Below are positions 1 to 64,000 of a stretch of DNA of 64,000 bases, piece after piece. Both the position numbers and the translations under genes were made by a program. The stretch covers positions 248,001 to 312,000 of the forward strand of contig NZ_JJMW01000019.1 of assembly GCF_000714435.1 (NCBI RefSeq), written 5' to 3'. The DNA is from Exiguobacterium alkaliphilum 12/1 (GTDB taxonomy: Bacteria; Bacillota; Bacilli; Exiguobacteriales; Exiguobacteriaceae). Position 1 is the first letter of the stretch, and each line of letters starts with the position of its first letter. Under the pieces are notes generated by a model. The model had not been told where the DNA came from. It was given only the letters and a program-made list of their open reading frames with translations, and did no database searches.

Positions 1-159
1 GCGTCAGCCGACTATATGGGCGAGCGCGTCCCGGCCATCGTCCAAGACGGTCTCGTCACGGGGATGCAGTTTCACCCGGAGAAGAGCGGGACGTTCGGAT
101 TACGTTTATTACAAGAATGGAAGGAGTCGGTCGAACGTGAGATTACTACCGGCAATTGA
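1..159 (+). CDS. hisH: HisH, imidazole glycerol phosphate synthase glutaminase subunit (C-terminal 52 residues)
   Basis: The reading frame is open from base 1 and ends at TGA 157-159. The fragment carries the class I glutamine amidotransferase signature FHPEKSG, whose His and Glu complete the catalytic triad; the cysteine nucleophile lies upstream of the window. HisH hydrolyses glutamine and passes ammonia to HisF in the fifth step of histidine synthesis. The stop lies 23 bases inside hisA, so the two are translationally overlapped in the his operon. The identity is firm because of the motif and the hisAFIE genes that follow. Confidence 0.95.
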
Positions 160-850
160 TTTAATCGATGGTAAAATCGTCCGCCTGACAGAAGGGGATT
201 TCAATACGGAAGAACAGTACGGGGACCCTTATGAAAAGTTGAAGGAATGGCGAGGGCGCGTCCCGATGCTCCACTTGATCGATCTCGAGGGAGCGAAAGC
301 GGGCGAGCCGAGACACCTTGACGTCGTCCGTTTCGCGAAAGAATGTGGCTTTTTCGTCCAGACGGGCGGGGGCATCCGTTCAGTCGAAGCACTCGATGCT
401 GTCATGGAGACCGGGGCCGACCGCGTCCTGCTCGGGACGAAGGCGTTCACGGATCCAGATTTCTTGGATGCGGCGCTCGTCAAATACGGTGACCGCATCG
501 CCGTCGCGCTTGACGCGTACGACGGGATGGTCGCCGTCAACGGCTGGCAAGAGGCGACGACGTTACGCGATATCGATGCCGCGAACGATTTGGTCGCTCG
601 TGGCGTGAAGACGATTCTCTACACAGATATCGGGTCGGACGGAAAGTTAAACGGCCCGAACCTCGAGCGGATGCGTGCGCTCCGTGCAGCCGTCTCGGTC
701 ACACTCATCGCTTCAGGCGGCGTGACGACAGAGGCAGACGTCCAGGCACTAAGCGACGCACAGATTGACGAGGCCGTCGTCGGAAAGGCGTTGCTTTCAG
801 GGAAAGTCAGTCTCGACCAATTAATTGAGTGGGAGGCGCGTCATGCTTAA
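137..850 (+). CDS. hisA: HisA, ProFAR isomerase
   Basis: The 237-residue TIM barrel isomerises ProFAR to PRFAR (1-(5-phosphoribosyl)-5-[(5-phosphoribosylamino)methylideneamino]imidazole-4-carboxamide). It opens with the family motif LLPAID, placing the catalytic Asp at residue 8; a second Asp is in the ALDAYDG strand near residue 126. The phosphate-binding TGGGIRS and ASGG loops are both present. The start is GTG 137, inside the end of hisH; no better start fits the conserved N-terminus. The gene ends 8 bases into hisF. Full family length, nothing unusual. Confidence 0.97.
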
Positions 851-1610
851 ACGACGAATCATCCCATGTCTCGATGTAAAAGAAGGCCGTGTCGTCAAAG
901 GCGTCGAATTCGTGGCGCTACGTGACATCGGCGATCCTGTCGAAATCGCGAAATATTATGATGCGTCTGGTGCCGACGAACTCGTCTTTTTGGATATCAC
1001 GGCGAGCACCGAGCGCCGCCAGACGATGCTCGATGTCGTCAGTGCCGTCGCCCGGAAAGTATTCATCCCGCTCACGGTCGGCGGCGGCATCCGTTCGCTT
1101 GAAGACATCTCTTCGCTTTTAAAAGCAGGGGCGGACAAAGTGTCGCTCAATACGCTCGCCGTCGAGTCACCGGATTTGATTAAACAAGCGGCCGAACGTT
1201 TCGGGTCACAATGTATCGTCGTCGCCATCGACGTTCGCTTCGAGGACGGGGAGTACTTCGTCTACACGTATGGCGGCAAACAGAAGACGGAACTGCGCGC
1301 GATTGATTGGGCGAAACGAGTCGCCGAACTCGGGGCAGGGGAACTGCTCGTCACGTCGATGAACCAAGACGGGAAGCAGAGCGGATATGATTTAGCGATT
1401 CTCGAGCTTCTGCGCCATGCGGTCGATATTCCGATCATCGCGTCAGGCGGGGCCGGTAACGCAAATCACGTCGTCGACGCGCTCGAACGTGTCGATGCGG
1501 CGCTACTCGCTTCGATTCTACATGACCGAAAAACGACAGTGGAAGAGGTGAAGCACGTATGCAGCGATCACAACTTGCCGATGCGGTTCGTTACGATGAC
1601 AACGGACTGA
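843..1610 (+). CDS. hisF: HisF, imidazole glycerol phosphate synthase cyclase subunit
   Basis: A 255-residue TIM barrel that uses ammonia from HisH to turn PRFAR into imidazole glycerol phosphate and AICAR. The catalytic aspartates are at the expected places: Asp11 in PCLDVKEGRVVKG and Asp130 in VVAIDVRFEDG. TVGGGIRS and ASGGAGN phosphate loops are visible. ATG 843 is chosen because it begins the conserved [11 protein letters not shown]; an upstream start at 825 would add six non-conserved residues. It overlaps hisA by 8 bases and hisI by 52 bases, indicating one polycistronic operon. Confidence 0.97.
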   Translation: MLKRRIIPCLDVKEGRVVKGVEFVALRDIGDPVEIAKYYDASGADELVFLDITASTERRQTMLDVVSAVARKVFIPLTVGGGIRSLEDISSLLKAGADKVSLNTLAVESPDLIKQAAERFGSQCIVVAIDVRFEDGEYFVYTYGGKQKTELRAIDWAKRVAELGAGELLVTSMNQDGKQSGYDLAILELLRHAVDIPIIASGGAGNANHVVDALERVDAALLASILHDRKTTVEEVKHVCSDHNLPMRFVTMTTD

Positions 1611-1891
1611 TTCCAGCGATCATCGTCTCGATGGAAGACAACGCCGTGCTCATGCTTGGCTATATGAACGATGAGGCGATTCAACAGACGCTTGAGACGA
1701 ACACGGTCACATTCTGGTCGCGCTCGAAAGGCCGACTTTGGATGAAAGGCGAGTCGAGCGGGAATACGCTCGAACTGGAGAGCATTCACGTCGACTGCGA
1801 CCAAGACGCGCTCCTCGTCCGGGCCCGGGCCAATGGGCCGACGTGTCATACGGGCAATCGAAGTTGCTTTTTCACGGAGGTGGAAGGATGA
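1559..1891 (+). CDS. hisI: HisI, phosphoribosyl-AMP cyclohydrolase
   Basis: The 110-residue protein opens the purine ring of phosphoribosyl-AMP, the third step of histidine synthesis. Zinc ligands are visible in HVDCDQD and in the CHTGNRSCF segment; the FWSRSKGRLWMKGESSGN stretch is the family substrate loop. It begins at ATG 1559 inside hisF and ends with a 4-base overlap on hisE. HisI and HisE are separate proteins here, whereas in Bacillus subtilis they are fused. Confidence 0.96.
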   Translation: MQRSQLADAVRYDDNGLIPAIIVSMEDNAVLMLGYMNDEAIQQTLETNTVTFWSRSKGRLWMKGESSGNTLELESIHVDCDQDALLVRARANGPTCHTGNRSCFFTEVEG

Positions 1892-2196
1892 TTCATGAAC
1901 TAGAGAAGTTGATTCAAGAACGGAAGACGACACCGAAAGACGGATCGTATACGACGTATTTGTTCGAGTCAGGCGTCGACAAAATCGCCAAGAAGTTCGG
2001 TGAGGAGTCGTTCGAGGTCGTGATTGCAGCATTACAGGACGAGAACGTCGTCGAAGAGGCGGCCGACGTGATCTATCACTTGCTCGTCTTGCTCGCAGCG
2101 AAAGGCGTCTCGCTTGAAGACGTCGAGACGCTCCTCAGTGAGCGGCACGGCACGACGACACCAGCGAAACCACGTCGGGACGTCGAAGACTGGTAA
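1888..2196 (+). CDS. hisE: HisE, phosphoribosyl-ATP pyrophosphatase
   Basis: A 102-residue all-alpha MazG-superfamily enzyme that hydrolyses phosphoribosyl-ATP to phosphoribosyl-AMP and pyrophosphate, the second step of the pathway. The metal-binding pattern KKFGEESFEVVIA followed by EEAADVIYHLLVL is typical. ATG 1888 overlaps the hisI stop and has the Shine-Dalgarno GGAGGTGGAAGG in front; the open frame extends further upstream but only as antisense-free filler. It is the last gene of the operon, followed by a hairpin terminator. Confidence 0.95.
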   Translation: MIHELEKLIQERKTTPKDGSYTTYLFESGVDKIAKKFGEESFEVVIAALQDENVVEEAADVIYHLLVLLAAKGVSLEDVETLLSERHGTTTPAKPRRDVEDW

Positions 2197-2201
2197 AAAC
2201 G

Positions 2202-2236
2202 AAAAGGAACGAAGCCACGAGGCTCCGTTCCTTTTT
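2202..2236. terminator. Bidirectional terminator between hisE and the DUF7916-like gene
   Basis: AAAAGGAACGAAGCC pairs with GGCTCCGTTCCTTTT across a 4-base loop (one G-T type mismatch) and ends in a T-run. Both strands carry a T-run after the stem, fitting the convergent genes on either side. Confidence 0.85.
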
Positions 2237-3159
2237 TAGCGATTGACCGAGGCGGCCATACGGATGTACGTATGACGTCGGCCACGGATGGCAATCGATA
2301 ACGCTTGAATATTTTCCGGCGTGGCGATGCCAGACAGTCCGGCGTCCCCGATGTGAAACACGTCCGTCCCGCCACGTTTCGAGGATAAGGCGATTTCCCG
2401 AACCGTCGCCTCGTCGGCCCCTTCTTGCGAAGTCCCGATGGCGGCGACGACGAGCTTATTGAGCGCTTGAATATCGCGGGTGACTTCGAAAAACTCGTCC
2501 TCACGAACACCAGGCACGGTTCCTGGTGCTGGAATGAGGATGATGTCCGCTCCAGCCTCGGCGAAGCGCGTATAGGCTTCACGGTCAAGGACCCGACCGA
2601 CCCCGGCTTGATGCATCTTTCCGGCGATGATGACGCCAGCGAACTCTTGCCGGGCACTGATGATGGCTTGTTCAATGGCCTCGTTCGTCACACCGGTGTT
2701 CGGATTGCCGGTCAGGCAGATGAAGTCGATGCCAAGTTCAGACGCTTTCGCGAACGCTTCCCGTGTCGCGAGCCGTCCTTGTTTCACATCATACATATCC
2801 GTCGACTTCTCAGAAAAGTCGACCGGCTCCAAATTGACACCGATCGGTAGGCCGACGAGCCGTTTCAATTCGAGAATCGGATTGTCGGACATCGACTCCC
2901 CGGGAACGTTCCCGAATAAGGCGTGACTTTCTAGTCCTTTAATATACGGGTGAAACACGTCGAGCATGTTCAACAGAATCATGTCGGCACCGAACGCCCG
3001 GGCGAGTTCCGCGTTCGTCACTTCCGGGTAGAGCGGTTGGACCGTTGGGATGACCTCGGCGAGGACGGTCCGTCCTTCTGCTTTTTGAATCGAGGCAAGT
3101 AAGTCGTGACGGTTGAACGTTAAAAAATCACTGGCTTTGCAATCAAGAATCCGTTTCAT
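2236..3159 (-). CDS. DUF7916-like TIM-barrel protein, function unknown
   Basis: A 307-residue soluble protein with the repeating strand pattern of a TIM barrel: [58 protein letters not shown] and [10 protein letters not shown]. The start [12 protein letters not shown] with ATG 3157-3159 follows AGGAGG and resembles proteins annotated as DUF7916, sometimes loosely called PEP phosphonomutase or HAD-like in databases. This family name is recalled, not searched. No substrate can be assigned. It stands alone, divergent from maa, and ends in the shared terminator with hisE. Confidence 0.6.
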
Positions 3160-3246
3160 GTAGCTTCCTCCTCTATGTCGTCATCACTCTATTCCCCGTT
3201 TCTTCATAAATTCCTCTATACTAGAATGGAAATGGGGGAGATCATA

Positions 3247-3801
3247 TTGACGGAAAAAGAGAAGATGATTCGTGGCGAACGATACATAGCAGGCGACAAG
3301 GAACTCGTAGCGGACCGGAAACACGCGAGACGCCTGACAGAACGCTTCAATGCGGCCGGGATTGACGAATTGGAGACACGTAAAGCCGCACTGAAAGAAT
3401 TGCTCGGTACGACGGGGGAATCGTATTATGTCGAACCGACGTTTAAATGTGACTACGGCTACAACATTCATCTCGGGGAGCGCTTTTTTGCGAATTTTGA
3501 CTGCGTCTTTTTAGATATTTGTCCGATTCGTTTCGGCGATGATTGTATGCTCGGACCGGGTGTACACGTGTATACGGCGACCCATCCACTCGACCCGACC
3601 GAGCGCATCTCCGGCGTCGAGTTCGGGAAACCGGTGACAGTCGGGCATCGGGTCTGGATTGGTGGAGGCGCCATCCTCAATCCAGGTGTGACGGTCGGCG
3701 ACGACGCGGTCATCGCATCCGGCTCGGTCGTCACGAAAGATGTTCCGGCTAAAGCGGTTGTCGGTGGCAATCCGGCACGTGTGCTCAAACTCATTCCATA
3801 A
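3247..3801 (+). CDS. maa: Maltose O-acetyltransferase family (Maa/LacA-like)
   Basis: A 184-residue left-handed beta-helix acetyltransferase that transfers acetyl from acetyl-CoA to a sugar hydroxyl. The N-terminal [19 protein letters not shown] is the Mac domain; hexapeptide repeats run from about residue 70, and the catalytic His is in [15 protein letters not shown] 3247 is chosen because GGGGGAG ends six bases upstream and because it yields the canonical N-terminus; a longer frame from 3175 lacks an RBS. The gene is monocistronic, followed by a strong hairpin. The acceptor sugar is unknown. Confidence 0.88.
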
Positions 3802-3804
3802 GAA

Positions 3805-3838
3805 AGTGCCCCGCAATGAGAATTGCGGGGCACTGTTT
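3805..3838. terminator. Bidirectional terminator, maa / glycosyltransferase
   Basis: A perfect 13-bp stem, AGTGCCCCGCAAT with ATTGCGGGGCACT, encloses GAGA. It lies between two convergent genes and overlaps the end of the minus-strand gene. Confidence 0.85.
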
Positions 3839-5195
3839 ATTCCCAAACTCGCTTCAATTTGAACGTTTCTTGCGCATAGCCCCATACAGAAATCGGTGAC
3901 ATGAACAATTGATAGCTCAATACGAAAAAGATAAAACCAAATAAGTTTTTACGTACACGCAAGTTCAAGTTCTTAAATACATAATCACGTTGATAGAAGT
4001 AAAGTAACCCGTAACTCAAAACAGTCAAGGGTAACACGAGTAATGTCATCGGACCTACAATCCAGTAATGACCGAACAAAGCTAAAATTAGACCTGGGAT
4101 CCAGAAGAACGTATAGGCGATGTCTAAATACGGCATAATCAAGTTGACACCTGTTAAATACTTCGTATAGAGCTGAGGTTGACGCCAGGGTTTCACTTCC
4201 TGCAACCCTTCAACCATGCCACGCGCCCAACGAGAACGTTGACGGGCAAAATGTTGAAATGACTCAGGCGCATCCGTGAACGCGACCGCGAGCGGCTCGA
4301 AATATACGCGTCGTTTTGTTTCAAGTAACCGCCACGTCAACACGATGTCTTCTCCGATTGCATCAGGCCAGCCACCGACTTCTTGAACGGCCGCTGTTTC
4401 ATATAAACTAAACGCGCCTTGTGCGACGAGCGTTCCTTGATAAAGTCCTTGAAGTCGTTTTATAGAAGCTATTCCTAAGAAATAATCCCATTCTTGAAGC
4501 CGTGTCCAAAACGAGCGACGACTGTTCCGAACGAGCATACTCCCGGCTACAGCACAGACATCTTTAGGACTGCTCACGAGGCGAGCTACTAAAAAACGAA
4601 CGGCAGAGGGGTGAATCAACGTATCCGCATCAAGTGTGATGACATATGGTGTTGTGACATGGGTCAATCCAAAGTTGAGTGCTTGAAACTTTCCAGGTTT
4701 TTGTTCATGCAGTAATGTGATCGGAAGTGAAAAGTCTTCTTTTGCTCGTAACACTTCGGCTGACGTGTTGTCATTTGAGTTGTTATCGATGACAAGCAAG
4801 TGAAGGGGACCTGTATAATCTTGCGTTGCAACGTAACGGATTGTCTCATAGATAGAAGACTCCTCATTATATGCGGCAATCATAACGGTTACAGCTTCAT
4901 TTGGATGTTCTTCCTTGAACGGAGGTTGACGATCGAGGACGAGACTTGCGAGAAGAAACGCCATCAAATATCCAGGTATGTAGGCGATGCCTCCGATAAT
5001 AAAAAGTGCGAGTGGGAGATTGGTCAGTTTGGCTAAATCCATGAGCCAAGGTAGTGAGATGTAGACTGAGAAGAGTAGCCAGACGAGTGAGAAGCTGTGG
5101 GACAACCAGAATCGAGTCATAATGGTCCAGTACCATCGATTGCCGATTCGATTTCTTCCCCATTTTGTCTCGACTGGTTCATTTCGTGACACCAT
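3837..5195 (-). CDS. Membrane glycosyltransferase family 2 (PgaC/IcaA/hyaluronan-synthase-like)
   Basis: A 452-residue processive-type GT2 enzyme. Two hydrophobic segments near residues 30-80 precede a cytoplasmic catalytic domain with AAYNEE, the DADT metal site, GED and the QRSRWARG product-binding motif; three or four further membrane segments follow. Relatives make poly-beta-1,6-N-acetylglucosamine or other beta-glycans at the membrane. ATG 5195 is chosen seven bases after GGAGGAA; the open frame begins five codons earlier. The gene is noticeably AT-richer than its neighbours, hinting at transfer. No accessory pga/ica genes are adjacent, so the polymer cannot be named. Confidence 0.85.
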   Translation of the reverse strand: MVSRNEPVETKWGRNRIGNRWYWTIMTRFWLSHSFSLVWLLFSVYISLPWLMDLAKLTNLPLALFIIGGIAYIPGYLMAFLLASLVLDRQPPFKEEHPNEAVTVMIAAYNEESSIYETIRYVATQDYTGPLHLLVIDNNSNDNTSAEVLRAKEDFSLPITLLHEQKPGKFQALNFGLTHVTTPYVITLDADTLIHPSAVRFLVARLVSSPKDVCAVAGSMLVRNSRRSFWTRLQEWDYFLGIASIKRLQGLYQGTLVAQGAFSLYETAAVQEVGGWPDAIGEDIVLTWRLLETKRRVYFEPLAVAFTDAPESFQHFARQRSRWARGMVEGLQEVKPWRQPQLYTKYLTGVNLIMPYLDIAYTFFWIPGLILALFGHYWIVGPMTLLVLPLTVLSYGLLYFYQRDYVFKNLNLRVRKNLFGFIFFVLSYQLFMSPISVWGYAQETFKLKRVWE

Positions 5196-5360
5196 AAAAA
5201 ATTCCTCCATATTATTGAATTGTAAATGTGAACATATTGCGCTTTAAAAATTGTGTAAATATGCACAGAATGCAACGAAGTGTAGCATAACAAAAAGAAT
5301 TTTGACGACCTTTGTGATGAAAGTCAACTAGAGAAATGTAATGCTCTCAAAACATTGACC

Positions 5361-5408
5361 TAAAACAAAAACACCCGAACGCGTCGATTGGGTTCCGACG
5401 GTTTCGGG
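5361..5408 (-). terminator. Terminator of the SBP-hisC unit
   Basis: On the minus strand CCCGAAACCGTCG pairs with CGACGCGTTCGGG and is followed by a T-rich run. The rest of the 5196-5414 interval is AT-rich and contains the promoter region of the glycosyltransferase; no other gene was seen. Confidence 0.75.
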
Positions 5409-5414
5409 CATGTT

Positions 5415-6419
5415 TTAAGAATGGGCGGTGACGTTCCATGTCGTCAATGCTTCGCGAGTCGCCTCGAGTGCATCCACGTTACCGAGTGTGACTCGAATCC
5501 CGGTCGCTTGACGCGAGACGTGAATCCCATGTGAAGCGAGATGTTGCCACAACGCTTCAGGCTCGTTAACCGTCACATAGAGGAAGTTCGCCTCAGACGG
5601 ATAGACGTCACCCACTTCTGACAGCAATTCAAGCCACTGCTCGCGCAGGTGGTGATGCCACGTGATGGCCTCTTGCACGTATGACGCATCCGCTAAAAAC
5701 AGATTCGCAATTTTAGCGCTAAAGCCACTTACGTTAAATGGCGGCACGAACTGGCGGAAGTAATTCGCCAAGTCGCTGTTTGTCACCATGAAACCGATAC
5801 GGATATTGGCGAGACCGAACGCCTTTGATAACGTCCGGAGCACGATCACGTTCGGAAAAGCATGGAGATGTGAAACCATACTCGCGTCCGGCGTGAAATC
5901 GATATACGCCTCATCGACGACAAGGTAGGGCACTCGTCCAGCGAGGTCGCTCAACTCAGCGACTGACCATTGTTTTCCGGTCGGATTGTTCGGGTTTGAC
6001 AGCAACAGTAGCTTTGGTTCATGTTCCGTCACCGATGCGACGAGACCGTCGAACGACAAATCATTCGTTTGAAGGTGACGTCCGTGCGCAATCGTTGTAA
6101 AAATCGGATAGAGGGCGAAATCCGGATTTGGAGACAAGACGACGTCTTCAGGCGACAAGAGCGCCTGCGTGACGACATGAATCATTTCGTCACTGCCGCA
6201 TCCGACGAGGAGCTGATTCGGTTCGACCCCAGCGTAGGCGGCGTAACGCGTGAACAGCTCATCGATTGGCTGTACCGGATACTCGTGCAAGTCATCAAAC
6301 GAAATGGCTGACAGTTGCTGCTTGATGCGGTCCGGGACCGGGAATTGGCTTTCGTTTTGATTCAAGCGAAAACCGGTTGGATAGGTAATTGGATAGATTG
6401 GCAGTGAGACAGGTCTCAT
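5415..6419 (-). CDS. hisC: Histidinol-phosphate aminotransferase
   Basis: A 334-residue fold-type I PLP aminotransferase converting imidazole acetol phosphate to histidinol phosphate. RLNQNES near residue 18, NPNNPTG near 142, DEAYIDF near 169 and the PLP lysine K199 in RTLSKAFG are the HisC signatures. ATG 6419 is taken because it overlaps the stop of the upstream gene (ATGA); a longer frame from 6443 would run into it. It lies outside the his operon, 3 kb away and on the other strand, cotranscribed with an amino-acid binding protein. It may also act on aromatic amino acids, as HisC does in some Bacillales. Confidence 0.9.
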   Translation of the reverse strand: MRPVSLPIYPITYPTGFRLNQNESQFPVPDRIKQQLSAISFDDLHEYPVQPIDELFTRYAAYAGVEPNQLLVGCGSDEMIHVVTQALLSPEDVVLSPNPDFALYPIFTTIAHGRHLQTNDLSFDGLVASVTEHEPKLLLLSNPNNPTGKQWSVAELSDLAGRVPYLVVDEAYIDFTPDASMVSHLHAFPNVIVLRTLSKAFGLANIRIGFMVTNSDLANYFRQFVPPFNVSGFSAKIANLFLADASYVQEAITWHHHLREQWLELLSEVGDVYPSEANFLYVTVNEPEALWQHLASHGIHVSRQATGIRVTLGNVDALEATREALTTWNVTAHS

Positions 6420-7177
6420 TCCGTTGGCTCCATTGAGAACCATTTCTTCGTCAATTCATCGATTTCACCTGACTCCATCATCTTCTTCAATTCGTCATTA
6501 AACTGGTCACGCAAGTCATCCTCTAACTTGAAGGCGGCCGCTGAACCTTTCTCGCCATCTTCTTTCAATGCGAACGTGTAAAATCCTTGATCCTGGTCCA
6601 AGTATTTTTGAGCGACCGTGTCTTCGATGACCATCGCATCGATTCGACCTGTGTTCAGTTCTTGTACGATTTCAGGAATCTTGTTCAATGAGACGAGCTC
6701 TGCGTCTGGTGCTTGTTCTTTAGCGATGTTTTCTTGAATCGAAGCCGTTTGGACGCCAATCTTTTTGCCGGCGAGCGCTTCAATCGACTGGAGCGATTCG
6801 TCTTTTGACATAATCAAGTTCGTCGCGGATAGATAGATGTCTGAGAAGGCGGCGTTTTGCTTCCGCTCTTCGGTCGGCGTCATGCCGGCCATGACAAAGT
6901 CGACCCGACCGGCGTTAAGTGCACCGAGTAGACTCCCGAAGTCCATGTCCTCAATTTTTAATTCATACCCGAGACGTTCCGAGATTGTTTCGGCAATCTC
7001 GATATCAAATCCGACGATGGCGTCCCCGTTGGCCGTGTCGACGAATTCATATGGAAAGTAATCGGCGCTCGTCCCCATGACGAGTGTCTTTTTCTCTTCG
7101 CCCGTCGTCTTTTGACTGCAAGCTCCAAGTGCGATGGCACTCACGACGAGTGCTCCTGTTAACAACCATTTCTTCAT
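6416..7177 (-). CDS. Amino-acid ABC transporter substrate-binding lipoprotein (SBP family 3)
   Basis: A 253-residue lipoprotein with signal peptide and lipobox LGAC (lipidated Cys20). The mature part has the SBP_bac_3 pattern: ADYFPYEF, GFDIEIAETI, LLGALNAGRVDFVMAGMTPTEER, GKKIGVQTAS and a C-terminal ELTKKWF. Such proteins bind polar or basic amino acids outside the membrane and hand them to an ABC permease. No permease or ATPase gene is beside it; the only partner is hisC, translationally coupled through a 4-base overlap. This suggests, but does not prove, histidine or a related amino acid as ligand. Start ATG 7177 follows AAGGAGGAA. Confidence 0.88.
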   Translation of the reverse strand: MKKWLLTGALVVSAIALGACSQKTTGEEKKTLVMGTSADYFPYEFVDTANGDAIVGFDIEIAETISERLGYELKIEDMDFGSLLGALNAGRVDFVMAGMTPTEERKQNAAFSDIYLSATNLIMSKDESLQSIEALAGKKIGVQTASIQENIAKEQAPDAELVSLNKIPEIVQELNTGRIDAMVIEDTVAQKYLDQDQGFYTFALKEDGEKGSAAAFKLEDDLRDQFNDELKKMMESGEIDELTKKWFSMEPTE

Positions 7178-7257
7178 ATAATAATTCCTCCTTCACGATA
7201 TGAGACTAAGTGTATATGTATGATTATTAATTGTAAAGTATAAAAATACAAAAACAA

Positions 7258-7295
7258 TTAAAAAAATGCATCCAATCTGAAGGCACAGGATGCAT
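7258..7295 (-). terminator. Terminator of the small kinase gene
   Basis: Read on the minus strand, ATGCATCC pairs with GGATGCAT around a 14-base loop and is followed by a run of T. It sits directly after the stop at 7303. Confidence 0.65.
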
Positions 7296-7302
7296 CAGGT
7301 GT

Positions 7303-7830
7303 TCAATCAATCGCTTGAAGATAGGCGATAATGTCAGAAAAACATGTCTCGAGCGGGCGATTCGTGTCGATTGTAAGCGTATGCATATGCGCTGGTTTTT
7401 TACTACCTGCGACAGTCCGATGAAAATCTTCTGGTGACACGCTTCTGATTTGACTGAGCTTCCGGTTTCGTTCCCGCAGCCGGCGATTGATTTCATCGAT
7501 GTCATCGACGAGACACTCGACGTATCGATAAGTGGCTCCGCTATTTTCTGTAATCGCTAGGCCGCGCTCAATCATCACGTCATATAGACAAGGGCTATCC
7601 AAAATGACGTTTCGCCCTAAAGACAAATGGAACTCGACGAGCGCCCAATCGAGATCATAAGCGATTTTTCCGGCCAGCCCGGGGTCGAGCGAGTGTTGTG
7701 CGGTTGATTCGAGCAGTGCCGTCTTCGTGACATCGTGATCGACGATGACCGCATCCAGTCGTCTGGCGATTTCGCGAGACAGCGTCGATTTGCCTGACCC
7801 GGGGAAACCGGACATTTGAAGAAAAAACAT
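7303..7830 (-). CDS. P-loop nucleotide/sugar kinase-like ATPase (AAA_33 type)
   Basis: A 175-residue protein beginning with a Walker A loop, GFPGSGKST, at about residues 8-16. VIVDHDVTK provides a substrate-side Asp, NVILDSPCLYD the Walker B-like strand and RRLRERNR an arginine-rich lid. This layout is seen in small uncharacterised kinases related to zeta toxin, chloramphenicol phosphotransferase and gluconate kinase. The substrate cannot be read from the sequence. Start ATG 7830 gives the conserved N-terminal strand. Its own terminator follows. Confidence 0.75.
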   Translation of the reverse strand: MFFLQMSGFPGSGKSTLSREIARRLDAVIVDHDVTKTALLESTAQHSLDPGLAGKIAYDLDWALVEFHLSLGRNVILDSPCLYDVMIERGLAITENSGATYRYVECLVDDIDEINRRLRERNRKLSQIRSVSPEDFHRTVAGSKKPAHMHTLTIDTNRPLETCFSDIIAYLQAID

Positions 7831-7839
7831 AGGGTATCC

Positions 7840-7935
7840 TCACGTTTCGTTTGATTTCCCGATGGTGAATCCGCCGAACGGGGAGAGCGTCTCATCGACG
7901 TAACGGATGAGTGCGTCGGATTCGTTCGTATGCTC
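7840..7935 (-). pseudogene. Possible 3' remnant of a lost gene
   Basis: Between the kinase and VOC genes a minus-strand frame without a start runs for 31 codons to TGA 7840-7842. Its product contains DALIRYVDETLSPFGG and FTIGKSNE, which reads like the end of a real folded protein, not random translation. It is preceded directly by TAG. The parent family was not recognised, and chance is a fair alternative. Confidence 0.25.
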
Positions 7936-7946
7936 CTACGCCCCCG

Positions 7947-8297
7947 TCAGCATTGGCACATCATCAGGACGTTTCCATCCGGGTCTTTGAAATGAAACCA
8001 ATGGTCGTGTTCAATCGAGGTTAAAATGTCAATTTGTCGTTGCATCATATGCGCGTATGCTTGGTGGATATCCGGCGTGTTCAAATGGAAAAGTGGGGTC
8101 TGGATGACGTTCGCTTCAGAAAAAATCTTACTATCGAGTACGAGATTTGGTCCGTTTAACGGGACGACATAAAGATGTCCGAACAGGATGTCTCCATCTG
8201 TCGCTAAATCAAACAGCTGACAATACCAGTCCCGGGACGTCGCAACGTCGCGGACGGGAATAAAGACGGTCCCGATTTCTGGGAGAATTGGATTCAT
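7947..8297 (-). CDS. VOC-superfamily (glyoxalase/bleomycin-resistance-like) protein
   Basis: A 116-residue single-repeat vicinal-oxygen-chelate protein: FIPVRDVATSRDWYCQLF at the start, a central LDSKIF strand, and the closing HDHWFHFKDPDGNVLMMCQ. Two monomers normally build the metal site. Members are dioxygenases, glyoxalases or antibiotic-binding proteins; the specific role here is unknown. ATG 8297 overlaps the stop of the truncated upstream frame (ATGA), so expression is probably coupled to it. Confidence 0.8.
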   Translation of the reverse strand: MNPILPEIGTVFIPVRDVATSRDWYCQLFDLATDGDILFGHLYVVPLNGPNLVLDSKIFSEANVIQTPLFHLNTPDIHQAYAHMMQRQIDILTSIEHDHWFHFKDPDGNVLMMCQC

Positions 8298-8611
8298 GGA
8301 TTCGCCTCCAGTTGATTCGCTACGAAACGACGGACTTCGGCCCGTGAACGCAGAATCATGATGTCTTTTTCGGATTCAAGTTTGTGTAAATGCTGTCGAA
8401 TCGCTGGTCGCTGCGACTTCGGATAATCCCACACCGACTTCAAGAACTTCGGGTCGAACCGTTCCTCACAACCGGAGTTCATGTCCGGACGTGTCTGGCC
8501 GTGATCGGACAGCATGCGCTTCAAGACGCGATACGTCCAAACGGTCCTCGGCAAGTCGAGAAATATAATCGTGTCGGCAGCGGGAAGGCGCAATGAGGAA
8601 TCTTCTTTGCA
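8294..8611 (-). pseudogene. Truncated adenylate-kinase-like topology modulation protein (FlaR-like)
   Basis: The frame encodes only the C-terminal half of a P-loop family called DNA topology modulation protein: AADTIIFLDLPRTVWTYRVLKRML, then TRPDMNSGCEERFDPKFLKSVWDYP and ILRSRAEVRRF. Full-length relatives are about 170-180 residues and start with a Walker A loop that is missing here. The frame opens immediately after TAA 8612-8614, and a TTG at 8593 is the only plausible initiation codon. The 5' part has been deleted, so kinase activity should be lost, although the remnant could still be translated and coupled to the VOC gene. Confidence 0.75.
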
Positions 8612-8639
8612 TTAGAAATTACCTCTCGCATGTTGAATA

Positions 8640-9140
8640 TCATGATTCTTCTGATTCTAGGATACGCCATTTTTCTATGACGCCGTCCTCTTCGTATAAG
8701 ACCCGCACTTCCATTTGATTCAATACGAGCCGTTGCTCCGTTGCGAATAGGATGATTGGATAACCGATCGACAGCGGCTCGTCCGCCTCGAAGACTGGGC
8801 TGTGCGCCTGCATGGCGTAATAGCCGTCCGAGCGCGTATTGGCTGCCCCGGCATCGACTTGAATGACCGTCTCAAACCCCTGTAGTCTCAGGACGTAACT
8901 ATACGTCGTACGAGCCCCTCGTTCGAGCCGCCATTCTTCAATCTTCGCTTCACGTCCGTCATTCGTTTTCTCCAGTAACACTTGTTGCGCCGTATACTCG
9001 CGTTCATAAGGGATCATCTCTTGAATGTTGACGGCCGTCATCGTGGCGACTTTTTGTGATTCTTCCGATGCCGGTGTGATGAGAATACCGATAAAAATCA
9101 AGATGGGAATCAATAAGTAAATGATGACCCGACTTCGCAT
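8640..9140 (-). CDS. Exported or membrane-anchored hypothetical protein
   Basis: A 166-residue protein with one N-terminal hydrophobic helix (about residues 5-23, IIYLLIPILIFIGILI) flanked by Arg, then an acidic extracytoplasmic domain rich in beta-strand patterns (VLRLQGFETVIQVDAG, YYAMQAHSPVFEADEPL). No lipobox and no catalytic motif were recognised, so family and role are unknown. Start ATG 9140 follows an AGGTGAAGG site. It stands alone, divergent from the CrtI-like gene. Confidence 0.7.
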   Translation of the reverse strand: MRSRVIIYLLIPILIFIGILITPASEESQKVATMTAVNIQEMIPYEREYTAQQVLLEKTNDGREAKIEEWRLERGARTTYSYVLRLQGFETVIQVDAGAANTRSDGYYAMQAHSPVFEADEPLSIGYPIILFATEQRLVLNQMEVRVLYEEDGVIEKWRILESEES

Positions 9141-9280
9141 ATGCCTTCACCTGTCCTTTATCGATTTTTTCGCCATCAATCGAAAGAACCCTGCCTTTAG
9201 CCCGAAAAACATCGAGCCGACACGTCGAATCATCACGATTGAACGTCTGCCATGTATGATGGACGTAGGAGGGGATGGAT

Positions 9281-10744
9281 ATGCGTATCGGAGTCATTGG
9301 AGGTGGGATTGCCGGGTTGACGGCTGCCGCCCTCGCACAACGGCACGGACATGAGGTGACGGTTTATGAGGCGTCACGGGAATGGGGCGGCTGCGCCGGC
9401 AAGTTCGAGCGAGGCGACTACTTGTTTCCGGCCGGGGCGACGCTCGGTATGGGGTTTGAGCCGGGCGGGCTCCATGACCGCGTATTGCGCCATTTAGAAG
9501 AGACGGTCCCGGTTCGGCCGTTACAGGAAGTCATGGCGGTTCACTTGCTCGACCGGACCGTCGTCTATGATCAGGACCGCGATCGTTTCTTACGTGAACT
9601 CGAAAATAAGTTTCCGAGTGAGGCGAACCATGTCCGCGCGTTCATGAAAGAGATGTGGCGAGACTTTGAGACGCTCCGTCCATTGTTTGAACGGTTGCCG
9701 GCCTTGCCGTTTCGTAGTCGACAAGACGTCTTCGTCGCGGTGGAGGGACTAAATCCACAGCTTGTCGCCGTCGCGCCGAAACTCTATCGTCCGTTGCAAA
9801 AGACGCTTGCCCGTCATCAGCTGAGCGGGACGGTGTTCGAACAGTTTATTGATGGGATCTTGCTCGACAGTCTGCAGACAGGGGCGAAAGACGCGAGCCA
9901 TCTGCTCGCCGCGGTCGCCTTGTCGATTTACCACGAAGGCGCGTTTTACGTCGAGGGGGGACTGTATCAACTTGCCCACGCGCTCGAACGCGCACTTCGT
10001 CGAGACGGCGGGACAGCACTACTTGGTCGTCACATCACCTCGATCGAACCGGTGAGTGACGGTTGGTTGCTGACGGATCGGCGCGGTCGGCTCGACATCG
10101 TCGATACGGTCGTATCGGCCATCCCGCTCGAGGCGACGAGTCAACTACTGACCGGGAAGGACGCGAAATCGTTCAAGCGCCAATATCGGCGTCACTTGAG
10201 CCGTTCGCAGTGGGGCACGTTTAGTCTATATATTACGCTCCCAGAACACGTCTGTTTGAACCGGCCATTGTTCCAACAAGTGTATACGGAGCATTTACCG
10301 AGCGGCCATGCGTTTTTGTCGATGTCAGCAGGCGGCGACGTGTTGCGTACCGACAAGCCCGAGCGGACGGTGACGGTGTCGACCCACGTCGACCTTTCGG
10401 AATGGAAGGATTGGAAACAGCGCGCCGTCTATGAGAAACTGGAACATGAATGGACCGAGCGTTTGATTGAGGCTGTGCGCATCGGATTCCCAGGTTGGTC
10501 GGGGCACACGAATCTCATGCTTCCAGGAGGACCGGGCGCCTGGGTGAAGTATACGAAACGCCCGAACGGTGCCGTCGGCGGCTATGCACAGACGCCGCGT
10601 CAATCATTGTTTCATGCCGCGAGTTATCGGACGAATCTTCCGGACTTTTTTGTCTGCGGGGACACGGTGTTTCCAGGCGCAGGGACTATTGGCGCGATGA
10701 CGAGCGGGTTGCACGTGGCCCGGGCGCTCGGCGTGACGTTATAA
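9281..10744 (+). CDS. FAD-dependent CrtI/CrtISO-like oxidoreductase
   Basis: A 487-residue flavoprotein of the phytoene-desaturase superfamily. The dinucleotide-binding GGGIAGLTAA is at residues 7-16, followed by VYEASREWGGCAGKF; the C-terminal FAD-contact block is FFVCGDTVFPGAGTIGAMTSG. It resembles carotenoid desaturases and isomerases, which fits the carotenoid pigments of many Bacillales, but no crtM or crtN gene is adjacent and the substrate is uncertain. ATG 9281 is preferred over ATG 9275 because AGGAGGGG ends one base before 9275, leaving about eight bases to 9281. elaA follows 14 bases downstream. Confidence 0.82.
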   Translation: MRIGVIGGGIAGLTAAALAQRHGHEVTVYEASREWGGCAGKFERGDYLFPAGATLGMGFEPGGLHDRVLRHLEETVPVRPLQEVMAVHLLDRTVVYDQDRDRFLRELENKFPSEANHVRAFMKEMWRDFETLRPLFERLPALPFRSRQDVFVAVEGLNPQLVAVAPKLYRPLQKTLARHQLSGTVFEQFIDGILLDSLQTGAKDASHLLAAVALSIYHEGAFYVEGGLYQLAHALERALRRDGGTALLGRHITSIEPVSDGWLLTDRRGRLDIVDTVVSAIPLEATSQLLTGKDAKSFKRQYRRHLSRSQWGTFSLYITLPEHVCLNRPLFQQVYTEHLPSGHAFLSMSAGGDVLRTDKPERTVTVSTHVDLSEWKDWKQRAVYEKLEHEWTERLIEAVRIGFPGWSGHTNLMLPGGPGAWVKYTKRPNGAVGGYAQTPRQSLFHAASYRTNLPDFFVCGDTVFPGAGTIGAMTSGLHVARALGVTL

Positions 10745-10758
10745 GGAGACGATGGAAG

Positions 10759-11181
10759 ATGATGAAAAAGCGATTTGATGAACTGACGACGCGTGAGCTG
10801 TACGCGCTCCTTGCCCTACGGACGGAAGTGTTCGTCGTTGAACAAGAATGTGCATATCAGGAGGTTGACGGGAAAGACCTCGATGCCGTCCATTATTGGG
10901 TGGAAGAAGGGGGCGAAGTCGTCGCGGCCTTGCGTGTTTTAGTTCACGCTTCACCCATTGCGATCGGCCGGGTCGTGACGAGACCGGGGCATCGGGGCAA
11001 CGGCTATTCGCGTCAATTGATGCAGGCCGCGGTCAACGATTACGGGGGAGAAACCCTCTACTTACAAGCGCAGACGTATGTCGAACCGTTTTATGCGAGT
11101 TTCGGGTTCGAGCGGACGAGCGATGAATACGATGAGGACGGGATTCCCCACGTCGACATGGTACGAAAAAGCAACGCTTGA
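10759..11181 (+). CDS. elaA: ElaA-family GNAT N-acetyltransferase
   Basis: A 140-residue acetyltransferase matching the ElaA pattern end to end: LYALLALRTEVFVVEQECAYQEVDG at the start, IGRVVTRPGHRGNGYSRQLM as acetyl-CoA binding segment, and FYASFGFERTSDEYDEDGIPH near the end. The physiological acceptor of ElaA proteins is not established. The reading frame is open far upstream, but AAGGAGA at 10743-10749 fixes the start at ATG 10759 (ATG 10762 is the alternative). It follows the CrtI-like gene by 14 bases and is probably cotranscribed. Confidence 0.85.
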   Translation: MMKKRFDELTTRELYALLALRTEVFVVEQECAYQEVDGKDLDAVHYWVEEGGEVVAALRVLVHASPIAIGRVVTRPGHRGNGYSRQLMQAAVNDYGGETLYLQAQTYVEPFYASFGFERTSDEYDEDGIPHVDMVRKSNA

Positions 11182-11288
11182 ACTGAATCCATGATGTACC
11201 TTTCCGAATTCGTTCATGGTAGAATGATGGAGAACACTCGCGCACGTTTCGTGCGATCACATTATAGACAGCAAAGGGGTTTACGAAC

Positions 11289-11717
11289 GTGACTGACCAA
11301 CAAGTGATTGAAAAAGCAAAAGAATTGGCCGAACTTCTCGCGAAGACGCCAGAAGTGGCGCGTTTCAAAGAAGCAGAGACGAAAGTGAACGAAAGCGAAC
11401 GCGTGCAAACGCTCATCAAACGCATCAAGTTTTTGCAAAAAGAAGCGGTCAACTGTCAACACTACGGGAAGACAGAGGCCCTCGCGAAAGTCGAACAGAA
11501 AATCGACAAAGCAATGGACGAGCTTGACGCGATCCCGGTCGTCCAAGCGTTCCAAGAGACGCAAGTTGAGGTGAACGACCTGCTTCAATACGTGACGGTG
11601 ACGCTTGCGAACTCAGTGACCGACCGCATCATCGAATCGACAGACGGCGACGTACTCGCTGGTAAAACAGGAAGTGGCATGGCGGCCGAGAAATCACGCG
11701 GCGGCTGCGGATACTAA
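11289..11717 (+). CDS. ricA: RicA (YmcA) regulatory protein
   Basis: A 142-residue helical protein of the YlbF/YmcA family. In Bacillus subtilis RicA forms a complex with RicF and RicT that affects mRNA processing by RNase Y, competence, sporulation and biofilm formation, and binds Fe-S clusters through cysteines. Here Cys residues are seen in EAVNCQHYG and in the C-terminal GGCGY. GTG 11289 gives the family N-terminus, with AAAGGGG in front. Its position just upstream of mutS-mutL is the same neighbourhood as in Bacillus, which supports the ymcA rather than ylbF assignment. Confidence 0.85.
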   Translation: MTDQQVIEKAKELAELLAKTPEVARFKEAETKVNESERVQTLIKRIKFLQKEAVNCQHYGKTEALAKVEQKIDKAMDELDAIPVVQAFQETQVEVNDLLQYVTVTLANSVTDRIIESTDGDVLAGKTGSGMAAEKSRGGCGY

Positions 11718-11719
11718 CA

Positions 11720-11744
11720 AACAGCTGGCCTCTGGTCAGCTGTT
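11720..11744 (+). terminator. Hairpin between ricA and mutS (partial terminator or attenuator)
   Basis: AACAGCTGGCC pairs with GGTCAGCTGTT across TCT with one mismatch. It is followed by CTAATTTCT instead of a solid T-run, so it may only partly stop transcription into mutS. Confidence 0.55.
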
Positions 11745-11766
11745 CTAATTTCTAGAGGTGAAAAAA

Positions 11767-14295
11767 ATGGAAATCATACATCAAACCCCGATGATGAAAC
11801 AATACTTCTCAATCAAGGCGGACCATCCAGACGCCTTTTTGTTCTATCGACTTGGCGATTTTTATGAGCTGTTCTTTGAAGACGCGCAAATCGTAGCGAA
11901 AGAACTCGAATTGACGCTCACATCGAAGAACGGGAAGAACGCGGAACATCCTATTCCAATGTGTGGGGTTCCTCATCACTCGGCCGCTATCTACATTGAG
12001 CAATTGATTGAGAAAGGTTTTAACGTCGCCATCTGCGAACAGATGGAAGATCCAAAAGCGACGAAAGGGCTCGTCAAACGGGAAGTCATCCAAGTGATCA
12101 CACCTGGGACGTATATGGCCGCCCTCGGTGACAAGGAGAACCGCTATCTTGTCGCGGTGACGAACCATCCACTCGGCTACGGGGTGGCACGCGGCGATGT
12201 GACGACAGGTGAATCTTGGCTCACGACCTTGCCGACGCGAGAAGCCGTTCGCCGCGAGATGGAAGGGCTACTCCCGAACGAGGTGCTCGTCTCGGACGAA
12301 CGTTTGAAGGACGTGTTGGCACCGCTCGGGATCCCACTCTCGGTTCAAACCGACCGGATCGATAGCGACTTGGCCGTTGACGCTAGAGACGAGGCGCAAC
12401 GAGACGCGTTCGCCTTGCTATACGCGTATTTGACACGAACACAAAAACGTTCGCTCGACCACTTGCAACCTGCCGTTGCCTATGAAGTCGAGCAGCACAT
12501 GCAGCTTGACGCCAACACGGCCCGAAACTTGGAATTGTTCCGCTCGGCCCGTTCCGGGGAACGGAAAGGGTCGCTCCTCGCCCTGTTAGATGAGACGACG
12601 ACCGCGATGGGAGGGCGACTATTAAAACGTTGGCTCGAACAACCGCTCTATACGGAAGGGGCGATAGAAGCGCGACTCGATGCGGTCGAAAACTTGTTAG
12701 ACGACTTCATGTTACGTGACCAACTCCGCGAGCAGTTGAAGTACGTATACGATATCGAGCGTCTCGTCGCCAAGGTCGGATACGGGACGGCAAACGCCCG
12801 CGACCTCGTGCAGTTGCGCGATACGTTATCCCGCATCCCGGACGTGCGCGCCCTGTTACAAGCGGTGACGGCGTCAAGGCTTCGTCAAATCGATGCGGAA
12901 CTCGATTCGTTTGAGGAATTAGCGGAATTGCTTCACCGAGCGCTCGTCGACGCACCGCCCATCTCGACGAAGGAAGGCGGCATGATTCGAGAAGGGTATT
13001 CGAGCGAGCTCGACGAACTGCTCGAAGCGAAAGCGAACGGGAAGACGTGGATTGCCAACCTTGAACAACAAGAGCGTCTTGCGACCGGAATCAAGTCGCT
13101 CAAAATCGGTTATAACCGTGTGTTCGGTTACTATCTTGAAGTCACGAAAGCGAACGCGAAGCTGCTCGAGGAAGGGCGGTATGAACGGAAACAGACCCTA
13201 ACGAACGCCGAGCGTTACGTCACACCGGAATTAAAAGAAAAAGAGGCGCTCATTCTTGGGGCCGAAGAGAAGAGTTGCACGCTCGAGTATGACTTGTTCG
13301 TGGCACTTCGAGACGAGGTCAAGCGCGAGACGAAACCGTTGCAGCGGCTTGCCCGTTCGCTCAGTGAACTCGACGTCTTGCTCAGTCTCGCCATCGTCGC
13401 CGAAAAACGGGATTACGTTCGCCCGACGACGGCGAAACATGTTCAAATCGACCGCGGCCGCCATCCCGTCATCGAGACGGTGCTCGGGCGCGGCGAGTAC
13501 GTCGCGAACGACTTGACGCTTGACGACTCACGGCGGATGCTCCTCATCACGGGACCGAACATGTCCGGTAAGTCGACGTACATGCGTCAATTCGCACTCA
13601 TCGCCATCATGCATCAGATCGGTTCGTTCGTCCCGGCCGAAGCGGCCGAGCTCCCATTGTTCGACCGTATCTTCACGCGAATCGGGGCAGCCGACGATTT
13701 AGTCAGCGGCCAGTCGACGTTCATGGTCGAGATGACCGAGACACGTCAAGCCGTCACGGAAGCGACGGAACATAGCCTCATCTTGCTCGATGAGATTGGA
13801 CGCGGGACGTCGACGTATGACGGGATGGCGCTCGCGCAAGCGATCGTGGAATATATCGCGGCCACGATCGGCGCGAAGACGCTCTTCTCGACCCACTATC
13901 ACGAGTTGACCGTGTTGGAACAGACGATCTCGACGCTAGAGAACGTGCACGTCCGCGCAGTCGAACGTGATGGTCGCGTCGTCTTCTTGCACGAGGTCCA
14001 CCCAGGCAAGGCGGATAAATCGTATGGGATTCACGTCGCCGAGTTGGCCGACTTGCCGGCAGATTTGATTGACCGGGCCCGGTCCATTTTAGAGCACCTC
14101 GAAGCCGAACCGGCGCCGGATGAAGCGAAGCGAGAAACACGCCCGACAAGTGAGACGGATGTGGCCCAGCTGTCCTTGTTCGAGAAATCGGACAGTTTAA
14201 CAGACGAACTGCTCGCGCTCGATTTACTCGCCATGAACCCGATCGAGGCGATGCAGGCGCTCTATGCGCTACAACAAGCTGCGAAGAAAGGATGA
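11767..14295 (+). CDS. mutS: DNA mismatch repair protein MutS
   Basis: An 842-residue mismatch-recognition ATPase. The N-terminal mismatch-binding motif with Phe-x-Glu is in [17 protein letters not shown]; the Walker A loop GPNMSGKST and [12 protein letters not shown] Walker B/signature are in the C-terminal ATPase, followed by STHYHEL. The length is that of bacterial MutS. The open frame begins at 11758, but GAGGTG 11755-11760 points to ATG 11767. mutL starts five bases after the stop, forming the usual mutSL pair. Confidence 0.98.
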
Positions 14296-14299
14296 GACG

Positions 14300-16105
14300 A
14301 TGGGAATCATTCAAGAACTCCCTGAACAGTTAGCCAACCGAATCGCGGCGGGTGAGGTGGTCGAGCGACCCGCCTCGGTCGTCAAAGAACTCGTTGAGAA
14401 TGCGATTGACGCCGGCGCGACGAAGATTGAGGTCGAGCTCGTCGAGGCCGGGATTCGGCTCATCAAAGTCCGGGATAACGGACACGGATTTTATGAAGAT
14501 GACGCACCGCGCGCTTTTCTCCGTCACGCGACGAGCAAGATTCGCGACGAGCATGACTTGTTCCGCATCCGAACGCTCGGTTTCCGAGGCGAGGCCCTCG
14601 CGTCGATCGCCTCGGTTAGCCACGTCACGCTCAAGTCACGCCGCGCTGAAGAGGTCGGATTTGAGATGACGCTCGAGGGAGGGGTCTTGACCGAGACGAA
14701 GCCTGCGGCAATGAACGTCGGAACGGAGATCACGGTCAGCCAGCTGTTTTACAATACGCCGGCCCGGTTGAAATATTTGAAGACATCGGCGACCGAACTC
14801 GCGAGCATCACGGATACGTTGAATCGTATCGCCCTGTCTCATCCAGAGGTTCGTCTTGCAGCCTATCATGAAGACAAGGAGTTGTTGCGGACGAACGGAA
14901 ACGGTGACCTTAAACAAGTGATGCTCGCCATCTATGGACGCCAAGTCGCCTCTCAAATCGTGACGGCGTCGAGCAAGACGAACGACTATAGTTTGAGCGC
15001 GTATCTCGTCCGTCCGGAAGTGACCCGTTCGAATAAACAATACGTGACGCTCATCTTGAACGGACGCAGCATCAAAAACTTCGCCCTCACCCAAAGCATC
15101 CTCGAAGGCTATCACACGCTACTCCCGATCGGCCGTTACCCCATCGCTGTGCTCGAAGTGAACATGGACCCGATGTTGATCGATGTCAACGTTCACCCGA
15201 CGAAGCGCGAAGTCCGGCTCTCAAAAGAAAAAGAGTTATGTCAATTGATTCAAGACACGGTCCAACTGACGCTTCGTGAGCAACGCCTCATCCCGACGGT
15301 CCAACCGAAACCGAAAGTGGAACGCGCCCAGACGGAACAAGCGCGACTCGACTTTACCGTCGAGCGCTCGCCTGAAGTGAAAGAAGAGCCGGCATGGAAC
15401 TACCCGATACCACGTGAACCGATCACGTCGCCGAGCCAGTGGGCACCAACGCCTTTGAACATGGAAGTCTCGCCGAGGCACGAGCCTGATTCGGAGGCCA
15501 CCCCGATGAAACAGAAGACGGAGCGGCTCCCCGAGCTCGACGTCATCGGGCAATTACACGCGAGTTATATCGTCTGTGGCGGCGAGGACGGCATGTACGT
15601 CATCGACCAGCACGCCGCGCAAGAACGGATCAAGTATGAACTGTTCTATGAACAACTCGGGAATCCGGGGAAAGAGTACCAGCTACTCTTGTTACCGCTC
15701 ACGCTCGAATTCACCCAGCAAGAAGCGCTCGCCATCGAAGAAGTGCTGCCGCTCTTAGAAGAGGCCGGGATTCAACTCGAGCCGTTCGGGGGGAACACGT
15801 TCCTCGTCCGAGAGATTCCGACGTGGTATCCGCAACACGACCTTGAAGGAACGGTTCGGGATTTAGTCGAGATGGCGATTCGCGATCGTTCGATTGACCT
15901 TGCCAAATATCGCGAGGAGGCGTCCATTTTGATGGCATGCAAACGTTCGATTAAAGCGAACCATCCGTTGAACGTCGAGATGATGCGCCAACTGATTCAC
16001 GACTTGTCGGAGACAGCGTCGCCTTACACGTGTCCGCACGGTCGCCCAATCCTTGTTAAATGGAGTACGTACGAACTTGAGAAACTGTTTAAGCGTGTCA
16101 TGTGA
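14300..16105 (+). CDS. mutL: DNA mismatch repair protein MutL with endonuclease domain
   Basis: A 601-residue GHKL ATPase: LANRIAAGEVVERPASVVKELVENAIDAG-type N-terminus with DNGHGF and GFRGEALASI motifs. The C-terminal domain has DQHAAQERIKYE, ACKRSIKANHPL and CPHGRP, the metal-dependent nicking-endonuclease site of MutL proteins from bacteria that lack MutH. The linker from about residue 330 to 425 is Pro/Glu-rich and variable. ATG 14300 has its RBS (AAAGGATGAG) over the mutS stop. No terminator as strong as elsewhere in the window follows; a short ACAACGTTGT palindrome and T-run lie at about 16110-16135. Confidence 0.98.
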   Translation: MGIIQELPEQLANRIAAGEVVERPASVVKELVENAIDAGATKIEVELVEAGIRLIKVRDNGHGFYEDDAPRAFLRHATSKIRDEHDLFRIRTLGFRGEALASIASVSHVTLKSRRAEEVGFEMTLEGGVLTETKPAAMNVGTEITVSQLFYNTPARLKYLKTSATELASITDTLNRIALSHPEVRLAAYHEDKELLRTNGNGDLKQVMLAIYGRQVASQIVTASSKTNDYSLSAYLVRPEVTRSNKQYVTLILNGRSIKNFALTQSILEGYHTLLPIGRYPIAVLEVNMDPMLIDVNVHPTKREVRLSKEKELCQLIQDTVQLTLREQRLIPTVQPKPKVERAQTEQARLDFTVERSPEVKEEPAWNYPIPREPITSPSQWAPTPLNMEVSPRHEPDSEATPMKQKTERLPELDVIGQLHASYIVCGGEDGMYVIDQHAAQERIKYELFYEQLGNPGKEYQLLLLPLTLEFTQQEALAIEEVLPLLEEAGIQLEPFGGNTFLVREIPTWYPQHDLEGTVRDLVEMAIRDRSIDLAKYREEASILMACKRSIKANHPLNVEMMRQLIHDLSETASPYTCPHGRPILVKWSTYELEKLFKRVM

Positions 16106-16138
16106 CAACGTTGTAATCTTTTTTTAACGGTCTGTAAC

Positions 16139-16164
16139 GTTTACCCGATGCGTGACGTGGGAAC
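16139..16164 (+). promoter_or_regulatory. Probable sigma-B promoter of rplY/ctc
   Basis: GTTTAC (16139-16144), a 14-base spacer and GGGAAC (16159-16164) match the general-stress sigma-B pattern GTTTaa-N12/15-GGGtAt. The Bacillus subtilis ctc gene, the ortholog of the downstream gene, is a classic sigma-B target with the same spacer length. Expected RNA start is near 16172, giving a leader of about 97 bases. Confidence 0.65.
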
Positions 16165-16228
16165 ATTATACACATGTCGCTCAACGCATCGAGGTTGAGA
16201 GGTGGCTCTTTCACTGCCTCACCCTCAA
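16146..16228 (+). other. Structured 5' region of rplY: inverted repeat and leader hairpin
   Basis: CGATGCGT (16146-16153) and ACGCATCG (16184-16191) form a perfect 8-bp inverted repeat spanning the promoter -10. A second hairpin, TTGAG-A-GGTG with CACCCTCAA (16195-16228, one bulged A), lies inside the predicted leader. L25 binds 5S rRNA, so feedback on its own leader is conceivable; this is inference. Confidence 0.4.
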
Positions 16229-16268
16229 GATGTAGACATGATCCATTAACCAGTAGGGGGAAAAGATT

Positions 16269-16937
16269 ATGGCAGACAAGCTTAATGTAACGAAACGAGA
16301 ATTACGACCACGTTCGGTCCGTGCAAACTTACGCAAAGAAGGAAAAGTGCTAGGTGTCGTTTACGGCTACAAAGTCGAGAGCACACCAGTCGCGTTTGAA
16401 GAGATGGCACTTCGTAAAATCCTTCGTGAGCATGGTGATAACGCCTTGATCGAACTCAACATCGACGGCAAGAAAGTGAACACGCTCGTTCACGGGACAG
16501 AAGTTGACCCGTTCACGAACGAGTATAAGCACGTCGAGTTCATGGCCGTGAAGATGGACGAAGCAACAGAAGTCGAAGCGGACGTCACGCTCGTCGGCGA
16601 CGCGAAAGGTGTCAAAGAAGGCGGCTTCTTGGCACAAACGCTCTATAAAGTCACGGTATCGGCCACACCTGCCAACATTCCAGAGCGCATCGAACTCGAT
16701 GTATCTGAACTTGGCATCGGTGACTCGGTGACGGTAGCGGACATTCCAGAAAACAAAGACTACGAGGTTGTCTCGGATGGCGAACTTCAAATCGCATCGG
16801 TTAATGAGCCGGTATCACTTGAAGAGCTTGAAGCAGACACAGATACTACGCAAGAAGGTGAAACTGAAGCGACTGAAGAAGAGTCGGCTGAAGCATCTTC
16901 GGAAGAGTCTGAAGAGAAGTCTGAAGACAAAGAATAA
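16269..16937 (+). CDS. rplY: 50S ribosomal protein bL25 / general stress protein Ctc
   Basis: A 222-residue two-domain L25 (TL5/Ctc type). The N-terminal 5S-rRNA-binding domain starts [24 protein letters not shown]; the C-terminal domain contains [32 protein letters not shown] long acidic Glu/Ser/Thr-rich tail occupies the last 45 or so residues and is unordered. ATG 16269 follows AGGGGGAAAAG. It is transcribed alone, behind a probable sigma-B promoter and with its own terminator, which fits a stress-induced ribosomal protein. Confidence 0.95.
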
Positions 16938-16946
16938 GCTCGATCG

Positions 16947-16975
16947 AACGACCCTTTGCGAAGGGTCGTTTTTTT
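16947..16975 (+). terminator. rplY terminator
   Basis: AACGACCCTT and AAGGGTCGTT form a perfect stem with loop TGCG, followed by seven T. Confidence 0.9.
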
Positions 16976-16993
16976 CGTCACAAATCCGACATA

Positions 16994-17007
16994 TGTAAAC
17001 GATTACG
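16994..17007 (+). promoter_or_regulatory. Near-consensus cre site upstream of the formate/nitrite channel
   Basis: TGTAAACGATTACG matches the catabolite-responsive element TGWAANCGNTNWCA at 13 of 14 positions (last base differs). It lies about 100 bases upstream of the predicted promoter. Confidence 0.45.
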
Positions 17008-17068
17008 ATGTGAAAAATGTGTCAACATGGTCCAAGGTCGATTGCAATTTATTGGATTCGGGCTTATA

Positions 17069-17086
17069 TTGTTAATGATTTCACAT
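17069..17086 (+). promoter_or_regulatory. Candidate Rex operator of the formate/nitrite channel gene
   Basis: TTGTTAATGATTTCACAT resembles the Rex consensus TTGTGAA-N4-TTCACAA with one mismatch in each half. It ends ten bases before a possible -10 TATTAT (17096-17101), so it would cover the -35 region. Rex releases DNA when NADH is high. Confidence 0.45.
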
Positions 17087-17136
17087 GTTCGTTCTTATTA
17101 TAAAGGTTCATTCAAACAGAAAGAAGGGTTTGTGAC

Positions 17137-17979
17137 ATGGCATCAATGGAAATCCATGCACTTGAATCATTACGGAAGAAAGCCCAGGCGTCATCGCACA
17201 TGATTCATTATCGGCCAATGGAATACTTTTTACGGGCGATGCTCGCCGGGATCTTTATCGGGTTCGCCGCCATCTTCACACTAAAAGTCGTCAATGGCAT
17301 GTATCTGCTTGATTCGCCGTTCACGACGCTCATTGGCGGCTTTTCGTTCGGGATCGCACTCGTCATGATCATTTATGGGGGAGCTGAGCTGTTCACGGGG
17401 AATACGATGTACTTCACGACGTCGACGTTGCGCGGATATACGACGCTCAGTGATACGATGCTCGTCTGGTTATTGTGCTTTGTTGGGAATGCAGTCGGCG
17501 GAATTTTGTTCGCCATATTGCTTGCCCCGACCGGAATCATTCAAGAACTTGGGATGAACAACTGGTTGTTCGCCGTCGTCGAGAGCAAGATGCACCATAC
17601 GACGGTCGAGATTTTCTTCCGTGCCATCTTCTGTAACTGGATGGTTTGCCTGGCGATTTTCTTGCCGAAACAAATGAAAAATGAATTTGCGCAAATCTTC
17701 TCGATGATCTTCCTAGTCGCGGTCTTCTTCGCTTCAGGATTCGATCATGTCATCGCGAACTTCGTTTTGTTCGCGCTCACGCTCGTCGTCCCGCACCCAG
17801 AGACAATCAGTTTCGCCGGGGCGATTCACAACTTGGTTCCGGCGACGTTCGGAAACATCATCGGAGGTGCCTTGTTCATGGGGGCCATCTATACGTGGTT
17901 GAACGCGAAAGGATTGCGGGAAGCCCAAGAGTCAGAAGAAGTCGAGTTGACGATCGTCAAACCTGCTAAAGAAGTATGA
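17137..17979 (+). CDS. Formate/nitrite transporter family channel (FocA/NirC type)
   Basis: A 280-residue FNT membrane protein with six predicted helices. Family marks are YGGAELFTGNTMYF, the short broken helix region around FFRAIFCNWMVCLA, and NLVPATFGNIIGGALFMG near the C-terminus. FNT proteins are pentameric channels for formate, nitrite, hydrosulfide or related monovalent anions. The selective substrate cannot be read from sequence, but cre- and Rex-like sites upstream and nrdD (which uses formate as reductant) downstream favour formate. ATG 17137 follows AAAGAAGGG. Confidence 0.88.
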   Translation: MASMEIHALESLRKKAQASSHMIHYRPMEYFLRAMLAGIFIGFAAIFTLKVVNGMYLLDSPFTTLIGGFSFGIALVMIIYGGAELFTGNTMYFTTSTLRGYTTLSDTMLVWLLCFVGNAVGGILFAILLAPTGIIQELGMNNWLFAVVESKMHHTTVEIFFRAIFCNWMVCLAIFLPKQMKNEFAQIFSMIFLVAVFFASGFDHVIANFVLFALTLVVPHPETISFAGAIHNLVPATFGNIIGGALFMGAIYTWLNAKGLREAQESEEVELTIVKPAKEV

Positions 17980-17997
17980 CTTATATCACGAATCGTA

Positions 17998-18033
17998 ACA
18001 GTCGAGTCCCTGCCTAGGGTTCGGCTGTTTTTT
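17998..18033 (+). terminator. Terminator of the FNT gene
   Basis: AACAGTCGAGTCCCT pairs imperfectly with AGGGTTCGGCTGTT around GCCT, then six T. Confidence 0.75.
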
Positions 18034-18096
18034 GTCATGTTTGCCCTATAAAGATGTCACAAAGTCGTCCCGCATAAATGCCTGCGAACGTGACAT

Positions 18097-18154
18097 AATC
18101 TATATATAGATGATTGGTTCGCTGTTTACAGCGAATGGATTCAATATATAGTGA
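18097..18154 (+). promoter_or_regulatory. Pair of NrdR boxes flanking a perfect hairpin upstream of nrdD
   Basis: The cores CTATATATAG (18100-18109) and CAATATATAG (18142-18151) both fit the NrdR-box core CwAtATaTwG. Their spacing is 42 bases, about four helical turns, on the same face. Between them lies TTCGCTG-TTTA-CAGCGAA (18118-18135), a perfect inverted repeat. NrdR represses ribonucleotide reductase genes in response to dATP/ATP. Confidence 0.65.
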
Positions 18155-18165
18155 GGTGTTGCAAA

Positions 18166-20016
18166 GTGAATTTAATTCGATTGTATGAAGATGTCTGTGT
18201 CCTCCCTGACCAGGATTTGGTCCAAGAAAACGCGAACGTGGACGGCAAGTCGCCGCTCGGGAAGCTGGCTCGCTTGTCCTCGGAAGTGTCAAAAGAACTC
18301 GCGACGACGTACTTGTTGTCCGAACGCTCGCGACGTGCGGTCGCCGATAATTTTTTATACATTCACGATGCAGACTATTACGTGACGGGCTCAACGACGT
18401 GTTGCCAAATTCCGCTCGGTGACTTGCTAATGAACGGCTTTCACACCGGACATGGGACGATTCGGCCCCCGAAAGACATCCGGTCGGCGATGGCACTCGC
18501 CTCGATTATCCTTCAGGCGAACCAGAACATGCAGCACGGAGGACAGGCGTTCCCAATGTTTGACGTTGATTTAGCTCCCTATGTGGAGAAGACGTATGAA
18601 CGTCACCTCGAACGACTCCGTCATCTCCCGGTCGAGTTGACGGACACCGAGATGCGTACGATTGCGGAAGAAGAGACGATTACGGCGACGTATCAAGCGT
18701 GCGAGGCGTTCATCCACAACGCCAACTCGATGCATTCCCGTGGCGGTGGGCAAGTTCCGTTCGTTTCCATTAACTATGGGACGGATACGTCACGATGGGG
18801 CCGAATTTTTATTCGGGAACTGTTACGCGCGACCGAACGCGGTCTCGGGAATGGCGAGACACCGATCTTCCCGATTCAAATTTTTAAAGTAAAAGAAGGC
18901 GTCAACTTCCATGAGGGAGACCCAAACATCGACTTGTTCAAACTCGCTTGTCGAGTGACAGGGAAGCGGCTGTTCCCGAACTTTTCCTTCATCGACGCCC
19001 CGTTCAACGCGCAATACAATGACGGTACGCCGGAGTCCGAGGTCGCCTATATGGGTTGCCGGACACGCGTGATGGGCAATCGGCACGGCGCTGAGACGTC
19101 GATTGGACGGGGAAACTTGTCATTTTCGACACTGAACTTGGTAAAGATGGCCCTCGTTTCATCTGACATCAAAGCGTTCTATCGTATGCTCAACGACTAT
19201 TTCGACATCGCAATCGAGCAATTACGCGACCGGTTCGAATACCAGTGCAAACGCCGAGCCGATGAATTCCGTTTCCTTTACGCACAACATGTTTGGCGTG
19301 GCGGCGAGACGCTCGCTCCGGATGACGAGGTCCGCGACGTATTGAAGCAAGGTACACTCTCGGTCGGTTTTATCGGGCTGGCCGAGACGTTACAGGTTCT
19401 ATTGGGGTCGACCCATGCCGAGTCGCGAGAAGCTGAACGACTTGGCCTAGAGATCGTGACGCATCTAGCCGAGCGGGTGAAAGAAGCGGCCGACCGATAT
19501 GATCTAAACTTCTCGCTCCTTGCGACCCCGGCGGAAGGGTTGTCCGGCAAGTTCGTCGTGAAAGATCAGGAAGCGTTCGGGATGATTGAAGGCGTGACCG
19601 ACCGCGCGTTCTACACGAACTCGTTCCACGTGCCAGTCTATAAAGATGTCTCGATTCGTGAAAAAATTAGAATTGAGGCGCCTTACCATGCCCTTTGTGA
19701 CGCTGGCCATATCACGTATGTCGAAGTCGATGGTTCCCTTGCCCATAATTCGGAAGCCGTCGAGGCAATCGTTAGACTGATGCGTAAACATGACATTGGC
19801 TATGGGTCGATCAATCACCCGGTCGATCGTTGTGGGAATTGCGGACTTGAAGGCATCATTGATGAAGCATGCCCGACTTGCGGGGAGTCCGAGCAAATTG
19901 AGCGTATTCGCCGTATCACAGGATATTTGGTCGGCACAATGGATCGATGGAACTCGGCAAAACGGGAAGAAGAACGAGCGAGGGTGAAACATGATGCGCG
20001 TCCTATCCGTCATTGA
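18166..20016 (+). CDS. nrdD: Anaerobic (class III) ribonucleoside-triphosphate reductase
   Basis: A 616-residue glycyl-radical enzyme that reduces NTPs to dNTPs without oxygen, using formate as electron donor. The radical glycine is Gly586 in RRITGYLVGTM; the C-terminal zinc site is CGNCG...CPTCG. The protein starts almost directly with the catalytic barrel (RLYEDVCVLPDQDL), so the ATP-cone allosteric domain of about 90 residues found in many NrdD proteins is absent. GTG 18166 has GAGGTG seven bases upstream. nrdG overlaps its end by 26 bases. Confidence 0.96.
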   Translation: MNLIRLYEDVCVLPDQDLVQENANVDGKSPLGKLARLSSEVSKELATTYLLSERSRRAVADNFLYIHDADYYVTGSTTCCQIPLGDLLMNGFHTGHGTIRPPKDIRSAMALASIILQANQNMQHGGQAFPMFDVDLAPYVEKTYERHLERLRHLPVELTDTEMRTIAEEETITATYQACEAFIHNANSMHSRGGGQVPFVSINYGTDTSRWGRIFIRELLRATERGLGNGETPIFPIQIFKVKEGVNFHEGDPNIDLFKLACRVTGKRLFPNFSFIDAPFNAQYNDGTPESEVAYMGCRTRVMGNRHGAETSIGRGNLSFSTLNLVKMALVSSDIKAFYRMLNDYFDIAIEQLRDRFEYQCKRRADEFRFLYAQHVWRGGETLAPDDEVRDVLKQGTLSVGFIGLAETLQVLLGSTHAESREAERLGLEIVTHLAERVKEAADRYDLNFSLLATPAEGLSGKFVVKDQEAFGMIEGVTDRAFYTNSFHVPVYKDVSIREKIRIEAPYHALCDAGHITYVEVDGSLAHNSEAVEAIVRLMRKHDIGYGSINHPVDRCGNCGLEGIIDEACPTCGESEQIERIRRITGYLVGTMDRWNSAKREEERARVKHDARPIRH

Positions 20017-20449
20017 AGATTCGGTCGTCGACGGGCCGGGAATCCGTACCGTCGTCTTTACAGCGGGCTGCCCGCATCACTGCCGAGGCTGTCACAACCC
20101 GGAGTCATGGAATCCAGCCGGCGGGGAAGAGGTGTCAGTTGAGACACTTCTAGAACAGATCCAAGTGTCTGGGTGGGACGGGGTTACCGTTTCAGGCGGT
20201 GAACCGTTTATGCAACCGAAAGAGTTGGCGGCTCTCGTTCGGGGCTGCAAGCGATTGGCAAAAAACGTTTGGGTTTATACCGGGTATACGCTTGAGTTAC
20301 TTGAACAGATGAATGACGAACACGTGACGGACGTGCTCAATCAAGCCGACGTGCTCGTCGACGGGAAATTCATCGAGTCCCTAAAGGACAGGTCGCTCCG
20401 ATTCCGGGGTTCGCGCAATCAGCGCATCATTTTTTTGAACAAAGTGTGA
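19991..20449 (+). CDS. nrdG: Anaerobic RNR-activating radical SAM protein
   Basis: A 152-residue radical SAM activase that abstracts a hydrogen from the NrdD glycine. The 4Fe-4S cysteines are Cys27, Cys31 and Cys34 in the CPHHCRGC pattern; VTVSGGEPFMQP is the SAM-binding GGE motif. ATG 19991 lies inside the nrdD end, giving a translationally coupled pair in the usual nrdDG order. Confidence 0.96.
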   Translation: MMRVLSVIEDSVVDGPGIRTVVFTAGCPHHCRGCHNPESWNPAGGEEVSVETLLEQIQVSGWDGVTVSGGEPFMQPKELAALVRGCKRLAKNVWVYTGYTLELLEQMNDEHVTDVLNQADVLVDGKFIESLKDRSLRFRGSRNQRIIFLNKV

Positions 20450-20475
20450 TCGGGGCGAATCGCCTCGATTTTTTG
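20449..20475 (+). terminator. nrdDG terminator
   Basis: ATCGGGGCGA and TCGCCTCGAT form a near-perfect stem overlapping the nrdG stop, with a six-T tail. Confidence 0.8.
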
Positions 20476-20502
20476 TATACTCATAAAAAAGGGGGAATTT
20501 AC

Positions 20503-21321
20503 ATGAAATGGTGTACATATGAACGTGACGGGGAAGTAGCGATTGGGATCGTCGAAGGGACGAACGTGTATGACGTCAGTAATCAATTACATACGAACGC
20601 ATTGTTAGAAGTCATCGCCCGTGAGTTCGAGCCAGACGTCGACCTAGACGTCGCACCGCGCTATCCGCTCGAATCGGTCAAACTGCTCGCACCGTACCGT
20701 CCGCTCAAAAACGTCATCTGTATCGGAAAGAATTACGAAGAACACGTGAAAGAGATGGACACGGCAGGGGCCGGGAAGCTCGTCATCTTCACGAAGGCGC
20801 CGACATCGGTCGTCGGTCCAGACGCGGTCGTCGAACGACATCCGGAGCTGACCGACCAGCTCGATTATGAAGGGGAGCTTGCCGTCATTATCGGCAAGTC
20901 GGGCCGCGATATCGAACACGTCGAGGAACACATCTTCGGCTACACGGTCTTAAACGACATTACGGCGCGAGACGTGCAAAAACAACACGTCCAATTCTTC
21001 CGCGGCAAGTCGTTTGATACGTTCTGTCCGATTGGCCCTTACGTCGTCACACCGGACGAGCTCTCATTCCCGCTCACGATCGAGACGACCGTAAACGGGG
21101 AACTTCGACAAGCCGGCACGACCGCCGACATGATTCGGCCGATTGAAGAATTGATTCGGACGCTGTCAAAAGGAATGACGCTCGAAGCCGGGGACATCAT
21201 CGCGACCGGAACGCCTGCTGGTGTCGGCCATGGGATGAAACCACCTGTCTATTTACAGACAGGCGACACGGTCGAGGTATCCATCTCGGGGATTGGTTCG
21301 CTACGAAATATCATCGTCTAA
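20503..21321 (+). CDS. Fumarylacetoacetate hydrolase family protein
   Basis: A 272-residue protein with an N-terminal small domain and the FAH fold: CIGKNYEEHVKEM, LDYEGELAVIIGKSGRDI (metal-binding Glu-x-Glu), GYTVLNDITARDVQ, FDTFCPIGPY and ATGTPAGVG. Members hydrolyse or decarboxylate beta-dicarbonyl acids, for example oxaloacetate decarboxylase or acylpyruvase. Nothing nearby indicates a catabolic pathway, so a housekeeping acylpyruvase or oxaloacetate decarboxylase role is possible. ATG 20503 follows AGGGGGAA; the frame is open further upstream but overlaps the nrdG terminator. Confidence 0.85.
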   Translation: MKWCTYERDGEVAIGIVEGTNVYDVSNQLHTNALLEVIAREFEPDVDLDVAPRYPLESVKLLAPYRPLKNVICIGKNYEEHVKEMDTAGAGKLVIFTKAPTSVVGPDAVVERHPELTDQLDYEGELAVIIGKSGRDIEHVEEHIFGYTVLNDITARDVQKQHVQFFRGKSFDTFCPIGPYVVTPDELSFPLTIETTVNGELRQAGTTADMIRPIEELIRTLSKGMTLEAGDIIATGTPAGVGHGMKPPVYLQTGDTVEVSISGIGSLRNIIV

Positions 21322-21441
21322 CATATTGACGCAAATTGTGAAGAATCTTGTAAACGCTCCGTCAATTCTCGATGAGCGGATTGGTTCCGATTATAATCAA
21401 CATAGAGATTAGAGGAAACATCATTGAGGAGATGAATCAAT

Positions 21442-22695
21442 ATGGAACGAAATGATCACACACCTGAAGATAAACGACGCGACGAATGGCTCGACACGGA
21501 AATCGGGTCATCGACACGTTCGCCCGAACCACCGCGAGTGGAACGGCCGGCGAGACCGTCCTTCCTCGGACGGATGTTCCCGGGATTTGTCGGAGGGGTC
21601 ATCGGGGCGCTCGTGACCGGGGCGGTCGCGTTCCCGTTTCTCGACCAACCGGTGTCGAACGTGAACGATACGGCCGTCACCTCGGAAGGGACACCGCTTC
21701 AGACGTCCTCGAACGTCGGGGACACGTCGGTGACGGATGCCGTCGCTGCCGCGCAACCGGCCGTCGTGACCGTGAACAATTTCGCGACGCAAGGTTTCTC
21801 GAGCCAGTCGGTCGAGGCCGGTGTCGGCTCTGGGGTCATCTATAAAAAAGAAGGCGACGCTGCATATATCGTCACGAACCATCACGTCGTCAACGGGGCT
21901 GACCGATTGACGGTCACGTTTAACGATGGGAAGACGGCGGATGCGACGCTCATGGGCAGCGATGCGACGTATGACTTGGCCGTCTTGAAAGTCGATGCGG
22001 CCGACGTGCCAGCCGTCATCAATATCGGTAAGTCCGGCGAGTTGAAGCCAGGACAGACCGTCATCGCCATCGGCAACCCACTCGGTCAGTTCGAAAACTC
22101 GGTGACGCGTGGTGTCGTCTCGTCGACGTCCCGACTTGTACCGGTCGACACGGATGAGAACGGACAAGCCGATTTCAACGCCGAGGTCATTCAGACCGAT
22201 GCGGCCATCAACCCTGGTAACTCAGGCGGCGCCCTCATCAATGAGGCGGGTCAATTGATTGGCATCAACTCGATGAAAATCGCGACAGATGCCGTGGAAG
22301 GGGTCGGCTTCTCGATTCCAATCGATATCGCCTTGCCGCTCATCAACCAAATCGAGCAGACGGGCGAGGTGAACCATCCGTCGCTCGGGGTCTCGCTCCG
22401 CGACGTGTCGGAGTTTCCGCCTGGATACTTGACCGAACAGATCAACTTACCGGAATCGGTGACGAACGGGACGATTATCATCGATGTGCAGGCGAACAGT
22501 TCAGCAGCACGAGCCGGACTTCAAGCCCGTGACGTCATCGTCAAAATCAACGACCAGGACGTCTCGTCGTTCATCGACCTCCGGAGCGAACTCGTTCGCG
22601 ATACGGACGGGACGGTGTCAATCGAGTACATTCGTGACGGTCAGACCGAGACGGTGGACGTCGAGATTCAAAATGCGAACGGTTCAGCACTCTAA
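21442..22695 (+). CDS. htrA: HtrA-like membrane-anchored serine protease with PDZ domain
   Basis: A 417-residue surface quality-control protease. A hydrophilic cytoplasmic tail of about 45 residues precedes one membrane helix (about 47-66). The trypsin-like domain has the triad His148 (TNHHVV), Asp178 (TYDLAVLKV) and Ser261 (NPGNSGGAL); a PDZ domain fills the last 100 residues. It acts on misfolded proteins outside the membrane. A TATAAT sits at 21392-21397, and ATTGACG (21325) and CGTCAAT (21360) form an inverted repeat upstream. No CssRS-like two-component genes are adjacent. Confidence 0.94.
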   Translation: MERNDHTPEDKRRDEWLDTEIGSSTRSPEPPRVERPARPSFLGRMFPGFVGGVIGALVTGAVAFPFLDQPVSNVNDTAVTSEGTPLQTSSNVGDTSVTDAVAAAQPAVVTVNNFATQGFSSQSVEAGVGSGVIYKKEGDAAYIVTNHHVVNGADRLTVTFNDGKTADATLMGSDATYDLAVLKVDAADVPAVINIGKSGELKPGQTVIAIGNPLGQFENSVTRGVVSSTSRLVPVDTDENGQADFNAEVIQTDAAINPGNSGGALINEAGQLIGINSMKIATDAVEGVGFSIPIDIALPLINQIEQTGEVNHPSLGVSLRDVSEFPPGYLTEQINLPESVTNGTIIIDVQANSSAARAGLQARDVIVKINDQDVSSFIDLRSELVRDTDGTVSIEYIRDGQTETVDVEIQNANGSAL

Positions 22696-22722
22696 AAGGT
22701 GGGCATCTTGCCCGCCTTTTTT
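22695..22722 (+). terminator. htrA terminator
   Basis: AAAAGGTGGGCA pairs with TGCCCGCCTTTT around TCT and runs into TTTT. Confidence 0.88.
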
Positions 22723-22751
22723 GATATGCTTAGAAAAAAGGAGGGATTCAT

Positions 22752-23096
22752 TTGCTTCGTATCTTCTATGGCATATTATTTTTAGGCGCCGGCGTCATGC
22801 ATTTCGTCAACGAGCGTGCCTTCATGTCCATCATCCCGAAGGCTTGGCCGTTCAAACGGTTCATGGTCCAAGTGAGCGGCGTGATCGAGATTGTGTACGG
22901 GACGTTGCTGCTGCTGAATCGGGGCACACGGTTCGTCAAGCGGACGGGACCGGCCTTCTTGCTCGCCGTCTTCCCGGCGAACATCAACATGGCGCTGAAA
23001 CCGTCGCGAATCGGCGGAAAGACGATCCCGAACTGGGTAACGTGGCTCCGTTTACCGCTGCAATGGGTGCTCATTAAAGGAATTAAAAAAATTTAG
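22752..23096 (+). CDS. DoxX-like small membrane protein
   Basis: A 114-residue protein with about four hydrophobic helices. LGAGVMHFVNERAFMSIIPKAWPFKR and VSGVIEIVYGTLLL, then LLAVFPANINMALKP, are typical of the DoxX/DUF family of quinone-related membrane proteins. No function is assigned. TTG 22752 is chosen because GGAGG lies eight bases upstream. M20 follows after 21 bases and could be cotranscribed. Confidence 0.75.
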   Translation: MLRIFYGILFLGAGVMHFVNERAFMSIIPKAWPFKRFMVQVSGVIEIVYGTLLLLNRGTRFVKRTGPAFLLAVFPANINMALKPSRIGGKTIPNWVTWLRLPLQWVLIKGIKKI

Positions 23097-23117
23097 TACA
23101 TACGGAGGGGGAAAGTC

Positions 23118-24215
23118 ATGGCTACGAACGTATTGACGTGGTTCGACCACTTTCACACGCATCCGGAAGTGAGCTGGAAAGAAGTCGAGACGACGAAGAC
23201 GATTGCAACGATCTTGACCTCGCTCGGCGTATCGCACGAGACGTTCGATGACGTCACGGGCGTGTTGGCAGAGATTGGGGACGGCGAAGACGTCATCGCC
23301 GTCCGGGCCGATATCGATGCGTTATGGCAACAAGTCGATGGGACGTTTCAGGCAAACCATTCGTGTGGTCACGACGCGAACATGAGCATGGTGCTCGGCG
23401 CGCTCGATCTTTTGAAAGATGAGCCGTTACAAAAACGGGTCCGCTTTATCTTCCAACCGGCAGAAGAGCAAGGCAACGGTTCGCTCGCGATGATTGAGAA
23501 AGGCGCCTTGATCGATGTGACGGAACTATACGGGATCCATCTGCGTCCAATCGAGGAGCTCGCGCTCGGTCAGTTCGCGGCGACGATTCAACACGGGGCC
23601 GCCATCTTTTTAAGAGGCAAGGTCATCGGCGACGATGCGCACGGGGCACGTCCGCACCAAGGACAAAACGCGCTCGACGTCATGTTCACGATTCATCAAC
23701 AGTTGAAAAACATCTATCTGTCGCCGTTCGAACCTCATTCTGTGAAGTTGACCGGGGTGCAGGCCGGCAGCGACAACGTGAACATCATCCCTGGGAACGC
23801 CACGTTCTCGATTGACGTACGGGCCCAATCGAACGAGGAATTGCTCGCCTTGCGTGACCGGGTCGAGACAATGCTGCATCAGATTGAATCGCTTCACGGG
23901 GTGACGCTCGAGTGGGAGTGGCAAGACTTCACACCTGGAGCCGTCGTCGGCAAACGCTCGAGCCGGCATGCGACGGATGCGATCACGAGTCGGTACGGAA
24001 AAGAGGCGCTCGTCGAACGGATCGTGACGTCAGGGAGTGATGATTTTCATTTTTATACGGTGAAAAAACCGGAACTCGACGCAACGATGATTGGCATCGG
24101 CGCCAACTTGACGCCGGGGTTGCATCATCCGCACATGACGTTCGATCGGTCGGTTCTACAGGAAGGGGCAGTCTTGTTAGCGGATACGTTGCGCCGGGCT
24201 GCCACGGAAAAATGA
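23118..24215 (+). CDS. M20-family amidohydrolase (AmhX-like)
   Basis: A 365-residue metal-dependent deacylase of the M20D group. RADIDALW, NHSCGHDANMSMVLGA and QPAEEQGNG hold the metal site and the catalytic Glu; the dimerisation domain (about residues 180-280) contains DDAHGARPHQGQNALDV and NIIPGNATFSIDVRA. Such enzymes release carboxylates from N-acyl amino acids, including N-succinyl or N-acetyl forms. The HD-x-H pattern of the family reads HDAN here. Nearby racemase and GNAT genes suggest an N-acyl amino acid as substrate. It has its own terminator. Confidence 0.85.
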   Translation: MATNVLTWFDHFHTHPEVSWKEVETTKTIATILTSLGVSHETFDDVTGVLAEIGDGEDVIAVRADIDALWQQVDGTFQANHSCGHDANMSMVLGALDLLKDEPLQKRVRFIFQPAEEQGNGSLAMIEKGALIDVTELYGIHLRPIEELALGQFAATIQHGAAIFLRGKVIGDDAHGARPHQGQNALDVMFTIHQQLKNIYLSPFEPHSVKLTGVQAGSDNVNIIPGNATFSIDVRAQSNEELLALRDRVETMLHQIESLHGVTLEWEWQDFTPGAVVGKRSSRHATDAITSRYGKEALVERIVTSGSDDFHFYTVKKPELDATMIGIGANLTPGLHHPHMTFDRSVLQEGAVLLADTLRRAATEK

Positions 24216-24244
24216 GACGGAAGCGAATCGCTTTCGTCTTTTTG
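24216..24244 (+). terminator. Terminator of the amidohydrolase gene
   Basis: GACGGAAGCGA and TCGCTTTCGTC form a stem with almost no loop, followed by TTTTT. Confidence 0.75.
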
Positions 24245-24261
24245 TTATTGCCAACGTCTAA

Positions 24262-24275
24262 TGTAAGCGTTATCA
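24262..24275 (+). promoter_or_regulatory. Perfect cre site at the nhaC promoter
   Basis: TGTAAGCGTTATCA fits all 14 positions of TGWAANCGNTNWCA. Its last six bases, TTATCA, could serve as -35 for the -10 TATAAC at 24294-24299 (18-base spacer), so bound CcpA would block transcription. Confidence 0.7.
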
Positions 24276-24283
24276 TAATCCTA

Positions 24284-24322
24284 TTAGCGACAATATAACG
24301 ACAATTCTGAATTATTCGCTAA
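24284..24322 (+). promoter_or_regulatory. Operator A of the NhaC/racemase cluster
   Basis: CGACAATATAACGACAA (24288-24304) is a direct repeat of CGACAA with 11-base period. It matches 15 of 17 bases of a site in front of the racemase gene. It is framed by a 7-bp inverted repeat, TTAGCGA (24284-24290) and TCGCTAA (24316-24322), and covers the -10. Confidence 0.55.
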
Positions 24323-24337
24323 CGGGGAGGAAATTTG

Positions 24338-25762
24338 ATGGAACAGGGGAACAAGCAAGAAATGAAACTCGGATGGGCGCTCTTGCCGCTACTTGTCATG
24401 ATCGGGGTCATGCTCGTGGCGATTGTATTGCTCGAGCAAGGACCACATATCCCGCTCATCATCGGGACGGCGGTGGCATCGATGGTCGCCTACAAGCATG
24501 GCTTTAAGTGGAAAGAGATTGAAGAGATGATGTACAAAGGGATCCGGCTCGCCTTGCCGGCGGTCGTCATCATCATTCTCGTCGGTTTGACGATTGGGGC
24601 ATGGATTGGGGGTGGCATCGTCGCGACGATGATTTATTACGGCTTGACGATTATCTCGCCGGCTTATTTTCTCGTCACAATCTGTTTGATTTGTGCGGTC
24701 GTCGCATTATCAATTGGAAGCTCATGGTCGACGATGGGGACGATTGGTGTCGCTGGCATGGGGATTGGACTCAGCATGGGGATTCCGGCAGCGATGGTCG
24801 CGGGGGCGGTCATTTCCGGTGCCTATTTCGGGGATAAAATGTCACCGCTGTCGGATACGACGAACTTGGCTGCCGGCTTGACGCATACAAACTTGTTCGA
24901 ACACATCCGTCATATGCTCTATACGACGGTTCCGGGCCTGTTCATCGCGCTCGGTGTCTACTTTTGGCTCGGCAGACGGTTTAGCGAGTCGGGGACCGAT
25001 TCATCAGACATCACTCAGACGCTCGCGATCTTGCAAGACAGCTTCTTCATTTCACCATGGCTCTTGTTGATCCCGCTCGCGGTCATTGTACTCGTTGCGA
25101 AAAAAGTGCCGGCGATTCCGGCCCTCGTCGTCGGGATCGCGCTCGGGTTTCTCGCTCAATATGTCATTCAAGGCGGGACGCTCGCGGACAGTGTCGGGGC
25201 GTTGCAGAGCGGATACGTCATCAATACGGGGAACGAACTCGTCGACAACTTGTTCAGTCGAGGCGGGTTAGACGCGATGATGTATACCGTGTCGATGACG
25301 ATTGTCGCGATGACGTTCGGCGGAATCTTGGAATATTCGGGTATGCTCCAGTCGATTATGAATCAAATCGTGAAGCTTGCGAAGACGGCCGGTTCGATGA
25401 TTGCGTCGACGATTTTGGCAGGGTTCGCGACGAATGCCACATGTTCCGAGCAATACATATCGATTGTCGTACCGGCTCGCATGTTCGCCGGTGCTTATGA
25501 GAAGATGGGGCTTCAATCGAAGAACTTGTCGCGTGCGCTCGAGGACGGGGGGACGCTCACGTCCGTCTTTATCCCATGGAACACATGTGGCGTGTTCATC
25601 CTCGGAACGCTCGGCGTCGGGGCGTTCGAATACGCGCCATACGCTGTGTTGAACTTCATCGTCCCAGTCATCTCGGTCATCTATGCGTTTACTGGCTTCA
25701 CAATCGCGAAGCTCCATGTGTTACAGACTGTCCCACCGGATGATCAGCGACAAGCGCAATAA
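24338..25762 (+). CDS. NhaC-family Na+/H+ antiporter-like transporter
   Basis: A 474-residue membrane protein with about 11-12 helices. The NhaC hallmark KMSPLSDTTNLAAGLT follows a Gly/Ser-rich helix pair (SIGSSWSTMGTIG, GAVISGAYFGD), and a second conserved region has GFATNATCSEQYISIVVPARMF. NhaC proteins exchange sodium for protons, and some relatives exchange organic acids or amino acids. Between a deacylase and an amino-acid racemase it may move the substrate of this pathway. ATG 24338 has GGGGAGG eight bases upstream; TTG 24335 is an alternative. Confidence 0.88.
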   Translation: MEQGNKQEMKLGWALLPLLVMIGVMLVAIVLLEQGPHIPLIIGTAVASMVAYKHGFKWKEIEEMMYKGIRLALPAVVIIILVGLTIGAWIGGGIVATMIYYGLTIISPAYFLVTICLICAVVALSIGSSWSTMGTIGVAGMGIGLSMGIPAAMVAGAVISGAYFGDKMSPLSDTTNLAAGLTHTNLFEHIRHMLYTTVPGLFIALGVYFWLGRRFSESGTDSSDITQTLAILQDSFFISPWLLLIPLAVIVLVAKKVPAIPALVVGIALGFLAQYVIQGGTLADSVGALQSGYVINTGNELVDNLFSRGGLDAMMYTVSMTIVAMTFGGILEYSGMLQSIMNQIVKLAKTAGSMIASTILAGFATNATCSEQYISIVVPARMFAGAYEKMGLQSKNLSRALEDGGTLTSVFIPWNTCGVFILGTLGVGAFEYAPYAVLNFIVPVISVIYAFTGFTIAKLHVLQTVPPDDQRQAQ

Positions 25763-25765
25763 ACA

Positions 25766-25790
25766 AGGACGCGTCGTCTGACGCGTCCTT
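25766..25790. terminator. Bidirectional terminator, nhaC / regulator
   Basis: AAGGACGCGTC and GACGCGTCCTT form a perfect 11-bp stem with a short loop between convergent stops. Confidence 0.85.
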
Positions 25791-26974
25791 TACGTTGGCA
25801 GCTTGAATTTATAAACGGAACGAGGCCTTCCTTGCGCATAACTCATCTCTTCGCCAATCACCTCGACGTAGCCGGCATCAAACAGCTTTTTGATGAGCCG
25901 TTCCGTCGTCCGGCGCGACACGTGAAGGTAAGCGGTCATCTCTTTGGCGGTAAACTCATGTGTCTGTTTGGCGAAGCCGATAATTTTACTCACGTTCGCC
26001 GGACTGATTCCGAGTCGTTTCATCAAGTCGAACGCCCGGTCTTCTGTCACGCGGTACGCGATTGTTTCGTCTGTTCCGGGGAACGACAACTTTTTCGACG
26101 CGTCGATGATTCGGATCGGGTGATGCGTCGAGGCTGAGAGGGCGATTGTCGCGTGATCATGGGCCGTCTGATAGTCAGGCCCATACCCGATTCCGATTTT
26201 TGTCTCCTCATCGGAAGGGGCGAGTGTCTCGATTTGTAACGCCCGTTCAATCACACCTTTTGTGGTGAGCAGTGAGGTCGTGTCGGAATGGACCTCGACA
26301 TGACCGTGATGTGGCAACGCAGCAAGGTAGGTCTGAAGCCCACGCGTCGTCGAGGCATAGAGCACGACGGCGAATTGGGCCGCATCGGCCTGGGCGTGCC
26401 GGACCCGCTCGATCAGCTTTTCAACGTGAACGACAATCGTACGCGTCGGTTCGATCATGAGCTGGCTGTTATATCCGGCATCAAGCATCTCGTGATGGAC
26501 GCGCTCGATGCTCGTCACGGCAAGCGAGGCGTCATGAGGTTGCTTCGACGCATGAAACGTGAACACGTCCGTAAAGGAGACGTCGGGATCGATTTTCATG
26601 ACGCCCGGTCGAGCCATGTCCGGTAAAGAGGCGAAGATTGACGCCAATCGTTCCGGATCGTTCACATCCATCGTCAAGCGATCGAGCGGGACGTGCTGCG
26701 TAACGCTCGCATGTAAAAGTGTCGTCAAAAGCACCGTCTCGTCTTGGACGACGTGATGCGCGAGTGTTTCCTTCAAATAGGGAAGGGCGTATGCATACGG
26801 GAACGAACCGGAGAAGAAGACGGCGTCGAACGATCCGAGCTGTTGTGCGATGGTGGCCGCTTCTTTCGGATGGTGATAGATGAACGGACTGAACCGGACG
26901 TCATCGAACGAGACGGCGCGCATGACGGTCGAGACGAACGTGTCGGACCCGACGAGCGCGAGATGGATGGCCAT
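25790..26974 (-). CDS. Winged-helix regulator with Rossmann-like and GGDEF-like sensory regions
   Basis: A 394-residue protein not recognised as a named family. Residues 1-120 look like an alpha/beta ligand-binding fold (LALVGSDTFVSTVM, FDAVFFSGSFPYAYALPYL). A middle part contains IGIGYGPDYQTAHDHATIAL, a pattern seen in degenerate GGDEF or cyclase-like domains. Residues about 335-394 form a winged helix: HEFTAKEMTAYLHVSRRTTERLIKKLFDAGYVEV, ending in a basic wing QGRPRSVYKF. ATG 26974 is fixed by AAGGAGG; an earlier start at 26992 overlaps that RBS. It is divergent from the racemase gene and likely controls both nhaC and racemase promoters through the shared 17-bp sites. Confidence 0.7.
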   Translation of the reverse strand: MAIHLALVGSDTFVSTVMRAVSFDDVRFSPFIYHHPKEAATIAQQLGSFDAVFFSGSFPYAYALPYLKETLAHHVVQDETVLLTTLLHASVTQHVPLDRLTMDVNDPERLASIFASLPDMARPGVMKIDPDVSFTDVFTFHASKQPHDASLAVTSIERVHHEMLDAGYNSQLMIEPTRTIVVHVEKLIERVRHAQADAAQFAVVLYASTTRGLQTYLAALPHHGHVEVHSDTTSLLTTKGVIERALQIETLAPSDEETKIGIGYGPDYQTAHDHATIALSASTHHPIRIIDASKKLSFPGTDETIAYRVTEDRAFDLMKRLGISPANVSKIIGFAKQTHEFTAKEMTAYLHVSRRTTERLIKKLFDAGYVEVIGEEMSYAQGRPRSVYKFKLPT

Positions 26975-26992
26975 GAAAACTCCTCCTTGCAA

Positions 26993-27020
26993 TTTAACGA
27001 CTATTTAACGACAATATAAC
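26993..27020 (+). promoter_or_regulatory. Operator B and promoter of the racemase-GNAT operon
   Basis: CGACTATTTAACGACAA (26998-27014) matches operator A at 15 of 17 bases, with the same 11-base CGAC period. TTTAAC (26993-26998) and TATAAC (27015-27020), 16 bases apart, could be -35 and -10, so the site fills the spacer. Further TAACGA and ACGACA units follow to 27033. The regulator gene starts just upstream on the other strand. Confidence 0.55.
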
Positions 27021-27052
27021 TAACGATACGACAGAAGTAAAGGAGCTTATGT

Positions 27053-28165
27053 ATGAAAATTGAGAAGATTGAAGTGTTTGCCGTCCGTTTCCCACTAAAA
27101 GTCCCATTCGTCGTCAGCTATCACCGCTATGAGGATATGCCGTCCGTCATCGTCAAATTAACGAGTGCTTGCGGTCATGTCGGATACGGCGAAGCGGTCG
27201 CCGATGAGCATGTTACCGGTGAGTCGCTAGAGAGCACGATTTCAATCATCCATCGCTTGCTCGGACCACAGTTGATTGGGGAGAACCCGATGCATATGGA
27301 ACGGATTCACGATGTGATGGACCGGTCCATCCGGGACGTGCCCGCCGCGAAAGCGGCACTCGACATCGCGTGCCACGACCTCGTCGGGAAGAAGCTTGGT
27401 CTTCCGGTATACGACTTGATCGGTGGGCGTTATCATGACGCCTTCCCCGTGACGCATGTCCTCAGTATCGGTGACCCGGATGCGATGGCCGAGGAAGCGA
27501 AGCAGCAACTCGATGCCGGTTACACGTCCATCAAGATGAAAGTCGGGGTCGACGTCGCCTCTGACGTCGCGCGCGTCGCCGCGGTCCGACGCGCGGTCGG
27601 ACCGGACGTCCCGATTCGCGTCGACGTGAACCAAGGCTGGGAGAATGCCGGGAAGACGCTACAGGCGATGCAGCAGCTCATCCCGTATGCGCTCGACTGG
27701 ATCGAACAGCCGGTTCGGGCCGACGATTTCGAGGGGATGGCCGAAGTGAAAGCGAAGAGTGTCGTCCCGATCATGATTGATGAAGGAGTGCGCGGCATGC
27801 CTGAGATGCGCCGGTTGACGCTCATGCAGGCGGCACACAAAGTGAACATCAAACTGATGAAGTGCGGTGGGATCTATCCGGCGAAAAAGCTCGTCCATAT
27901 CGCGGAAATGTCAGGAATCGAGTGTCAAATCGGGTCGATGGTCGAGTCGTCCATCGCATCGAGTGCGGGCTTCCATGTCGCCTTCTCAAGTAAAATCGTA
28001 CGTTCCGTCGAATTGACGGGCCCGCTCCGGTTCGCACAAGATGTCGGGAACTTGCAGTACGATTTGCCGTTCATCCGCTTGAACGAACAGCCCGGACTTG
28101 GGATCGAAGTCGATGAGGCCGTCCTCGAGCAGTTGGCGACGGCGCGGTATGAGGTGACGGGCTGA
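27053..28165 (+). CDS. Enolase-superfamily racemase/epimerase, N-succinyl-Arg/Lys racemase-like
   Basis: A 370-residue MLE-subgroup enzyme. The two-base catalytic pair is Lys163 (second Lys of IKMKVG) and the Lys in VNIKLMKCGG near 267; metal ligands are Asp191 (RVDVNQGW), Glu218 (WIEQPV) and Asp243 (MIDEG). Databases would probably call it dipeptide (L-Ala-D/L-Glu) epimerase, but the DxD motif that holds the dipeptide ammonium group in those enzymes reads ELTGP here. A divergent Bacillus cereus member of this type has been assigned N-succinyl-Arg/Lys racemase activity (recalled). The GNAT gene overlaps by one base (TGATG). Confidence 0.8.
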   Translation: MKIEKIEVFAVRFPLKVPFVVSYHRYEDMPSVIVKLTSACGHVGYGEAVADEHVTGESLESTISIIHRLLGPQLIGENPMHMERIHDVMDRSIRDVPAAKAALDIACHDLVGKKLGLPVYDLIGGRYHDAFPVTHVLSIGDPDAMAEEAKQQLDAGYTSIKMKVGVDVASDVARVAAVRRAVGPDVPIRVDVNQGWENAGKTLQAMQQLIPYALDWIEQPVRADDFEGMAEVKAKSVVPIMIDEGVRGMPEMRRLTLMQAAHKVNIKLMKCGGIYPAKKLVHIAEMSGIECQIGSMVESSIASSAGFHVAFSSKIVRSVELTGPLRFAQDVGNLQYDLPFIRLNEQPGLGIEVDEAVLEQLATARYEVTG

Positions 28166-28842
28166 TGTGGTCTGGGGTTTGGAACGGTCTCACGTTACAC
28201 GTTCGCCATTTGACGGAACAGGATTTACCCGCCATCGAGTCCGTCCAACGAGCGGTCATTGATGAATTGACCGAGTCCGCTCACTATCAAGCGCTCACGA
28301 CTGGCGAGTTTCAAAAACTGTTGGCAGACCGAACCATCATCGGGGCATATCGGGACGAAGATTTAATCGCGTTTCGCGCGCTCCTCATCCCGCCAATCGA
28401 TGCAGAGCATCTCGGCCGGGACATCGGGTACCCGGAACACTCACTCGAGCGCATCATCTATCAGGAAGTGACGAACGTCCATCCGTCGTTTCGGGGTTAT
28501 CGACTGCAACAACATCTCGGCCACCTCTTGATGGAGGCGTTTAGCCAAGACGTCCGATTCGACCTCGTCTGTGCGACGGTCGCCCCGTTCAATATTCCGA
28601 GCTTGAAAGATAAGTTCGCCCTTGGACTTCGGATTGGCGCGCTGAAGCCGAAATACGGGGGCAAATGGCGCTACATCTTCATGAGAGAGCTACACACCGG
28701 TTGGCATGGGGATGGACTCGTCACGTCCGTCGAGATGGCTGACACGGCGCGACAAGTGCGTCTGTTACAGGACGGCTGGTATGGGACGGGTATGCGTGAA
28801 ATAGATGGGACATGGTATATCGACTACGAAAAACAAGCCTGA
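28165..28842 (+). CDS. GNAT-family acyltransferase
   Basis: A 225-residue protein with a GNAT core: LHVRHLTEQDLPAIESVQ at the N-terminus, EVTNVHPSFRGYRLQQHLGHLLM as the acyl-CoA pyrophosphate loop, then ATVAPFNIPSLKDKFALGL and a C-terminal extension. ATG 28165 overlaps the racemase TGA, so the two are coupled. In the known N-succinyl-amino-acid racemase pathway a GNAT enzyme succinylates the D-amino acid before racemisation; that role is inferred from context only, and acetyl or another acyl donor is possible. Confidence 0.8.
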   Translation: MWSGVWNGLTLHVRHLTEQDLPAIESVQRAVIDELTESAHYQALTTGEFQKLLADRTIIGAYRDEDLIAFRALLIPPIDAEHLGRDIGYPEHSLERIIYQEVTNVHPSFRGYRLQQHLGHLLMEAFSQDVRFDLVCATVAPFNIPSLKDKFALGLRIGALKPKYGGKWRYIFMRELHTGWHGDGLVTSVEMADTARQVRLLQDGWYGTGMREIDGTWYIDYEKQA

Positions 28843-28863
28843 TCGTCATGATCAGGCTTGTTT
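28831..28863. terminator. Bidirectional terminator, GNAT / GDSL esterase
   Basis: AAACAAGCCTGATC and GATCAGGCTTGTTT form a perfect 14-bp stem with loop GTCAT. Confidence 0.92.
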
Positions 28864-29612
28864 CAATCGAGTAGGAACAAGACATCGTCCGCGAACTTCT
28901 CATACGTCCGGTCGCTCGGATGGAATTGATCGGTCGCAAGGTCCCGTGACACGTCGGAAACGTAGGCGAACGGGTCGATGACGTCGATGCGTTGCGCGTT
29001 CGCGAACTGTGCGGCCGACGCATTCCAATCGAGGATGAGTTGATTGAACGCTTCCCCGTTCTCATTGTCTTGGAACGGATTGTATAGCGCGATGTAAATG
29101 ATTTGAGCGGAATCGTTCAGGTTGCGGATTTCGGTGAAAATCGTATTCAAGTTCGTCTTCGCATCGGCAACGACTTGGGTGATGTCGACCGAGTCGAAAT
29201 TATCGACGTTCTCGCCGCGGTTGAACAAGTCGTTTCCACCGATCGTCAAGGTGATGTATCGAGCGTTCTCGATTGTCCGTCGTACTTCGGGCTGCTCGAG
29301 CTGAGCGAGTAAGTCCTCGGTGCGAGCTCCCGAGACGGCTAGGTTCTGTGACCGGATCCCGTCTTCTTGTAATGCCCGGCTGACGGGTTGCACGTATCCT
29401 GCGCCCGACGTCGAGCCGACACCGCGTGTGAGCGAGTCACCGAGGGCGACGAACACGTCACCTTCTGGTGCAGGGCGGGCATCCTCGTTGACCGAGAGCG
29501 TCCGTTCTGGCGGATGAACGATATCTTGATAACCGATCCATAGGCCGTATAGAGCCGTTCCTGTTAGAAAAATCGAGCCGATTAAAAACGCGTACCACTT
29601 TCGGTTTTTCAT
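28863..29612 (-). CDS. Membrane-anchored GDSL/SGNH esterase-lipase
   Basis: A 249-residue exported hydrolase. One N-terminal hydrophobic helix (about 7-27) acts as signal anchor. SGNH blocks are visible: GDSLTRG with Ser60, the Gly block in AVSGARTEDLL, GGNDLF, and DQFHPS with Asp228 and His231. Such enzymes cleave ester bonds of lipids, acylated glycans or wall polymers outside the membrane. It is single and divergent from an ABC transporter; the ester substrate is unknown. Confidence 0.88.
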   Translation of the reverse strand: MKNRKWYAFLIGSIFLTGTALYGLWIGYQDIVHPPERTLSVNEDARPAPEGDVFVALGDSLTRGVGSTSGAGYVQPVSRALQEDGIRSQNLAVSGARTEDLLAQLEQPEVRRTIENARYITLTIGGNDLFNRGENVDNFDSVDITQVVADAKTNLNTIFTEIRNLNDSAQIIYIALYNPFQDNENGEAFNQLILDWNASAAQFANAQRIDVIDPFAYVSDVSRDLATDQFHPSDRTYEKFADDVLFLLD

Positions 29613-29730
29613 CTGATGACCTCACTTTCGTTGTTCTCATCATATCAAAAAAACGTGAACGTGCCCTATGTGAATGTTCGAATAGGACAGACTGGCATCG
29701 TCTCCGCTAGAATGGAAAAGAGGTGAGACG

Positions 29731-30651
29731 ATGCAACCAACATTGAAGATTGATCAATTGACAAAAGTGATTGGGAAAAAGACGATTATCGACAATATGT
29801 CGTTCGACGTGTTCCCGGGTGAAGTGTTCGGCTTCCTCGGTCCGAACGGGGCCGGGAAGACGACGACGATTCGGATGATTGTAGGTTTAATCAAACCGAC
29901 GAACGGGACCGTCTCGATCTGCGGCTATAACGTCGAACGAGAATTCGTCCAAGCGATGAACCAAATCGGGGCGATTGTCGAAAACCCAGAACTGTACAAG
30001 TTTTTAAGTGGTCGTGAAAACTTGGAAGTGTTCGCCCGCATGTTGCCGGATGTGACTGAGGCGAGAATCCAAGAAGTGATTGACCTCGTCGATTTGACGG
30101 CACGAATCGATGACAAAGTGAAGACGTACTCGCTCGGGATGCGGCAACGGCTCGGGATCGCCCAAGCGCTCCTCAACAACCCGCGCGTCTTGATCTTAGA
30201 TGAGCCGACGAACGGACTCGACCCGATGGGGATTCGGGACTTGCGCCTTTTCATCCGCCGACTCGTCGAAGAGACGGGCTTAAGCGTGCTCGTCTCGAGC
30301 CACATTCTAGCGGAAATCGAACTGCTCGCCGACCGCGTCGCCATCATGTCTCGCGGCAAAATCGTCAAAGTCGGCACGGTCGGGGACTTGATCAACGAGC
30401 TCGCCTCGACGGTCGACGTTCATGTGCCGGACAGCTTCGAGGCGCTCCCGATTGTGCGCGGATTCGAGTCGGTGACCCAAGCCGACGTCATCGATGAACG
30501 AACGATTCGCGTCTCGATGAACTTGGAGGACACCGCCGACTTGAACCGCTATTTACTCGAGCGCAACGTCGCGGTCTCCGGTCTAGAGCGACGCGTCCAA
30601 ACGCTCGAAGAGTTGTTTATTTCGTTGACCGGGGGTGACCACATTGTCTAA
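29731..30651 (+). CDS. ABC exporter ATP-binding protein (CcmA/BcrA type)
   Basis: A 306-residue ATPase: Walker A GPNGAGKTTT near residue 38, signature YSLGMRQRLGIAQAL, Walker B LILDEPTNGLDP and H-loop SSHIL. The last 80 residues form the accessory domain of ABC-2 exporters. RBS AGAGGTGAG precedes ATG 29731. Its end overlaps the permease start. Possible jobs are peptide-antibiotic resistance or export; no two-component system is beside it to decide. Confidence 0.92.
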   Translation: MQPTLKIDQLTKVIGKKTIIDNMSFDVFPGEVFGFLGPNGAGKTTTIRMIVGLIKPTNGTVSICGYNVEREFVQAMNQIGAIVENPELYKFLSGRENLEVFARMLPDVTEARIQEVIDLVDLTARIDDKVKTYSLGMRQRLGIAQALLNNPRVLILDEPTNGLDPMGIRDLRLFIRRLVEETGLSVLVSSHILAEIELLADRVAIMSRGKIVKVGTVGDLINELASTVDVHVPDSFEALPIVRGFESVTQADVIDERTIRVSMNLEDTADLNRYLLERNVAVSGLERRVQTLEELFISLTGGDHIV

Positions 30652-31642
30652 TCCTTCAATCATCGGATTGATTCGAAACGAAGTGTTAAAGATTCATCGC
30701 AAACGACGGTTGCTGGTCGTCTCGACGATTCTCGTCGTCCTCGTCTCGATGTTCACGTATGCGAACTATCGACAGATCGAGAAGCAGCGGGAAGAACAGG
30801 GAACGATTGATTGGCGCGTCGATTTGCAGCAAGAGATTATCGACACGCAAAACCGGCTCGCCTCGGCGAACGTCCAAGACGAGTTCCGGCAAATCCTCGA
30901 ATTTCGGGTGCAACAGAACCAATATTACTTAGATAACGACATTAACCCGAGTTACCCGGGGGCACCGACGTTCATGCGCGTCTTCTTCTCCCAAGGGACG
31001 ACGCTCGTCCTGCCGCTCTTCATCATCGTCTTGATGGCCGATATCGTCAGCGGCGAGCATAACGACGGGACGATTAAGACGCTCTTGTCGCGACCGGTCC
31101 GGCGCTTCAAGATCCTGCTTGCAAAATGGATGACGACGCTTCTGTATACGTCGCTCCTCATCTTCATCACGGCGCTCGTCAGTTATGCGATTTCCGGTAT
31201 CGTGCTCGGCTGGGACGGTTGGACCGCGCCGATACTGACCGGATTCCAAGCCTCGCCGACCGGTACGTTCTCGACCGACTTCGTCCATACGCTGCCGATG
31301 TGGCAATATCTACTCATGTCCGTCGGCCTCGCCTGGTTCGTCGTCGCCGCGGTCGGGACGATCGCACTCATGGTGTCGGTCATCGTCAAAAACACGGCGA
31401 CCGGGATTGGCATCATGATGGCCGTCCTCATCTCGGGTCCGCTTTTGACGTCGCTCGGTTCGAACTGGGACAGTTCGAAGTACCTCGTCAACGTCAACTT
31501 CGGTCTTCATACCTATCTCGAAGGTCAAGCGCCACCGATCGATGGGATGACGTTACCGTTCTCGCTTATCGTGATCACGCTCTGGTCACTGGCGGCACTC
31601 GCTTACGCGTTTTACCATTTCACGCAAAAAGATGTATATTGA
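30644..31642 (+). CDS. ABC-2 type permease
   Basis: A 332-residue membrane partner of the preceding ATPase with about six helices; the first spans about residues 20-40, followed by a long charged extracytoplasmic loop. DIVSGEHNDGTIKTLLSRPVRR is the conserved coupling segment of ABC-2 permeases. TTG 30644 is preferred because GGGGGTGA lies six bases upstream; GTG 30635 is possible but has no RBS. Either way it overlaps the ATPase gene. Confidence 0.88.
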   Translation: MSNPSIIGLIRNEVLKIHRKRRLLVVSTILVVLVSMFTYANYRQIEKQREEQGTIDWRVDLQQEIIDTQNRLASANVQDEFRQILEFRVQQNQYYLDNDINPSYPGAPTFMRVFFSQGTTLVLPLFIIVLMADIVSGEHNDGTIKTLLSRPVRRFKILLAKWMTTLLYTSLLIFITALVSYAISGIVLGWDGWTAPILTGFQASPTGTFSTDFVHTLPMWQYLLMSVGLAWFVVAAVGTIALMVSVIVKNTATGIGIMMAVLISGPLLTSLGSNWDSSKYLVNVNFGLHTYLEGQAPPIDGMTLPFSLIVITLWSLAALAYAFYHFTQKDVY

Positions 31643-31646
31643 TTCG

Positions 31647-31676
31647 ACGTCGCCCGTTACGGGTGACGTTTTTTTA
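31647..31676 (+). terminator. Terminator of the ABC operon
   Basis: ACGTCGCCCG and CGGGTGACGT form a stem with loop TTA and a seven-T tail. Confidence 0.8.
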
Positions 31677-31786
31677 TACAGTGAGAAAGGCGCTGTCCTG
31701 ATGTACGAGTAGTAATATTTACTTAATATTTAAAATTATCAAAATAATCAAATGGTTGGATATCTTAATTGTGTGAAACTATGTAA

Positions 31787-33349
<1,563 letters not shown>

Positions 33350-33356
33350 TAGGCAG

Positions 33357-33386
33357 ACATCGACTTCGCAAGGGGTCGATGTTTTT
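33357..33386 (+). terminator. Metalloprotease terminator
   Basis: ACATCGAC and GTCGATGT form an 8-bp stem with a TTCGCAAGGG loop, followed by TTTT. Confidence 0.75.
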
Positions 33387-33455
33387 GTGTGGGCGATACA
33401 GGCTCTGAACTTTTGGGTATAAGGAAGGGATATGAAAAAAGTGAGGTGAGCCCGA

Positions 33456-34319
33456 ATGAATGATTTTGATGCATATAAAATTGATCAACAACGAACACGG
33501 CGACTTGAGGAATTCGATACATCCGTTTCCGACCGACCGACTGACGATGAATTAAAAAACAAACTGATTCCGGAAAGCATCGAACGATTGAAAGAACTGC
33601 ATTGGAAACTATATGCCGAGGCGGAGACAGGAGTCATTGTCGTCTTACAGGCGCTCGATGCTGGGGGAAAAGACGAAGCGATCAGCTATATCTTTTCGAA
33701 CTTGAACGCCCAAGGGTTAAAGACGAACGCGTTCCAAAAACCGTCCGAGAAAGAAAAGAAACATGACTATTTATGGCGCATGCACGACTTGATGCCGGAG
33801 CGTGGGCAGGTCGGCATCTTGAATCGCTCGCATTACGAGGAAGTCATCGCCCCCCGTGTGCACGATTTGCTCGGGGAAGAAGCGATTCCAGATGAGACGG
33901 ACAAAGAGGCGGTTTGGTCGATGCGTTATCGCCAAATCAATGATTTTGAGCGCTACTTGCATGAGAACGGGTTCGAAATCATCAAGTTCTTCTTCAACGT
34001 CTCAAAAGAAGTTCAACGAGACCGGTTGCTTGAACGGTTGAAAGACCCGAAGAAAAATTGGGAGTTTTCCTTTAGCGACGTCGAGGAGCGACAGTATTGG
34101 GACGACTATCAGGCGATCTTTGCCGATATGCTTTCGAAGACGGCGACGGAACACGCCCCGTGGTACGTCCTCCCGGCCGATGATGAATGGTATGCCCGTT
34201 ATATCGTTTCATCGGTCATGATTGACGTGTTAGAACAAATCGATCCCGAATTTCCCACGTTCACTGAAGAAGAACAAGAAAAGATTGACGAAGCCATCCG
34301 GACGCTTGAGAGCGAGTGA
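33456..34319 (+). CDS. Polyphosphate kinase 2 family protein
   Basis: A 287-residue PPK2 enzyme that transfers phosphate between polyphosphate and nucleotides. The Walker A variant is ALDAGGKDEAI (about residues 67-75), followed by the LNRSHYEEV region with Walker B-like role and an Arg-containing lid around RDRLLERLKDPKKNW. The single-domain length and YRQINDFERYL segment resemble class III PPK2, which can phosphorylate AMP and ADP; the class call is tentative. No ppk1 or ppx gene is in view. The gene is monocistronic. Confidence 0.9.
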   Translation: MNDFDAYKIDQQRTRRLEEFDTSVSDRPTDDELKNKLIPESIERLKELHWKLYAEAETGVIVVLQALDAGGKDEAISYIFSNLNAQGLKTNAFQKPSEKEKKHDYLWRMHDLMPERGQVGILNRSHYEEVIAPRVHDLLGEEAIPDETDKEAVWSMRYRQINDFERYLHENGFEIIKFFFNVSKEVQRDRLLERLKDPKKNWEFSFSDVEERQYWDDYQAIFADMLSKTATEHAPWYVLPADDEWYARYIVSSVMIDVLEQIDPEFPTFTEEEQEKIDEAIRTLESE

Positions 34320-34428
34320 ATCGAGGCGTTCTCGTGAACATCAATTTCCCCTCTTGCATTGAAAGCGAATTCACAGTACAGTGGACATATCGAAAGACGT
34401 CTGACATCTGTACAAAGGAGTAATGCAC

Positions 34429-35019
34429 GTGGGGAATATCAGTTTATTGTTTGGCGGCGTGGCATTGTTTTTAAATAGCCTCGTCTTATTCGGGAAAGTC
34501 GACGTGAAAAGCGCCGGCGTGTTCAGTTTGTTCACCGGTTTCTTGCAAGCGTTCATCGCGACGTGGCTCGTCGTCCATGCGACACCGGCCGAAGTGTTCG
34601 GGTATGCCGGGATTTACTTGTTCGCTTTCACTTATCTATACGTCGGTGTCACGTTCTTGTTTAACATGGACGGTCGCGGCGTCGGTTGGTTCTCCCTTTT
34701 CGTCGCGATTGCCGCATTGTTTTACGCGGGGATTGGCTTCGGACGAGCTGATTTTGTGAACGGTGCGATGTGGGCGTTCTGGGCGTTCCTATGGGCGCTC
34801 TTCTTCCTCGGCATGGGCCTCGGGCAACCAATCGATGCAGTTACATCACGCGTCGCGCTCGTTTTGAGTTGGTTGACGTTAATCGTACCGGCGATGATTG
34901 GACTATCAGGTCTGGCGACACCGCTATATACGATTATATGGTGGGCTGCGAGCGGGACGGCGGTCCTATATTTCGGATTCACAATTTGGCGGTACCGTTT
35001 AATTGAAGTGACGTCATAA
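34429..35019 (+). CDS. AmiS/UreI family urea/amide channel
   Basis: A 196-residue membrane protein with six helices, starting MGNISLLFGGVALFLNSLVLFG as AmiS/UreI proteins do; LFAFTYLYVGVTFLFN and ALFFLGMGLGQP are further family segments. Helicobacter UreI is a proton-gated urea channel. Neither urease nor amidase genes are in the window. GTG 34429 is preferred to ATG 34423 because AAGGAG ends at 34420, leaving eight bases. Confidence 0.85.
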   Translation: MGNISLLFGGVALFLNSLVLFGKVDVKSAGVFSLFTGFLQAFIATWLVVHATPAEVFGYAGIYLFAFTYLYVGVTFLFNMDGRGVGWFSLFVAIAALFYAGIGFGRADFVNGAMWAFWAFLWALFFLGMGLGQPIDAVTSRVALVLSWLTLIVPAMIGLSGLATPLYTIIWWAASGTAVLYFGFTIWRYRLIEVTS

Positions 35020-35045
35020 GATGCTCCTATGGGGCATCTTTTATT
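35018..35045 (+). terminator. Terminator of the AmiS/UreI gene
   Basis: AAGATGC and GCATCTT pair around TCCTATGGG with a T-rich tail. Confidence 0.65.
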
Positions 35046-35110
35046 TTGCGTATTAATTTGTGTCTAAAGTGTGAAAAATGGGAATGGGGGAGAAAAGGAG
35101 GCGGAAACGA

Positions 35111-35206
35111 ATGAGTGATGGATTAGTTTTATTGCTCGGCTTACTATTATGTGGTTGGATGCTGTTTGCCGTCGTATTTGATGATACAATTAAACGAAGA
35201 ATTTGA
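35111..35206 (+). CDS. Small single-helix membrane protein (31 aa)
   Basis: ATG 35111 follows a strong AAGGAGGC with seven-base spacing and encodes 31 residues: a polar start, a Leu-rich helix (GLVLLLGLLLCGWMLFAVVF) and a charged tail DDTIKRRI. A perfect RBS and a clean hydrophobic helix with positive C-terminus make it a credible small protein despite its size. It precedes miaA by 48 bases, with a weak GACCG/CGGTC hairpin between. Function unknown. Confidence 0.6.
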   Translation: MSDGLVLLLGLLLCGWMLFAVVFDDTIKRRI

Positions 35207-35254
35207 CTGACCGTTTCCTTTCTGGAGCGGTCTTTCGTTTGAGGAGTGAACTGG

Positions 35255-36205
35255 ATGGAAAAAACACCTGTCGTCGTGATCGTCGGACCAACAGCGGTCG
35301 GCAAGACGAAGACTGGAATCGAGTTGGCAAAAGCATTCAACGGAGAGATTGTGTCCGGCGACTCGGTACAAGTGTATCGTGGCATGGACATTGGATCGGC
35401 TAAAGTGACGGTCGAGGAGGCGGAAGGCATCCCGCACCATTTGATTGACATTTGTGACCCGGATGAACCGATGAGCGTCGCCAAGTTTCAACAACTGGCA
35501 CGTCAGGCGATTGACGATATTTATGCCCGCGGCAAACTGCCGATTCTTGTCGGCGGCACCGGGCTATACATTCGATCCATCTTATATGATTATGAGTTCG
35601 CCGAACGGCCAGTGAACGAGGCGCTACGAGCGTCGCTTGAAGACGAGGCGAGCCGCCTCGGCGCGGACGCACTGCATGAGCGGTTACGTATACTCGACCC
35701 GAGACGGGCCGAACAAATCCATCCGAATAACGTGCGTCGTGTCATTCGCGCCCTTGAAGTCGCGATGCAAGGGGACAGTCAAGCAGTCGATAGCGCCCCG
35801 TCCGAACATTATGCCTATAAGCTGTTCGTCTTACACGCTGACCGGGACGTTCTCTATGAACGAATCAATGAGCGCGTCGATGTCATGGTCGAGACGGGTT
35901 TAGTCGATGAGGTCAAACATCTCCTTGACGCAGGATATGAGAATACACAGGCAATGCGGGCCATTGGGTATAAAGAAGTCGTCCCTTACATCGAAGGTCG
36001 CATCACGGAAGAGCGGATGCGCGAGACGCTAAAACAACATACGCGGCAATTCGCCAAACGACAATTGACGTGGTTCCGTCATCAATTTGATGGGATTTGG
36101 GTGGATATGGGAAGAAAATCATTTGAACTATCGTATAAAAATATTTATGATGAAGTTGAGGGGTTTTTTCGAAAATTCCGATTATTTGAAAGAGACACAG
36201 ACTAG
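35255..36205 (+). CDS. miaA: tRNA dimethylallyltransferase
   Basis: A 316-residue enzyme that adds a dimethylallyl group to A37 of tRNAs reading UNN codons. GPTAVGKT (residues 11-18) is the P-loop; SGDSVQVYRGMDIGSAK is the DSxQ substrate motif; VGGTGLYI and AIGYKE are also present. ATG 35255 lies eight bases after GAGGAG, better than GTG 35246, which overlaps that RBS. hfq follows 12 bases downstream, the conserved miaA-hfq pair. Confidence 0.97.
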   Translation: MEKTPVVVIVGPTAVGKTKTGIELAKAFNGEIVSGDSVQVYRGMDIGSAKVTVEEAEGIPHHLIDICDPDEPMSVAKFQQLARQAIDDIYARGKLPILVGGTGLYIRSILYDYEFAERPVNEALRASLEDEASRLGADALHERLRILDPRRAEQIHPNNVRRVIRALEVAMQGDSQAVDSAPSEHYAYKLFVLHADRDVLYERINERVDVMVETGLVDEVKHLLDAGYENTQAMRAIGYKEVVPYIEGRITEERMRETLKQHTRQFAKRQLTWFRHQFDGIWVDMGRKSFELSYKNIYDEVEGFFRKFRLFERDTD

Positions 36206-36217
36206 GGGGAATGCAAC

Positions 36218-36466
36218 ATGAAGGCAAGCTATAACATCCAAGACCATTTTTTAAATCAGTTGCGCAAAGAGATGGTACCGACGACCGTGTTTTTAGTGAG
36301 TGGGTTTCAAATTCGGGGAGTCATCAAGTCGTTCGACAACTTCACGGTCATCGTTGAGTCGGAAGGGCGCCAACAGTTGATTTATAAGCATGCGATCTCA
36401 ACGTTTTCACCAGCCCGTAACGTTACGCTGTATGAACCAGATGCGGTGGAAGTGACAGAAGGATAA
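36218..36466 (+). CDS. hfq: RNA chaperone Hfq
   Basis: An 82-residue Sm-like protein forming hexamers that bind sRNA and mRNA. Sm1 is [24 protein letters not shown], and Sm2 is IYKHAIST, the Gram-positive form of the YKHA motif. RBS GGGGG lies ahead of ATG 36218, and miaA is 12 bases upstream. A strong bidirectional hairpin closes the unit. Confidence 0.97.
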
Positions 36467-36471
36467 GCCAT

Positions 36472-36505
36472 AAAGAAAGAGCGGCCCGGGGACCGCTCTT
36501 TCTTT
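36472..36505. terminator. Bidirectional terminator, hfq / hypothetical gene
   Basis: AAAGAAAGAGCGG and CCGCTCTTTCTTT form a 13-bp stem around a CCCGGGGA loop. Confidence 0.92.
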
Positions 36506-37016
36506 ATGCTGTTTTTACGTCTTTGTCATGACCGACCGCCTCGAGCACGCGGTGGATGGCACAACCGCCAAGGATCGAGTCGAGTTGGTCGCAAAGTTGT
36601 GACGGTTTGGACCGATACAAGTGGGCGAACGTGCGCTTCCATGACCGCTCCGCCGACTGGATTCGGACGAGCAGGTCGGCGTGGCTGAGCTCTTTCAACT
36701 TTTCGATGTTCATACGGTTCGTCCGGGCGAAGGCGGACAAAACGAGCGCTTTTGCGAGCGGTGTCTGCACCGGATAACCGAGGACGAGGAGCGTCGCCAT
36801 CGCGCCTTTTAGTTCATGAGTGATAATCGATTCGAACACCGAATCGTGCGTATATGGATTCCCGGCGTGACCGGAGACGATTCGTTCGAGATCAGCCTCA
36901 GGCACCGGGCAGGCGGCTGCCTTGATGATTTGTTCAGTCGTCGGATGTTCACTCGCATAACGTGTCGCTTCCCCCGTCGCGATGAGCCGTTCATACGTGT
37001 CTGTCAATGAAATCAT
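36504..37016 (-). CDS. Hypothetical protein, unrecognised
   Basis: A 170-residue soluble, mostly helical protein with no motif I recognise. Visible features are ACPVPEADLERIVSGHAGNPYTHDS in the first third, a hydrophobic GAMATLLVLGYPVQTPLAKALVLSAF stretch that is too polar around it for a sure membrane helix, and three cysteines (ACPV, LCDQ, GGCAI). Codon use matches its neighbours. A good promoter (TTGAAA-N17-TACGAT) with a near-cre site lies just upstream, so it is likely a real, regulated single gene. Confidence 0.65.
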   Translation of the reverse strand: MISLTDTYERLIATGEATRYASEHPTTEQIIKAAACPVPEADLERIVSGHAGNPYTHDSVFESIITHELKGAMATLLVLGYPVQTPLAKALVLSAFARTNRMNIEKLKELSHADLLVRIQSAERSWKRTFAHLYRSKPSQLCDQLDSILGGCAIHRVLEAVGHDKDVKTA

Positions 37017-37045
37017 TTCGATTCCCCCTTTTTATAACTAACTCT

Positions 37046-37074
37046 ATCGTATCAATACTCGTAAGCGCTTTCAA
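37046..37074 (-). promoter_or_regulatory. Promoter with near-cre site for the hypothetical gene
   Basis: On the minus strand TTGAAA (37069-37074), a 17-base spacer and TACGAT (37046-37051) form a good sigma-A promoter about 30 bases from the start codon. TGAAAGCGCTTACG (37060-37073) overlaps the -35 and matches the cre consensus at 13 of 14 positions. Confidence 0.55.
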
Positions 37075-37166
37075 TAAAATCTGAGATTTTTTCGACCTAT
37101 AACGAAAGTATGTTCGCCTAGCCTAATGAAAAACGGTACAATGGGCACAGATGCGAAGGAGGGGCT

Positions 37167-38348
37167 ATGATGAACTATTATCAACAAGTCGAACGAGTCA
37201 CAGGGGACGGGTTTGACCGGAATATTTACCAAATCCCGGCCATGGAGCAATCGGACGTGCGCTTGGCTGATTTGACGGACGGGACGCCCGTCGATACGAA
37301 AGCGCTCGTCAGCACGGTCGAGGTGAAAGAAAGTAAGTCGGGGGCGAAGTGGCTTCAGTTGAACGTGACGACGGCGAGCGGTTTGATTCGCGCGAAGCAT
37401 TGGCTGCGTGGCAATGAGGATCAGCTATTGCCGATTTACGAGTCGGGTGTCGTCGCCCTGTCAGGGAAAATCGACGTCTACCCGAAACCGGATGGCGCGA
37501 AATCCATCACGATTGACAAGGTGCAAGCCATCTCTCGCGACGAAGCGGTCTCGCTCTTACCTGGCCTGCCAAATGACGAGACGATTGACGCGTTCGCGGA
37601 CGAATTGTTCGCAATCCTTGGGACGCTATCTCTAGACGCCCAAAAGATTGCCTATGCCCTGCTCGAGGACGTATGGGACGACTTCGTCTTGGCCCCGGCC
37701 GCCTTGTATCATCATCACAACTATGCAGGCGGGTTGTTGAAGCACACGACGTGCATGCTTCGGCTCGGCTATCGGATTCAGGAGCAAGACGACTACTTGG
37801 CGATGGCGTTCCGTGTCATCAAAGAGGCCGAGCAGTTGCACAAAGTAGACGTATGGAATACGATGAACGGTGTGAAAGTCGAGCAGGCGTTCAAAGGGAC
37901 GTTCGAGTCGCTGTATGCGGCGTGTGAGGCGGTCGCCGAGCTGAAAGAACCGCTTCGGTGGGATGAACTCGCCCTCGGGATTTTGTTCCACGATATCGGC
38001 AAACTGTATGAATATAGTCATCTATTGTCGTCACCGCGCCGCTTCGAGAATTTGTTTGCCGTCTCGGGTACGAGCGAGACGACAGGGATTTCCATCAATC
38101 CGATGGGCAGTCTAATCGGTCATATGCCGTATGGAGGGCTGTTGTTCGAGAAGAGCCAGCGTCAGTCTGGCGTCACGTTACCGCTTGATGTCCATCATCG
38201 GATTTGGCATATGATTTTGTCCCATCATGGAAAGCGGGAATGGGGATCGAGCGTCCTCCCGGTGACGGCTGAAGCGTGGTTGCTCCATCTCATCGACCTG
38301 CTCGACGCTCGGTATGAGAAGTGGGCGCGTGTCCATGACAATCTATGA
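37167..38348 (+). CDS. YhaM-like 3'-5' exoribonuclease (OB fold plus HD domain)
   Basis: A 393-residue protein. An OB-fold (about residues 40-125, STVEVKESKSGAKWLQLNVT) is followed by an HD phosphohydrolase-type domain: YHHHNYAGGLLKHTTCMLRL, LFHDIGKLYEY, GSLIGHMPYGG and LSHHGKREWGS, ending LLHLIDLLDARYEKW. This order is that of Bacillus YhaM, a manganese-dependent 3'-5' exonuclease on RNA and single-stranded DNA. It is about 80 residues longer than YhaM, mainly between the first HD helix and the HD pair. Likely first gene of an operon with the CobW, exonuclease and RNase H-like genes. Confidence 0.85.
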   Translation: MMNYYQQVERVTGDGFDRNIYQIPAMEQSDVRLADLTDGTPVDTKALVSTVEVKESKSGAKWLQLNVTTASGLIRAKHWLRGNEDQLLPIYESGVVALSGKIDVYPKPDGAKSITIDKVQAISRDEAVSLLPGLPNDETIDAFADELFAILGTLSLDAQKIAYALLEDVWDDFVLAPAALYHHHNYAGGLLKHTTCMLRLGYRIQEQDDYLAMAFRVIKEAEQLHKVDVWNTMNGVKVEQAFKGTFESLYAACEAVAELKEPLRWDELALGILFHDIGKLYEYSHLLSSPRRFENLFAVSGTSETTGISINPMGSLIGHMPYGGLLFEKSQRQSGVTLPLDVHHRIWHMILSHHGKREWGSSVLPVTAEAWLLHLIDLLDARYEKWARVHDNL

Positions 38349-38363
38349 AGTGAGGTTTTTGCA

Positions 38364-39299
38364 ATGATTCCCGTGCAACTTGTGACCGGTTTTTTAGGCG
38401 CCGGTAAGACGACTTATATGAACAGGCTGCTCGCGGCGACGAACGAGCGTATCTTGCTCATCGTCAACGAGCTCGGTTCCATCAATTTGGATGAGCAACT
38501 GATCGTCCAAATGGACCAAGAACAAATCGAACTATCGAACGGCTGCATTTGCTGCTCGATTCAAAACGATTTGAGCAAGACGTTTTATCAGCTCGCGGCC
38601 AAAGACAAGACGTTCGACCGAATCGTTATCGAGACGACGGGCGTCGCCGATCCGGCTCCGATCATCCAGACGATTTACTATGATGACTATTTACGAACTC
38701 ATTTCAAGCTGACCGCGATTTTGACGATCGTCGATGCGAGTCAAATGGACCGGGACTTGTTTATAGAAGGAATTCACCAAATCGCTTATGCCGATGTGAT
38801 CCTGTTAAATAAGACGGACCTCGTGGACGAAGCGGTGCTCAGACGGGCGCATGAAAGGATTCGTACAATCAACCCGACCGTTCGTGTCGTCGAGACGGTA
38901 CAAACGGAAGGGGACTACGATCTGCTCGAGGATACGTTCCAACTGTCTCGTGTCGATGAGCGACAGCTGTCCACGTTGACGGAAGGTCACGGCTCCGTGG
39001 CAACACTCCGTGCCGTCACGTTGACGACAGATGTTCCGCTTTCCCGGGAGCGTGTGACGCGTTACGTCCGAGAGGTGCTCATGCATTATGAAGATCAGCT
39101 CTATCGCTTGAAGGCGATTGTCCGACTTGACGGGGAACAATCCAAATTCGTCGTTCAGGCGACGAACCAGTTGATGGGTGCGACGTTCGCGAACGAACCG
39201 AGTGACGACACCCGTTCCGTGTTCGTCTGGATTGGGAAGGAACTTGACCGTGAAGCGCTCGCTCGCGGATTACATGCTTGTGAGGTGGATGAGACGTGA
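38364..39299 (+). CDS. CobW/COG0523 metal-chaperone GTPase
   Basis: A 311-residue G3E GTPase. GFLGAGKTT (residues 9-17) is the P-loop, CICC with Cys61, Cys63 and Cys64 the metal site, IETTGVADP the switch region, LLNKTDLV the guanine-specificity motif; a C-terminal CobW_C domain follows. Such proteins supply zinc, cobalt or iron to target enzymes under limitation. No Zur-like site was found upstream; it follows the nuclease gene by 15 bases and overlaps the exonuclease start by 4 bases (GTGA). Confidence 0.9.
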   Translation: MIPVQLVTGFLGAGKTTYMNRLLAATNERILLIVNELGSINLDEQLIVQMDQEQIELSNGCICCSIQNDLSKTFYQLAAKDKTFDRIVIETTGVADPAPIIQTIYYDDYLRTHFKLTAILTIVDASQMDRDLFIEGIHQIAYADVILLNKTDLVDEAVLRRAHERIRTINPTVRVVETVQTEGDYDLLEDTFQLSRVDERQLSTLTEGHGSVATLRAVTLTTDVPLSRERVTRYVREVLMHYEDQLYRLKAIVRLDGEQSKFVVQATNQLMGATFANEPSDDTRSVFVWIGKELDREALARGLHACEVDET

Positions 39300-40078
39300 A
39301 ACTGATGTTAGTGGATGGGTTCAACTTGTTGTCACGTTATTACTTCGCGACAGAGCGTCGCCGGGCGCTCGACCCTGATGTGACAGTGAAAGGATTGCTT
39401 CGAAAAGTCGATGGCTGGACGAATGACTTCTCCCACATTGCCTTCTTTTGGGACGGGCCGCGTGAATCGACACATCGATTCGCCATTTTCCCTGAGTATA
39501 AGGCGACGCGGACCGGACTCCCGGAACCGTTATTCGACGACTACGTCAAATTACGGGCGGCCTTGACGGAACGAGGCATTTTCCAGTCGGAACTTGCCGG
39601 CTATGAGGCCGACGACTTGATGGGGGCGGTGGCGACACACTTCCCGGGCGAGTCGTACCTCTATTCGTCGGACCGCGACCTGCACCAACTGTTATCGGAC
39701 TCGGTCTTTCAAATCGTACCGAAAAAAGGGGAAGAAGTGCTTATGAACGGGACGCTGTTCGAGTCACTCTACGGCATCAAACCGCTCCAATTCGTCGATG
39801 TGAAGGCGCTCCAAGGTGACGCGTCGGACAACATCCCTGGTGTTCGCGGAATCGGACCGAAAACAGCGACGATTCTCGTTCAGTCGTATGATACGGTCGA
39901 AGTGCTATTTGATCGATTGAAGCATGATCAACTGCTCGAGGCGCACCGGAAGTTCTCAAAGAAGCTCGATGGACAGGAAGGCGTGGCGAAGTTGTCGAAA
40001 CAGCTCTCGCTCATCGACATTCATGCCCCAATCGAGATGGACTGGGAGGCGTATCGCTTTGGTTCACATCTATTTTGA
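39296..40078 (+). CDS. 5'-3' exonuclease (YpcP-like, PolI N-terminal family)
   Basis: A 260-residue FEN/5'-nuclease protein without a polymerase part. Metal-binding acids appear in MLVDGFNLLSRYYFA, AGYEADDLMGA, LYSSDRDLHQLL and KALQGDASDNIPGVRGIGPKTA, which includes the helix-hairpin-helix. Bacillus YpcP (ExoR) removes RNA primers and DNA flaps. GTG 39296 is used; it overlaps the CobW stop. The RNase H-like gene begins inside its last 20 bases. Confidence 0.92.
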   Translation: MKLMLVDGFNLLSRYYFATERRRALDPDVTVKGLLRKVDGWTNDFSHIAFFWDGPRESTHRFAIFPEYKATRTGLPEPLFDDYVKLRAALTERGIFQSELAGYEADDLMGAVATHFPGESYLYSSDRDLHQLLSDSVFQIVPKKGEEVLMNGTLFESLYGIKPLQFVDVKALQGDASDNIPGVRGIGPKTATILVQSYDTVEVLFDRLKHDQLLEAHRKFSKKLDGQEGVAKLSKQLSLIDIHAPIEMDWEAYRFGSHLF

Positions 40079-40448
40079 CGCCGCCACGAATCAAGAGACC
40101 GCTCTGAACGGACTCGGTGTCTGGCTGCGGCAAACTGACGGCACGGTGTCGACGTATATGAAGAAAGTGTCGGGGTTGACGAGCGTTCAGGCTGAACTTG
40201 CCGCCCTCGACTTTGCGCTTGAACACGCGCACCAGCTCGAAGGTGAGACGACGTTCATGATATATTCGGATGCGGAGACGGTCGTGCGCGCCCTTGAGCA
40301 TCGGTTTTTAAAAGATCAAACAATGCGTCCTTTGTTCGTTAAAGCGCTAACGCTCTATGACGAGTTGCCACATAAGTTCATCAAGTGGATTCCGCGTGCG
40401 GAGAATCGATCCCATGATGTGGCGAAACGAGCATTAATGATGGAGTGA
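40059..40448 (+). CDS. RNase H-like protein (RNase HI fold, YpdQ/YpeP-like)
   Basis: A 129-residue RNase H-fold protein. The four acidic residues of the catalytic site all seem present: Asp7 (IYFDAAT), Glu46 (QAELAALD), Asp71 (IYSDAE) and Asp120 (RSHDVAKRA). Some Bacillus paralogs of this kind lack activity, so function needs assay. TTG 40059 is chosen from GGGAGG nine bases upstream; the open frame extends further but antiparallel evidence is lacking and it would overlap deep into ypcP. The ypcP-RNase H neighbourhood is also found in Bacillus. Confidence 0.85.
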   Translation: MVHIYFDAATNQETALNGLGVWLRQTDGTVSTYMKKVSGLTSVQAELAALDFALEHAHQLEGETTFMIYSDAETVVRALEHRFLKDQTMRPLFVKALTLYDELPHKFIKWIPRAENRSHDVAKRALMME

Positions 40449-40473
40449 AAGTCGGGCGTTGGCCCGACTTTTT
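40448..40473 (+). terminator. Terminator of the nuclease operon
   Basis: AAAGTCGGGC and GCCCGACTTT form a perfect stem with a short loop and TTTTT tail. Confidence 0.88.
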
Positions 40474-40554
40474 GTCAATTGCAGGGGAATGATTTCTTTT
40501 TTGCAAAAGTTTCGCTAAAATGAAAGCGTAGTCAAAAAAAGAGGGGGAATTTTC

Positions 40555-41955
40555 ATGGATTATCGGATTGAACGGGACACGATGGGGGAGATCAACGTTC
40601 CAGCTTCGGCGAAATGGGGCGCACAGACACAGCGCAGCCTAGAGAACTTTAAAATCGGGACGGAGAAGATGCCGATCGAGGTCATCTACGCCTTTGCCAT
40701 CTTGAAAAAAGGAGCCGCGCTCGCCAATGCCGAACTCGGCGTCCTCGAACAAGAGAAGGCCGATGTCATCGCCGAAGTGGCCGATGACATCATCGCAGGG
40801 AAACACGATGCCGAGTTTCCGCTCGTCGTCTGGCAGACCGGTTCTGGGACGCAGTCGAACATGAACGTCAACGAAGTCATCGCCCATTTGGCGAACGACT
40901 TATTGAAGGCGCGCGGTCAAGCGCTCACGATTCATCCGAACGACGACGTCAACAAGTCGCAAAGTTCAAACGACACGTATCCGACCGCGATGCATATCGC
41001 GGCCATCTTGGCGGTCGAGGATCACGTCCTCCCCGCGATCGACGCGCTGCACGGGACGCTCGCGCGTAAGGCCGATGAATTCATGGATATCGTCAAGATT
41101 GGTCGGACCCATCTTCAAGATGCGACTCCCGTCACGCTCGGGCAAGAGATTAGCGGTTGGGTGCGTATGCTCGAACTCTCGAAACAGATGATTGAGCGGA
41201 CGATCGAACCGTTGACGGAACTTGCGCTCGGGGGTACGGCTGTCGGAACGGGCATCAACGCCCATCCGCGTTTCGGGGAAGTCGTCGCGGAGAAGATTTC
41301 ACACGAGACCGGTAAACCGTTCGTGACGGCAGTGAACAAGTTCCATGCGCTCACGAGTCATGACCAGCTCGTCTTCACACACGGCGCGTTGAAGGCAGTT
41401 GCCATGGACGCGATGAAAATCGCGAACGATGTCCGATGGCTCGCCTCGGGACCACGTGCCGGCATCGGAGAGATTACCATTCCTGAAAATGAGCCGGGTA
41501 GCTCGATCATGCCAGGTAAAGTGAACCCGACGCAAAGTGAAGCGTTGACGATGGTCGCCGCGCAAGTGCTCGGCAATGACGCGACAATCGGATTCGGCGC
41601 GAGCCAAGGGAACTTCGAGTTGAACGTCTTTAAGCCCGTCATCATGTATAACTTCTTGCAGACGTGCCGCCTGTTGACGGACAGTCTGCACTCGTTCGAT
41701 ACGCATTGCGCGGTCGGCATCGAGCCGGATCGTGACGTGATCGCCCATAACGTGGAGCGCTCGCTCATGCTCGTCACAGCGCTCAATCCGCACATCGGTT
41801 ATGAAAATGCGGCGAAAATCGCGAAACTTGCTCACAAAGAAGGCGTATCGCTTAAAGAAGCGGCGCTGAAAACGGGTCTTCTCAGTGAGGAACAATTTGA
41901 CAAGTGGATTCGTCCGGAAGAGATGACGTCACCAAACTTAAAAGTTGAAAAATAA
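40555..41955 (+). CDS. fumC: Fumarate hydratase class II
   Basis: A 466-residue homotetrameric, iron-independent fumarase interconverting fumarate and malate in the TCA cycle. [36 protein letters not shown] and the superfamily signature [11 protein letters not shown] are all present; the signature loop holds the catalytic Ser. ATG 40555 follows GAGGGGGAA. TAAAAT at 40516-40521 may be the -10; just after it TGAAAGCGTAGTCA resembles cre with one mismatch. Its own terminator follows. Confidence 0.97.
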
Positions 41956-41958
41956 AAC

Positions 41959-41985
41959 AAGGGCGGCCGCAAGGTCGTCCTTTCT
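41959..41985 (+). terminator. fumC terminator
   Basis: AAGGGCGGCC pairs imperfectly with GGTCGTCCTT around GCAA. Confidence 0.65.
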
Positions 41986-42126
41986 CTATGGTAATTTAGG
42001 ACGTAAGTACTAACTATCTGTCAAACAATAGGAATAAAATGAGGAAATAGTTGTATTTTCGTGGGCGAAGTCGCATAATCGAAGACAGAAGCGAATTTCG
42101 GGGAGAACGAAACTGGGGGGTCGGGA

Positions 42127-43608
42127 ATGTTGCATCAACCTACAGCTCGTATACACGAGATCTTGTCCAAGTTGACAGAAGCGCGCCAACTGCCAAAACA
42201 AGACATCGACTATTTATTGGATTGGATGAAAACCGAAGTGAAGAAGCGGCGATTCATGCATTTACTCGAGATTTTCAGCCGAGTTGAAGCGGATGCACGT
42301 GATTTGCCGGCTGTCCTATCCCAAGCGGAGGCGACGGCTTTGATTGCCCCCGTCAAACGATACATACATACGATTCTCGGCATTGACCAAGAAGACGAAG
42401 ACCTCGTCCTTATCTTATCGACGAGTTTCTCGACGTTCAGTCGATACAAACCACGTGTCGAAAAACTCGGGGCGCGGCCAGTTTTTTTACAAACGCTCGC
42501 CGAAGCGGTCGAATATGATTACGAGGACGTCCCGAAAGCGATCATGATGGACGTCGAGCTTTGGTCGAACTTCCGAGAGCGCGACATCCAGTCGTTCGTC
42601 AGCAAGATGAAGAAGCTATACGTCCCGCTCATCGTCATCGGTACGAACGAACATTACCGGCTAGCGGCGTATTCATATGGCTTCGATGACTATTGGGAGT
42701 CTTGGATCCCGATGGAAGAGCGCCTCGTCCGGCTCGGACATCATATCGAAAAAGCGCGGCTCGTTTCGAAAGCACTCCTCGTCGATGAGTTGACCGGTGC
42801 GTTCAACCGTAAATATTTGAAAGCGACGTTCGGCCGGTTCATGTCCCGGCTAGAGCGTTCAGGTGAGAGTTTCACGCTCGCTTTGCTCGATATCGATCAC
42901 TTCAAGCAATTGAACGATACGTTCGGTCATGCGTATGGAGACGAAGTGTTACATCGCGTCGCCGAAGAGATTCGGCTCGCCATTCGCTCAAGTGATGAAC
43001 TGATTCGGTATGGGGGCGAAGAGTTCCTTGTCATCTTGAACGTCTCGGACAGACAAATCGTCGATGCCGTACTCGAGCGTGTCCGGACGCGCATCGAACA
43101 GATGACGTTCTCTTATGAACATCATCTCACCGTCTCGATCGGGTACACTCGTGTGTGCGAGACCGGTCTGACACTCGGTGAATGGTGCGCGTACGCGGAC
43201 GAGGCGCTGTACAAGGCGAAGCGGGACGGACGTAACCGCATTATCCGATACTCGACAGCCGTCCGCGAGGAGAAACGCCTTGCCTACGTCACGATGAGCC
43301 CGAGAAAGTATGCCCGTTTGGCCGACCAGTTACCGAAGCAACATCGGCGCTATGAAGTCGTGTATCGTCCATACGGGGCATACGTCTGTAACGATCACGT
43401 TGAAATGTTCGTGCTAGATGAATCAGGATCGAATGAGGCGCGGACACTGTCGGCCGTGAAAGAACAACGGGGCAAATATAGCCATATTTTGGCCGTGACA
43501 TCGCGGACGGCGGCGGAGATTGGGCTATATGACGACGTGTCTGAGGCGGATAGTGAGGCTGCCATCACCGAGAAAATTGAACAGTGGCTCGAAAAGTTGC
43601 CGGACTAA
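42127..43608 (+). CDS. Diguanylate cyclase with degenerate receiver and C-terminal extension
   Basis: A 493-residue protein predicted to make cyclic di-GMP. Residues 1-85 are helical; about 95-210 look like a degenerate response-regulator receiver (LVLILSTSFSTFSRYKPRVEKLG, YGFDDYWESWIPMEERL) without a clear phospho-Asp. The GGDEF domain (about 215-380) has FTLALLDIDHFKQLNDTFGHAYGD, active site GGEEF and the inhibitory RxxD (RSSD) five residues before it. The last 110 residues form an unrecognised alpha/beta domain. A pathway partner is not adjacent. ATG 42127 is the only well-placed start. Confidence 0.9.
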   Translation: MLHQPTARIHEILSKLTEARQLPKQDIDYLLDWMKTEVKKRRFMHLLEIFSRVEADARDLPAVLSQAEATALIAPVKRYIHTILGIDQEDEDLVLILSTSFSTFSRYKPRVEKLGARPVFLQTLAEAVEYDYEDVPKAIMMDVELWSNFRERDIQSFVSKMKKLYVPLIVIGTNEHYRLAAYSYGFDDYWESWIPMEERLVRLGHHIEKARLVSKALLVDELTGAFNRKYLKATFGRFMSRLERSGESFTLALLDIDHFKQLNDTFGHAYGDEVLHRVAEEIRLAIRSSDELIRYGGEEFLVILNVSDRQIVDAVLERVRTRIEQMTFSYEHHLTVSIGYTRVCETGLTLGEWCAYADEALYKAKRDGRNRIIRYSTAVREEKRLAYVTMSPRKYARLADQLPKQHRRYEVVYRPYGAYVCNDHVEMFVLDESGSNEARTLSAVKEQRGKYSHILAVTSRTAAEIGLYDDVSEADSEAAITEKIEQWLEKLPD

Positions 43609-43638
43609 AAAAGACATCGAACTCAATCGATGTCTTTT
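43609..43638. terminator. Bidirectional terminator, diguanylate cyclase / dfrA
   Basis: AAAAGACATCGA and TCGATGTCTTTT form a perfect 12-bp stem with loop ACTCAA. Confidence 0.92.
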
Positions 43639-44105
43639 CTGTCGTATTGGTAGAACGTGAAGCTGTGGTCGTGTCGCTCATCGGCCGGATGGAACTGTTC
43701 GGACGTGACGACGACGTTAGGCAGCGTCGGATAGAACGTATCCGCCTCGAACGATCCATCGACGGCCGTGACGTAGAAGCGGTCGGTCCACGGCATCGTC
43801 TGCTCATACAACGTGGCGCCACCGATGACATAAAAATCATGCTCTTTCGCTTCGTCTTTTAGCCGCTCGAGATTATGCCAAACTTCGATATTGTCGGCCT
43901 TAAACGATGTGTCGGACGTGACGACGATATTTCGCCGGTTCGGGAGAGCGCGACCAATCGACTCGTAAGTCTTGCGGCCCATGACGATCGTCTGTCCCGT
44001 CGTGATGGCTTTGAACTGTTTCAAGTCATCTGGCAAGCGCCAAAGCAACGCATTGTCTTTTCCGATTTCGCGGTTGAGGCCATAGGCGACGACGTGGATG
44101 ATCAT
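43623..44105 (-). CDS. dfrA: Dihydrofolate reductase
   Basis: A 160-residue enzyme reducing dihydrofolate with [30 protein letters not shown] contains the substrate-binding acid, [10 protein letters not shown] and [12 protein letters not shown] are cofactor loops. ATG 44105 overlaps the thyA stop (ATGA), so it is made from the thyA transcript, replenishing the folate oxidised by thymidylate synthase. Confidence 0.96.
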
Positions 44106-44896
44106 ACGCTGACGGCTCCTTTAATGTGTGGGTGCGGATCGTAATCGACAATTTCGAAGTCCTCGAACCGGAAGTCCTCGATCGAGGTGACATCCCGAAC
44201 GATTTTTAGTTGCGGGAGCGGTCGTGGTTCTCGAGTCAACTGAAGGTTTACTTGCTCGAGATGGTTATGATAAATATGGGCGTCGCCGAGCGTATGGACG
44301 AAGTCCCCGACCTCAAGGCCAGTCACATGCGCGACCATATGTGTGAGTAGGGCGTAGGACGCGATATTGAACGGGACACCGAGGAACGTGTCGGCGCTCC
44401 GCTGATAGAGCTGGCACGATAGCTTGCCGTCCGCCACATAAAACTGGAACAATAGGTGGCATGGCGGTAGCGCCATGTCTTCAAGTTGACCGGGGTTCCA
44501 AGCCGAGACGATGAGACGACGCGAGTCGGGATTCGTCTTAATCTGTTCGATCACCTGAGCGAGCTGGTCGACACTCGTGCCGCCCGGTTTCGGGAACGAG
44601 CGCCACTGGGCACCGTAGACAGGACCAAGGTTGCCGTCCTCATCTGCCCATTCGTTCCAGATGCGGACTCCGTTGTCTTGCAAATATTTGACGTTCGTCT
44701 CTCCTGAAATGAACCAAAGGAGTTCGTGGATGATGGAACGGGTATGTAATTTTTTCGTCGTGATCAGGGGGAACCCGTCCTGAAGGTTGAATCGCATTTG
44801 ATAACCGAAGACGCTCGTCGTCCCGGTACCGGTCCGGTCCTCTTTGACGACCCCGTGTTCGAGGATATGGGCGCATAAATCATGGTATTGCTTCAT
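44102..44896 (-). CDS. thyA: Thymidylate synthase ThyA
   Basis: A 264-residue enzyme, identical in length to the Escherichia coli protein, methylating dUMP with methylene-tetrahydrofolate. Nucleophile Cys146 lies in [29 protein letters not shown] and [10 protein letters not shown] bind substrate. ATG 44896 is chosen because AGGGG precedes it and MKQYHDL is the family start; seven codons upstream are non-conserved. A TATAAT -10 is seen on the minus strand at 44943-44948. The rest of 44949-45097 holds no gene. Confidence 0.97.
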
Positions 44897-45097
44897 GTGG
44901 GAAATCCCCTTTCTCATTCTAGATATTCAAAAAGTCGCACTCATTATAACACAATATATTGGGAAAACGATGGATGTTTACGGGCAAATCGTTCTAAATA
45001 TCGATTTCTCTCCGAATGTTTCATGTAGCGAATATCGGAAAAAGAAGACTAAAGGAAAAGACGATTTCGCTGACTCAGATTCATGAGGAGGGATAAG

Positions 45098-46033
45098 ATG
45101 AAAGCAGTCATCTGTACCGCGTACGGCCCCCCAGATGTGCTCGAGCTTCATGAAGTGGACGAGCCTGTTCCGAAGACCGATGAACTATTGATTCGAGTCC
45201 ATGCGACAGCCGTCCATTCAGGCGACCGTCGGCTCCGGGCGCTCGACGTCCCGACCGCTGGCAAACTTCCGATGCTGATTGCCGTCGGACTCAAAGCACC
45301 GCGTCAACCGATTTTAGGTGTCGTCTTGGCAGGCGAAGTCGTCGAGACGGGAACACGTGTCAACACGTTCAAGGCAGGGGACCGGGTCTATGCGCTGACG
45401 GGAATGCGATTCGGGGGCTACGCGGAATATGCGTGTATTAAAGCGCATAAATGTGTGGAACACATGCCACGACATGCAAGTTATGAGGAAGCGGCGAGCC
45501 TGCCGTTCGGTGGAACGACCGCCCTCCATTTTTTACGCAAGGTGAACATCGAACAAGCGGAGACCGTATTGATTTATGGGGCATCGGGAGCAGTCGGGTC
45601 GATGGCCGTCCAAATCGCCAAACACTTCGGGGCTCACGTGACGGCAGTCTGTCAAATGCGAAACTTCGAACTCGTGAAACGGTTAGGTGCTGACGTTTTG
45701 ATTGATTATAAGACGGAAGGATACGACAGCAGGCTACTCACGTATGATGCCGTGTTCGATGCGGCCGGAAAAATCGATAAGCGGATCGCTCGGAAGCACG
45801 TCAGAGCGGGCGGGAAGTTTCGTTCCGTCGCCGGTCAAGGCGTCTCGAGTGAACGGAAAGACGACCTGACTTTCTTGAACGAGCTGTTCGACGAAGGGCA
45901 CATAAAAGCGGTCATTGACTCGATCTATCCGATTGAGGAAATCGTCTCGGCCCATCGTTACGTCGATGCGGGTGGGAAGGTCGGGAACGTCATCGTGAGC
46001 GTCGTGCGGCCGAATGAATTGACGTCAGACTAA
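45098..46033 (+). CDS. Zinc-independent MDR alcohol dehydrogenase / quinone oxidoreductase
   Basis: A 311-residue medium-chain reductase. An N-terminal GroES-like domain (MKAVICTAYGPPDVLELHE) and Rossmann domain with YGASGAVGSMAVQIAKHFGA are clear. The structural-zinc cysteines of classical alcohol dehydrogenases are absent, as in quinone oxidoreductases (Qor type). Substrate unknown. ATG 45098 follows GAGGAGGGA. It is single, 69 bases before the PfpI gene. Confidence 0.85.
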   Translation: MKAVICTAYGPPDVLELHEVDEPVPKTDELLIRVHATAVHSGDRRLRALDVPTAGKLPMLIAVGLKAPRQPILGVVLAGEVVETGTRVNTFKAGDRVYALTGMRFGGYAEYACIKAHKCVEHMPRHASYEEAASLPFGGTTALHFLRKVNIEQAETVLIYGASGAVGSMAVQIAKHFGAHVTAVCQMRNFELVKRLGADVLIDYKTEGYDSRLLTYDAVFDAAGKIDKRIARKHVRAGGKFRSVAGQGVSSERKDDLTFLNELFDEGHIKAVIDSIYPIEEIVSAHRYVDAGGKVGNVIVSVVRPNELTSD

Positions 46034-46102
46034 CCAATCGTTTTGTTTTCGCGGCGTAGCTTTTAGGGTATACTTGTGAAGGAAATGAAAGGGAGGGATT
46101 CG

Positions 46103-46627
46103 ATGAAATTACAAGGTAAGAACGTCTTGCAGATTGTCAGTGACGACTTCGAAGACTTGGAGTTGTGGTATCCGGTCCATCGCCTACGTGAAGAGGGCGC
46201 AAACGTCATCCTCGCCGGCGAGAAAGGGGCGCACGTCTACACAGGAAAGTACGGGGTCCCGGCCAAGTCGGATGTGGCATTTGAAGACGTCGATATCACG
46301 TCGTTCGATGCGATTCTCGTGCCTGGTGGCTGGTCGCCAGACTTGTTGCGTCGCTTCGACTCGGTGAAAGGTTTCGTCCGTTATATGCACGAAGAGAAAC
46401 GTCCAATCGGTCAAATCTGCCACGCGGGCTGGGTTTTAATCTCGGCGAATATTTTAGAAGGTGTCAACGTCACGAGTACGCCGGGCATTAAAGACGACAT
46501 GGAGAACGCCGGAGCGATTTGGCATGATGAGCCAGTCGTCGTGGACGGACATATCGTCTCAAGTCGTCGCCCACCTGATCTTCCAGACTATATGCGCGCT
46601 TTCGTCGATGTCATGGCACAGCGCTAA
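46103..46627 (+). CDS. DJ-1/PfpI family type 1 glutamine-amidotransferase-like protein
   Basis: A 174-residue protein with the PfpI nucleophile elbow: Cys106-His107 in GQICHAGW and ILVPGGWSPD before it. Members include stress-induced deglycase or protease-like proteins such as YraA/YfkM of Bacillus. The biochemical activity of this group is debated. ATG 46103 follows GGGAGGG; the longer frame from 46076 includes the RBS itself. BI-1 gene follows 22 bases later. Confidence 0.88.
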   Translation: MKLQGKNVLQIVSDDFEDLELWYPVHRLREEGANVILAGEKGAHVYTGKYGVPAKSDVAFEDVDITSFDAILVPGGWSPDLLRRFDSVKGFVRYMHEEKRPIGQICHAGWVLISANILEGVNVTSTPGIKDDMENAGAIWHDEPVVVDGHIVSSRRPPDLPDYMRAFVDVMAQR

Positions 46628-46649
46628 CAAACAAAGGAGCTTATGAACG

Positions 46650-47381
46650 TTGCTTAAATCTAATCCAATTCTTCGCAAATCAATGGAATCCACCGCTTAC
46701 GCGACCGCGCCGATGACAAAGGCCGGCACGTGGTCTAAAATTTTCACGCTGCTCATGCTCGTCACCGCTTCGGCTGGCGTCATGTGGACGCTCGTGCCGA
46801 CGATTGGGGAAGGACTTCTCTTCCCGCTCATGATCGGGTCAGCCGTACTCGGCTTGGTGCTTGCGCTCGTCATCACGTTCAAACCGAATACGGCACCTGT
46901 CGTCGCACCGCTTTACGGGATCATCCAAGGGGTCTTCGTCGGAACGGTCTCGTACTTTTTCGAATCGATGGCGCCGGGAATCGTCGGTCGTGCCGTCATG
47001 ACGACGTTTATCGTCGCATTCGCGATGTGGTTCGTCTATTCGACCGGACTTGTCAAAGTGACGCAAAAGTTCCGCGCCGGCATCATGGCCGCCATTTTCA
47101 CGGTCATGCTATTGTATCTCTTCCAAATCGGGATGAGTTTCTTCGGGACCGGGCTCCCGTTCATGACCGGCTCTTCGCCGCTCGCGATCGGTGTCCAGTT
47201 CGTGATTGTCATCATCGCCTCGCTCGCGCTCGTTCTCGACTTCGATTTTATCGCTCGTCAAGTCGAAGCGCGGGCACCGAAGCATCTCGAGTGGGTCGCG
47301 GCGTTTGGATTGATTGTGACGCTCATCTGGCTCTATATCGAATTGCTCGACTTGTTGTATCGCCTGGCAAATCGGGACTAA
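46650..47381 (+). CDS. Bax inhibitor-1/YccA family membrane protein
   Basis: A 243-residue protein with seven hydrophobic helices of the TMBIM/BI-1 fold; NPILRKSMESTAYATAPMTKAGTWSKIFTLLML and GVQFVIVIIASLALVLDFDFIARQVEARAPKHLEW are typical, the latter including the paired Asp sensor. BI-1 proteins are pH-sensitive calcium leak channels; bacterial roles are little known. TTG 46650 is used with AAAGGAGC nine bases upstream; an ATG between them opens only a four-codon frame. Confidence 0.88.
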   Translation: MLKSNPILRKSMESTAYATAPMTKAGTWSKIFTLLMLVTASAGVMWTLVPTIGEGLLFPLMIGSAVLGLVLALVITFKPNTAPVVAPLYGIIQGVFVGTVSYFFESMAPGIVGRAVMTTFIVAFAMWFVYSTGLVKVTQKFRAGIMAAIFTVMLLYLFQIGMSFFGTGLPFMTGSSPLAIGVQFVIVIIASLALVLDFDFIARQVEARAPKHLEWVAAFGLIVTLIWLYIELLDLLYRLANRD

Positions 47382-47411
47382 AATCATCGGCCATTTGGCC
47401 GGTGATTTTTT
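47381..47411 (+). terminator. Terminator after the BI-1 gene
   Basis: AAATCATCGGCC and GGCCGGTGATTT pair around ATTT, then TTTT. Confidence 0.85.
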
Positions 47412-47434
47412 CAGGAAGAAAGGAACGAATCGAC

Positions 47435-48547
47435 ATGAAAAAAATAGTCATTATCGGTTCCGGCATCGTCGGAATCTCGGCTGCGTATCATTTGGCCGGA
47501 AAAGCAGACGTGACGGTCATCGACCGGAAAGACGCCGGTCGGGCAACCGACGCGGCGGCGGGTATCGTCTGTCCGTGGATCGCGCAACGCCGAAATAAAG
47601 CGTGGTATGCCTTGGCAAAAGGCGGGGCACGCTATTACAAGGAAGTCGTCGATGCGTTGCTGCAGGCGGGCGAGACGGATACCGGCTACAAACGGGTCGG
47701 GACGCTCGCCTTACATGAAGATAAAAAGCTGAACGAAATGCTTGAACGGACGAAAGTCCGGCGGGAAGATGCCCCCGAAATCGGGAAGTTGACACGATTG
47801 TCGGTCGAAGCGGCACGTTCGCTCTTCCCTCCACTATCCGAAGACTATGAGGCGCTTCTCGTCGAAGGTGGGGCGCGTGTCGATGGGGAGCGAATCCGGT
47901 CCGCGCTCGAGCGCGTCGCCATCAAGCGCGGGGTAAACGTCGTCAACGGGTCGGCGCAACTCGTCAAAGGAGACGGTTATCACGTCTTATGCGACGGGGT
48001 GCGTTATGAGGCGGATGAAATCATTCTCGCCTGCGGGGCGTGGCTGAAGGAATTGCTCGAGCCGATCGGCTACACGACGAGTGTCAAGCCGGAAAAAGCG
48101 CAAATCGTCCACGTGAAGCTACCGGACACGGATACGTCCGACTGGCCTGTCGCGATGCCGCCACGTCGACGTTACTTGCTCGGGTTCGAAGACGGCAAGG
48201 TCGTCATCGGCTCGACGCATGAGAAAGAGAAGGGCTTTGACGTCCGACCGACAGCCGTCGGCGTTCACGAAGTGCTCGCGAAAGGACTTGAATCGGCCCC
48301 GGGCCTCGCTGAAGCAGAGCTCGTCGAGACGCGGGTCGGATTGCGTCCCGTCACGCCGAATTCGATTCCGGTGCTCGGTCGACTCCCTGGAGCGGAACAG
48401 TTGGTCGTCGCGAACGGACTCGGCTCTTCGGGTCTGACGGTCGGACCGTTCATCGGCAAAGTGCTCGCTGACCTTGTCCTGACAGGGGACTGTGAGCTCG
48501 ACATGTCGCTTTACCCGATTGGTGAGACGGTGTTTCCAATCGATTGA
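47435..48547 (+). CDS. FAD-dependent amino-acid oxidase/dehydrogenase (DadA/glycine-oxidase-like)
   Basis: A 370-residue DAO-family flavoprotein. GSGIVGISAAYHLAG (residues 8-22) is the FAD loop, VIDRKDAGRATDAAAGIVCPW the following contact, and RVGLRPVTPNSIPVLGRL with ANGLGSSGLTVGP the C-terminal FAD block. Relatives oxidise D-amino acids, glycine or sarcosine; this one is a candidate D-amino-acid dehydrogenase. ATG 47435 has AAAGGAACG before it; the same frame is open 650 bases further upstream, but that part is a shadow of the BI-1 gene. Confidence 0.87.
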   Translation: MKKIVIIGSGIVGISAAYHLAGKADVTVIDRKDAGRATDAAAGIVCPWIAQRRNKAWYALAKGGARYYKEVVDALLQAGETDTGYKRVGTLALHEDKKLNEMLERTKVRREDAPEIGKLTRLSVEAARSLFPPLSEDYEALLVEGGARVDGERIRSALERVAIKRGVNVVNGSAQLVKGDGYHVLCDGVRYEADEIILACGAWLKELLEPIGYTTSVKPEKAQIVHVKLPDTDTSDWPVAMPPRRRYLLGFEDGKVVIGSTHEKEKGFDVRPTAVGVHEVLAKGLESAPGLAEAELVETRVGLRPVTPNSIPVLGRLPGAEQLVVANGLGSSGLTVGPFIGKVLADLVLTGDCELDMSLYPIGETVFPID

Positions 48548-48550
48548 ATG

Positions 48551-48586
48551 AAAGACGCTCCTCAGCTGGTATGGGGAGCGTCTTTT
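48551..48586. terminator. Bidirectional terminator, FAD oxidase / tetR
   Basis: AAAGACGCTCC pairs with GGAGCGTCTTT around a 14-base loop; T-runs on both strands. Confidence 0.82.
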
Positions 48587-48588
48587 CG

Positions 48589-49149
48589 TCATTTGAGAAT
48601 ACCGTGGAGAAAAAAGTGAAAGTATTCATGCATCGTCTCGGTCATCTGTGTCATCGACAGCTCCGGGTCCGACAAAATCGCCTGCTGCATCAGTTGAACG
48701 TAACGAAGATAAGCGTCGGTCGATATATTCGAATCGATGGCTCCACTCATCTTCCCGTACTCGATGAGCTGACGGAACGCGGCATAGCCACGCGCCGCGA
48801 GTTCATGCCAAGAGGGGTCCGACGTGACAGTCGCCAATACGGCGTCATCGAAAAGTACGGCCGACTCGATCTTTCGTTTCAAAATGTCGAGCAGCAACGT
48901 GTCAAACGGAGCGTCGCGCTCGATTTCGTGTTCAATCCAATCCATCTCACGCTCGGTCAGGCGGGTGAGCACGAGCAAGATGACTTGTTCTTTGGACCCG
49001 AAGTAGTTGTAGATTGAGACCGGGGACACCGAGGCGGCACGGGCGAGCTCGTTTATGGTGAAACGCGACTGTTTTTGTTGCATTAACGTTTTAGCGGCCG
49101 TGAGGATCGCCTCTCGCTTCTCCTCGGTGCGCTTCGTGAAACCGTCCAT
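48589..49149 (-). CDS. TetR-family transcriptional regulator
   Basis: A 186-residue repressor. The N-terminal helix-turn-helix is FTINELARAASVSPVSIYNYFGSKEQVI (about residues 29-56); the C-terminal ligand domain is typical in size. It is divergent from the ABC exporter genes, the usual layout for a repressor of a drug efflux pump, and an inverted repeat lies between the two. The inducer is unknown. Confidence 0.9.
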   Translation of the reverse strand: MDGFTKRTEEKREAILTAAKTLMQQKQSRFTINELARAASVSPVSIYNYFGSKEQVILLVLTRLTEREMDWIEHEIERDAPFDTLLLDILKRKIESAVLFDDAVLATVTSDPSWHELAARGYAAFRQLIEYGKMSGAIDSNISTDAYLRYVQLMQQAILSDPELSMTQMTETMHEYFHFFLHGILK

Positions 49150-49170
49150 GGCACAACCTCCTATTCGCTT

Positions 49171-49245
49171 GTTTTGTAATCAATATACCATTTCCATTTC
49201 AAAAAAGAACGTGATATACTAGTTTTGTAATGAAAAATTGATTAT
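49171..49245. promoter_or_regulatory. tetR / ABC exporter divergent promoter with candidate operators
   Basis: GTTTTGTAAT occurs twice in the same direction (49171-49180 and 49222-49231). TAATCAAT (49177-49184) and ATTGATTA (49238-49245) form a perfect inverted repeat. Between them TTCCAT (49192-49197) and TATACT (49215-49220), 17 bases apart, form the exporter promoter. Confidence 0.5.
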
Positions 49246-49267
49246 ATTTCAAAAAGGAGGCAGGATG

Positions 49268-50143
49268 ATGATACAGATTGATCGCTTGACAAAGCGGTTC
49301 GATGCCATTCATGGTATTTTCGACGTGACGCTGCGCGTTGAACCGGGCTCTGTCTTTGGCTTTATCGGACCGAACGGGGCCGGCAAGTCGACGACGATTC
49401 GCCATTTGATGGGGTTACTTCATGCGGATTCCGGCAAAGCGAGTGTCATGGGGCATGATTGCTGGCGTGAGAGTGAACAGGTGAAGGCATCGGTCGGCTA
49501 TTTACCTGGCGAAATCAATTACCCACAGGACATGACGGGTGAAGAAATCATTCGTTTGACGAGCCGGTTACATCGTACCAGCAGAGAACGAGAGGATCGT
49601 CTCCGCACGATTTTCCCTTTCGACACGTCGTTGAAAGTCCGCAAGATGTCAAAAGGGATGAAACAAAAGCTCGGGATCGTCACTTGTTTTATGAAAGACG
49701 TCCCGGTCTACGTACTCGACGAGCCGACGAGCGGGCTTGACCCGCTCATGCAAGAGCGACTGATTGAATGGGTACTCGCTGAGAAGGCAGCCGGGAAGGC
49801 GATCTTGATGAGCTCACATCACTTTCCGGAAATGGAGAAGACGTGTGACCGGGCGGCGCTCATTCGAGACGGCCGGATCATCATCGAGGCCGATATAGAT
49901 GAACTGAAGCGACGGAGCGTGAAAGCGTACCAAATCGGTCTGAAAAGTGAAGTCGAGGCGCAGGCGCTAGCGGACAAGGTCGGGATTCGTGACGGGCGTA
50001 CCGTCACCGTCACCGTCTCAACATCGGATGAGTTGAACGCATTGATCGCGACGTTGACATCGTTCGAGGTGGAGTCGCTCACAAGCGGTGCCGACGAGCT
50101 CGAGCATATGTTCATGGAATATTATGGGGAGGTGACGTCATGA
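49268..50143 (+). CDS. ABC multidrug exporter ATP-binding protein
   Basis: A 291-residue ATPase: Walker A GPNGAGKSTT, signature MSKGMKQKLGIVTCF, Walker B VYVLDEPTSGLDP, H-loop SSHH. A C-terminal accessory domain follows. ATG 49268 lies seven bases after GGAGG; ATG 49265 is the alternative, four bases away. The permease starts inside its end by a 4-base overlap. Control by the divergent TetR protein is likely. Confidence 0.92.
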   Translation: MIQIDRLTKRFDAIHGIFDVTLRVEPGSVFGFIGPNGAGKSTTIRHLMGLLHADSGKASVMGHDCWRESEQVKASVGYLPGEINYPQDMTGEEIIRLTSRLHRTSREREDRLRTIFPFDTSLKVRKMSKGMKQKLGIVTCFMKDVPVYVLDEPTSGLDPLMQERLIEWVLAEKAAGKAILMSSHHFPEMEKTCDRAALIRDGRIIIEADIDELKRRSVKAYQIGLKSEVEAQALADKVGIRDGRTVTVTVSTSDELNALIATLTSFEVESLTSGADELEHMFMEYYGEVTS

Positions 50144-50937
50144 CGTTAGTCCATTCGTTATTCAAGCAGAATCGGAGCTGGATTTTCGGGTACGCGTTCG
50201 GGACGAGCCTCTATCTGTTCTTTTTAGCGGCCGTCTTCCCGTCGATTCAAGAGACCGGCCTCATCGAAGGGAAACTTGATTCGTTGCCGCCGGAACTGCT
50301 CGAGGTATTTAAAATCGATCCGAGCATCGCGATGGACAACGTCGTCAACTTACTCGCCGGAAACTACTATGGCCTCATCTTCTATGTGCTCGCCATCTTG
50401 TTCGCCTTGACGTTTGCCTCACGCCTCATGGCGAAACCGGTCGATTCGGGTGAGGTCATGTTGTATTTGGCGGCACCGATTTCCCGGAGCGCCTACGTCA
50501 CAGCGAGCCTCGTCGTGTTGTTGTTTGCGACCGTCTTGTTCGTCGCGGCAAACGGCCTCAGCCTCACAGTTGCCGATCTCTTGTTTGATCTCGGAATCGA
50601 TTATGGTGTCATGTGGACGTTACAGTTGAATGCGGGGCTATTGTTATTCGTCCTCGGTGCGATTGCGTTCGTCATCGCGAGCCTGTTCGACGACAGCAGT
50701 CGCTCGTATATGGTGACCGGCGGGTTGTTCGCCCTGTTTTTAATCGCCAACATCTTCTCCGGGTTCAGCGATACGTTCGCATGGCTCGAACGCCTGTCTG
50801 TCTTCAGTTTGTTCGATGCTAACGCACAACTGCAAGGTGATGTCCCGACGTTGTCGTTCCTTGTCCTGGTCGGTCTGCTTGCGTTGGCGGTTGTCGCCTG
50901 TTATGCGCGATTCACTCGAAAAGATTTGACGATTTAG
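50140..50937 (+). CDS. ABC-2 multidrug exporter permease
   Basis: A 265-residue membrane protein with six helices, partner of the preceding ATPase. It begins with a helix at about residues 15-35; MAKPVDSGEVMLYLAAPISRSAYVTASL is the ABC-2 coupling segment. The overlap ATGA with the ATPase gene shows coupling. Substrate unknown, possibly a hydrophobic drug or lipid. Confidence 0.88.
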   Translation: MTLVHSLFKQNRSWIFGYAFGTSLYLFFLAAVFPSIQETGLIEGKLDSLPPELLEVFKIDPSIAMDNVVNLLAGNYYGLIFYVLAILFALTFASRLMAKPVDSGEVMLYLAAPISRSAYVTASLVVLLFATVLFVAANGLSLTVADLLFDLGIDYGVMWTLQLNAGLLLFVLGAIAFVIASLFDDSSRSYMVTGGLFALFLIANIFSGFSDTFAWLERLSVFSLFDANAQLQGDVPTLSFLVLVGLLALAVVACYARFTRKDLTI

Positions 50938-51001
50938 TTTTTCGGAATAAGTTCTCGGGTATGATACAATCAGCTCGAACAGCTGAAAGGGGAATGAGTG
51001 T

Positions 51002-51814
51002 ATGCAATTCGTAACGTTACGCAACGGGGTTCAAATCCCGATGATCGGATTCGGTGTCTGGCAAGTCGACAATGAGACAGAGGCGCCTGACGCGGTCGCT
51101 GAGGCACTTAAGGTCGGGTATCGTCATATCGATACGGCTGCCGTCTATAAGAACGAAGAAGGGGTCGCCAAAGGGATTCACGCATCCGGCGTCAATCGTA
51201 GCGATATCTTTTTGACATCGAAGATTTGGAACGAGGAGATCCGCCAAGGCCGGACGAAAGAGGCGTTTGAAGAATCACTCATTCGACTCGAGACGGACTA
51301 TTTGGATTTATGTTTACTCCATTGGCCAGTCGACGGGTTCGTCGAAGCGTGGGAAGCGTTGATTGAATTATATGAAGCCGGAAAAATCAAAGCGATCGGT
51401 GTCTCGAACTTCAAAGAGCATCATCTCGAGGCTTTGAAAGAGGCCGGTCTGATGACGCCGCTCATCAACCAAGTCGAGTTGCATCCACAGTTGCCGCAAC
51501 CAGACCTCGTCGAATATTGCCAAGATGAAGGGATTCAAATCGAGGCGTGGAGCCCACTCATGCAAGGGAAATTCCTCGACATCCCAGCCTTCGCCGAGAT
51601 TGCTGAGAAGCATGGGAAAACACCGGCACAAGTCGTGTTACGTTGGCATCTCGACACAGGGAACGTCGCGCTTCCGAAGTCGGTCACGCCACATCGTATC
51701 CAAGAAAACTTTGACGTCTTCGACTTTGAACTGGATGCAGACGACATGGCGAAATTAGATACCGTGGCGACACACGAGCGACTCGGACCAGACCCGGACC
51801 ACATCGATTTTTGA
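51002..51814 (+). CDS. Aldo/keto reductase
   Basis: A 270-residue NADPH-dependent TIM-barrel reductase. The catalytic Asp and Tyr are in HIDTAAVYKNEEGV, Lys in TSKIWNE and His in LCLLHWPVDG; the cofactor site LPKSVTPHRIQENFDVF is near the end. Similar Bacillus proteins (YvgN/YtbE) reduce glyoxal-type aldehydes. ATG 51002 follows AAAGGGGAATG. Monocistronic. Confidence 0.93.
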   Translation: MQFVTLRNGVQIPMIGFGVWQVDNETEAPDAVAEALKVGYRHIDTAAVYKNEEGVAKGIHASGVNRSDIFLTSKIWNEEIRQGRTKEAFEESLIRLETDYLDLCLLHWPVDGFVEAWEALIELYEAGKIKAIGVSNFKEHHLEALKEAGLMTPLINQVELHPQLPQPDLVEYCQDEGIQIEAWSPLMQGKFLDIPAFAEIAEKHGKTPAQVVLRWHLDTGNVALPKSVTPHRIQENFDVFDFELDADDMAKLDTVATHERLGPDPDHIDF

Positions 51815-51831
51815 ACACATTGAGACCCAGC

Positions 51832-51847
51832 GCTGGGTCTCTTTTTT
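51832..51847 (+). terminator. Aldo/keto reductase terminator
   Basis: GAGACCCAGCGCTGGGTCTC (from 51832) is a perfect palindromic stem, followed directly by a T-run that reaches about 51857. Confidence 0.85.
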
Positions 51848-51922
51848 CGTTTTCGATTGTGTATGAGCGGAGTCACATGGGTATACATTACTATGTTGAA
51901 AAAGGAGGTGGCAGATCTTCAT

Positions 51923-52684
51923 TTGAAGATCGCGCATATGGACTTATCAAAATGGCCATTGGTCAACTGGTTGGCATTTTTGGCGACCGTCGTCATCAAC
52001 TATTTCGCGAGCGGAGACAATGCGGCCGTGTCGGACCGAATTGATATTTTCTTCAAACCGGCCGGATACGCGTTCTCGATTTGGGGACTCATTTATCTCG
52101 GACTCGCCGTCTGGCTTGTGTTGCAACTGAAGAAAGGGTCGGTCGCGAACCGGCAGGCGAATCGGATGAAGGCGGGCTTTCTCGTCTCTTGTATCTTGAA
52201 CGGACTTTGGCTCTTGACGTTCACGAACGAATGGTTCATCGCTTCGCTCGTCGTCATGGTCTTGTTCTTAGGAACGCTCGCTTGGCTGTACCATGTCGCT
52301 TTTCGGACATCGACGAGCTGGTTCGATCGTCTTCCGTTCTCGCTCTATATCGGGTGGGTCTCGGTCGCGACGATTGTCAACGTGTTCGTCGTCATGAAGA
52401 CCGAGCGCATCACGACGGTGCTCGGTCTCGATGAACTGGCCTGGACGTCTCTCATGCTCATGGTCGGCGTCGTCCTTGCCCTCGTATTCATGTGGTGGCA
52501 CCGTGACTTCATCTATCCGCTCGTGTTCGTTTGGGCTTATATCGCCATCTTTGCCCGAATCGAGAACGCGACGCTCTACGTCGTCCTCGTCAGCGCGCTC
52601 ATCCTACTCGCGCTCGGTTATGTCGGCTTGATTATTTGGAAACGGCCACGCGGGTTCTTACATCATACAGGGAAAACGGTTTAG
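51923..52684 (+). CDS. TspO/MBR-related tryptophan-rich membrane protein
   Basis: A membrane protein with about seven hydrophobic segments and many Trp; FKPAGYAFSIWGLIYLGLAVW is the hallmark of the TspO/MBR family, whose members bind porphyrins. It is longer than minimal TspO (about 160 residues). The start is uncertain: AAAGGAGGTG at 51901-51910 is perfect, but in-frame choices are TTG 51923 (12-14 bases away), ATG 51938 or ATG 51893 (before the RBS). TTG 51923 is given, 253 residues. Confidence 0.75.
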   Translation: MKIAHMDLSKWPLVNWLAFLATVVINYFASGDNAAVSDRIDIFFKPAGYAFSIWGLIYLGLAVWLVLQLKKGSVANRQANRMKAGFLVSCILNGLWLLTFTNEWFIASLVVMVLFLGTLAWLYHVAFRTSTSWFDRLPFSLYIGWVSVATIVNVFVVMKTERITTVLGLDELAWTSLMLMVGVVLALVFMWWHRDFIYPLVFVWAYIAIFARIENATLYVVLVSALILLALGYVGLIIWKRPRGFLHHTGKTV

Positions 52685-52685
52685 G

Positions 52686-52711
52686 AAGACGTCTGCAAGA
52701 CGTCTTTTTTT
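52686..52711 (+). terminator. Terminator of the TspO-like gene
   Basis: AAGACGTC and GACGTCTT pair around TGCAA with a T-run. Confidence 0.85.
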
Positions 52712-52712
52712 G

Positions 52713-52932
52713 TGGTCAAAAGAACTCGTTAGTTAATATATATAGTGGATAAATATTCTTTATTTATTATAAGTTGTTTTCGGAAAAAGCTTGGTAAAGC
52801 TATTGAATACGCTTACATCTTCAATACATCGAGATGGTATTATGCAAAAATGTATACATCTCTCTTGATTTTTCAGAATATTTAGAACAAAATAAAACTT
52901 ACGAAACAGTACGAGAGAGAGGGGTTGATTCG
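52713..52932 (+). promoter_or_regulatory. AT-rich regulatory region of gltBD
   Basis: This 220-base interval is far more AT-rich than its surroundings and holds no gene. GAGATG (52831-52836) and CATCTC (52857-52862), extended by a bulged TAT/ATA, form an inverted repeat. TGAATACGCTTACA (52804-52817) is cre-like with one mismatch. In Bacillus gltAB is controlled by the LysR-type GltC and by TnrA; no gltC gene is adjacent here. Confidence 0.4.
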
Positions 52933-55900
52933 ATGAAACGGACGAGTTTATACGATTCACGATTCGAGAAAGACGCTTGCGGCATCGGCCTATACGTCAA
53001 CCTGAATGGAGAGAAGAAACACGAGATTGTCAGTCGGTCGTTGTCGATGCTATGTCGACTTGAGCACCGCGGGGGGCAAGGGGTCATCGACGCCGGAGAC
53101 GGTGCCGGCATCATGACGGAGATTCCACATGAGTTGTTCTTGCAGACGATGAATTTGCCAGCACCGGGACTTTACGCGGTCGGGATGGTTTTCTTCCAAC
53201 CGGAGGAGACGGCGCTCAGTGAGAAGCAACAACAGATGGAGCGTCTCGCCGAAGACCTCGATGTCGCGACAATCGCCTGGCGTGAAGTGCCCGTCGACCC
53301 GCTCGCGATCGGTGAGCATGCACGCACGACCCAGCCGACGATATATCAGTGGTTCGTCGCCTGTCCGTTTTTGGATTATGAGACGAATGAGCGAACGCTT
53401 TACGAGCTACGCCGCAGCATCGAAAAAACCGAGACGTTAAATTTATATATGCCGAGCTTCTCGACGAAGACGATCGTCTATAAAGGGATGCTCACACCGG
53501 AACAAATCGAAAGGTTCTACCTCGATTTACAGTCACCGTTCTATAAGAGCGCGTTCGGCATCGTCCACTCGCGTTTCTCGACGAACACGTTCCCGTCGTG
53601 GGAACGGGCGCACCCGAACCGGATGATCGTCCATAACGGTGAGATCAACACGTTACGCGGCAACATCGATGCGATGCGCGCCCGAGAAGGGGTGACGGAG
53701 ACCGACCTGTACGAGAACGTCGAGCGACTATTCCCGGTTCTGCAAGAAGAAGGGAGCGACTCGTCGATGCTCGACAACGCGTTCGAGTTCTTCACACGGA
53801 CGGGACGTTCAATCGCCCACACGGCGATGATGCTCATCCCGGAGCCGTTCATCGAAGGCACGATCGATCGCTACAAACGCGACTTTTATCAATATCACTC
53901 GTCAATCATGGAGCCATGGGACGGCCCGACCGGGGTCGTGTTCACGGACGGCCGGCAAATCGGCGCCATCCTCGATCGGAACGGGCTCCGGCCGATGCGC
54001 TACATCGAGACGGCAGACGGCGAGTTGATTTTGTCATCCGAGAGCGGCGTCATCCCGGTTCAAGCCGAAAACGTGGTCAAGAAAGAACGGCTCCGCCCTG
54101 GCCAACTGCTCTTGATTGACTTGGAATCGAAACGACTCATCCCGGACGCGGAAATCAAACAGACGATCGCCCGCGCCGAACCGTACGGAAAATGGTTGAA
54201 ACAGATGAAGACGATCGAGGACGGGGCTGTCATCGAGCCTCCTGTCGACGATTTGCAGCGCAAACAACGTGCCTTCGGCTATACGAAAGAAGACATCGAG
54301 CAGTATATGGTACCGCTCATCAATGAAAAGAAGGATCCAATCGGGTCGATGGGACATGACCAACCTGTCGCTGTCCTGTCTGAGCGGTCGCGCTCGTTGT
54401 TCCACTATTTCAAACAACACTTTGCGCAAGTGACGAACCCGCCGATTGACGCCCTGCGGGAAAAAATCGTGACCGCGACGTTCACATGGCTTGGCCCGCA
54501 ATCAAACCCGGTCCATACCGGCCGTGGCCACGCCCGCCGCGTCTGGCTCGCACATCCGATTTTAGATGCGTCCCGGCTTGTCGGCATCGAGAAAGAGCTG
54601 CGCGTGAGCCGTGTCGATGCGACGTATGCGAGCGGTTTAGAGGCGTCCTTGGAAGCGTTATTCGAGCGCGTCGAGGCCAAAGTCCGGGATGGTGCGGAAG
54701 TCATCGTCTTATCGGACCGCGGTACGAACGCCGAGCGAATCGCCATGCCGGCGCTCCTCGTCATGAGCGCCGTCCATCAACGACTCATCCGTTCGAACTT
54801 ACGGGCGTCCTGTAGCCTCGTCAGCGAGAGCGGCGAGTTACGTGAAGTCCATCAAGCGGCAGCACTGATCGGTTATGGCGCGGACGCGGTCTATCCTTAT
54901 CTCGCCTACGCGACGATTGACGAAGCAATCCGTTCGAACCAACTCAGCCACTCATTCGATGAAGCGGTGCGTCGTTATCAAGCGGCCACCGTCGACGGAA
55001 TCGTGAAAGTCATGTCGAAGATGGGGATCTCGACCGTACAAAGTTATCGCGGGGCCCAAATCTTTGAAGCGGTCGGGTTAGACCGGGACCTTGTGGAGAC
55101 GCATTTCCGGGGAACGACGTCACAACTGTCGGGAATCGGGTTTGAGGCAATCGAAGCAGAAGGCCGGGCACAACACGTGGCGGCCTATGACCGGGACCGC
55201 CCACTCGACGCAGGGGCTGACTTCCAGTGGCGCGCCGACGGGGAAGAGCATGCGTTCAACCCGAAGACGATTCACTTGCTGCAGCGTGCCTGCCGTGAGA
55301 ATGAACGACGTTACTATGATGCATACGTCCGTCTCCATGAGTCTTCCGGGCAGTTCTTAAGACAGTTGTTCAGCTTCACGGAGCGACAACCCGTCCCGCT
55401 CGAAGAAGTCGAATCGGTCGCCTCTATCGTCAGTCGGTTCAAGACCGGGGCGATGTCGTTCGGTTCCTTGTCGAAGGAAGCGCATGAGACGCTCGCCATC
55501 GCGATGAACCGAATCGGGGCAAAGAGTAACTCGGGTGAAGGCGGCGAGGACCGCAACCGGTTCGTCCCGGATGAGGATGGGTCGGAACGAGTCAGTCGCA
55601 TCAAGCAAGTGGCGAGCGGCCGTTTCGGTGTAACGGCCGAGTACCTGTATCACGCCGATGAGATTCAAATCAAGATGGCCCAAGGCGCCAAACCCGGCGA
55701 AGGCGGTCAACTCCCAGGCAACAAAGTGTACCCATGGGTGGCCGAGGTCCGCGGCTCCGTTCCTGGGGTCGGTCTCATCTCGCCACCCCCGCACCATGAC
55801 ATCTACTCGATCGAAGATTTGGCGCAACTCATCTTCGACTTGAAGCACGTCAACCCGAACGCGAAGATTAGCGTCAAGCTCGTCTCAAAATCGGGTGTCG

Positions 55901-57369
55901 GCACGATTGCGGCCGGTGTCGCCAAGGCAAACGCCGATACGATCGTCATTTCAGGCTATGACGGCGGTACGGGCGCTTCGCCACGGACGTCGATTAAACA
56001 TACCGGTCTCCCGTGGGAGCTTGGCCTCCTTGAGACGCACCAGACCCTCGCCTTGAACGGGCTCCGTGGCCGCGTCACCCTTGAGACGGATGGGAAGCTC
56101 ATGACCGGTCGCGACATCGTGCTCGCTGCCATCTTCGGCGCTGAGGAGTATGCGTTCGCGACGGCTCCGCTCGTCGTCCTCGGTTGCATCATGATGCGTG
56201 CTTGTCACTTGGACACGTGCCCGGTCGGTGTCGCGACGCAAGACCCGGCCCTCCGTGCGAAGTTCATGGGGAAACCAGAACATGTCGTCAACTTGATGAC
56301 GTTCCTCGCCGAAGACGTCCGCGAGATTTTGGCGTCGCTCGGCGCGCGCACGCTCGATGAAGTGATCGGGCGGACGGATCTTCTCGAAGAGAGCGAATGG
56401 AAACAAACGCATGCGAAAGCGTCATCGCTCGACTTACACCCGATGATCGCCATGCCGACGCCGCTTCCGGAGAAGGAAGAGCTGCCGCATCCGGCGTTCA
56501 AATCGTATGACCACCGAAAATTGATGCCGGCCGTGTCACGTTCCATCAAATCGGGCCAACCGACGTTCTTCGTCGGCCGAATCCGAAATACGGACCGGGC
56601 CGTCGGGACGATGCTCGGCTCGGAACTGACGCGGGTGCACGGGAACGTCGTACTGGCCGAGGACACGATATCGATTCGCTTGAGCGGGTCGGCCGGGCAG
56701 AGCCTCGGCGCGTTCTTGCCGAAAGGAATCACCATCTCGGTCATCGGTGACGCGAACGACTACGTCGGCAAAGGGTTGAGCGGCGGAAAAATCGCCCTCA
56801 TCGCTGAAAAGCATGCCCCGTTTGACGAGAGCGAGCAAGTCATCGCCGGGAACGTCTGCCTGTACGGGGCGACGAGCGGGATGGCGTTCTTCAACGGTCA
56901 TGCCGGTGAACGCTTCGCCGTCCGTAACTCTGGCGCCGTCGCGGTCACGGAAGGGGTCGGTGACCACGGTTGCGAATACATGACCGGGGGGACGGTCGTC
57001 GTCCTCGGTCAGGTCGGCCGCAACTTTGGAGCCGGTATGTCGGGCGGGGTCGCCTATTTGTATGGCGATCAAGACTACGACGAGCTCGTCAACCACGAAC
57101 TCGTGGCGGTCGACTCGTTGACGGATCAAGACGCCGAAGAAATTTATTCGCTGCTCGAGCTTCATCAGTTCCACACCGACAGTGTCAAGGCGCGGTTGAT
57201 TCTCGACTCGTTTGAGAACGAGCTGAGCCGTTTCGTCAAAGTCGTGCCGAGAGATTATGCGAACGTCCTCGATGTGATGCGTCAGCTCGAAATGACGCGA
57301 CCTGAATTGAGCGAGGCCGACCGGGCATTAGAACTGTTCCGAGTCGTCACAGAAGGAGGGGCAGTATGA
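52933..57369 (+). CDS. gltB: Glutamate synthase large subunit
   Basis: A 1478-residue enzyme that forms glutamate from glutamine and 2-oxoglutarate. Nucleophile Cys16 in DACGIGLYVN is exposed after removal of a 15-residue propeptide; the GATase II domain fills about residues 16-410. The FMN/synthase domain holds GEGGED and the 3Fe-4S cysteines in CIMMRACHLDTCPVG; the C-terminal beta-helix has repeated G-x-G-x-S segments (GKGLSGGKIAL, YMTGGTVVVLG). ATG 52933 is chosen for the propeptide start; the open frame begins 99 bases upstream. gltD overlaps by 4 bases. Confidence 0.97.
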   Translation: MKRTSLYDSRFEKDACGIGLYVNLNGEKKHEIVSRSLSMLCRLEHRGGQGVIDAGDGAGIMTEIPHELFLQTMNLPAPGLYAVGMVFFQPEETALSEKQQQMERLAEDLDVATIAWREVPVDPLAIGEHARTTQPTIYQWFVACPFLDYETNERTLYELRRSIEKTETLNLYMPSFSTKTIVYKGMLTPEQIERFYLDLQSPFYKSAFGIVHSRFSTNTFPSWERAHPNRMIVHNGEINTLRGNIDAMRAREGVTETDLYENVERLFPVLQEEGSDSSMLDNAFEFFTRTGRSIAHTAMMLIPEPFIEGTIDRYKRDFYQYHSSIMEPWDGPTGVVFTDGRQIGAILDRNGLRPMRYIETADGELILSSESGVIPVQAENVVKKERLRPGQLLLIDLESKRLIPDAEIKQTIARAEPYGKWLKQMKTIEDGAVIEPPVDDLQRKQRAFGYTKEDIEQYMVPLINEKKDPIGSMGHDQPVAVLSERSRSLFHYFKQHFAQVTNPPIDALREKIVTATFTWLGPQSNPVHTGRGHARRVWLAHPILDASRLVGIEKELRVSRVDATYASGLEASLEALFERVEAKVRDGAEVIVLSDRGTNAERIAMPALLVMSAVHQRLIRSNLRASCSLVSESGELREVHQAAALIGYGADAVYPYLAYATIDEAIRSNQLSHSFDEAVRRYQAATVDGIVKVMSKMGISTVQSYRGAQIFEAVGLDRDLVETHFRGTTSQLSGIGFEAIEAEGRAQHVAAYDRDRPLDAGADFQWRADGEEHAFNPKTIHLLQRACRENERRYYDAYVRLHESSGQFLRQLFSFTERQPVPLEEVESVASIVSRFKTGAMSFGSLSKEAHETLAIAMNRIGAKSNSGEGGEDRNRFVPDEDGSERVSRIKQVASGRFGVTAEYLYHADEIQIKMAQGAKPGEGGQLPGNKVYPWVAEVRGSVPGVGLISPPPHHDIYSIEDLAQLIFDLKHVNPNAKISVKLVSKSGVGTIAAGVAKANADTIVISGYDGGTGASPRTSIKHTGLPWELGLLETHQTLALNGLRGRVTLETDGKLMTGRDIVLAAIFGAEEYAFATAPLVVLGCIMMRACHLDTCPVGVATQDPALRAKFMGKPEHVVNLMTFLAEDVREILASLGARTLDEVIGRTDLLEESEWKQTHAKASSLDLHPMIAMPTPLPEKEELPHPAFKSYDHRKLMPAVSRSIKSGQPTFFVGRIRNTDRAVGTMLGSELTRVHGNVVLAEDTISIRLSGSAGQSLGAFLPKGITISVIGDANDYVGKGLSGGKIALIAEKHAPFDESEQVIAGNVCLYGATSGMAFFNGHAGERFAVRNSGAVAVTEGVGDHGCEYMTGGTVVVLGQVGRNFGAGMSGGVAYLYGDQDYDELVNHELVAVDSLTDQDAEEIYSLLELHQFHTDSVKARLILDSFENELSRFVKVVPRDYANVLDVMRQLEMTRPELSEADRALELFRVVTEGGAV

Positions 57370-58817
57370 GACACAACTTTTTAAGCATTCCGCGTGAGAC
57401 ACTCCCAGAACGGGGTGTCAAGGACCGGATTCACGATTATGGGGAATATGCGTCACGGATGGAAGACGGTCCGATCGTCAAGCAAGCCGAGCGTTGTATG
57501 GACTGCGGCACACCGTTTTGTCATGTCGGCGATCTGATTGGCCAAGAGACGATCGGCTGCCCGATTCACAACTTGATCCCGGAATGGAACAGACTCGTGA
57601 GCGACCAGGATTTCTTCCGTGCTTACGAGCGCTTGATGGAGACGAACAACTTCCCGGAGTTCACGGGTCGGGTCTGTCCGGCGCCTTGTGAAGGGTCGTG
57701 TACGCTCGGCATCAGTGAAGACCCGGTTGCGATCAAGTCAATCGAACGGACGATTATCGACCGCGCCTTCGAACAAGGATGGGTCAAGCCTCGTCACGTG
57801 CGTCAGCGTACCGGGTATCGCGTCGCCATCATCGGGAGCGGTCCGGCCGGTCTCGCTGCGGCCGACCAGTTGAACCAGCTCGGCCATACGGTCACCGTGC
57901 TCGAGAAAGCCGATGAAATCGGCGGCCTCTTGTATTACGGCATCCCGAACATGAAGCTCGACAAAGGCGTTGTCCGACGTCGCGTCGACTTGCTCGAGGC
58001 GGAAGGGATTCGATTCAAGACAGGCGTCAACGTCGGGGAAGACGTGACGGTCGAGGCGCTCCGGGGCGAGTATGACGCCGTCATCTTAGCTACCGGTGCC
58101 CAAAAGCAACGAACGCTCGGCATCAACGGGGACGACGCTTCAGGAATCGAACTGGCGATGGACTACTTGACCGCTTCGACGAAACAGTTGAACGGAAAAG
58201 ATTTAGACCCACGCCATGACGCAGAAGGGAAGCATGTCATCGTCATCGGTGGCGGCGACACGGGAGCGGACTGCGTCGCGACGGCCATCCGTCAAGGCGC
58301 GGCATCGGTCACGCAGTTCGGGAAACACCCGGAGAAAGGGCTATACCGGTCGCCGGAACGGCCATGGCCGCTCCAGCCGGATACGCTGTCGACCGATTAC
58401 GCGTACGCCGAGGCAATCGGACAATACGAGGCGGACCCGCGCACGTACTTGATTCGCTCGAATCAGATTGTGACCGAAGGCGACAAGGTCGTCGGCATCG
58501 AGACGGAACGGATGGAGAAAATCGTCAAACCCGACGGTCACGCCACGTTCTTCGTCGTCGAAGGGTCAGAGAAGACGTATCCGGCCGATCTCGTCCTCGT
58601 CGCTATCGGCTTCGAGCGACCAGAGCCGGAACTGAGAAAACTCGGGGTCGAGTCAAAACGTGATTACGTCACGGACGTTGACGGCGTATTCGTCGCCGGT
58701 GACGCCCGGCGCGGTCAAAGCCTGATCGTGTGGGCGATCCGTGAAGGGCGTGAAGTGGCAGAAAAGGTCGACGCCTACTTGGAAACTTGTCAAACGGAGC
58801 TAAAAACTTCATCATAA
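57366..58817 (+). CDS. gltD: Glutamate synthase small subunit
   Basis: A 483-residue flavoprotein that feeds NADPH electrons to GltB. N-terminal 4Fe-4S cysteines are in ERCMDCGTPFCHVG, GCPIHN and CPAPCEGSCTLGI; the FAD loop is IGSGPAGLAAA and the NADPH loop VIGGGDTGADC. Its ATG overlaps the gltB stop, guaranteeing coupled synthesis. The unit ends in a strong hairpin. Confidence 0.97.
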   Translation: MRHNFLSIPRETLPERGVKDRIHDYGEYASRMEDGPIVKQAERCMDCGTPFCHVGDLIGQETIGCPIHNLIPEWNRLVSDQDFFRAYERLMETNNFPEFTGRVCPAPCEGSCTLGISEDPVAIKSIERTIIDRAFEQGWVKPRHVRQRTGYRVAIIGSGPAGLAAADQLNQLGHTVTVLEKADEIGGLLYYGIPNMKLDKGVVRRRVDLLEAEGIRFKTGVNVGEDVTVEALRGEYDAVILATGAQKQRTLGINGDDASGIELAMDYLTASTKQLNGKDLDPRHDAEGKHVIVIGGGDTGADCVATAIRQGAASVTQFGKHPEKGLYRSPERPWPLQPDTLSTDYAYAEAIGQYEADPRTYLIRSNQIVTEGDKVVGIETERMEKIVKPDGHATFFVVEGSEKTYPADLVLVAIGFERPEPELRKLGVESKRDYVTDVDGVFVAGDARRGQSLIVWAIREGREVAEKVDAYLETCQTELKTSS

Positions 58818-58853
58818 AAAGGAGCGACGCCAAGCGTCGCTCCTTATCTTTTT
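58817..58853 (+). terminator. gltBD terminator
   Basis: AAGGAGCGACGC and GCGTCGCTCCTT form a perfect 12-bp stem with loop CAA and a T-rich tail. Confidence 0.9.
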
Positions 58854-58870
58854 GTCACAGGAGGAAAGCG

Positions 58871-58963
58871 ATGATTACAGAGATCCTCATGTATACAGGA
58901 TTTTGGTTTTTGCTCGTGCTCGTCTTACTCGGGACGATCTATGCACGGCGCAATCGAAAGTGA
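58871..58963 (+). CDS. Small single-helix membrane protein (30 aa)
   Basis: ATG 58871 follows AGGAGGAAAGCG and encodes 30 residues: ITEILMYTG, a hydrophobic helix FWFLLVLVLLGTIYA and a basic tail RRNRK. Its stop abuts the end of the convergent antiporter gene with no gap. The strong RBS and inside-positive tail make it a likely real small protein of unknown role; proximity to gltBD may be incidental since a terminator lies between. Confidence 0.6.
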   Translation: MITEILMYTGFWFLLVLVLLGTIYARRNRK

Positions 58964-60283
58964 TTACAACACCATCGCCGCAATCAGTCCGAAGACGATG
59001 AGCGGGATGTTGTAGTGTAAGAACGTCGGCCACACCGTCTCGCGGAGGTGGTCGTGTTGACCGTCGGCGTTCAAGCCGCTCGTCGGGCCGAGCGTCGAGT
59101 CGCTCGCCGGACTACCGGCGTCACCGAGCGCGCCGGCCGTCCCGATGATGGCGATCGTCGCCTCGACCGAGAAGCCGTATTGGATGCACAGTGGGACGAA
59201 GATGGCCGCGATGATTGGGATCGTCGAGAAACTCGAGCCGATTCCGAGCGTGATGACGAGTCCGACGAGCAACATGACGAGCGCTGCGAGGAACTGCGAA
59301 TCGCCCATGAGCCCAGACGCACCGTTGACGAGGGGCTCGATCGCCCCTGTCTCACGAATGACGGCCGCGAAGCCGCTTGCCGCGATCATGACGAACCCGA
59401 TGAACGCCATCATGCGCATGCCGCTCGTGAAGATGTCATCGGCTTCAGACCAAGGAATTAACCGGAGCACGCTCAAGAGAACGAGACCGGTCACGGCCGA
59501 GGCAATCATCGAGTCGGTCTGCAACTGGACGACGAGGACGACGAGAACGACAGCGAGTGTCAATCCGATCTTCAACGGGCTCAATTGACGCAACTCGTAA
59601 TCTTTCGGGCCGAGTGCGATCGTCTCGTAGTCGCGCGGCTTCCGATAGTGGATGAAGGCGGCGATGAGACCGAATACCATACCGAGAGCCGGGATGGCCA
59701 TGATGCCGACAATATTGACGTCGCCGACGGCCATCCCGTTCGTCTCGACGTTCGGCAGCAAGATTTCATTCAAATAAATGCCCCCGAAGCCGACAGGCAA
59801 GAGCATGTACGGCGTGACGAGTCCGAACGTGAGAATGGTCGCCACGAGGCGTCGGTCGAGCTTCAACTCGTTAAATAAGACGAGTAAAGGCGGGACAACG
59901 ATTGGGATGAATGCGATGTGAATCGGCAAGACGTTTTGTGAGCTGATCGCGAGTAAAAGGAGGAGCGACAGCAAGAGCGCCTTGACGAACAAGACGTTCT
60001 TCCCGGTGACGTCACGACCGGACATGGCGATCAACCGTTCGGCCAAGACGTCCGGGAGTCCCGTCTTCGAGAGACCGACGGCGAACGCACCGAGGAGCGC
60101 GTAGCTGAGCGCGATGGACGCGCCACCGCCGAGCCCGTCGCTAAACGCGGTGAGCGTATCGTTGAAGCCAAGCCCTCCGACGAGCCCTCCGACGATGGCG
60201 GCTAAGATGAGCGATAAGACAATGTGCACGCGACTGATGGCGAGCGCGAATAAAACGATGACTGCTAATAAGACAGCGTTCAT
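58964..60283 (-). CDS. Na+/H+ antiporter family protein (YuiF-like)
   Basis: A 439-residue membrane protein with about 11-12 helices. LGIGSSFSTIPIIAAIFVPL, GTAGALGDAGSPASDSTLGPTSGLNADGQHDH near the end and an N-terminal GGGASIALSYALLGAFAVGLSKTGL are characteristic of the YuiF antiporter family. ATG 60283 is used, with AAAGGTG upstream; GTG 60295 overlaps that RBS. Substrate ion inferred from family only; transport of an organic anion is possible. Confidence 0.85.
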   Translation of the reverse strand: MNAVLLAVIVLFALAISRVHIVLSLILAAIVGGLVGGLGFNDTLTAFSDGLGGGASIALSYALLGAFAVGLSKTGLPDVLAERLIAMSGRDVTGKNVLFVKALLLSLLLLLAISSQNVLPIHIAFIPIVVPPLLVLFNELKLDRRLVATILTFGLVTPYMLLPVGFGGIYLNEILLPNVETNGMAVGDVNIVGIMAIPALGMVFGLIAAFIHYRKPRDYETIALGPKDYELRQLSPLKIGLTLAVVLVVLVVQLQTDSMIASAVTGLVLLSVLRLIPWSEADDIFTSGMRMMAFIGFVMIAASGFAAVIRETGAIEPLVNGASGLMGDSQFLAALVMLLVGLVITLGIGSSFSTIPIIAAIFVPLCIQYGFSVEATIAIIGTAGALGDAGSPASDSTLGPTSGLNADGQHDHLRETVWPTFLHYNIPLIVFGLIAAMVL

Positions 60284-60389
60284 AAAAGACAACACCTTTC
60301 TCCAAAACTCTTTCTCTTATTATCACTTTAATATGATAAAGACTTTTGAAATTTAACATATGAGACCATGCTTGTCAAATCAAGTGTTG

Positions 60390-60420
60390 AAAAAAGCGAT
60401 AACTCCGAAAAGTTATCGCT
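60390..60420 (-). terminator. yebC terminator
   Basis: AGCGATAACT and AGTTATCGCT form a perfect stem around a short loop; read on the minus strand it ends in six T. Confidence 0.88.
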
Positions 60421-60426
60421 GGCTCG

Positions 60427-61140
60427 TCATAATTCGACGTTGTGATATACCTGGCGCACGTCCTCGAGGTCTTCGAGCACGTCAAGGAGCTTCTCGAACT
60501 GCTCTTTCGACGCATCGTCGAGGGTGATCTCATTTTGTGGGAGCATCGTCAGTTCGGCGACTTCGAACGAGTCGATACCGGCTGATTTGAATGCGGTTTG
60601 GACGGCGTGGAACGCTTCCGGCTCAGCATAGACGATGACCGTGTCTTCTTCTTCAAGCACGTCACGCACGTCAAGGTCATGTTCCATCATGAGTTCGAGC
60701 ACGTCGTCCGCACTCATGCCAGAGACGCCGATGACGGCCGTGGCATCGAACATGTAGGCGACCGAACCGCTCACGCCCATATTGCCGCCGTTCTTCCCGA
60801 ACGCGGCACGGACTTCAGACGCCGTCCGGTTGACGTTGTTCGTAAGCGTGTCGACGATCACCATCGAGCCGTTCGGACCGAATCCTTCATAGCGCAACTC
60901 GTCAAAGTTCTCTTCGTCGCCACCTTTCGCCTTGTCGATGGCGCGGTCAATGATGGCACGAGGGACGTTGTACGTCTTCGCGCGCTCGACGACGAACTTG
61001 AGCGCTTGATTCAGTTCAGGATCTGGCTCGCCTTGGCGGGCGACGATGTAGATCTCCCGACCGAACTTTGCATAAATCCGGCTCGTGTTGGCGTCTTTTG
61101 ACGCCTTTTTCTCTTTGATGTTGTTCCATTTACGACCCAT
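60427..61140 (-). CDS. YebC/PmpR family protein (YeeN/YeeI type)
   Basis: A 237-residue three-domain protein starting [26 protein letters not shown], the form typical of the Gram-positive YeeI/YeeN subgroup. The family was long described as transcriptional regulators; more recent work links YebC-type proteins to ribosome function at proline stretches. The central [23 protein letters not shown] is the most conserved block. Single gene with its own terminator. Confidence 0.92.
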
Positions 61141-61219
61141 TGCATGTCATCTCTCTTTCCATAGTTCGATTGATTCACTGTCGATTATATAAGAAGCGCG
61201 GGACATTGACGAGTAAAAA

Positions 61220-61666
61220 TCATCCCTCGCTCTTGTCCATCTTCTCGACAATCTCGGTCAGTGTCTTCAAGCTATCAATCAATCGTGCGGTCTCGTCCTC
61301 ATCTAAAAAGGCGAGGCGATCTTCGAACAGGCGGCGGAACGAATCGCGTCGTTCCCGAAGGACCTGTTCGCCTTTCTCGGTCAATTGATTCCAGATGACG
61401 CGGCGGTCACGCTCGTCCGGCACGCGGGTGATGTATCCTTCATCGACGAGTTTCGTGATGAGCGGCGTCACGTTCGGTGGGGCGATTGATAACGTCTCGC
61501 TAATGTGTCCGTTTGTGACGGCACCCTCGTCTTCAATCAACATCAATAGATGAAAATGAGAGAAGTTCAAGTTCGGGATTTGGGGCAAGTCCGAGCGGCG
61601 AAGTAATTTTCTACGAATCAATGGGATCAGTTTAACGAACTGATCGGCTGCATCTTGTCTAGGCAT
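61220..61666 (-). CDS. MarR-family transcriptional regulator
   Basis: A 148-residue winged-helix protein. NGHISETLSIAPPNVTPLITKLVDEGYITRVPDERDRRVIWNQLTEKG covers recognition helix and wing with the conserved DxRDRR. ATG 61666 is preferred with AGGAAGTGA upstream; GTG 61678 overlaps that RBS. Its target is unknown; it is divergent from adhE but about 390 bases away, and control of adhE cannot be excluded. Confidence 0.88.
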   Translation of the reverse strand: MPRQDAADQFVKLIPLIRRKLLRRSDLPQIPNLNFSHFHLLMLIEDEGAVTNGHISETLSIAPPNVTPLITKLVDEGYITRVPDERDRRVIWNQLTEKGEQVLRERRDSFRRLFEDRLAFLDEDETARLIDSLKTLTEIVEKMDKSEG

Positions 61667-61789
61667 AGGTCTATTCACTTCCTAATCAGGTTCTACTTCC
61701 CATTATACACGAGTGGGGGACGGCTTGGACGACCAATCCTCATTCCGTGACATTTTGCACAGCGCTTCCGTCGCATCGTGGACACAACG

Positions 61790-61818
61790 TTTGTAAGCGT
61801 TTACATATCGTCTATACT
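61790..61818 (+). promoter_or_regulatory. Perfect cre site overlapping a candidate adhE promoter
   Basis: TGTAAGCGTTTACA (61792-61805) matches the cre consensus fully and is palindromic. TTTGTA (61790-61795) and TATACT (61813-61818), 17 bases apart, are a plausible -35/-10 pair, so CcpA would cover the -35. The 61667-62055 interval otherwise holds no gene. Confidence 0.7.
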
Positions 61819-61897
61819 TTATTTTCATGAAAACGAATAAGATTTTACTGAGCATCATCTGAAAAAGCAATCCCTATCCTCATTCTTCTAAAAAATC

Positions 61898-61915
61898 TTG
61901 TGAAATAGTTCACAT
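61898..61915 (+). promoter_or_regulatory. Rex operator upstream of adhE
   Basis: TTGTGAAATAGTTCACAT matches the Rex site TTGTGAA-N4-TTCACAA except for its last base. Rex senses NADH/NAD+ and represses fermentation genes, and adhE is a standard target. It lies downstream of the first candidate promoter and about 30 bases upstream of a possible second -10 (TATTCT, 61947-61952). Confidence 0.75.
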
Positions 61916-62055
61916 TGTTGTCACGCACAAAATCGGAAAATCGGTGTATTCTATGAATGTGAAGGAAAGCACAAACTCTTCTTGAACCAACTGATTGCCC
62001 CGTGCTCTCCATCAAGTCAAACTTATCAGCTCTCATTCATGAGGAGGAAACCAAC

Positions 62056-64000
62056 ATGGCAGTTAAAGAGAAAGCAGTAGTAGAGACATCAGCAGAACAG
62101 ATGGTCGACACGCTCGTCACACAAGCGCATAAAGCGCTCGATACGTTGATGACGTTCGACCAAGAGAAGATCGATGCGATCGTTCAAGCGATGGCGCTCG
62201 CCGGACTCGAACAGCACGTCGCTCTCGCAAAACATGCATATGAAGAAACAGGTCGTGGTGTATTTGAAGACAAGATGATCAAAAACATCTTCGCGACAGA
62301 ATATATTTACAACTCGCTCCGTGGCGAGAAGACGGTCGGCGTCATCGAAGACGACGAGCAAAACGGCATCACGTACATCGCCGAGCCGGTCGGTGTCGTC
62401 GCTGGGGTCACACCGGTGACGAACCCGACGTCAACGACGATGTTTAAAGCAATCATCGCCATCAAGACGCGTAACCCGATCATCTTCGGTTTCCACCCGT
62501 CGGCACAACAGTGTTCAAGCGAAGCGGCACGCATCCTTCGTGATGCAGCCATCGAAGCTGGCGCACCGGAACACTTGATTCAATGGGTCGAAAAACCGTC
62601 ACTCGACGCGACGAAAGCACTCATGAACCACCCAGGCGTCGCCATGGTCCTCGCAACAGGTGGAGCGGCGATGGTCAAATCGGCTTACTCGACTGGTAAA
62701 CCGGCCCTCGGTGTCGGACCAGGTAACGTACCTGCTTATATCGACAAAACAGCAAAAGTGAAACGTGCCATCTCGGACGTTATCTTGTCGAAAACGTTCG
62801 ATAACGGTATGATCTGTGCGTCTGAACAAGCGATTATCGTCGACCAAGAAGTGTATGAAGAAGTGAAAGCGGAAATGACGGCACTCGGCTGCTACTTCTG
62901 CTCACCAGAAGAGAAAGCGAAACTCGAGACACTCGTCATCAAAACAGACTCATGTGCGGTCAACCCGGAAATCGTCGGGAAGCCGGCAGCCTGGATCGCC
63001 GAGAAAGCTGGACTCACAGTCCCGGCCGATACAAAAATCTTAATCGCCGAACTCGAGACGGTCGGTGCGACAGAACTTCTCTCACATGAAAAATTAAGCC
63101 CGGTGCTCGGTGCGTATAAAGTCCAATCGCGTGAAGAAGGGTTCGCCATCGCTGAGAAGATGCTTGAAATCGGCGGCCTCGGTCATACGGCAGCGATTCA
63201 CTCGACAGACGAGGACGCCATTATCGCGTTCGGACTCCGGATGAAAGCTTGCCGCATCATCGTCAACTCGCCAACGGCACACGGCGGGATCGGTGACCTC
63301 TATAACGAAATGACACCGTCGCTCACGCTCGGTTGTGGGTCGTACGGGAAAAACTCCGTCTCTGAGAACGTGACGGCGAAACATCTACTCAACGTGAAAA
63401 AGGTGGCGAGACGTCGCGTGAACATGCAATGGTTTAAAGTCCCTGAAAAGATTTACTTTGAGAAAAACTCAGTCCAGTACCTTCAATCGCTCACATCGAA
63501 AAAACGGGCGATGATCGTCACGGATGAAATGATGGTCAAACTCGGATTTGCCGATAAAGTCGTCAAAAACTTGCCTGCTGGCGTCGAGTACCGCATCTTC
63601 GACCAAGTCGAGCCAGACCCATCCGTTGAGACGGTCATGCGCGGTGCCGAAGCGATGCGTCACTTCCAACCAGATATGATTATCGCGCTCGGTGGCGGTT
63701 CGCCGATGGATGCCGCGAAAGGCATGTGGCTCTTCTACGAACGCCCAGAAGAGAAGTTCTCGAACCTTCGCCAAAAATTCATGGATATCCGCAAACGGAC
63801 GTACAAGTTCCCGACGCTCGGCAACAAGTCGATGTTCGTCGCCATCCCGACAACATCAGGTACGGGTTCTGAAGTGACACCGTTCACGGTCATCACAGAT
63901 AAGAAGAAAAACGTGAAGTACCCGATTGCTGACTACGCGATCACACCGGACGTCGCCATCGTCGACCCTGAGTTCGTCATGACGGTCCCAGCGTCGATCA
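62056..64000 (+). CDS. adhE: Bifunctional acetaldehyde-CoA/alcohol dehydrogenase AdhE (first 648 residues)
   Basis: The frame is open from ATG 62056 (RBS GAGGAGG) to the window end, about three quarters of the usual 870 residues. The N-terminal aldehyde dehydrogenase domain has PTSTTMFKAI, GPGNVPAYID and the catalytic Cys in NGMICASEQ. The iron-dependent alcohol dehydrogenase domain starts near residue 460, with GGGSPMDAAKGMW and AIPTTSGTGSEVTPFTVIT. AdhE reduces acetyl-CoA to ethanol, regenerating NAD+ in fermentation, and assembles into spirosomes. cre and Rex sites upstream fit that role. Confidence 0.97.
   Translation, partial: MAVKEKAVVETSAEQMVDTLVTQAHKALDTLMTFDQEKIDAIVQAMALAGLEQHVALAKHAYEETGRGVFEDKMIKNIFATEYIYNSLRGEKTVGVIEDDEQNGITYIAEPVGVVAGVTPVTNPTSTTMFKAIIAIKTRNPIIFGFHPSAQQCSSEAARILRDAAIEAGAPEHLIQWVEKPSLDATKALMNHPGVAMVLATGGAAMVKSAYSTGKPALGVGPGNVPAYIDKTAKVKRAISDVILSKTFDNGMICASEQAIIVDQEVYEEVKAEMTALGCYFCSPEEKAKLETLVIKTDSCAVNPEIVGKPAAWIAEKAGLTVPADTKILIAELETVGATELLSHEKLSPVLGAYKVQSREEGFAIAEKMLEIGGLGHTAAIHSTDEDAIIAFGLRMKACRIIVNSPTAHGGIGDLYNEMTPSLTLGCGSYGKNSVSENVTAKHLLNVKKVARRRVNMQWFKVPEKIYFEKNSVQYLQSLTSKKRAMIVTDEMMVKLGFADKVVKNLPAGVEYRIFDQVEPDPSVETVMRGAEAMRHFQPDMIIALGGGSPMDAAKGMWLFYERPEEKFSNLRQKFMDIRKRTYKFPTLGNKSMFVAIPTTSGTGSEVTPFTVITDKKKNVKYPIADYAITPDVAIVDPEFVMTVPASI

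Follow-up and report, generated by a model that had tools for sequence, protein, structure and literature searches.

In the window, the 64,000-nucleotide stretch of Exiguobacterium alkaliphilum 12/1 DNA that was analysed, a regulator encoded on the minus strand is flanked by genes coding for an M20 amidohydrolase and an NhaC-family antiporter on one side and an enolase-superfamily racemase and a predicted GNAT-fold acyltransferase on the other (Table 1). The racemase scores below the cut-offs of the NCBIfam racemase equivalogs, and its closest PDB entries are presumably structures of the Bacillus cereus N-succinyl-Arg/Lys racemase, an enzyme reportedly treated by Song and colleagues in 2007. 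PMC4215206 cites Song et al. 2007. The GNAT-fold protein is recognised by no Pfam or NCBIfam model and is conserved in all of the clusters compared here. In Geobacillus, the N-succinylamino acid racemase (NSAR) pathway consists of a GNAT N-succinyltransferase, NSAR and an M20 desuccinylase. Genes predicted to code for the same three enzyme types occur together at this locus, with those of an NhaC antiporter and a dedicated regulator in addition. This gene content suggests a pathway for the conversion of D- to L-amino acids, in which D-amino acids would be salvaged by N-succinylation, racemisation and hydrolysis.

Table 1. Genes and predicted regulatory features around the two repeat sites (positions in the window)
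Feature	Position	Strand	Details and evidence
M20 amidohydrolase	23118..24215	+	TIGR01891 268 bits; PF01546/PF07687; upstream of nhaC
nhaC core promoter (predicted)	24248..24276	+	TTGCCA-17-TATCAT; promoter scan 10/12; start ~24283
cre-like site over nhaC -10	24262..24275	+	TGTAAGCGTTATCA; probable CcpA site; sequence
nhaC operator (predicted)	24284..24302	+	TTAGCGAC 24284-24291 and ATAACGAC 24295-24302; tandem repeat, 11-bp period; sequence, repeat finder
Possible accessory half-site of nhaC operator	24303..24322	+	AATTCWGAATT then TTCGCTAA; genus alignment; function inferred
NhaC-family antiporter (predicted target)	24338..25762	+	TIGR00931 446 bits vs cut-off 370
Regulator, 394 aa	25790..26974	-	PrpR_N-like sensor 1-196, predicted GGDEF-like middle ~200-300, winged helix 310-394
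Regulator/racemase operator (predicted)	26993..27012	+	TTTAACGAC 26993-27001 and TTTAACGAC 27004-27012; sequence, repeat finder
Regulator promoter (predicted)	27013..27041	-	TTTACT-17-TATATT; promoter scan; operator abuts -10 and covers predicted start
Enolase-superfamily racemase (predicted target)	27053..28165	+	phmmer 1e-154; closest PDB 2p88/2p8b/2p8c
GNAT-fold acyltransferase (predicted)	28165..28842	+	AF2 pLDDT 93.8; Foldseek matches to GNAT acetyltransferases; co-transcribed with racemase by position

No Pfam or NCBIfam family scores above its cut-off for the regulator as a whole, and no study of this protein was found in literature searches. In its AlphaFold2 model (pLDDT 83.9), residues 1-196 fold like the sensor domains of the NtrC-type propionate regulator PrpR (2pju_C, VIA Z 15.7) and of Clostridium acetobutylicum 2q5c_A (VIA Z 18.0) over approximately 180 residues at 9-11% identity, while the Pfam PrpR_N model has no match over this region. 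Unlike the PrpR/NtrC activators, in which a sigma-54 AAA+ domain and a Fis HTH come after the PrpR_N sensor, the regulator gives no hit to an AAA+ domain, for which 394 amino acids leave no room; its sensor is instead followed by a GGDEF-like domain and, at the C-terminus, by a winged helix. The middle domain is poorly matched and is predicted to be GGDEF-like from hits in paralogs to GGDEF_GdpP and GTP cyclohydrolase III (GCH_III) that lie below the cut-off. The C-terminal residues 310-394 fold like winged helices of the MarR/ArsR/TFE-alpha type (VIA Z ~9-10), with weak hits to MarR_2 and HTH_11; the MarR family cut-offs are missed (24.1 bits against 27 for PF12802 and 19.7 against 24.6 for PF01047), while one paralog exceeds the HTH_11 cut-off by 0.3 bit. 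The winged helix is the most conserved part of the regulator, and the residues invariant in 26 divergent members (E358, R359, K362, G374, E375, G382-P384 and Y388) cluster within it, as is expected if the DNA sequence that it reads stays constant.

The earlier note had drawn attention to two 17-bp sequences agreeing at 15 of 17 bases, and both CGACAATATAACGACAA (24288-24304) and CGACTATTTAACGACAA (26998-27014) are found in the sequence as described. The 11-bp spacing of their CGAC units also holds, with CGAC starting at 24288 and 24299 in the nhaC site and at 26998 and 27009 in the regulator/racemase site, but the repeated unit extends beyond CGAC, the repeat finder returning TAGCGACAAT/TAACGACAAT and ATTTAACGACT/ATTTAACGACA. 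As read from the sequence, the refined element is TTARCGAC-N3-WWARCGACRA, in which WTARCGAC is repeated in tandem every 11 bp. A degenerate third unit, AATATAAC, is located at 27013-27020 in the regulator/racemase operator, and the TTCGCTAA of the possible accessory half-site at nhaC is an inverted near-copy of TTAGCGAC. In pattern searches of the 3.1 Mb genome, the merged pattern CGACWATWTAACGACAA matched exactly at these two sites only, with no exact match for the reversed-pattern control. With up to three mismatches allowed, 23 matches were obtained against 12 in the reversed control, so that only near-exact matches are informative within this genome. Two looser matches were considered as further sites and rejected: C19:319978 (two mismatches) follows a PTS gene within a terminator region and is lost in relatives, while C19:324207 (three mismatches) sits where a coding region ends.

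Each site had further been proposed to overlap a core promoter. This is the case for the site at 26998, which overlaps the predicted promoter of the regulator on the minus strand, while the nhaC site instead follows its promoter: the predicted nhaC core promoter ends just before the site, which thus spans roughly positions +1 to +20 and not the -10 or -35 elements. The nhaC -35 TTGC, the 17-bp spacing and TATCAT are retained across the genus alignment, as are the -35, the -10 and the spacer length of the regulator promoter, and the arrangement of the latter in Psychrobacillus is similar. The cre consensus is TGWNANCGNTNWCA, and in the cre-like site both TGTAAGCG and TATCA are conserved in the genus, which suggests that nhaC is under the control of CcpA. 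In several other Bacilli (L130-L134), too, sequences resembling cre lie near the nhaC promoter. For the racemase operon no obvious promoter is seen, the candidates being a -10 at TATAAC or a weak TTGCAA-17-GACAAT, so that this operon may be either repressed or activated. As one of the sites is located in the divergent gap between the regulator and racemase genes, it probably controls the regulator as well. Alternatively, the regulator might bind these sites and, in the presence of its ligand, activate the racemase operon and perhaps nhaC as well. Several activators are known among the proteins with a PrpR_N domain, and the site in the divergent gap overlaps the expected -35 and spacer of a racemase promoter that has no good -35. 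Activation is nevertheless unlikely as an overall explanation, given that the site has the classic position of a repressor, at the start or downstream of it and beside a good core promoter, at nhaC, at the regulator promoter and in several paralog loci; at nhaC and several of the paralog loci, the predicted -10 precedes the site by only a few bases.

All 18 same-genus genomes share one gene order (M20 amidohydrolase, nhaC, minus-strand regulator, racemase, GNAT-fold gene), except that nhaC is lacking in G013. The site in the regulator/racemase gap is kept in 17 of the 18 genomes and the nhaC operator is identical in all 17 that have nhaC, in line with the conservation in orthologous clusters for which the earlier note had proposed to look. 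The operators persist while the flanks diverge and the identity of the regulator ranges from 83 down to 43%. In the genus alignment the operator block has a mean majority identity per column of 0.94-0.97, compared to ~0.80 outside it, a figure that includes conserved Shine-Dalgarno and promoter elements. Nor are unrelated occurrences numerous, as a search of 19 whole genomes with a 21-bp form (up to three mismatches) returned these sites and a single stray match. Some variation is seen at individual loci. In G011 (L050), exactly one 11-bp unit has been lost from the regulator/racemase gap, and nhaC carries an in-frame deletion of approximately 47 codons. In G013 (L057) the operator in the regulator/racemase gap is intact and nhaC is missing from between the M20 and regulator genes, while in L006 (G018:C7:50746-51930), the record of which is a MAG, the regulator reading-frame match is interrupted by one TAA.

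The sites are also found well beyond the genus. Relatives of the regulator with 32-34% identity are encoded in the same cluster in Psychrobacillus, where the operator is present in the regulator/racemase gap and a near-copy, with a second unit that is mostly TAAACGTC, is found at nhaC. When 399 Bacilli genomes were searched with a profile, regulator-family matches were obtained in 145, a count at a lenient threshold that includes paralogs and many partial matches. In 15 further Bacilli the racemase cluster is accompanied by an adjacent regulator (27-38% identical), and the regulator/racemase operator is present in all 15; the M20 gene was not found within the fetched stretch in seven of these. 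A full or degenerate copy of the nhaC operator occurs in 11 of the 15 clusters and is absent from four clusters of one genus (L125, L126, L127 and L129). The nhaC leader in these four is different and conserved, TTGACTTT..TTTTTTGAATATTAAGCTAAAAA..CGTAAAAA, a hint that another regulator may have taken over. Among more distant relatives (23-28% identity), a position weight matrix (PWM) trained on such sites found a match in 24 of 25 paralog loci, L159 being the only one with no recognisable site by PWM; a few scores, such as that of L151, are not above the maximum of the shuffled locus, so that position carries the weight there. The paralog-locus sites are mostly located 70-180 bp past the regulator stop codon or just before a racemase gene, and are oriented in the sense of the regulator except in L140, where the orientation is opposite.

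With few exceptions, the sites in these clusters are oriented in the sense of the metabolic operon. Repeats in this orientation, within the predicted 5' leaders of nhaC and of paralog operons with recognisable promoters, could in principle act in the mRNA, as targets of an RNA-binding protein or as an attenuator, and a possible inverted arm (TTAGCGA/TCGCTAA) would fit such a role. A function in the leader is nonetheless highly improbable, as the inverted arm is not retained in every genome, the site in the regulator/racemase gap overlaps the regulator start and is antisense to the regulator transcript, and the linked protein carries a winged-helix DNA-binding domain.

The degenerate pattern WWARCGACNNNWWARCGACRA was also searched in the 399 Bacilli genomes regardless of genes. 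Outside the genus it gave 47 hits, 37 of which have a regulator-family gene on the same contig within 8 kb (binomial p ~3e-56, the crude null taking no account of kinship among the genomes; Fisher p ~3e-12 at the genome level). As related genomes were counted separately, these p-values overstate independence, and the replication over several families is the stronger argument. The linked hits are intergenic and located upstream of racemases or of YfcC-like transporters or ABC permeases, both of the latter named by eye, and an additional hit (G186:C4:2502534) lies 50 bp from the end of a regulator-family member. Of the nine unlinked hits, the five inspected fall inside reading frames and were rejected as operators; three of these five share a gene (reading ..YNDSKATN) that is probably MurD. 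Eleven clusters contain the racemase (60-66% identical) and the GNAT-fold gene but no adjacent regulator, and in ten of these the operator is absent within ~7 kb, so that the site goes with the regulator and not with the enzymes. The exception, L221, has a site before nhaC, and its genome (G195) encodes regulator-family matches elsewhere. The site is thus present at 15 of 15 clusters with an adjacent regulator against one of 11 without. In 18 of 19 sister-group genomes lacking both the regulator and the racemase there is no match, and the remaining one has a single match of a type found in a reading frame elsewhere.

These distributions bear on two other explanations. The PhoP box of Bacillus is a TTAACA-N5-TTAACA direct repeat, and the sites resemble it in their 11-bp spacing and TTAAC core, so that a different global regulator using such repeats, for example PhoP, could be considered. 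This is highly improbable, given that the genome contains no other exact site, the pattern clusters at the regulator family across the 399 genomes and the site is missing from ten of the eleven clusters without an adjacent regulator; in contrast to the PhoP box, the sites carry a CGAC extension and are local to one regulator family, with no genome-wide regulon. A chance likeness between two promoter segments that are both AT-rich, preserved through close kinship, would be compatible with the presence of only two copies in the genome and with the frequency of loose matches. It can be practically dismissed, as the sites are conserved while their flanks diverge and recur in distant Bacilli genera beside regulators only 23-38% identical, and as it is contradicted by the 399-genome pattern search, the PWM matches at paralog loci and the clusters without a regulator.

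Very probably, then, the two sites are operators through which the regulator encoded between them exerts repression, and the conservation and co-occurrence of site and regulator support their attribution to this protein in the earlier note. The winged helix would read TTWARCGAC, and the regulator, bound at the nhaC start and at the start of its own promoter, would block RNA polymerase and so repress nhaC and its own gene. It would also control the racemase-GNAT operon, the promoter of which would overlap the same site, while nhaC may additionally be controlled by CcpA via the cre-like site over its -10. A ligand bound by the PrpR_N-like sensor would lift repression; an amino acid is the likeliest candidate, perhaps a D-amino acid or an N-acyl form of one. 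All four of these elements, direct binding, repression rather than activation, the ligand and the pathway, we infer from sequence comparison. It is an even call whether a wider reading also holds, namely that the regulators form an undescribed one-component family (PrpR_N-like sensor, GGDEF-like domain and winged helix), found in about a third of the sampled Bacilli genomes, that shares an ancient tandem TTWARCGAC code at 11 bp, governs clusters for amino-acid and peptide uptake, racemisation and hydrolysis, binds head to tail and directly senses D- or N-acyl amino acids. An unnamed regulator family (145 of the 399 sampled genomes at the lenient threshold) is hereby given a proposed binding code and candidate targets, and its operators become predictable from sequence across many genera. 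The transporters, racemases and peptidases linked to it represent a testable regulon and a simple route toward the physiological inducer of N-succinylamino-acid-racemase-type pathways.

On the tandem repeats, two and sometimes three subunits would be arranged head to tail, each 11 bp, or one helical turn, from the next. Palindromes are the usual targets of MarR dimers, and although the C-terminus of the regulator folds like a MarR-type winged helix, the core of its predicted sites is a tandem direct repeat. In the paralog loci L181-L187 an inverted half-site directly follows the direct repeat (e.g. TAACGACAAGTGTCGTTA), and this combination of palindrome and direct repeat may reflect the binding of more than two subunits.

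Follow-up and report, generated by a model that had tools for sequence, protein, structure and literature searches.

Among one-component metabolic regulators, those of the CdaR/PucR type have an architecture made of a sensor, a GGDEF_2 domain and an HTH_30 domain; to our knowledge, no role as nucleotide sensor or enzyme has been attributed to their GGDEF-like domain. PrpR uses an HTH_8 as DNA-binding domain. GNAT partners are a feature of succinylation pathways, and the association of a racemase, a GNAT succinyltransferase and an M20 hydrolase is a known route for the conversion of D- into L-amino acids. This N-succinylamino-acid racemase pathway has reportedly been worked on in Geobacillus. 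The structures 2p88, 2p8b and 2p8c are presumably those of the N-succinyl-Arg/Lys racemase of B. cereus. The B. cereus enzyme of the pathway is mentioned in a published article (PMC4372640).

The locus described here is included in a stretch of 64,000 nucleotides (the window) from the 3.1-Mb genome of Exiguobacterium alkaliphilum 12/1. Judged from the genes alone, racemase, GNAT-like and M20 hydrolase genes are found together here too, as in the N-succinylamino-acid racemase pathway; in addition, the locus contains the genes of a transporter and of an unnamed regulator, together with the operator of the latter. Its features, with positions in the window, are the following.

23118–24215, plus strand: M20-family amidohydrolase, probable N-acyl-amino-acid hydrolase.
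24248–24276, plus strand: candidate transporter promoter, TTGCCA-17-TATCAT (sigma-A-like match, 10 of 12).
24262–24275, plus strand: cre-like sequence TGTAAGCGTTATCA, overlapping the transporter promoter.
24285–24304, plus strand: operator 2, TAGCGACAATATAACGACAA, directly 3' of the candidate transporter promoter; the operator pattern was written without it.
24335–25762, plus strand: NhaC-family transporter (446.5 bits, cut-off 370), probable start at ATG 24338.
25790–26974, minus strand: regulator gene, open frame of 394 codons from ATG (394 aa).
26995–27014, plus strand: operator 1, TAACGACTATTTAACGACAA, between regulator and racemase genes, on the -10/+1 region of the candidate promoter of the regulator.
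27013–27041, minus strand: candidate regulator promoter, TTTACT-17-TATATT (sigma-A-like match, 9 of 12).
27053–28165, plus strand: enolase-superfamily racemase, nearest solved structure 2p88/2p8b/2p8c (518 bits).
28165–28842, plus strand: GNAT-like acyltransferase, probable N-succinyltransferase.

The regulator is probably a one-component, ligand-responsive autorepressor of an N-succinyl-amino-acid racemase pathway, induced by a metabolite of that pathway. The family to which it belongs, its architecture, its operator, the co-location of the genes and the geometry of the promoters were all established by comparison of sequences.

No full-length family corresponding to the 394-aa regulator (400 aa if translation begins at an upstream TTG, according to the open reading frame list) is found in Pfam or NCBIfam. 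Indeed, the only matches are sub-threshold winged-helix ones, all inside residues 314–393, and two weak, chance-like NCBIfam matches (lysA at 144–204 and HisG at 98–137). The preliminary description, which placed this 394-residue protein outside the standard regulator families, is thus borne out, since no curated Pfam or NCBIfam family spans it; a match of the whole protein to a characterised family, named there as one refuting outcome, was found in neither collection. Likewise, the titles and abstract openings searched in the open PMC literature include no description of this regulator.

The regulator is matched in all 19 genomes of its own genus, with 44–100% identity (83% for the relative in Exiguobacterium sp. 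s122), and in none of the 19 genomes of the sister genus. A profile search with the own-genus members (profile A1, 18 of the 19, the gene of genome G018 with its in-frame TAA being omitted) found the family in 129 of the 398 Bacilli genomes at E<=0.01, a threshold that defines presence across Bacilli throughout and takes in a few weak matches. In the retrieved loci, 57 of the 60 matching frames are matched over more than 330 residues; these 57 frames make up the family alignment, from which the G018 gene was again omitted and in which L063 and L189 are one gene. Family frames also occur on plasmids of Bacillus badius, Paenibacillus and Prescottella, where they are labelled 'hypothetical protein', as NCBI does in all three annotated cases, and two actinomycete records contain distant relatives. 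The family is thus unnamed but broad, and the regulator is, by sequence comparison, a member of this unnamed, collinear family. In viral contigs, a first search led only to phage proteins matching in a short winged helix (L070 and L071), with no true relative, and a second one found no relative of the family. The G018 gene (L006/L037) is interrupted by a single in-frame TAA, yet both exact operators are present in that genome.

Three parts can be distinguished along the regulator.

Residues 1–196: candidate PrpR-like sensor (profile comparison).
Residues about 197–300: degenerate GGDEF-like domain (profile comparison).
Residues about 313–394: winged helix (Pfam matches and profile comparison).

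The three-part layout of the preliminary description is supported by profile comparison, mostly through distant relatives, with a moderate likeness of the N-terminus to the PrpR sensor, a strong one of the middle to a degenerate GGDEF domain, and a C-terminal winged helix. When aligned with 30 GdpP GGDEF domains, the middle domain of the family reaches an hhalign probability of 96.4 and a score of 61.2 over 122 columns, against a best score of 16.6 in 60 column shuffles. The IGIGYGPDYQTAHDHATIAL segment, described earlier as GGDEF-like, begins at residue 260. The Pfam model GGDEF_GdpP (cut-off 30) is exceeded in the middle domain of two relatives, from G090 (36.0 bits) and G077 (30.9 bits), and GCH_III in that of L068 (23.4 bits, cut-off 21.3); in the window regulator taken alone, no Pfam model matches the middle domain. 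The sequences thus make a strong case for a degenerate GGDEF-like domain, as in GdpP. In another reading, this domain would be an active nucleotide sensor or enzyme (acting for example on ATP, GTP or c-di-AMP), and the switch would respond to a second messenger in addition to a pathway metabolite; both the whole-domain match to GdpP and the above-cut-off scores in G090, G077 and L068 would speak for it. However, inspection of the window protein reveals no GG(D/E)EF motif, and the GGDEF-like domain of the CdaR/PucR-type regulators is not known to have such a role; we consider an active middle domain very improbable. A non-catalytic middle domain is retained in what follows.

For the N-terminal 196 residues, comparison with a PrpR sensor profile (25 Bacilli PrpR_N proteins and E. 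coli PrpR) gave an hhalign probability of 75.3 along 181 collinear columns; the score was 40.6, whereas 60 column shuffles did not exceed 28.3. The Pfam model PrpR_N (PF06506) has no match in the window regulator up to E=1; it has matches at E<=1 in 9 of the 23 A2 family members (best 4e-4), the top score, 20.2 bits in L069, being below the Pfam gathering score of 29.1. The PrpR_N and GCH_III models, searched in 21 related genomes each, gave no matches at E 1e-3; the domain assignment is therefore drawn from the distant members and from the comparison of profiles. Taken together, these results are suggestive of a PrpR-like sensor; since the sensor of PrpR resembles it, the N-terminus of the regulator is not wholly without precedent.

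As to the winged helix, HTH_11 and MarR_2 match at E<=1 in all 18 own-genus members examined, and PDB sequences searched with the protein itself or with each of the profiles A1, A2 and A3 returned only weak winged-helix matches (best 2d1h, E 4e-4) and chance ones. AlphaFold2, run on the window regulator and its relative L001, gave a mean pLDDT of 40.3 and a pTM of 0.25; only the winged-helix residues (about 330–390) reach blocks near 70–80, and the model is uninformative elsewhere.

Like the window protein, the CdaR/PucR regulators are metabolic one-component proteins in which a sensor is followed by a degenerate GGDEF-like middle and a C-terminal HTH. They differ by the PrpR-like N-terminus and the winged-helix DNA-binding domain of the window protein, in which Pfam reveals neither GGDEF_2 nor HTH_30 up to E=1; for this reason, PucR membership was rejected. 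With PrpR (E. coli b0330) and Bacilli PrpR_N proteins, the window protein shares the two-lobe N-terminal sensor over the 181 collinear columns, whereas it carries a winged helix in the place of HTH_8 and scores below the PrpR_N cut-off. PrpR membership was rejected on this score and because Pfam matches neither a sigma-54 AAA+ domain nor HTH_8 in the window protein or in the family members checked. By profile comparison, the degenerate GGDEF fold is common to the regulator and GdpP; however, the middle domain of the regulator is joined to a winged helix and no phosphodiesterase-domain match is found. Lastly, Lrs14/Sta1, MarR_2, HTH_11 and PDB 2d1h resemble the regulator over its C-terminal 70 residues or so, but Lrs14/Sta1, MarR_2 and HTH_11 correspond to small regulators and the Lrs14 and Sta1 matches lie far under the NCBIfam cut-offs. 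Membership of MarR was rejected, as MarR_2 reaches 24.1 bits in the window regulator for a cut-off of 27 (27.3 in the relative L065), and diguanylate cyclase as the GG(D/E)EF motif is missing. At the C-terminal end, the NCBIfam model NF053860 of an anti-phage protein also matches 12 of the 23 family members (E<=1); an anti-phage role was rejected, since the window regulator is matched by the winged-helix end alone (393–446 of 448).

The neighbouring genes suggest a pathway. The racemase of the window aligns with 2p88 over 363 residues with 518 bits, the next solved relative reaching 245, and meets no NCBIfam equivalog cut-off; it is a probable N-succinyl-amino-acid racemase, and the pathway is perhaps one of D-Arg/D-Lys salvage. 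Pfam reveals no GNAT family in the GNAT-like protein of the window; among 12 of its relatives, 2 match Acetyltransf_1 weakly. The NhaC-type transporter scores 369.8 bits with the arginine/ornithine ArcD model, under the cut-off of 650. In all of the 15 genus loci, the regulator gene is divergent from the racemase gene, which is followed by the GNAT-like gene, and the M20 hydrolase gene lies on the other side of the regulator; the NhaC gene is present in 14 of them. The exception, L049 (G013), retains regulator, racemase, GNAT and M20 genes, no NhaC gene being found in its 13.3-kb stretch, and its genome carries one exact operator. Extending the comparison to 35 loci (those of 15 of the 19 genus genomes and 20 chosen, not at random, from the better class matches), a racemase relative was found within the retrieved stretch in 34, a GNAT gene in 26 and an NhaC gene in 25. 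The sister genus has the racemase in none of its 19 genomes (E 1e-60).

The same genes could be read as a system for salvage of murein or other dipeptides, in which the racemase would be a dipeptide epimerase and the regulator would sense a dipeptide. The solved relatives of the racemase that rank second, 3jva and 1jpm, are indeed dipeptide epimerases, and in the distant loci L062 and L182 the operator precedes oligopeptide-binding-type proteins (under every equivalog cut-off). Dipeptide salvage is nevertheless unlikely in our opinion: the racemase scores 518 bits with 2p88 against 245 with 3jva, its GNAT partner is one found in succinylation pathways, and the transporter is not of a peptide type but matches the ArcD model. 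Within the preferred N-succinyl-amino-acid pathway, sensing of N-acylated or D-amino acids by the regulator, as previously put forward, is a reasonable idea, drawn solely from the gene neighbourhood.

The operator pattern, a direct repeat TARCGAC-N3-W-TARCGAC-RA with a period of 11 bp, was written from regulator-racemase intergenic regions placed side by side. The 3.1-Mb genome contains two exact copies, both in the locus, and none at one mismatch. They probably correspond to the two 17-bp sites of the preliminary description, which would thus be sites of 20 bp (24285–24304 and 26995–27014), and they track the regulator across genomes. Indeed, 396 Bacilli genomes contain 70 exact copies (9 for the reversed pattern, counted by hand) spread over 50 genomes, 49 of which have the regulator, and 67 of the 70 copies lie at 8 kb or less from a family member (distances taken by hand, for regulator matches that could be placed). 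The three copies with no regulator match placed within 8 kb are G070:C8:282450, G208:C14:85379 and G186:C4:2502535, the last being one of two exact sites of G186 and located 1.5 kb from a racemase relative. Outside the genus there are 35 exact sites. The pattern had been written without 24 of them, and 21 of these 24 are at 8 kb or less from a family member. Counted by genome, an exact site is present in 49 of 128 genomes with the regulator versus 1 of 268 without it (Fisher 2e-26, uncorrected for kinship and for the training of the pattern).

Furthermore, the racemase can serve as a control. In 27 genomes from outside the genus whose racemase shows at least 60% identity, a racemase-linked site (zero or one mismatch) is found in 15 of 16 genomes with an adjacent regulator versus 0 of 11 without (Fisher 9e-7), or 4 of 4 versus 0 of 11 (p 7e-4) once the 11 loci used in defining the pattern are set aside. 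Therefore, the racemase gene alone does not account for the operator; all these p-values overstate the case, because related genomes are not independent.

The operator does not extend to the whole family. Its exact form is absent from the 19 genomes of the sister genus and from 79 of the 128 genomes in which the family is matched. Among the most distant members, 14 loci (L072–L074, L171–L179, L187 and L190) have no site within one mismatch; therefore, the operator or its target differs there. In G094 (L067), a divergent regulator/racemase pair is present with no site within one mismatch. In the window, no operator is found within three mismatches upstream of the M20 gene. In L042 (G011), the intergenic region near 5997–6065 has lost one of the two operator repeats and so forms a natural half-site variant.

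The position of the operator relative to promoters bears on the mode of action. In 14 of 15 divergent loci, window included, the -10 of a regulator promoter (9 of 12 or better) ends at the operator edge, versus 1.3% in shuffles. Of the non-divergent sites, 26 were picked by hand. In 20 of them, a sigma-A-like promoter scoring 9 of 12 or more ends just 5' of the site, for instance TTGACA-18-TACTAT before the site of L056 and TTGACT-18-TATAAT before that of L188; in one, such a promoter follows the site. Thinning of close relatives leaves 13 of 19 before the site and 0 of 19 after it, for 12% in shuffles; for the 26 sites, the shuffled upstream control gave 11.1% when the scan range equalled that of the real sequence and 9.5% with a slightly narrower one. 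Promoters ending just before the operator correspond to a repressor-like placement. In the divergent loci, including that of the window, the racemase promoter is weak (7–9 of 12) and the operator covers its -35 and spacer, so that an activator there would fit too.

The regulator could accordingly have a dual action, repressing itself and the transporter while its ligand-bound form would activate the racemase operon from the common operator. The divergent racemase promoter, whose -10 downstream of the site is fair but whose -35 within the site is poor, would suit such an activation. In the sites inspected, moreover, the repeat is oriented towards the presumed target gene, something that repression by occlusion alone does not require. 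Yet the non-divergent racemase relatives (L058, L064, L068, L069, L185 and L186) have candidate promoters of 9–11 of 12 upstream of the site, as expected for a repressor, and we hold the dual action to be rather unlikely.

In the simple autorepressor that we favour, DNA binding, repression, the ligand and the role of the middle domain are what we infer. The winged helix would bind the direct repeat of 11-bp period over the transcription start, the two TARCGAC half-sites presumably placing two subunits on the same side of the double helix. The repressor would thereby block its own promoter and that of the NhaC/ArcD-type transporter; the racemase-acyltransferase operon would most likely be blocked too. 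The inducer would be one of the substrates or intermediates of the pathway, either a D-amino acid (such as D-Arg or D-Lys) or its N-succinyl derivative, and its binding to the PrpR-like N-terminal domain would cause the protein to release DNA. The GGDEF-like middle would have no catalytic part in this process and would serve for dimerisation or transmission. Upon release, the amino acid would be imported, succinylated, racemised and hydrolysed to yield the L-form. The transporter may respond to a second regulator, as TGTAAGCGTTATCA (24262–24275), cre-like by the CcpA consensus, overlaps its promoter and is kept, or almost, in genus relatives; this conservation suggests that the NhaC-type transporter is also under CcpA control.

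We found no named family with the predicted domain combination in a one-component metabolic repressor. More tentatively, the regulator might be the first representative of a family of Bacillota transcription factors, widespread but unnamed, in which a sensor of the PrpR type is joined to a GGDEF-like domain devoid of catalysis and to a winged helix. The own-genus branch of this family would sense N-succinyl-D-amino acids (or D-amino acids) and provide the first dedicated control of succinyl-racemase salvage. A family of 'hypothetical proteins' would become a regulator family with a defined predicted operator and, here, a two-site regulon. If the proposal holds, the N-succinyl racemase pathway gains a regulon, and a metabolite-responsive repressor with only two sites would be of use in biosensor work. 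The 20-bp site alone would allow genes for uptake of D-amino acids or their derivatives to be searched for.

The distant loci give a broader view of the genes located behind the operator. These encode YfcC-like basic-amino-acid antiporters in L066, L180 and L188 (374–434 bits, cut-off 500), an M20 hydrolase in L065, and racemase relatives with 50% (L058) and 55% (L068) identity to the racemase of the window, or only 32–33% in L064, L069, L185 and L186. With the oligopeptide-binding-type proteins, the theme common to the operator-linked genes is predicted amino-acid or peptide uptake and stereochemical conversion. One site in each of L062, L182 and L189 has as first downstream frame one of just 21 or 36 codons. 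At 13432 in L062, 13352 in L184 and 5607 in L189, an inverted copy (GTGTCGTTA) comes after the direct repeat. The GTG that lies next in L062 and L189 opens a 21-codon frame; this arrangement is possibly a leader or a different operator layout. In L183, the site is followed by a frame of 174 codons (6376–6900) that starts like the YfcC-like protein of L180 and ends with a racemase C-terminus, which may result either from a deletion fusion or from an assembly error.
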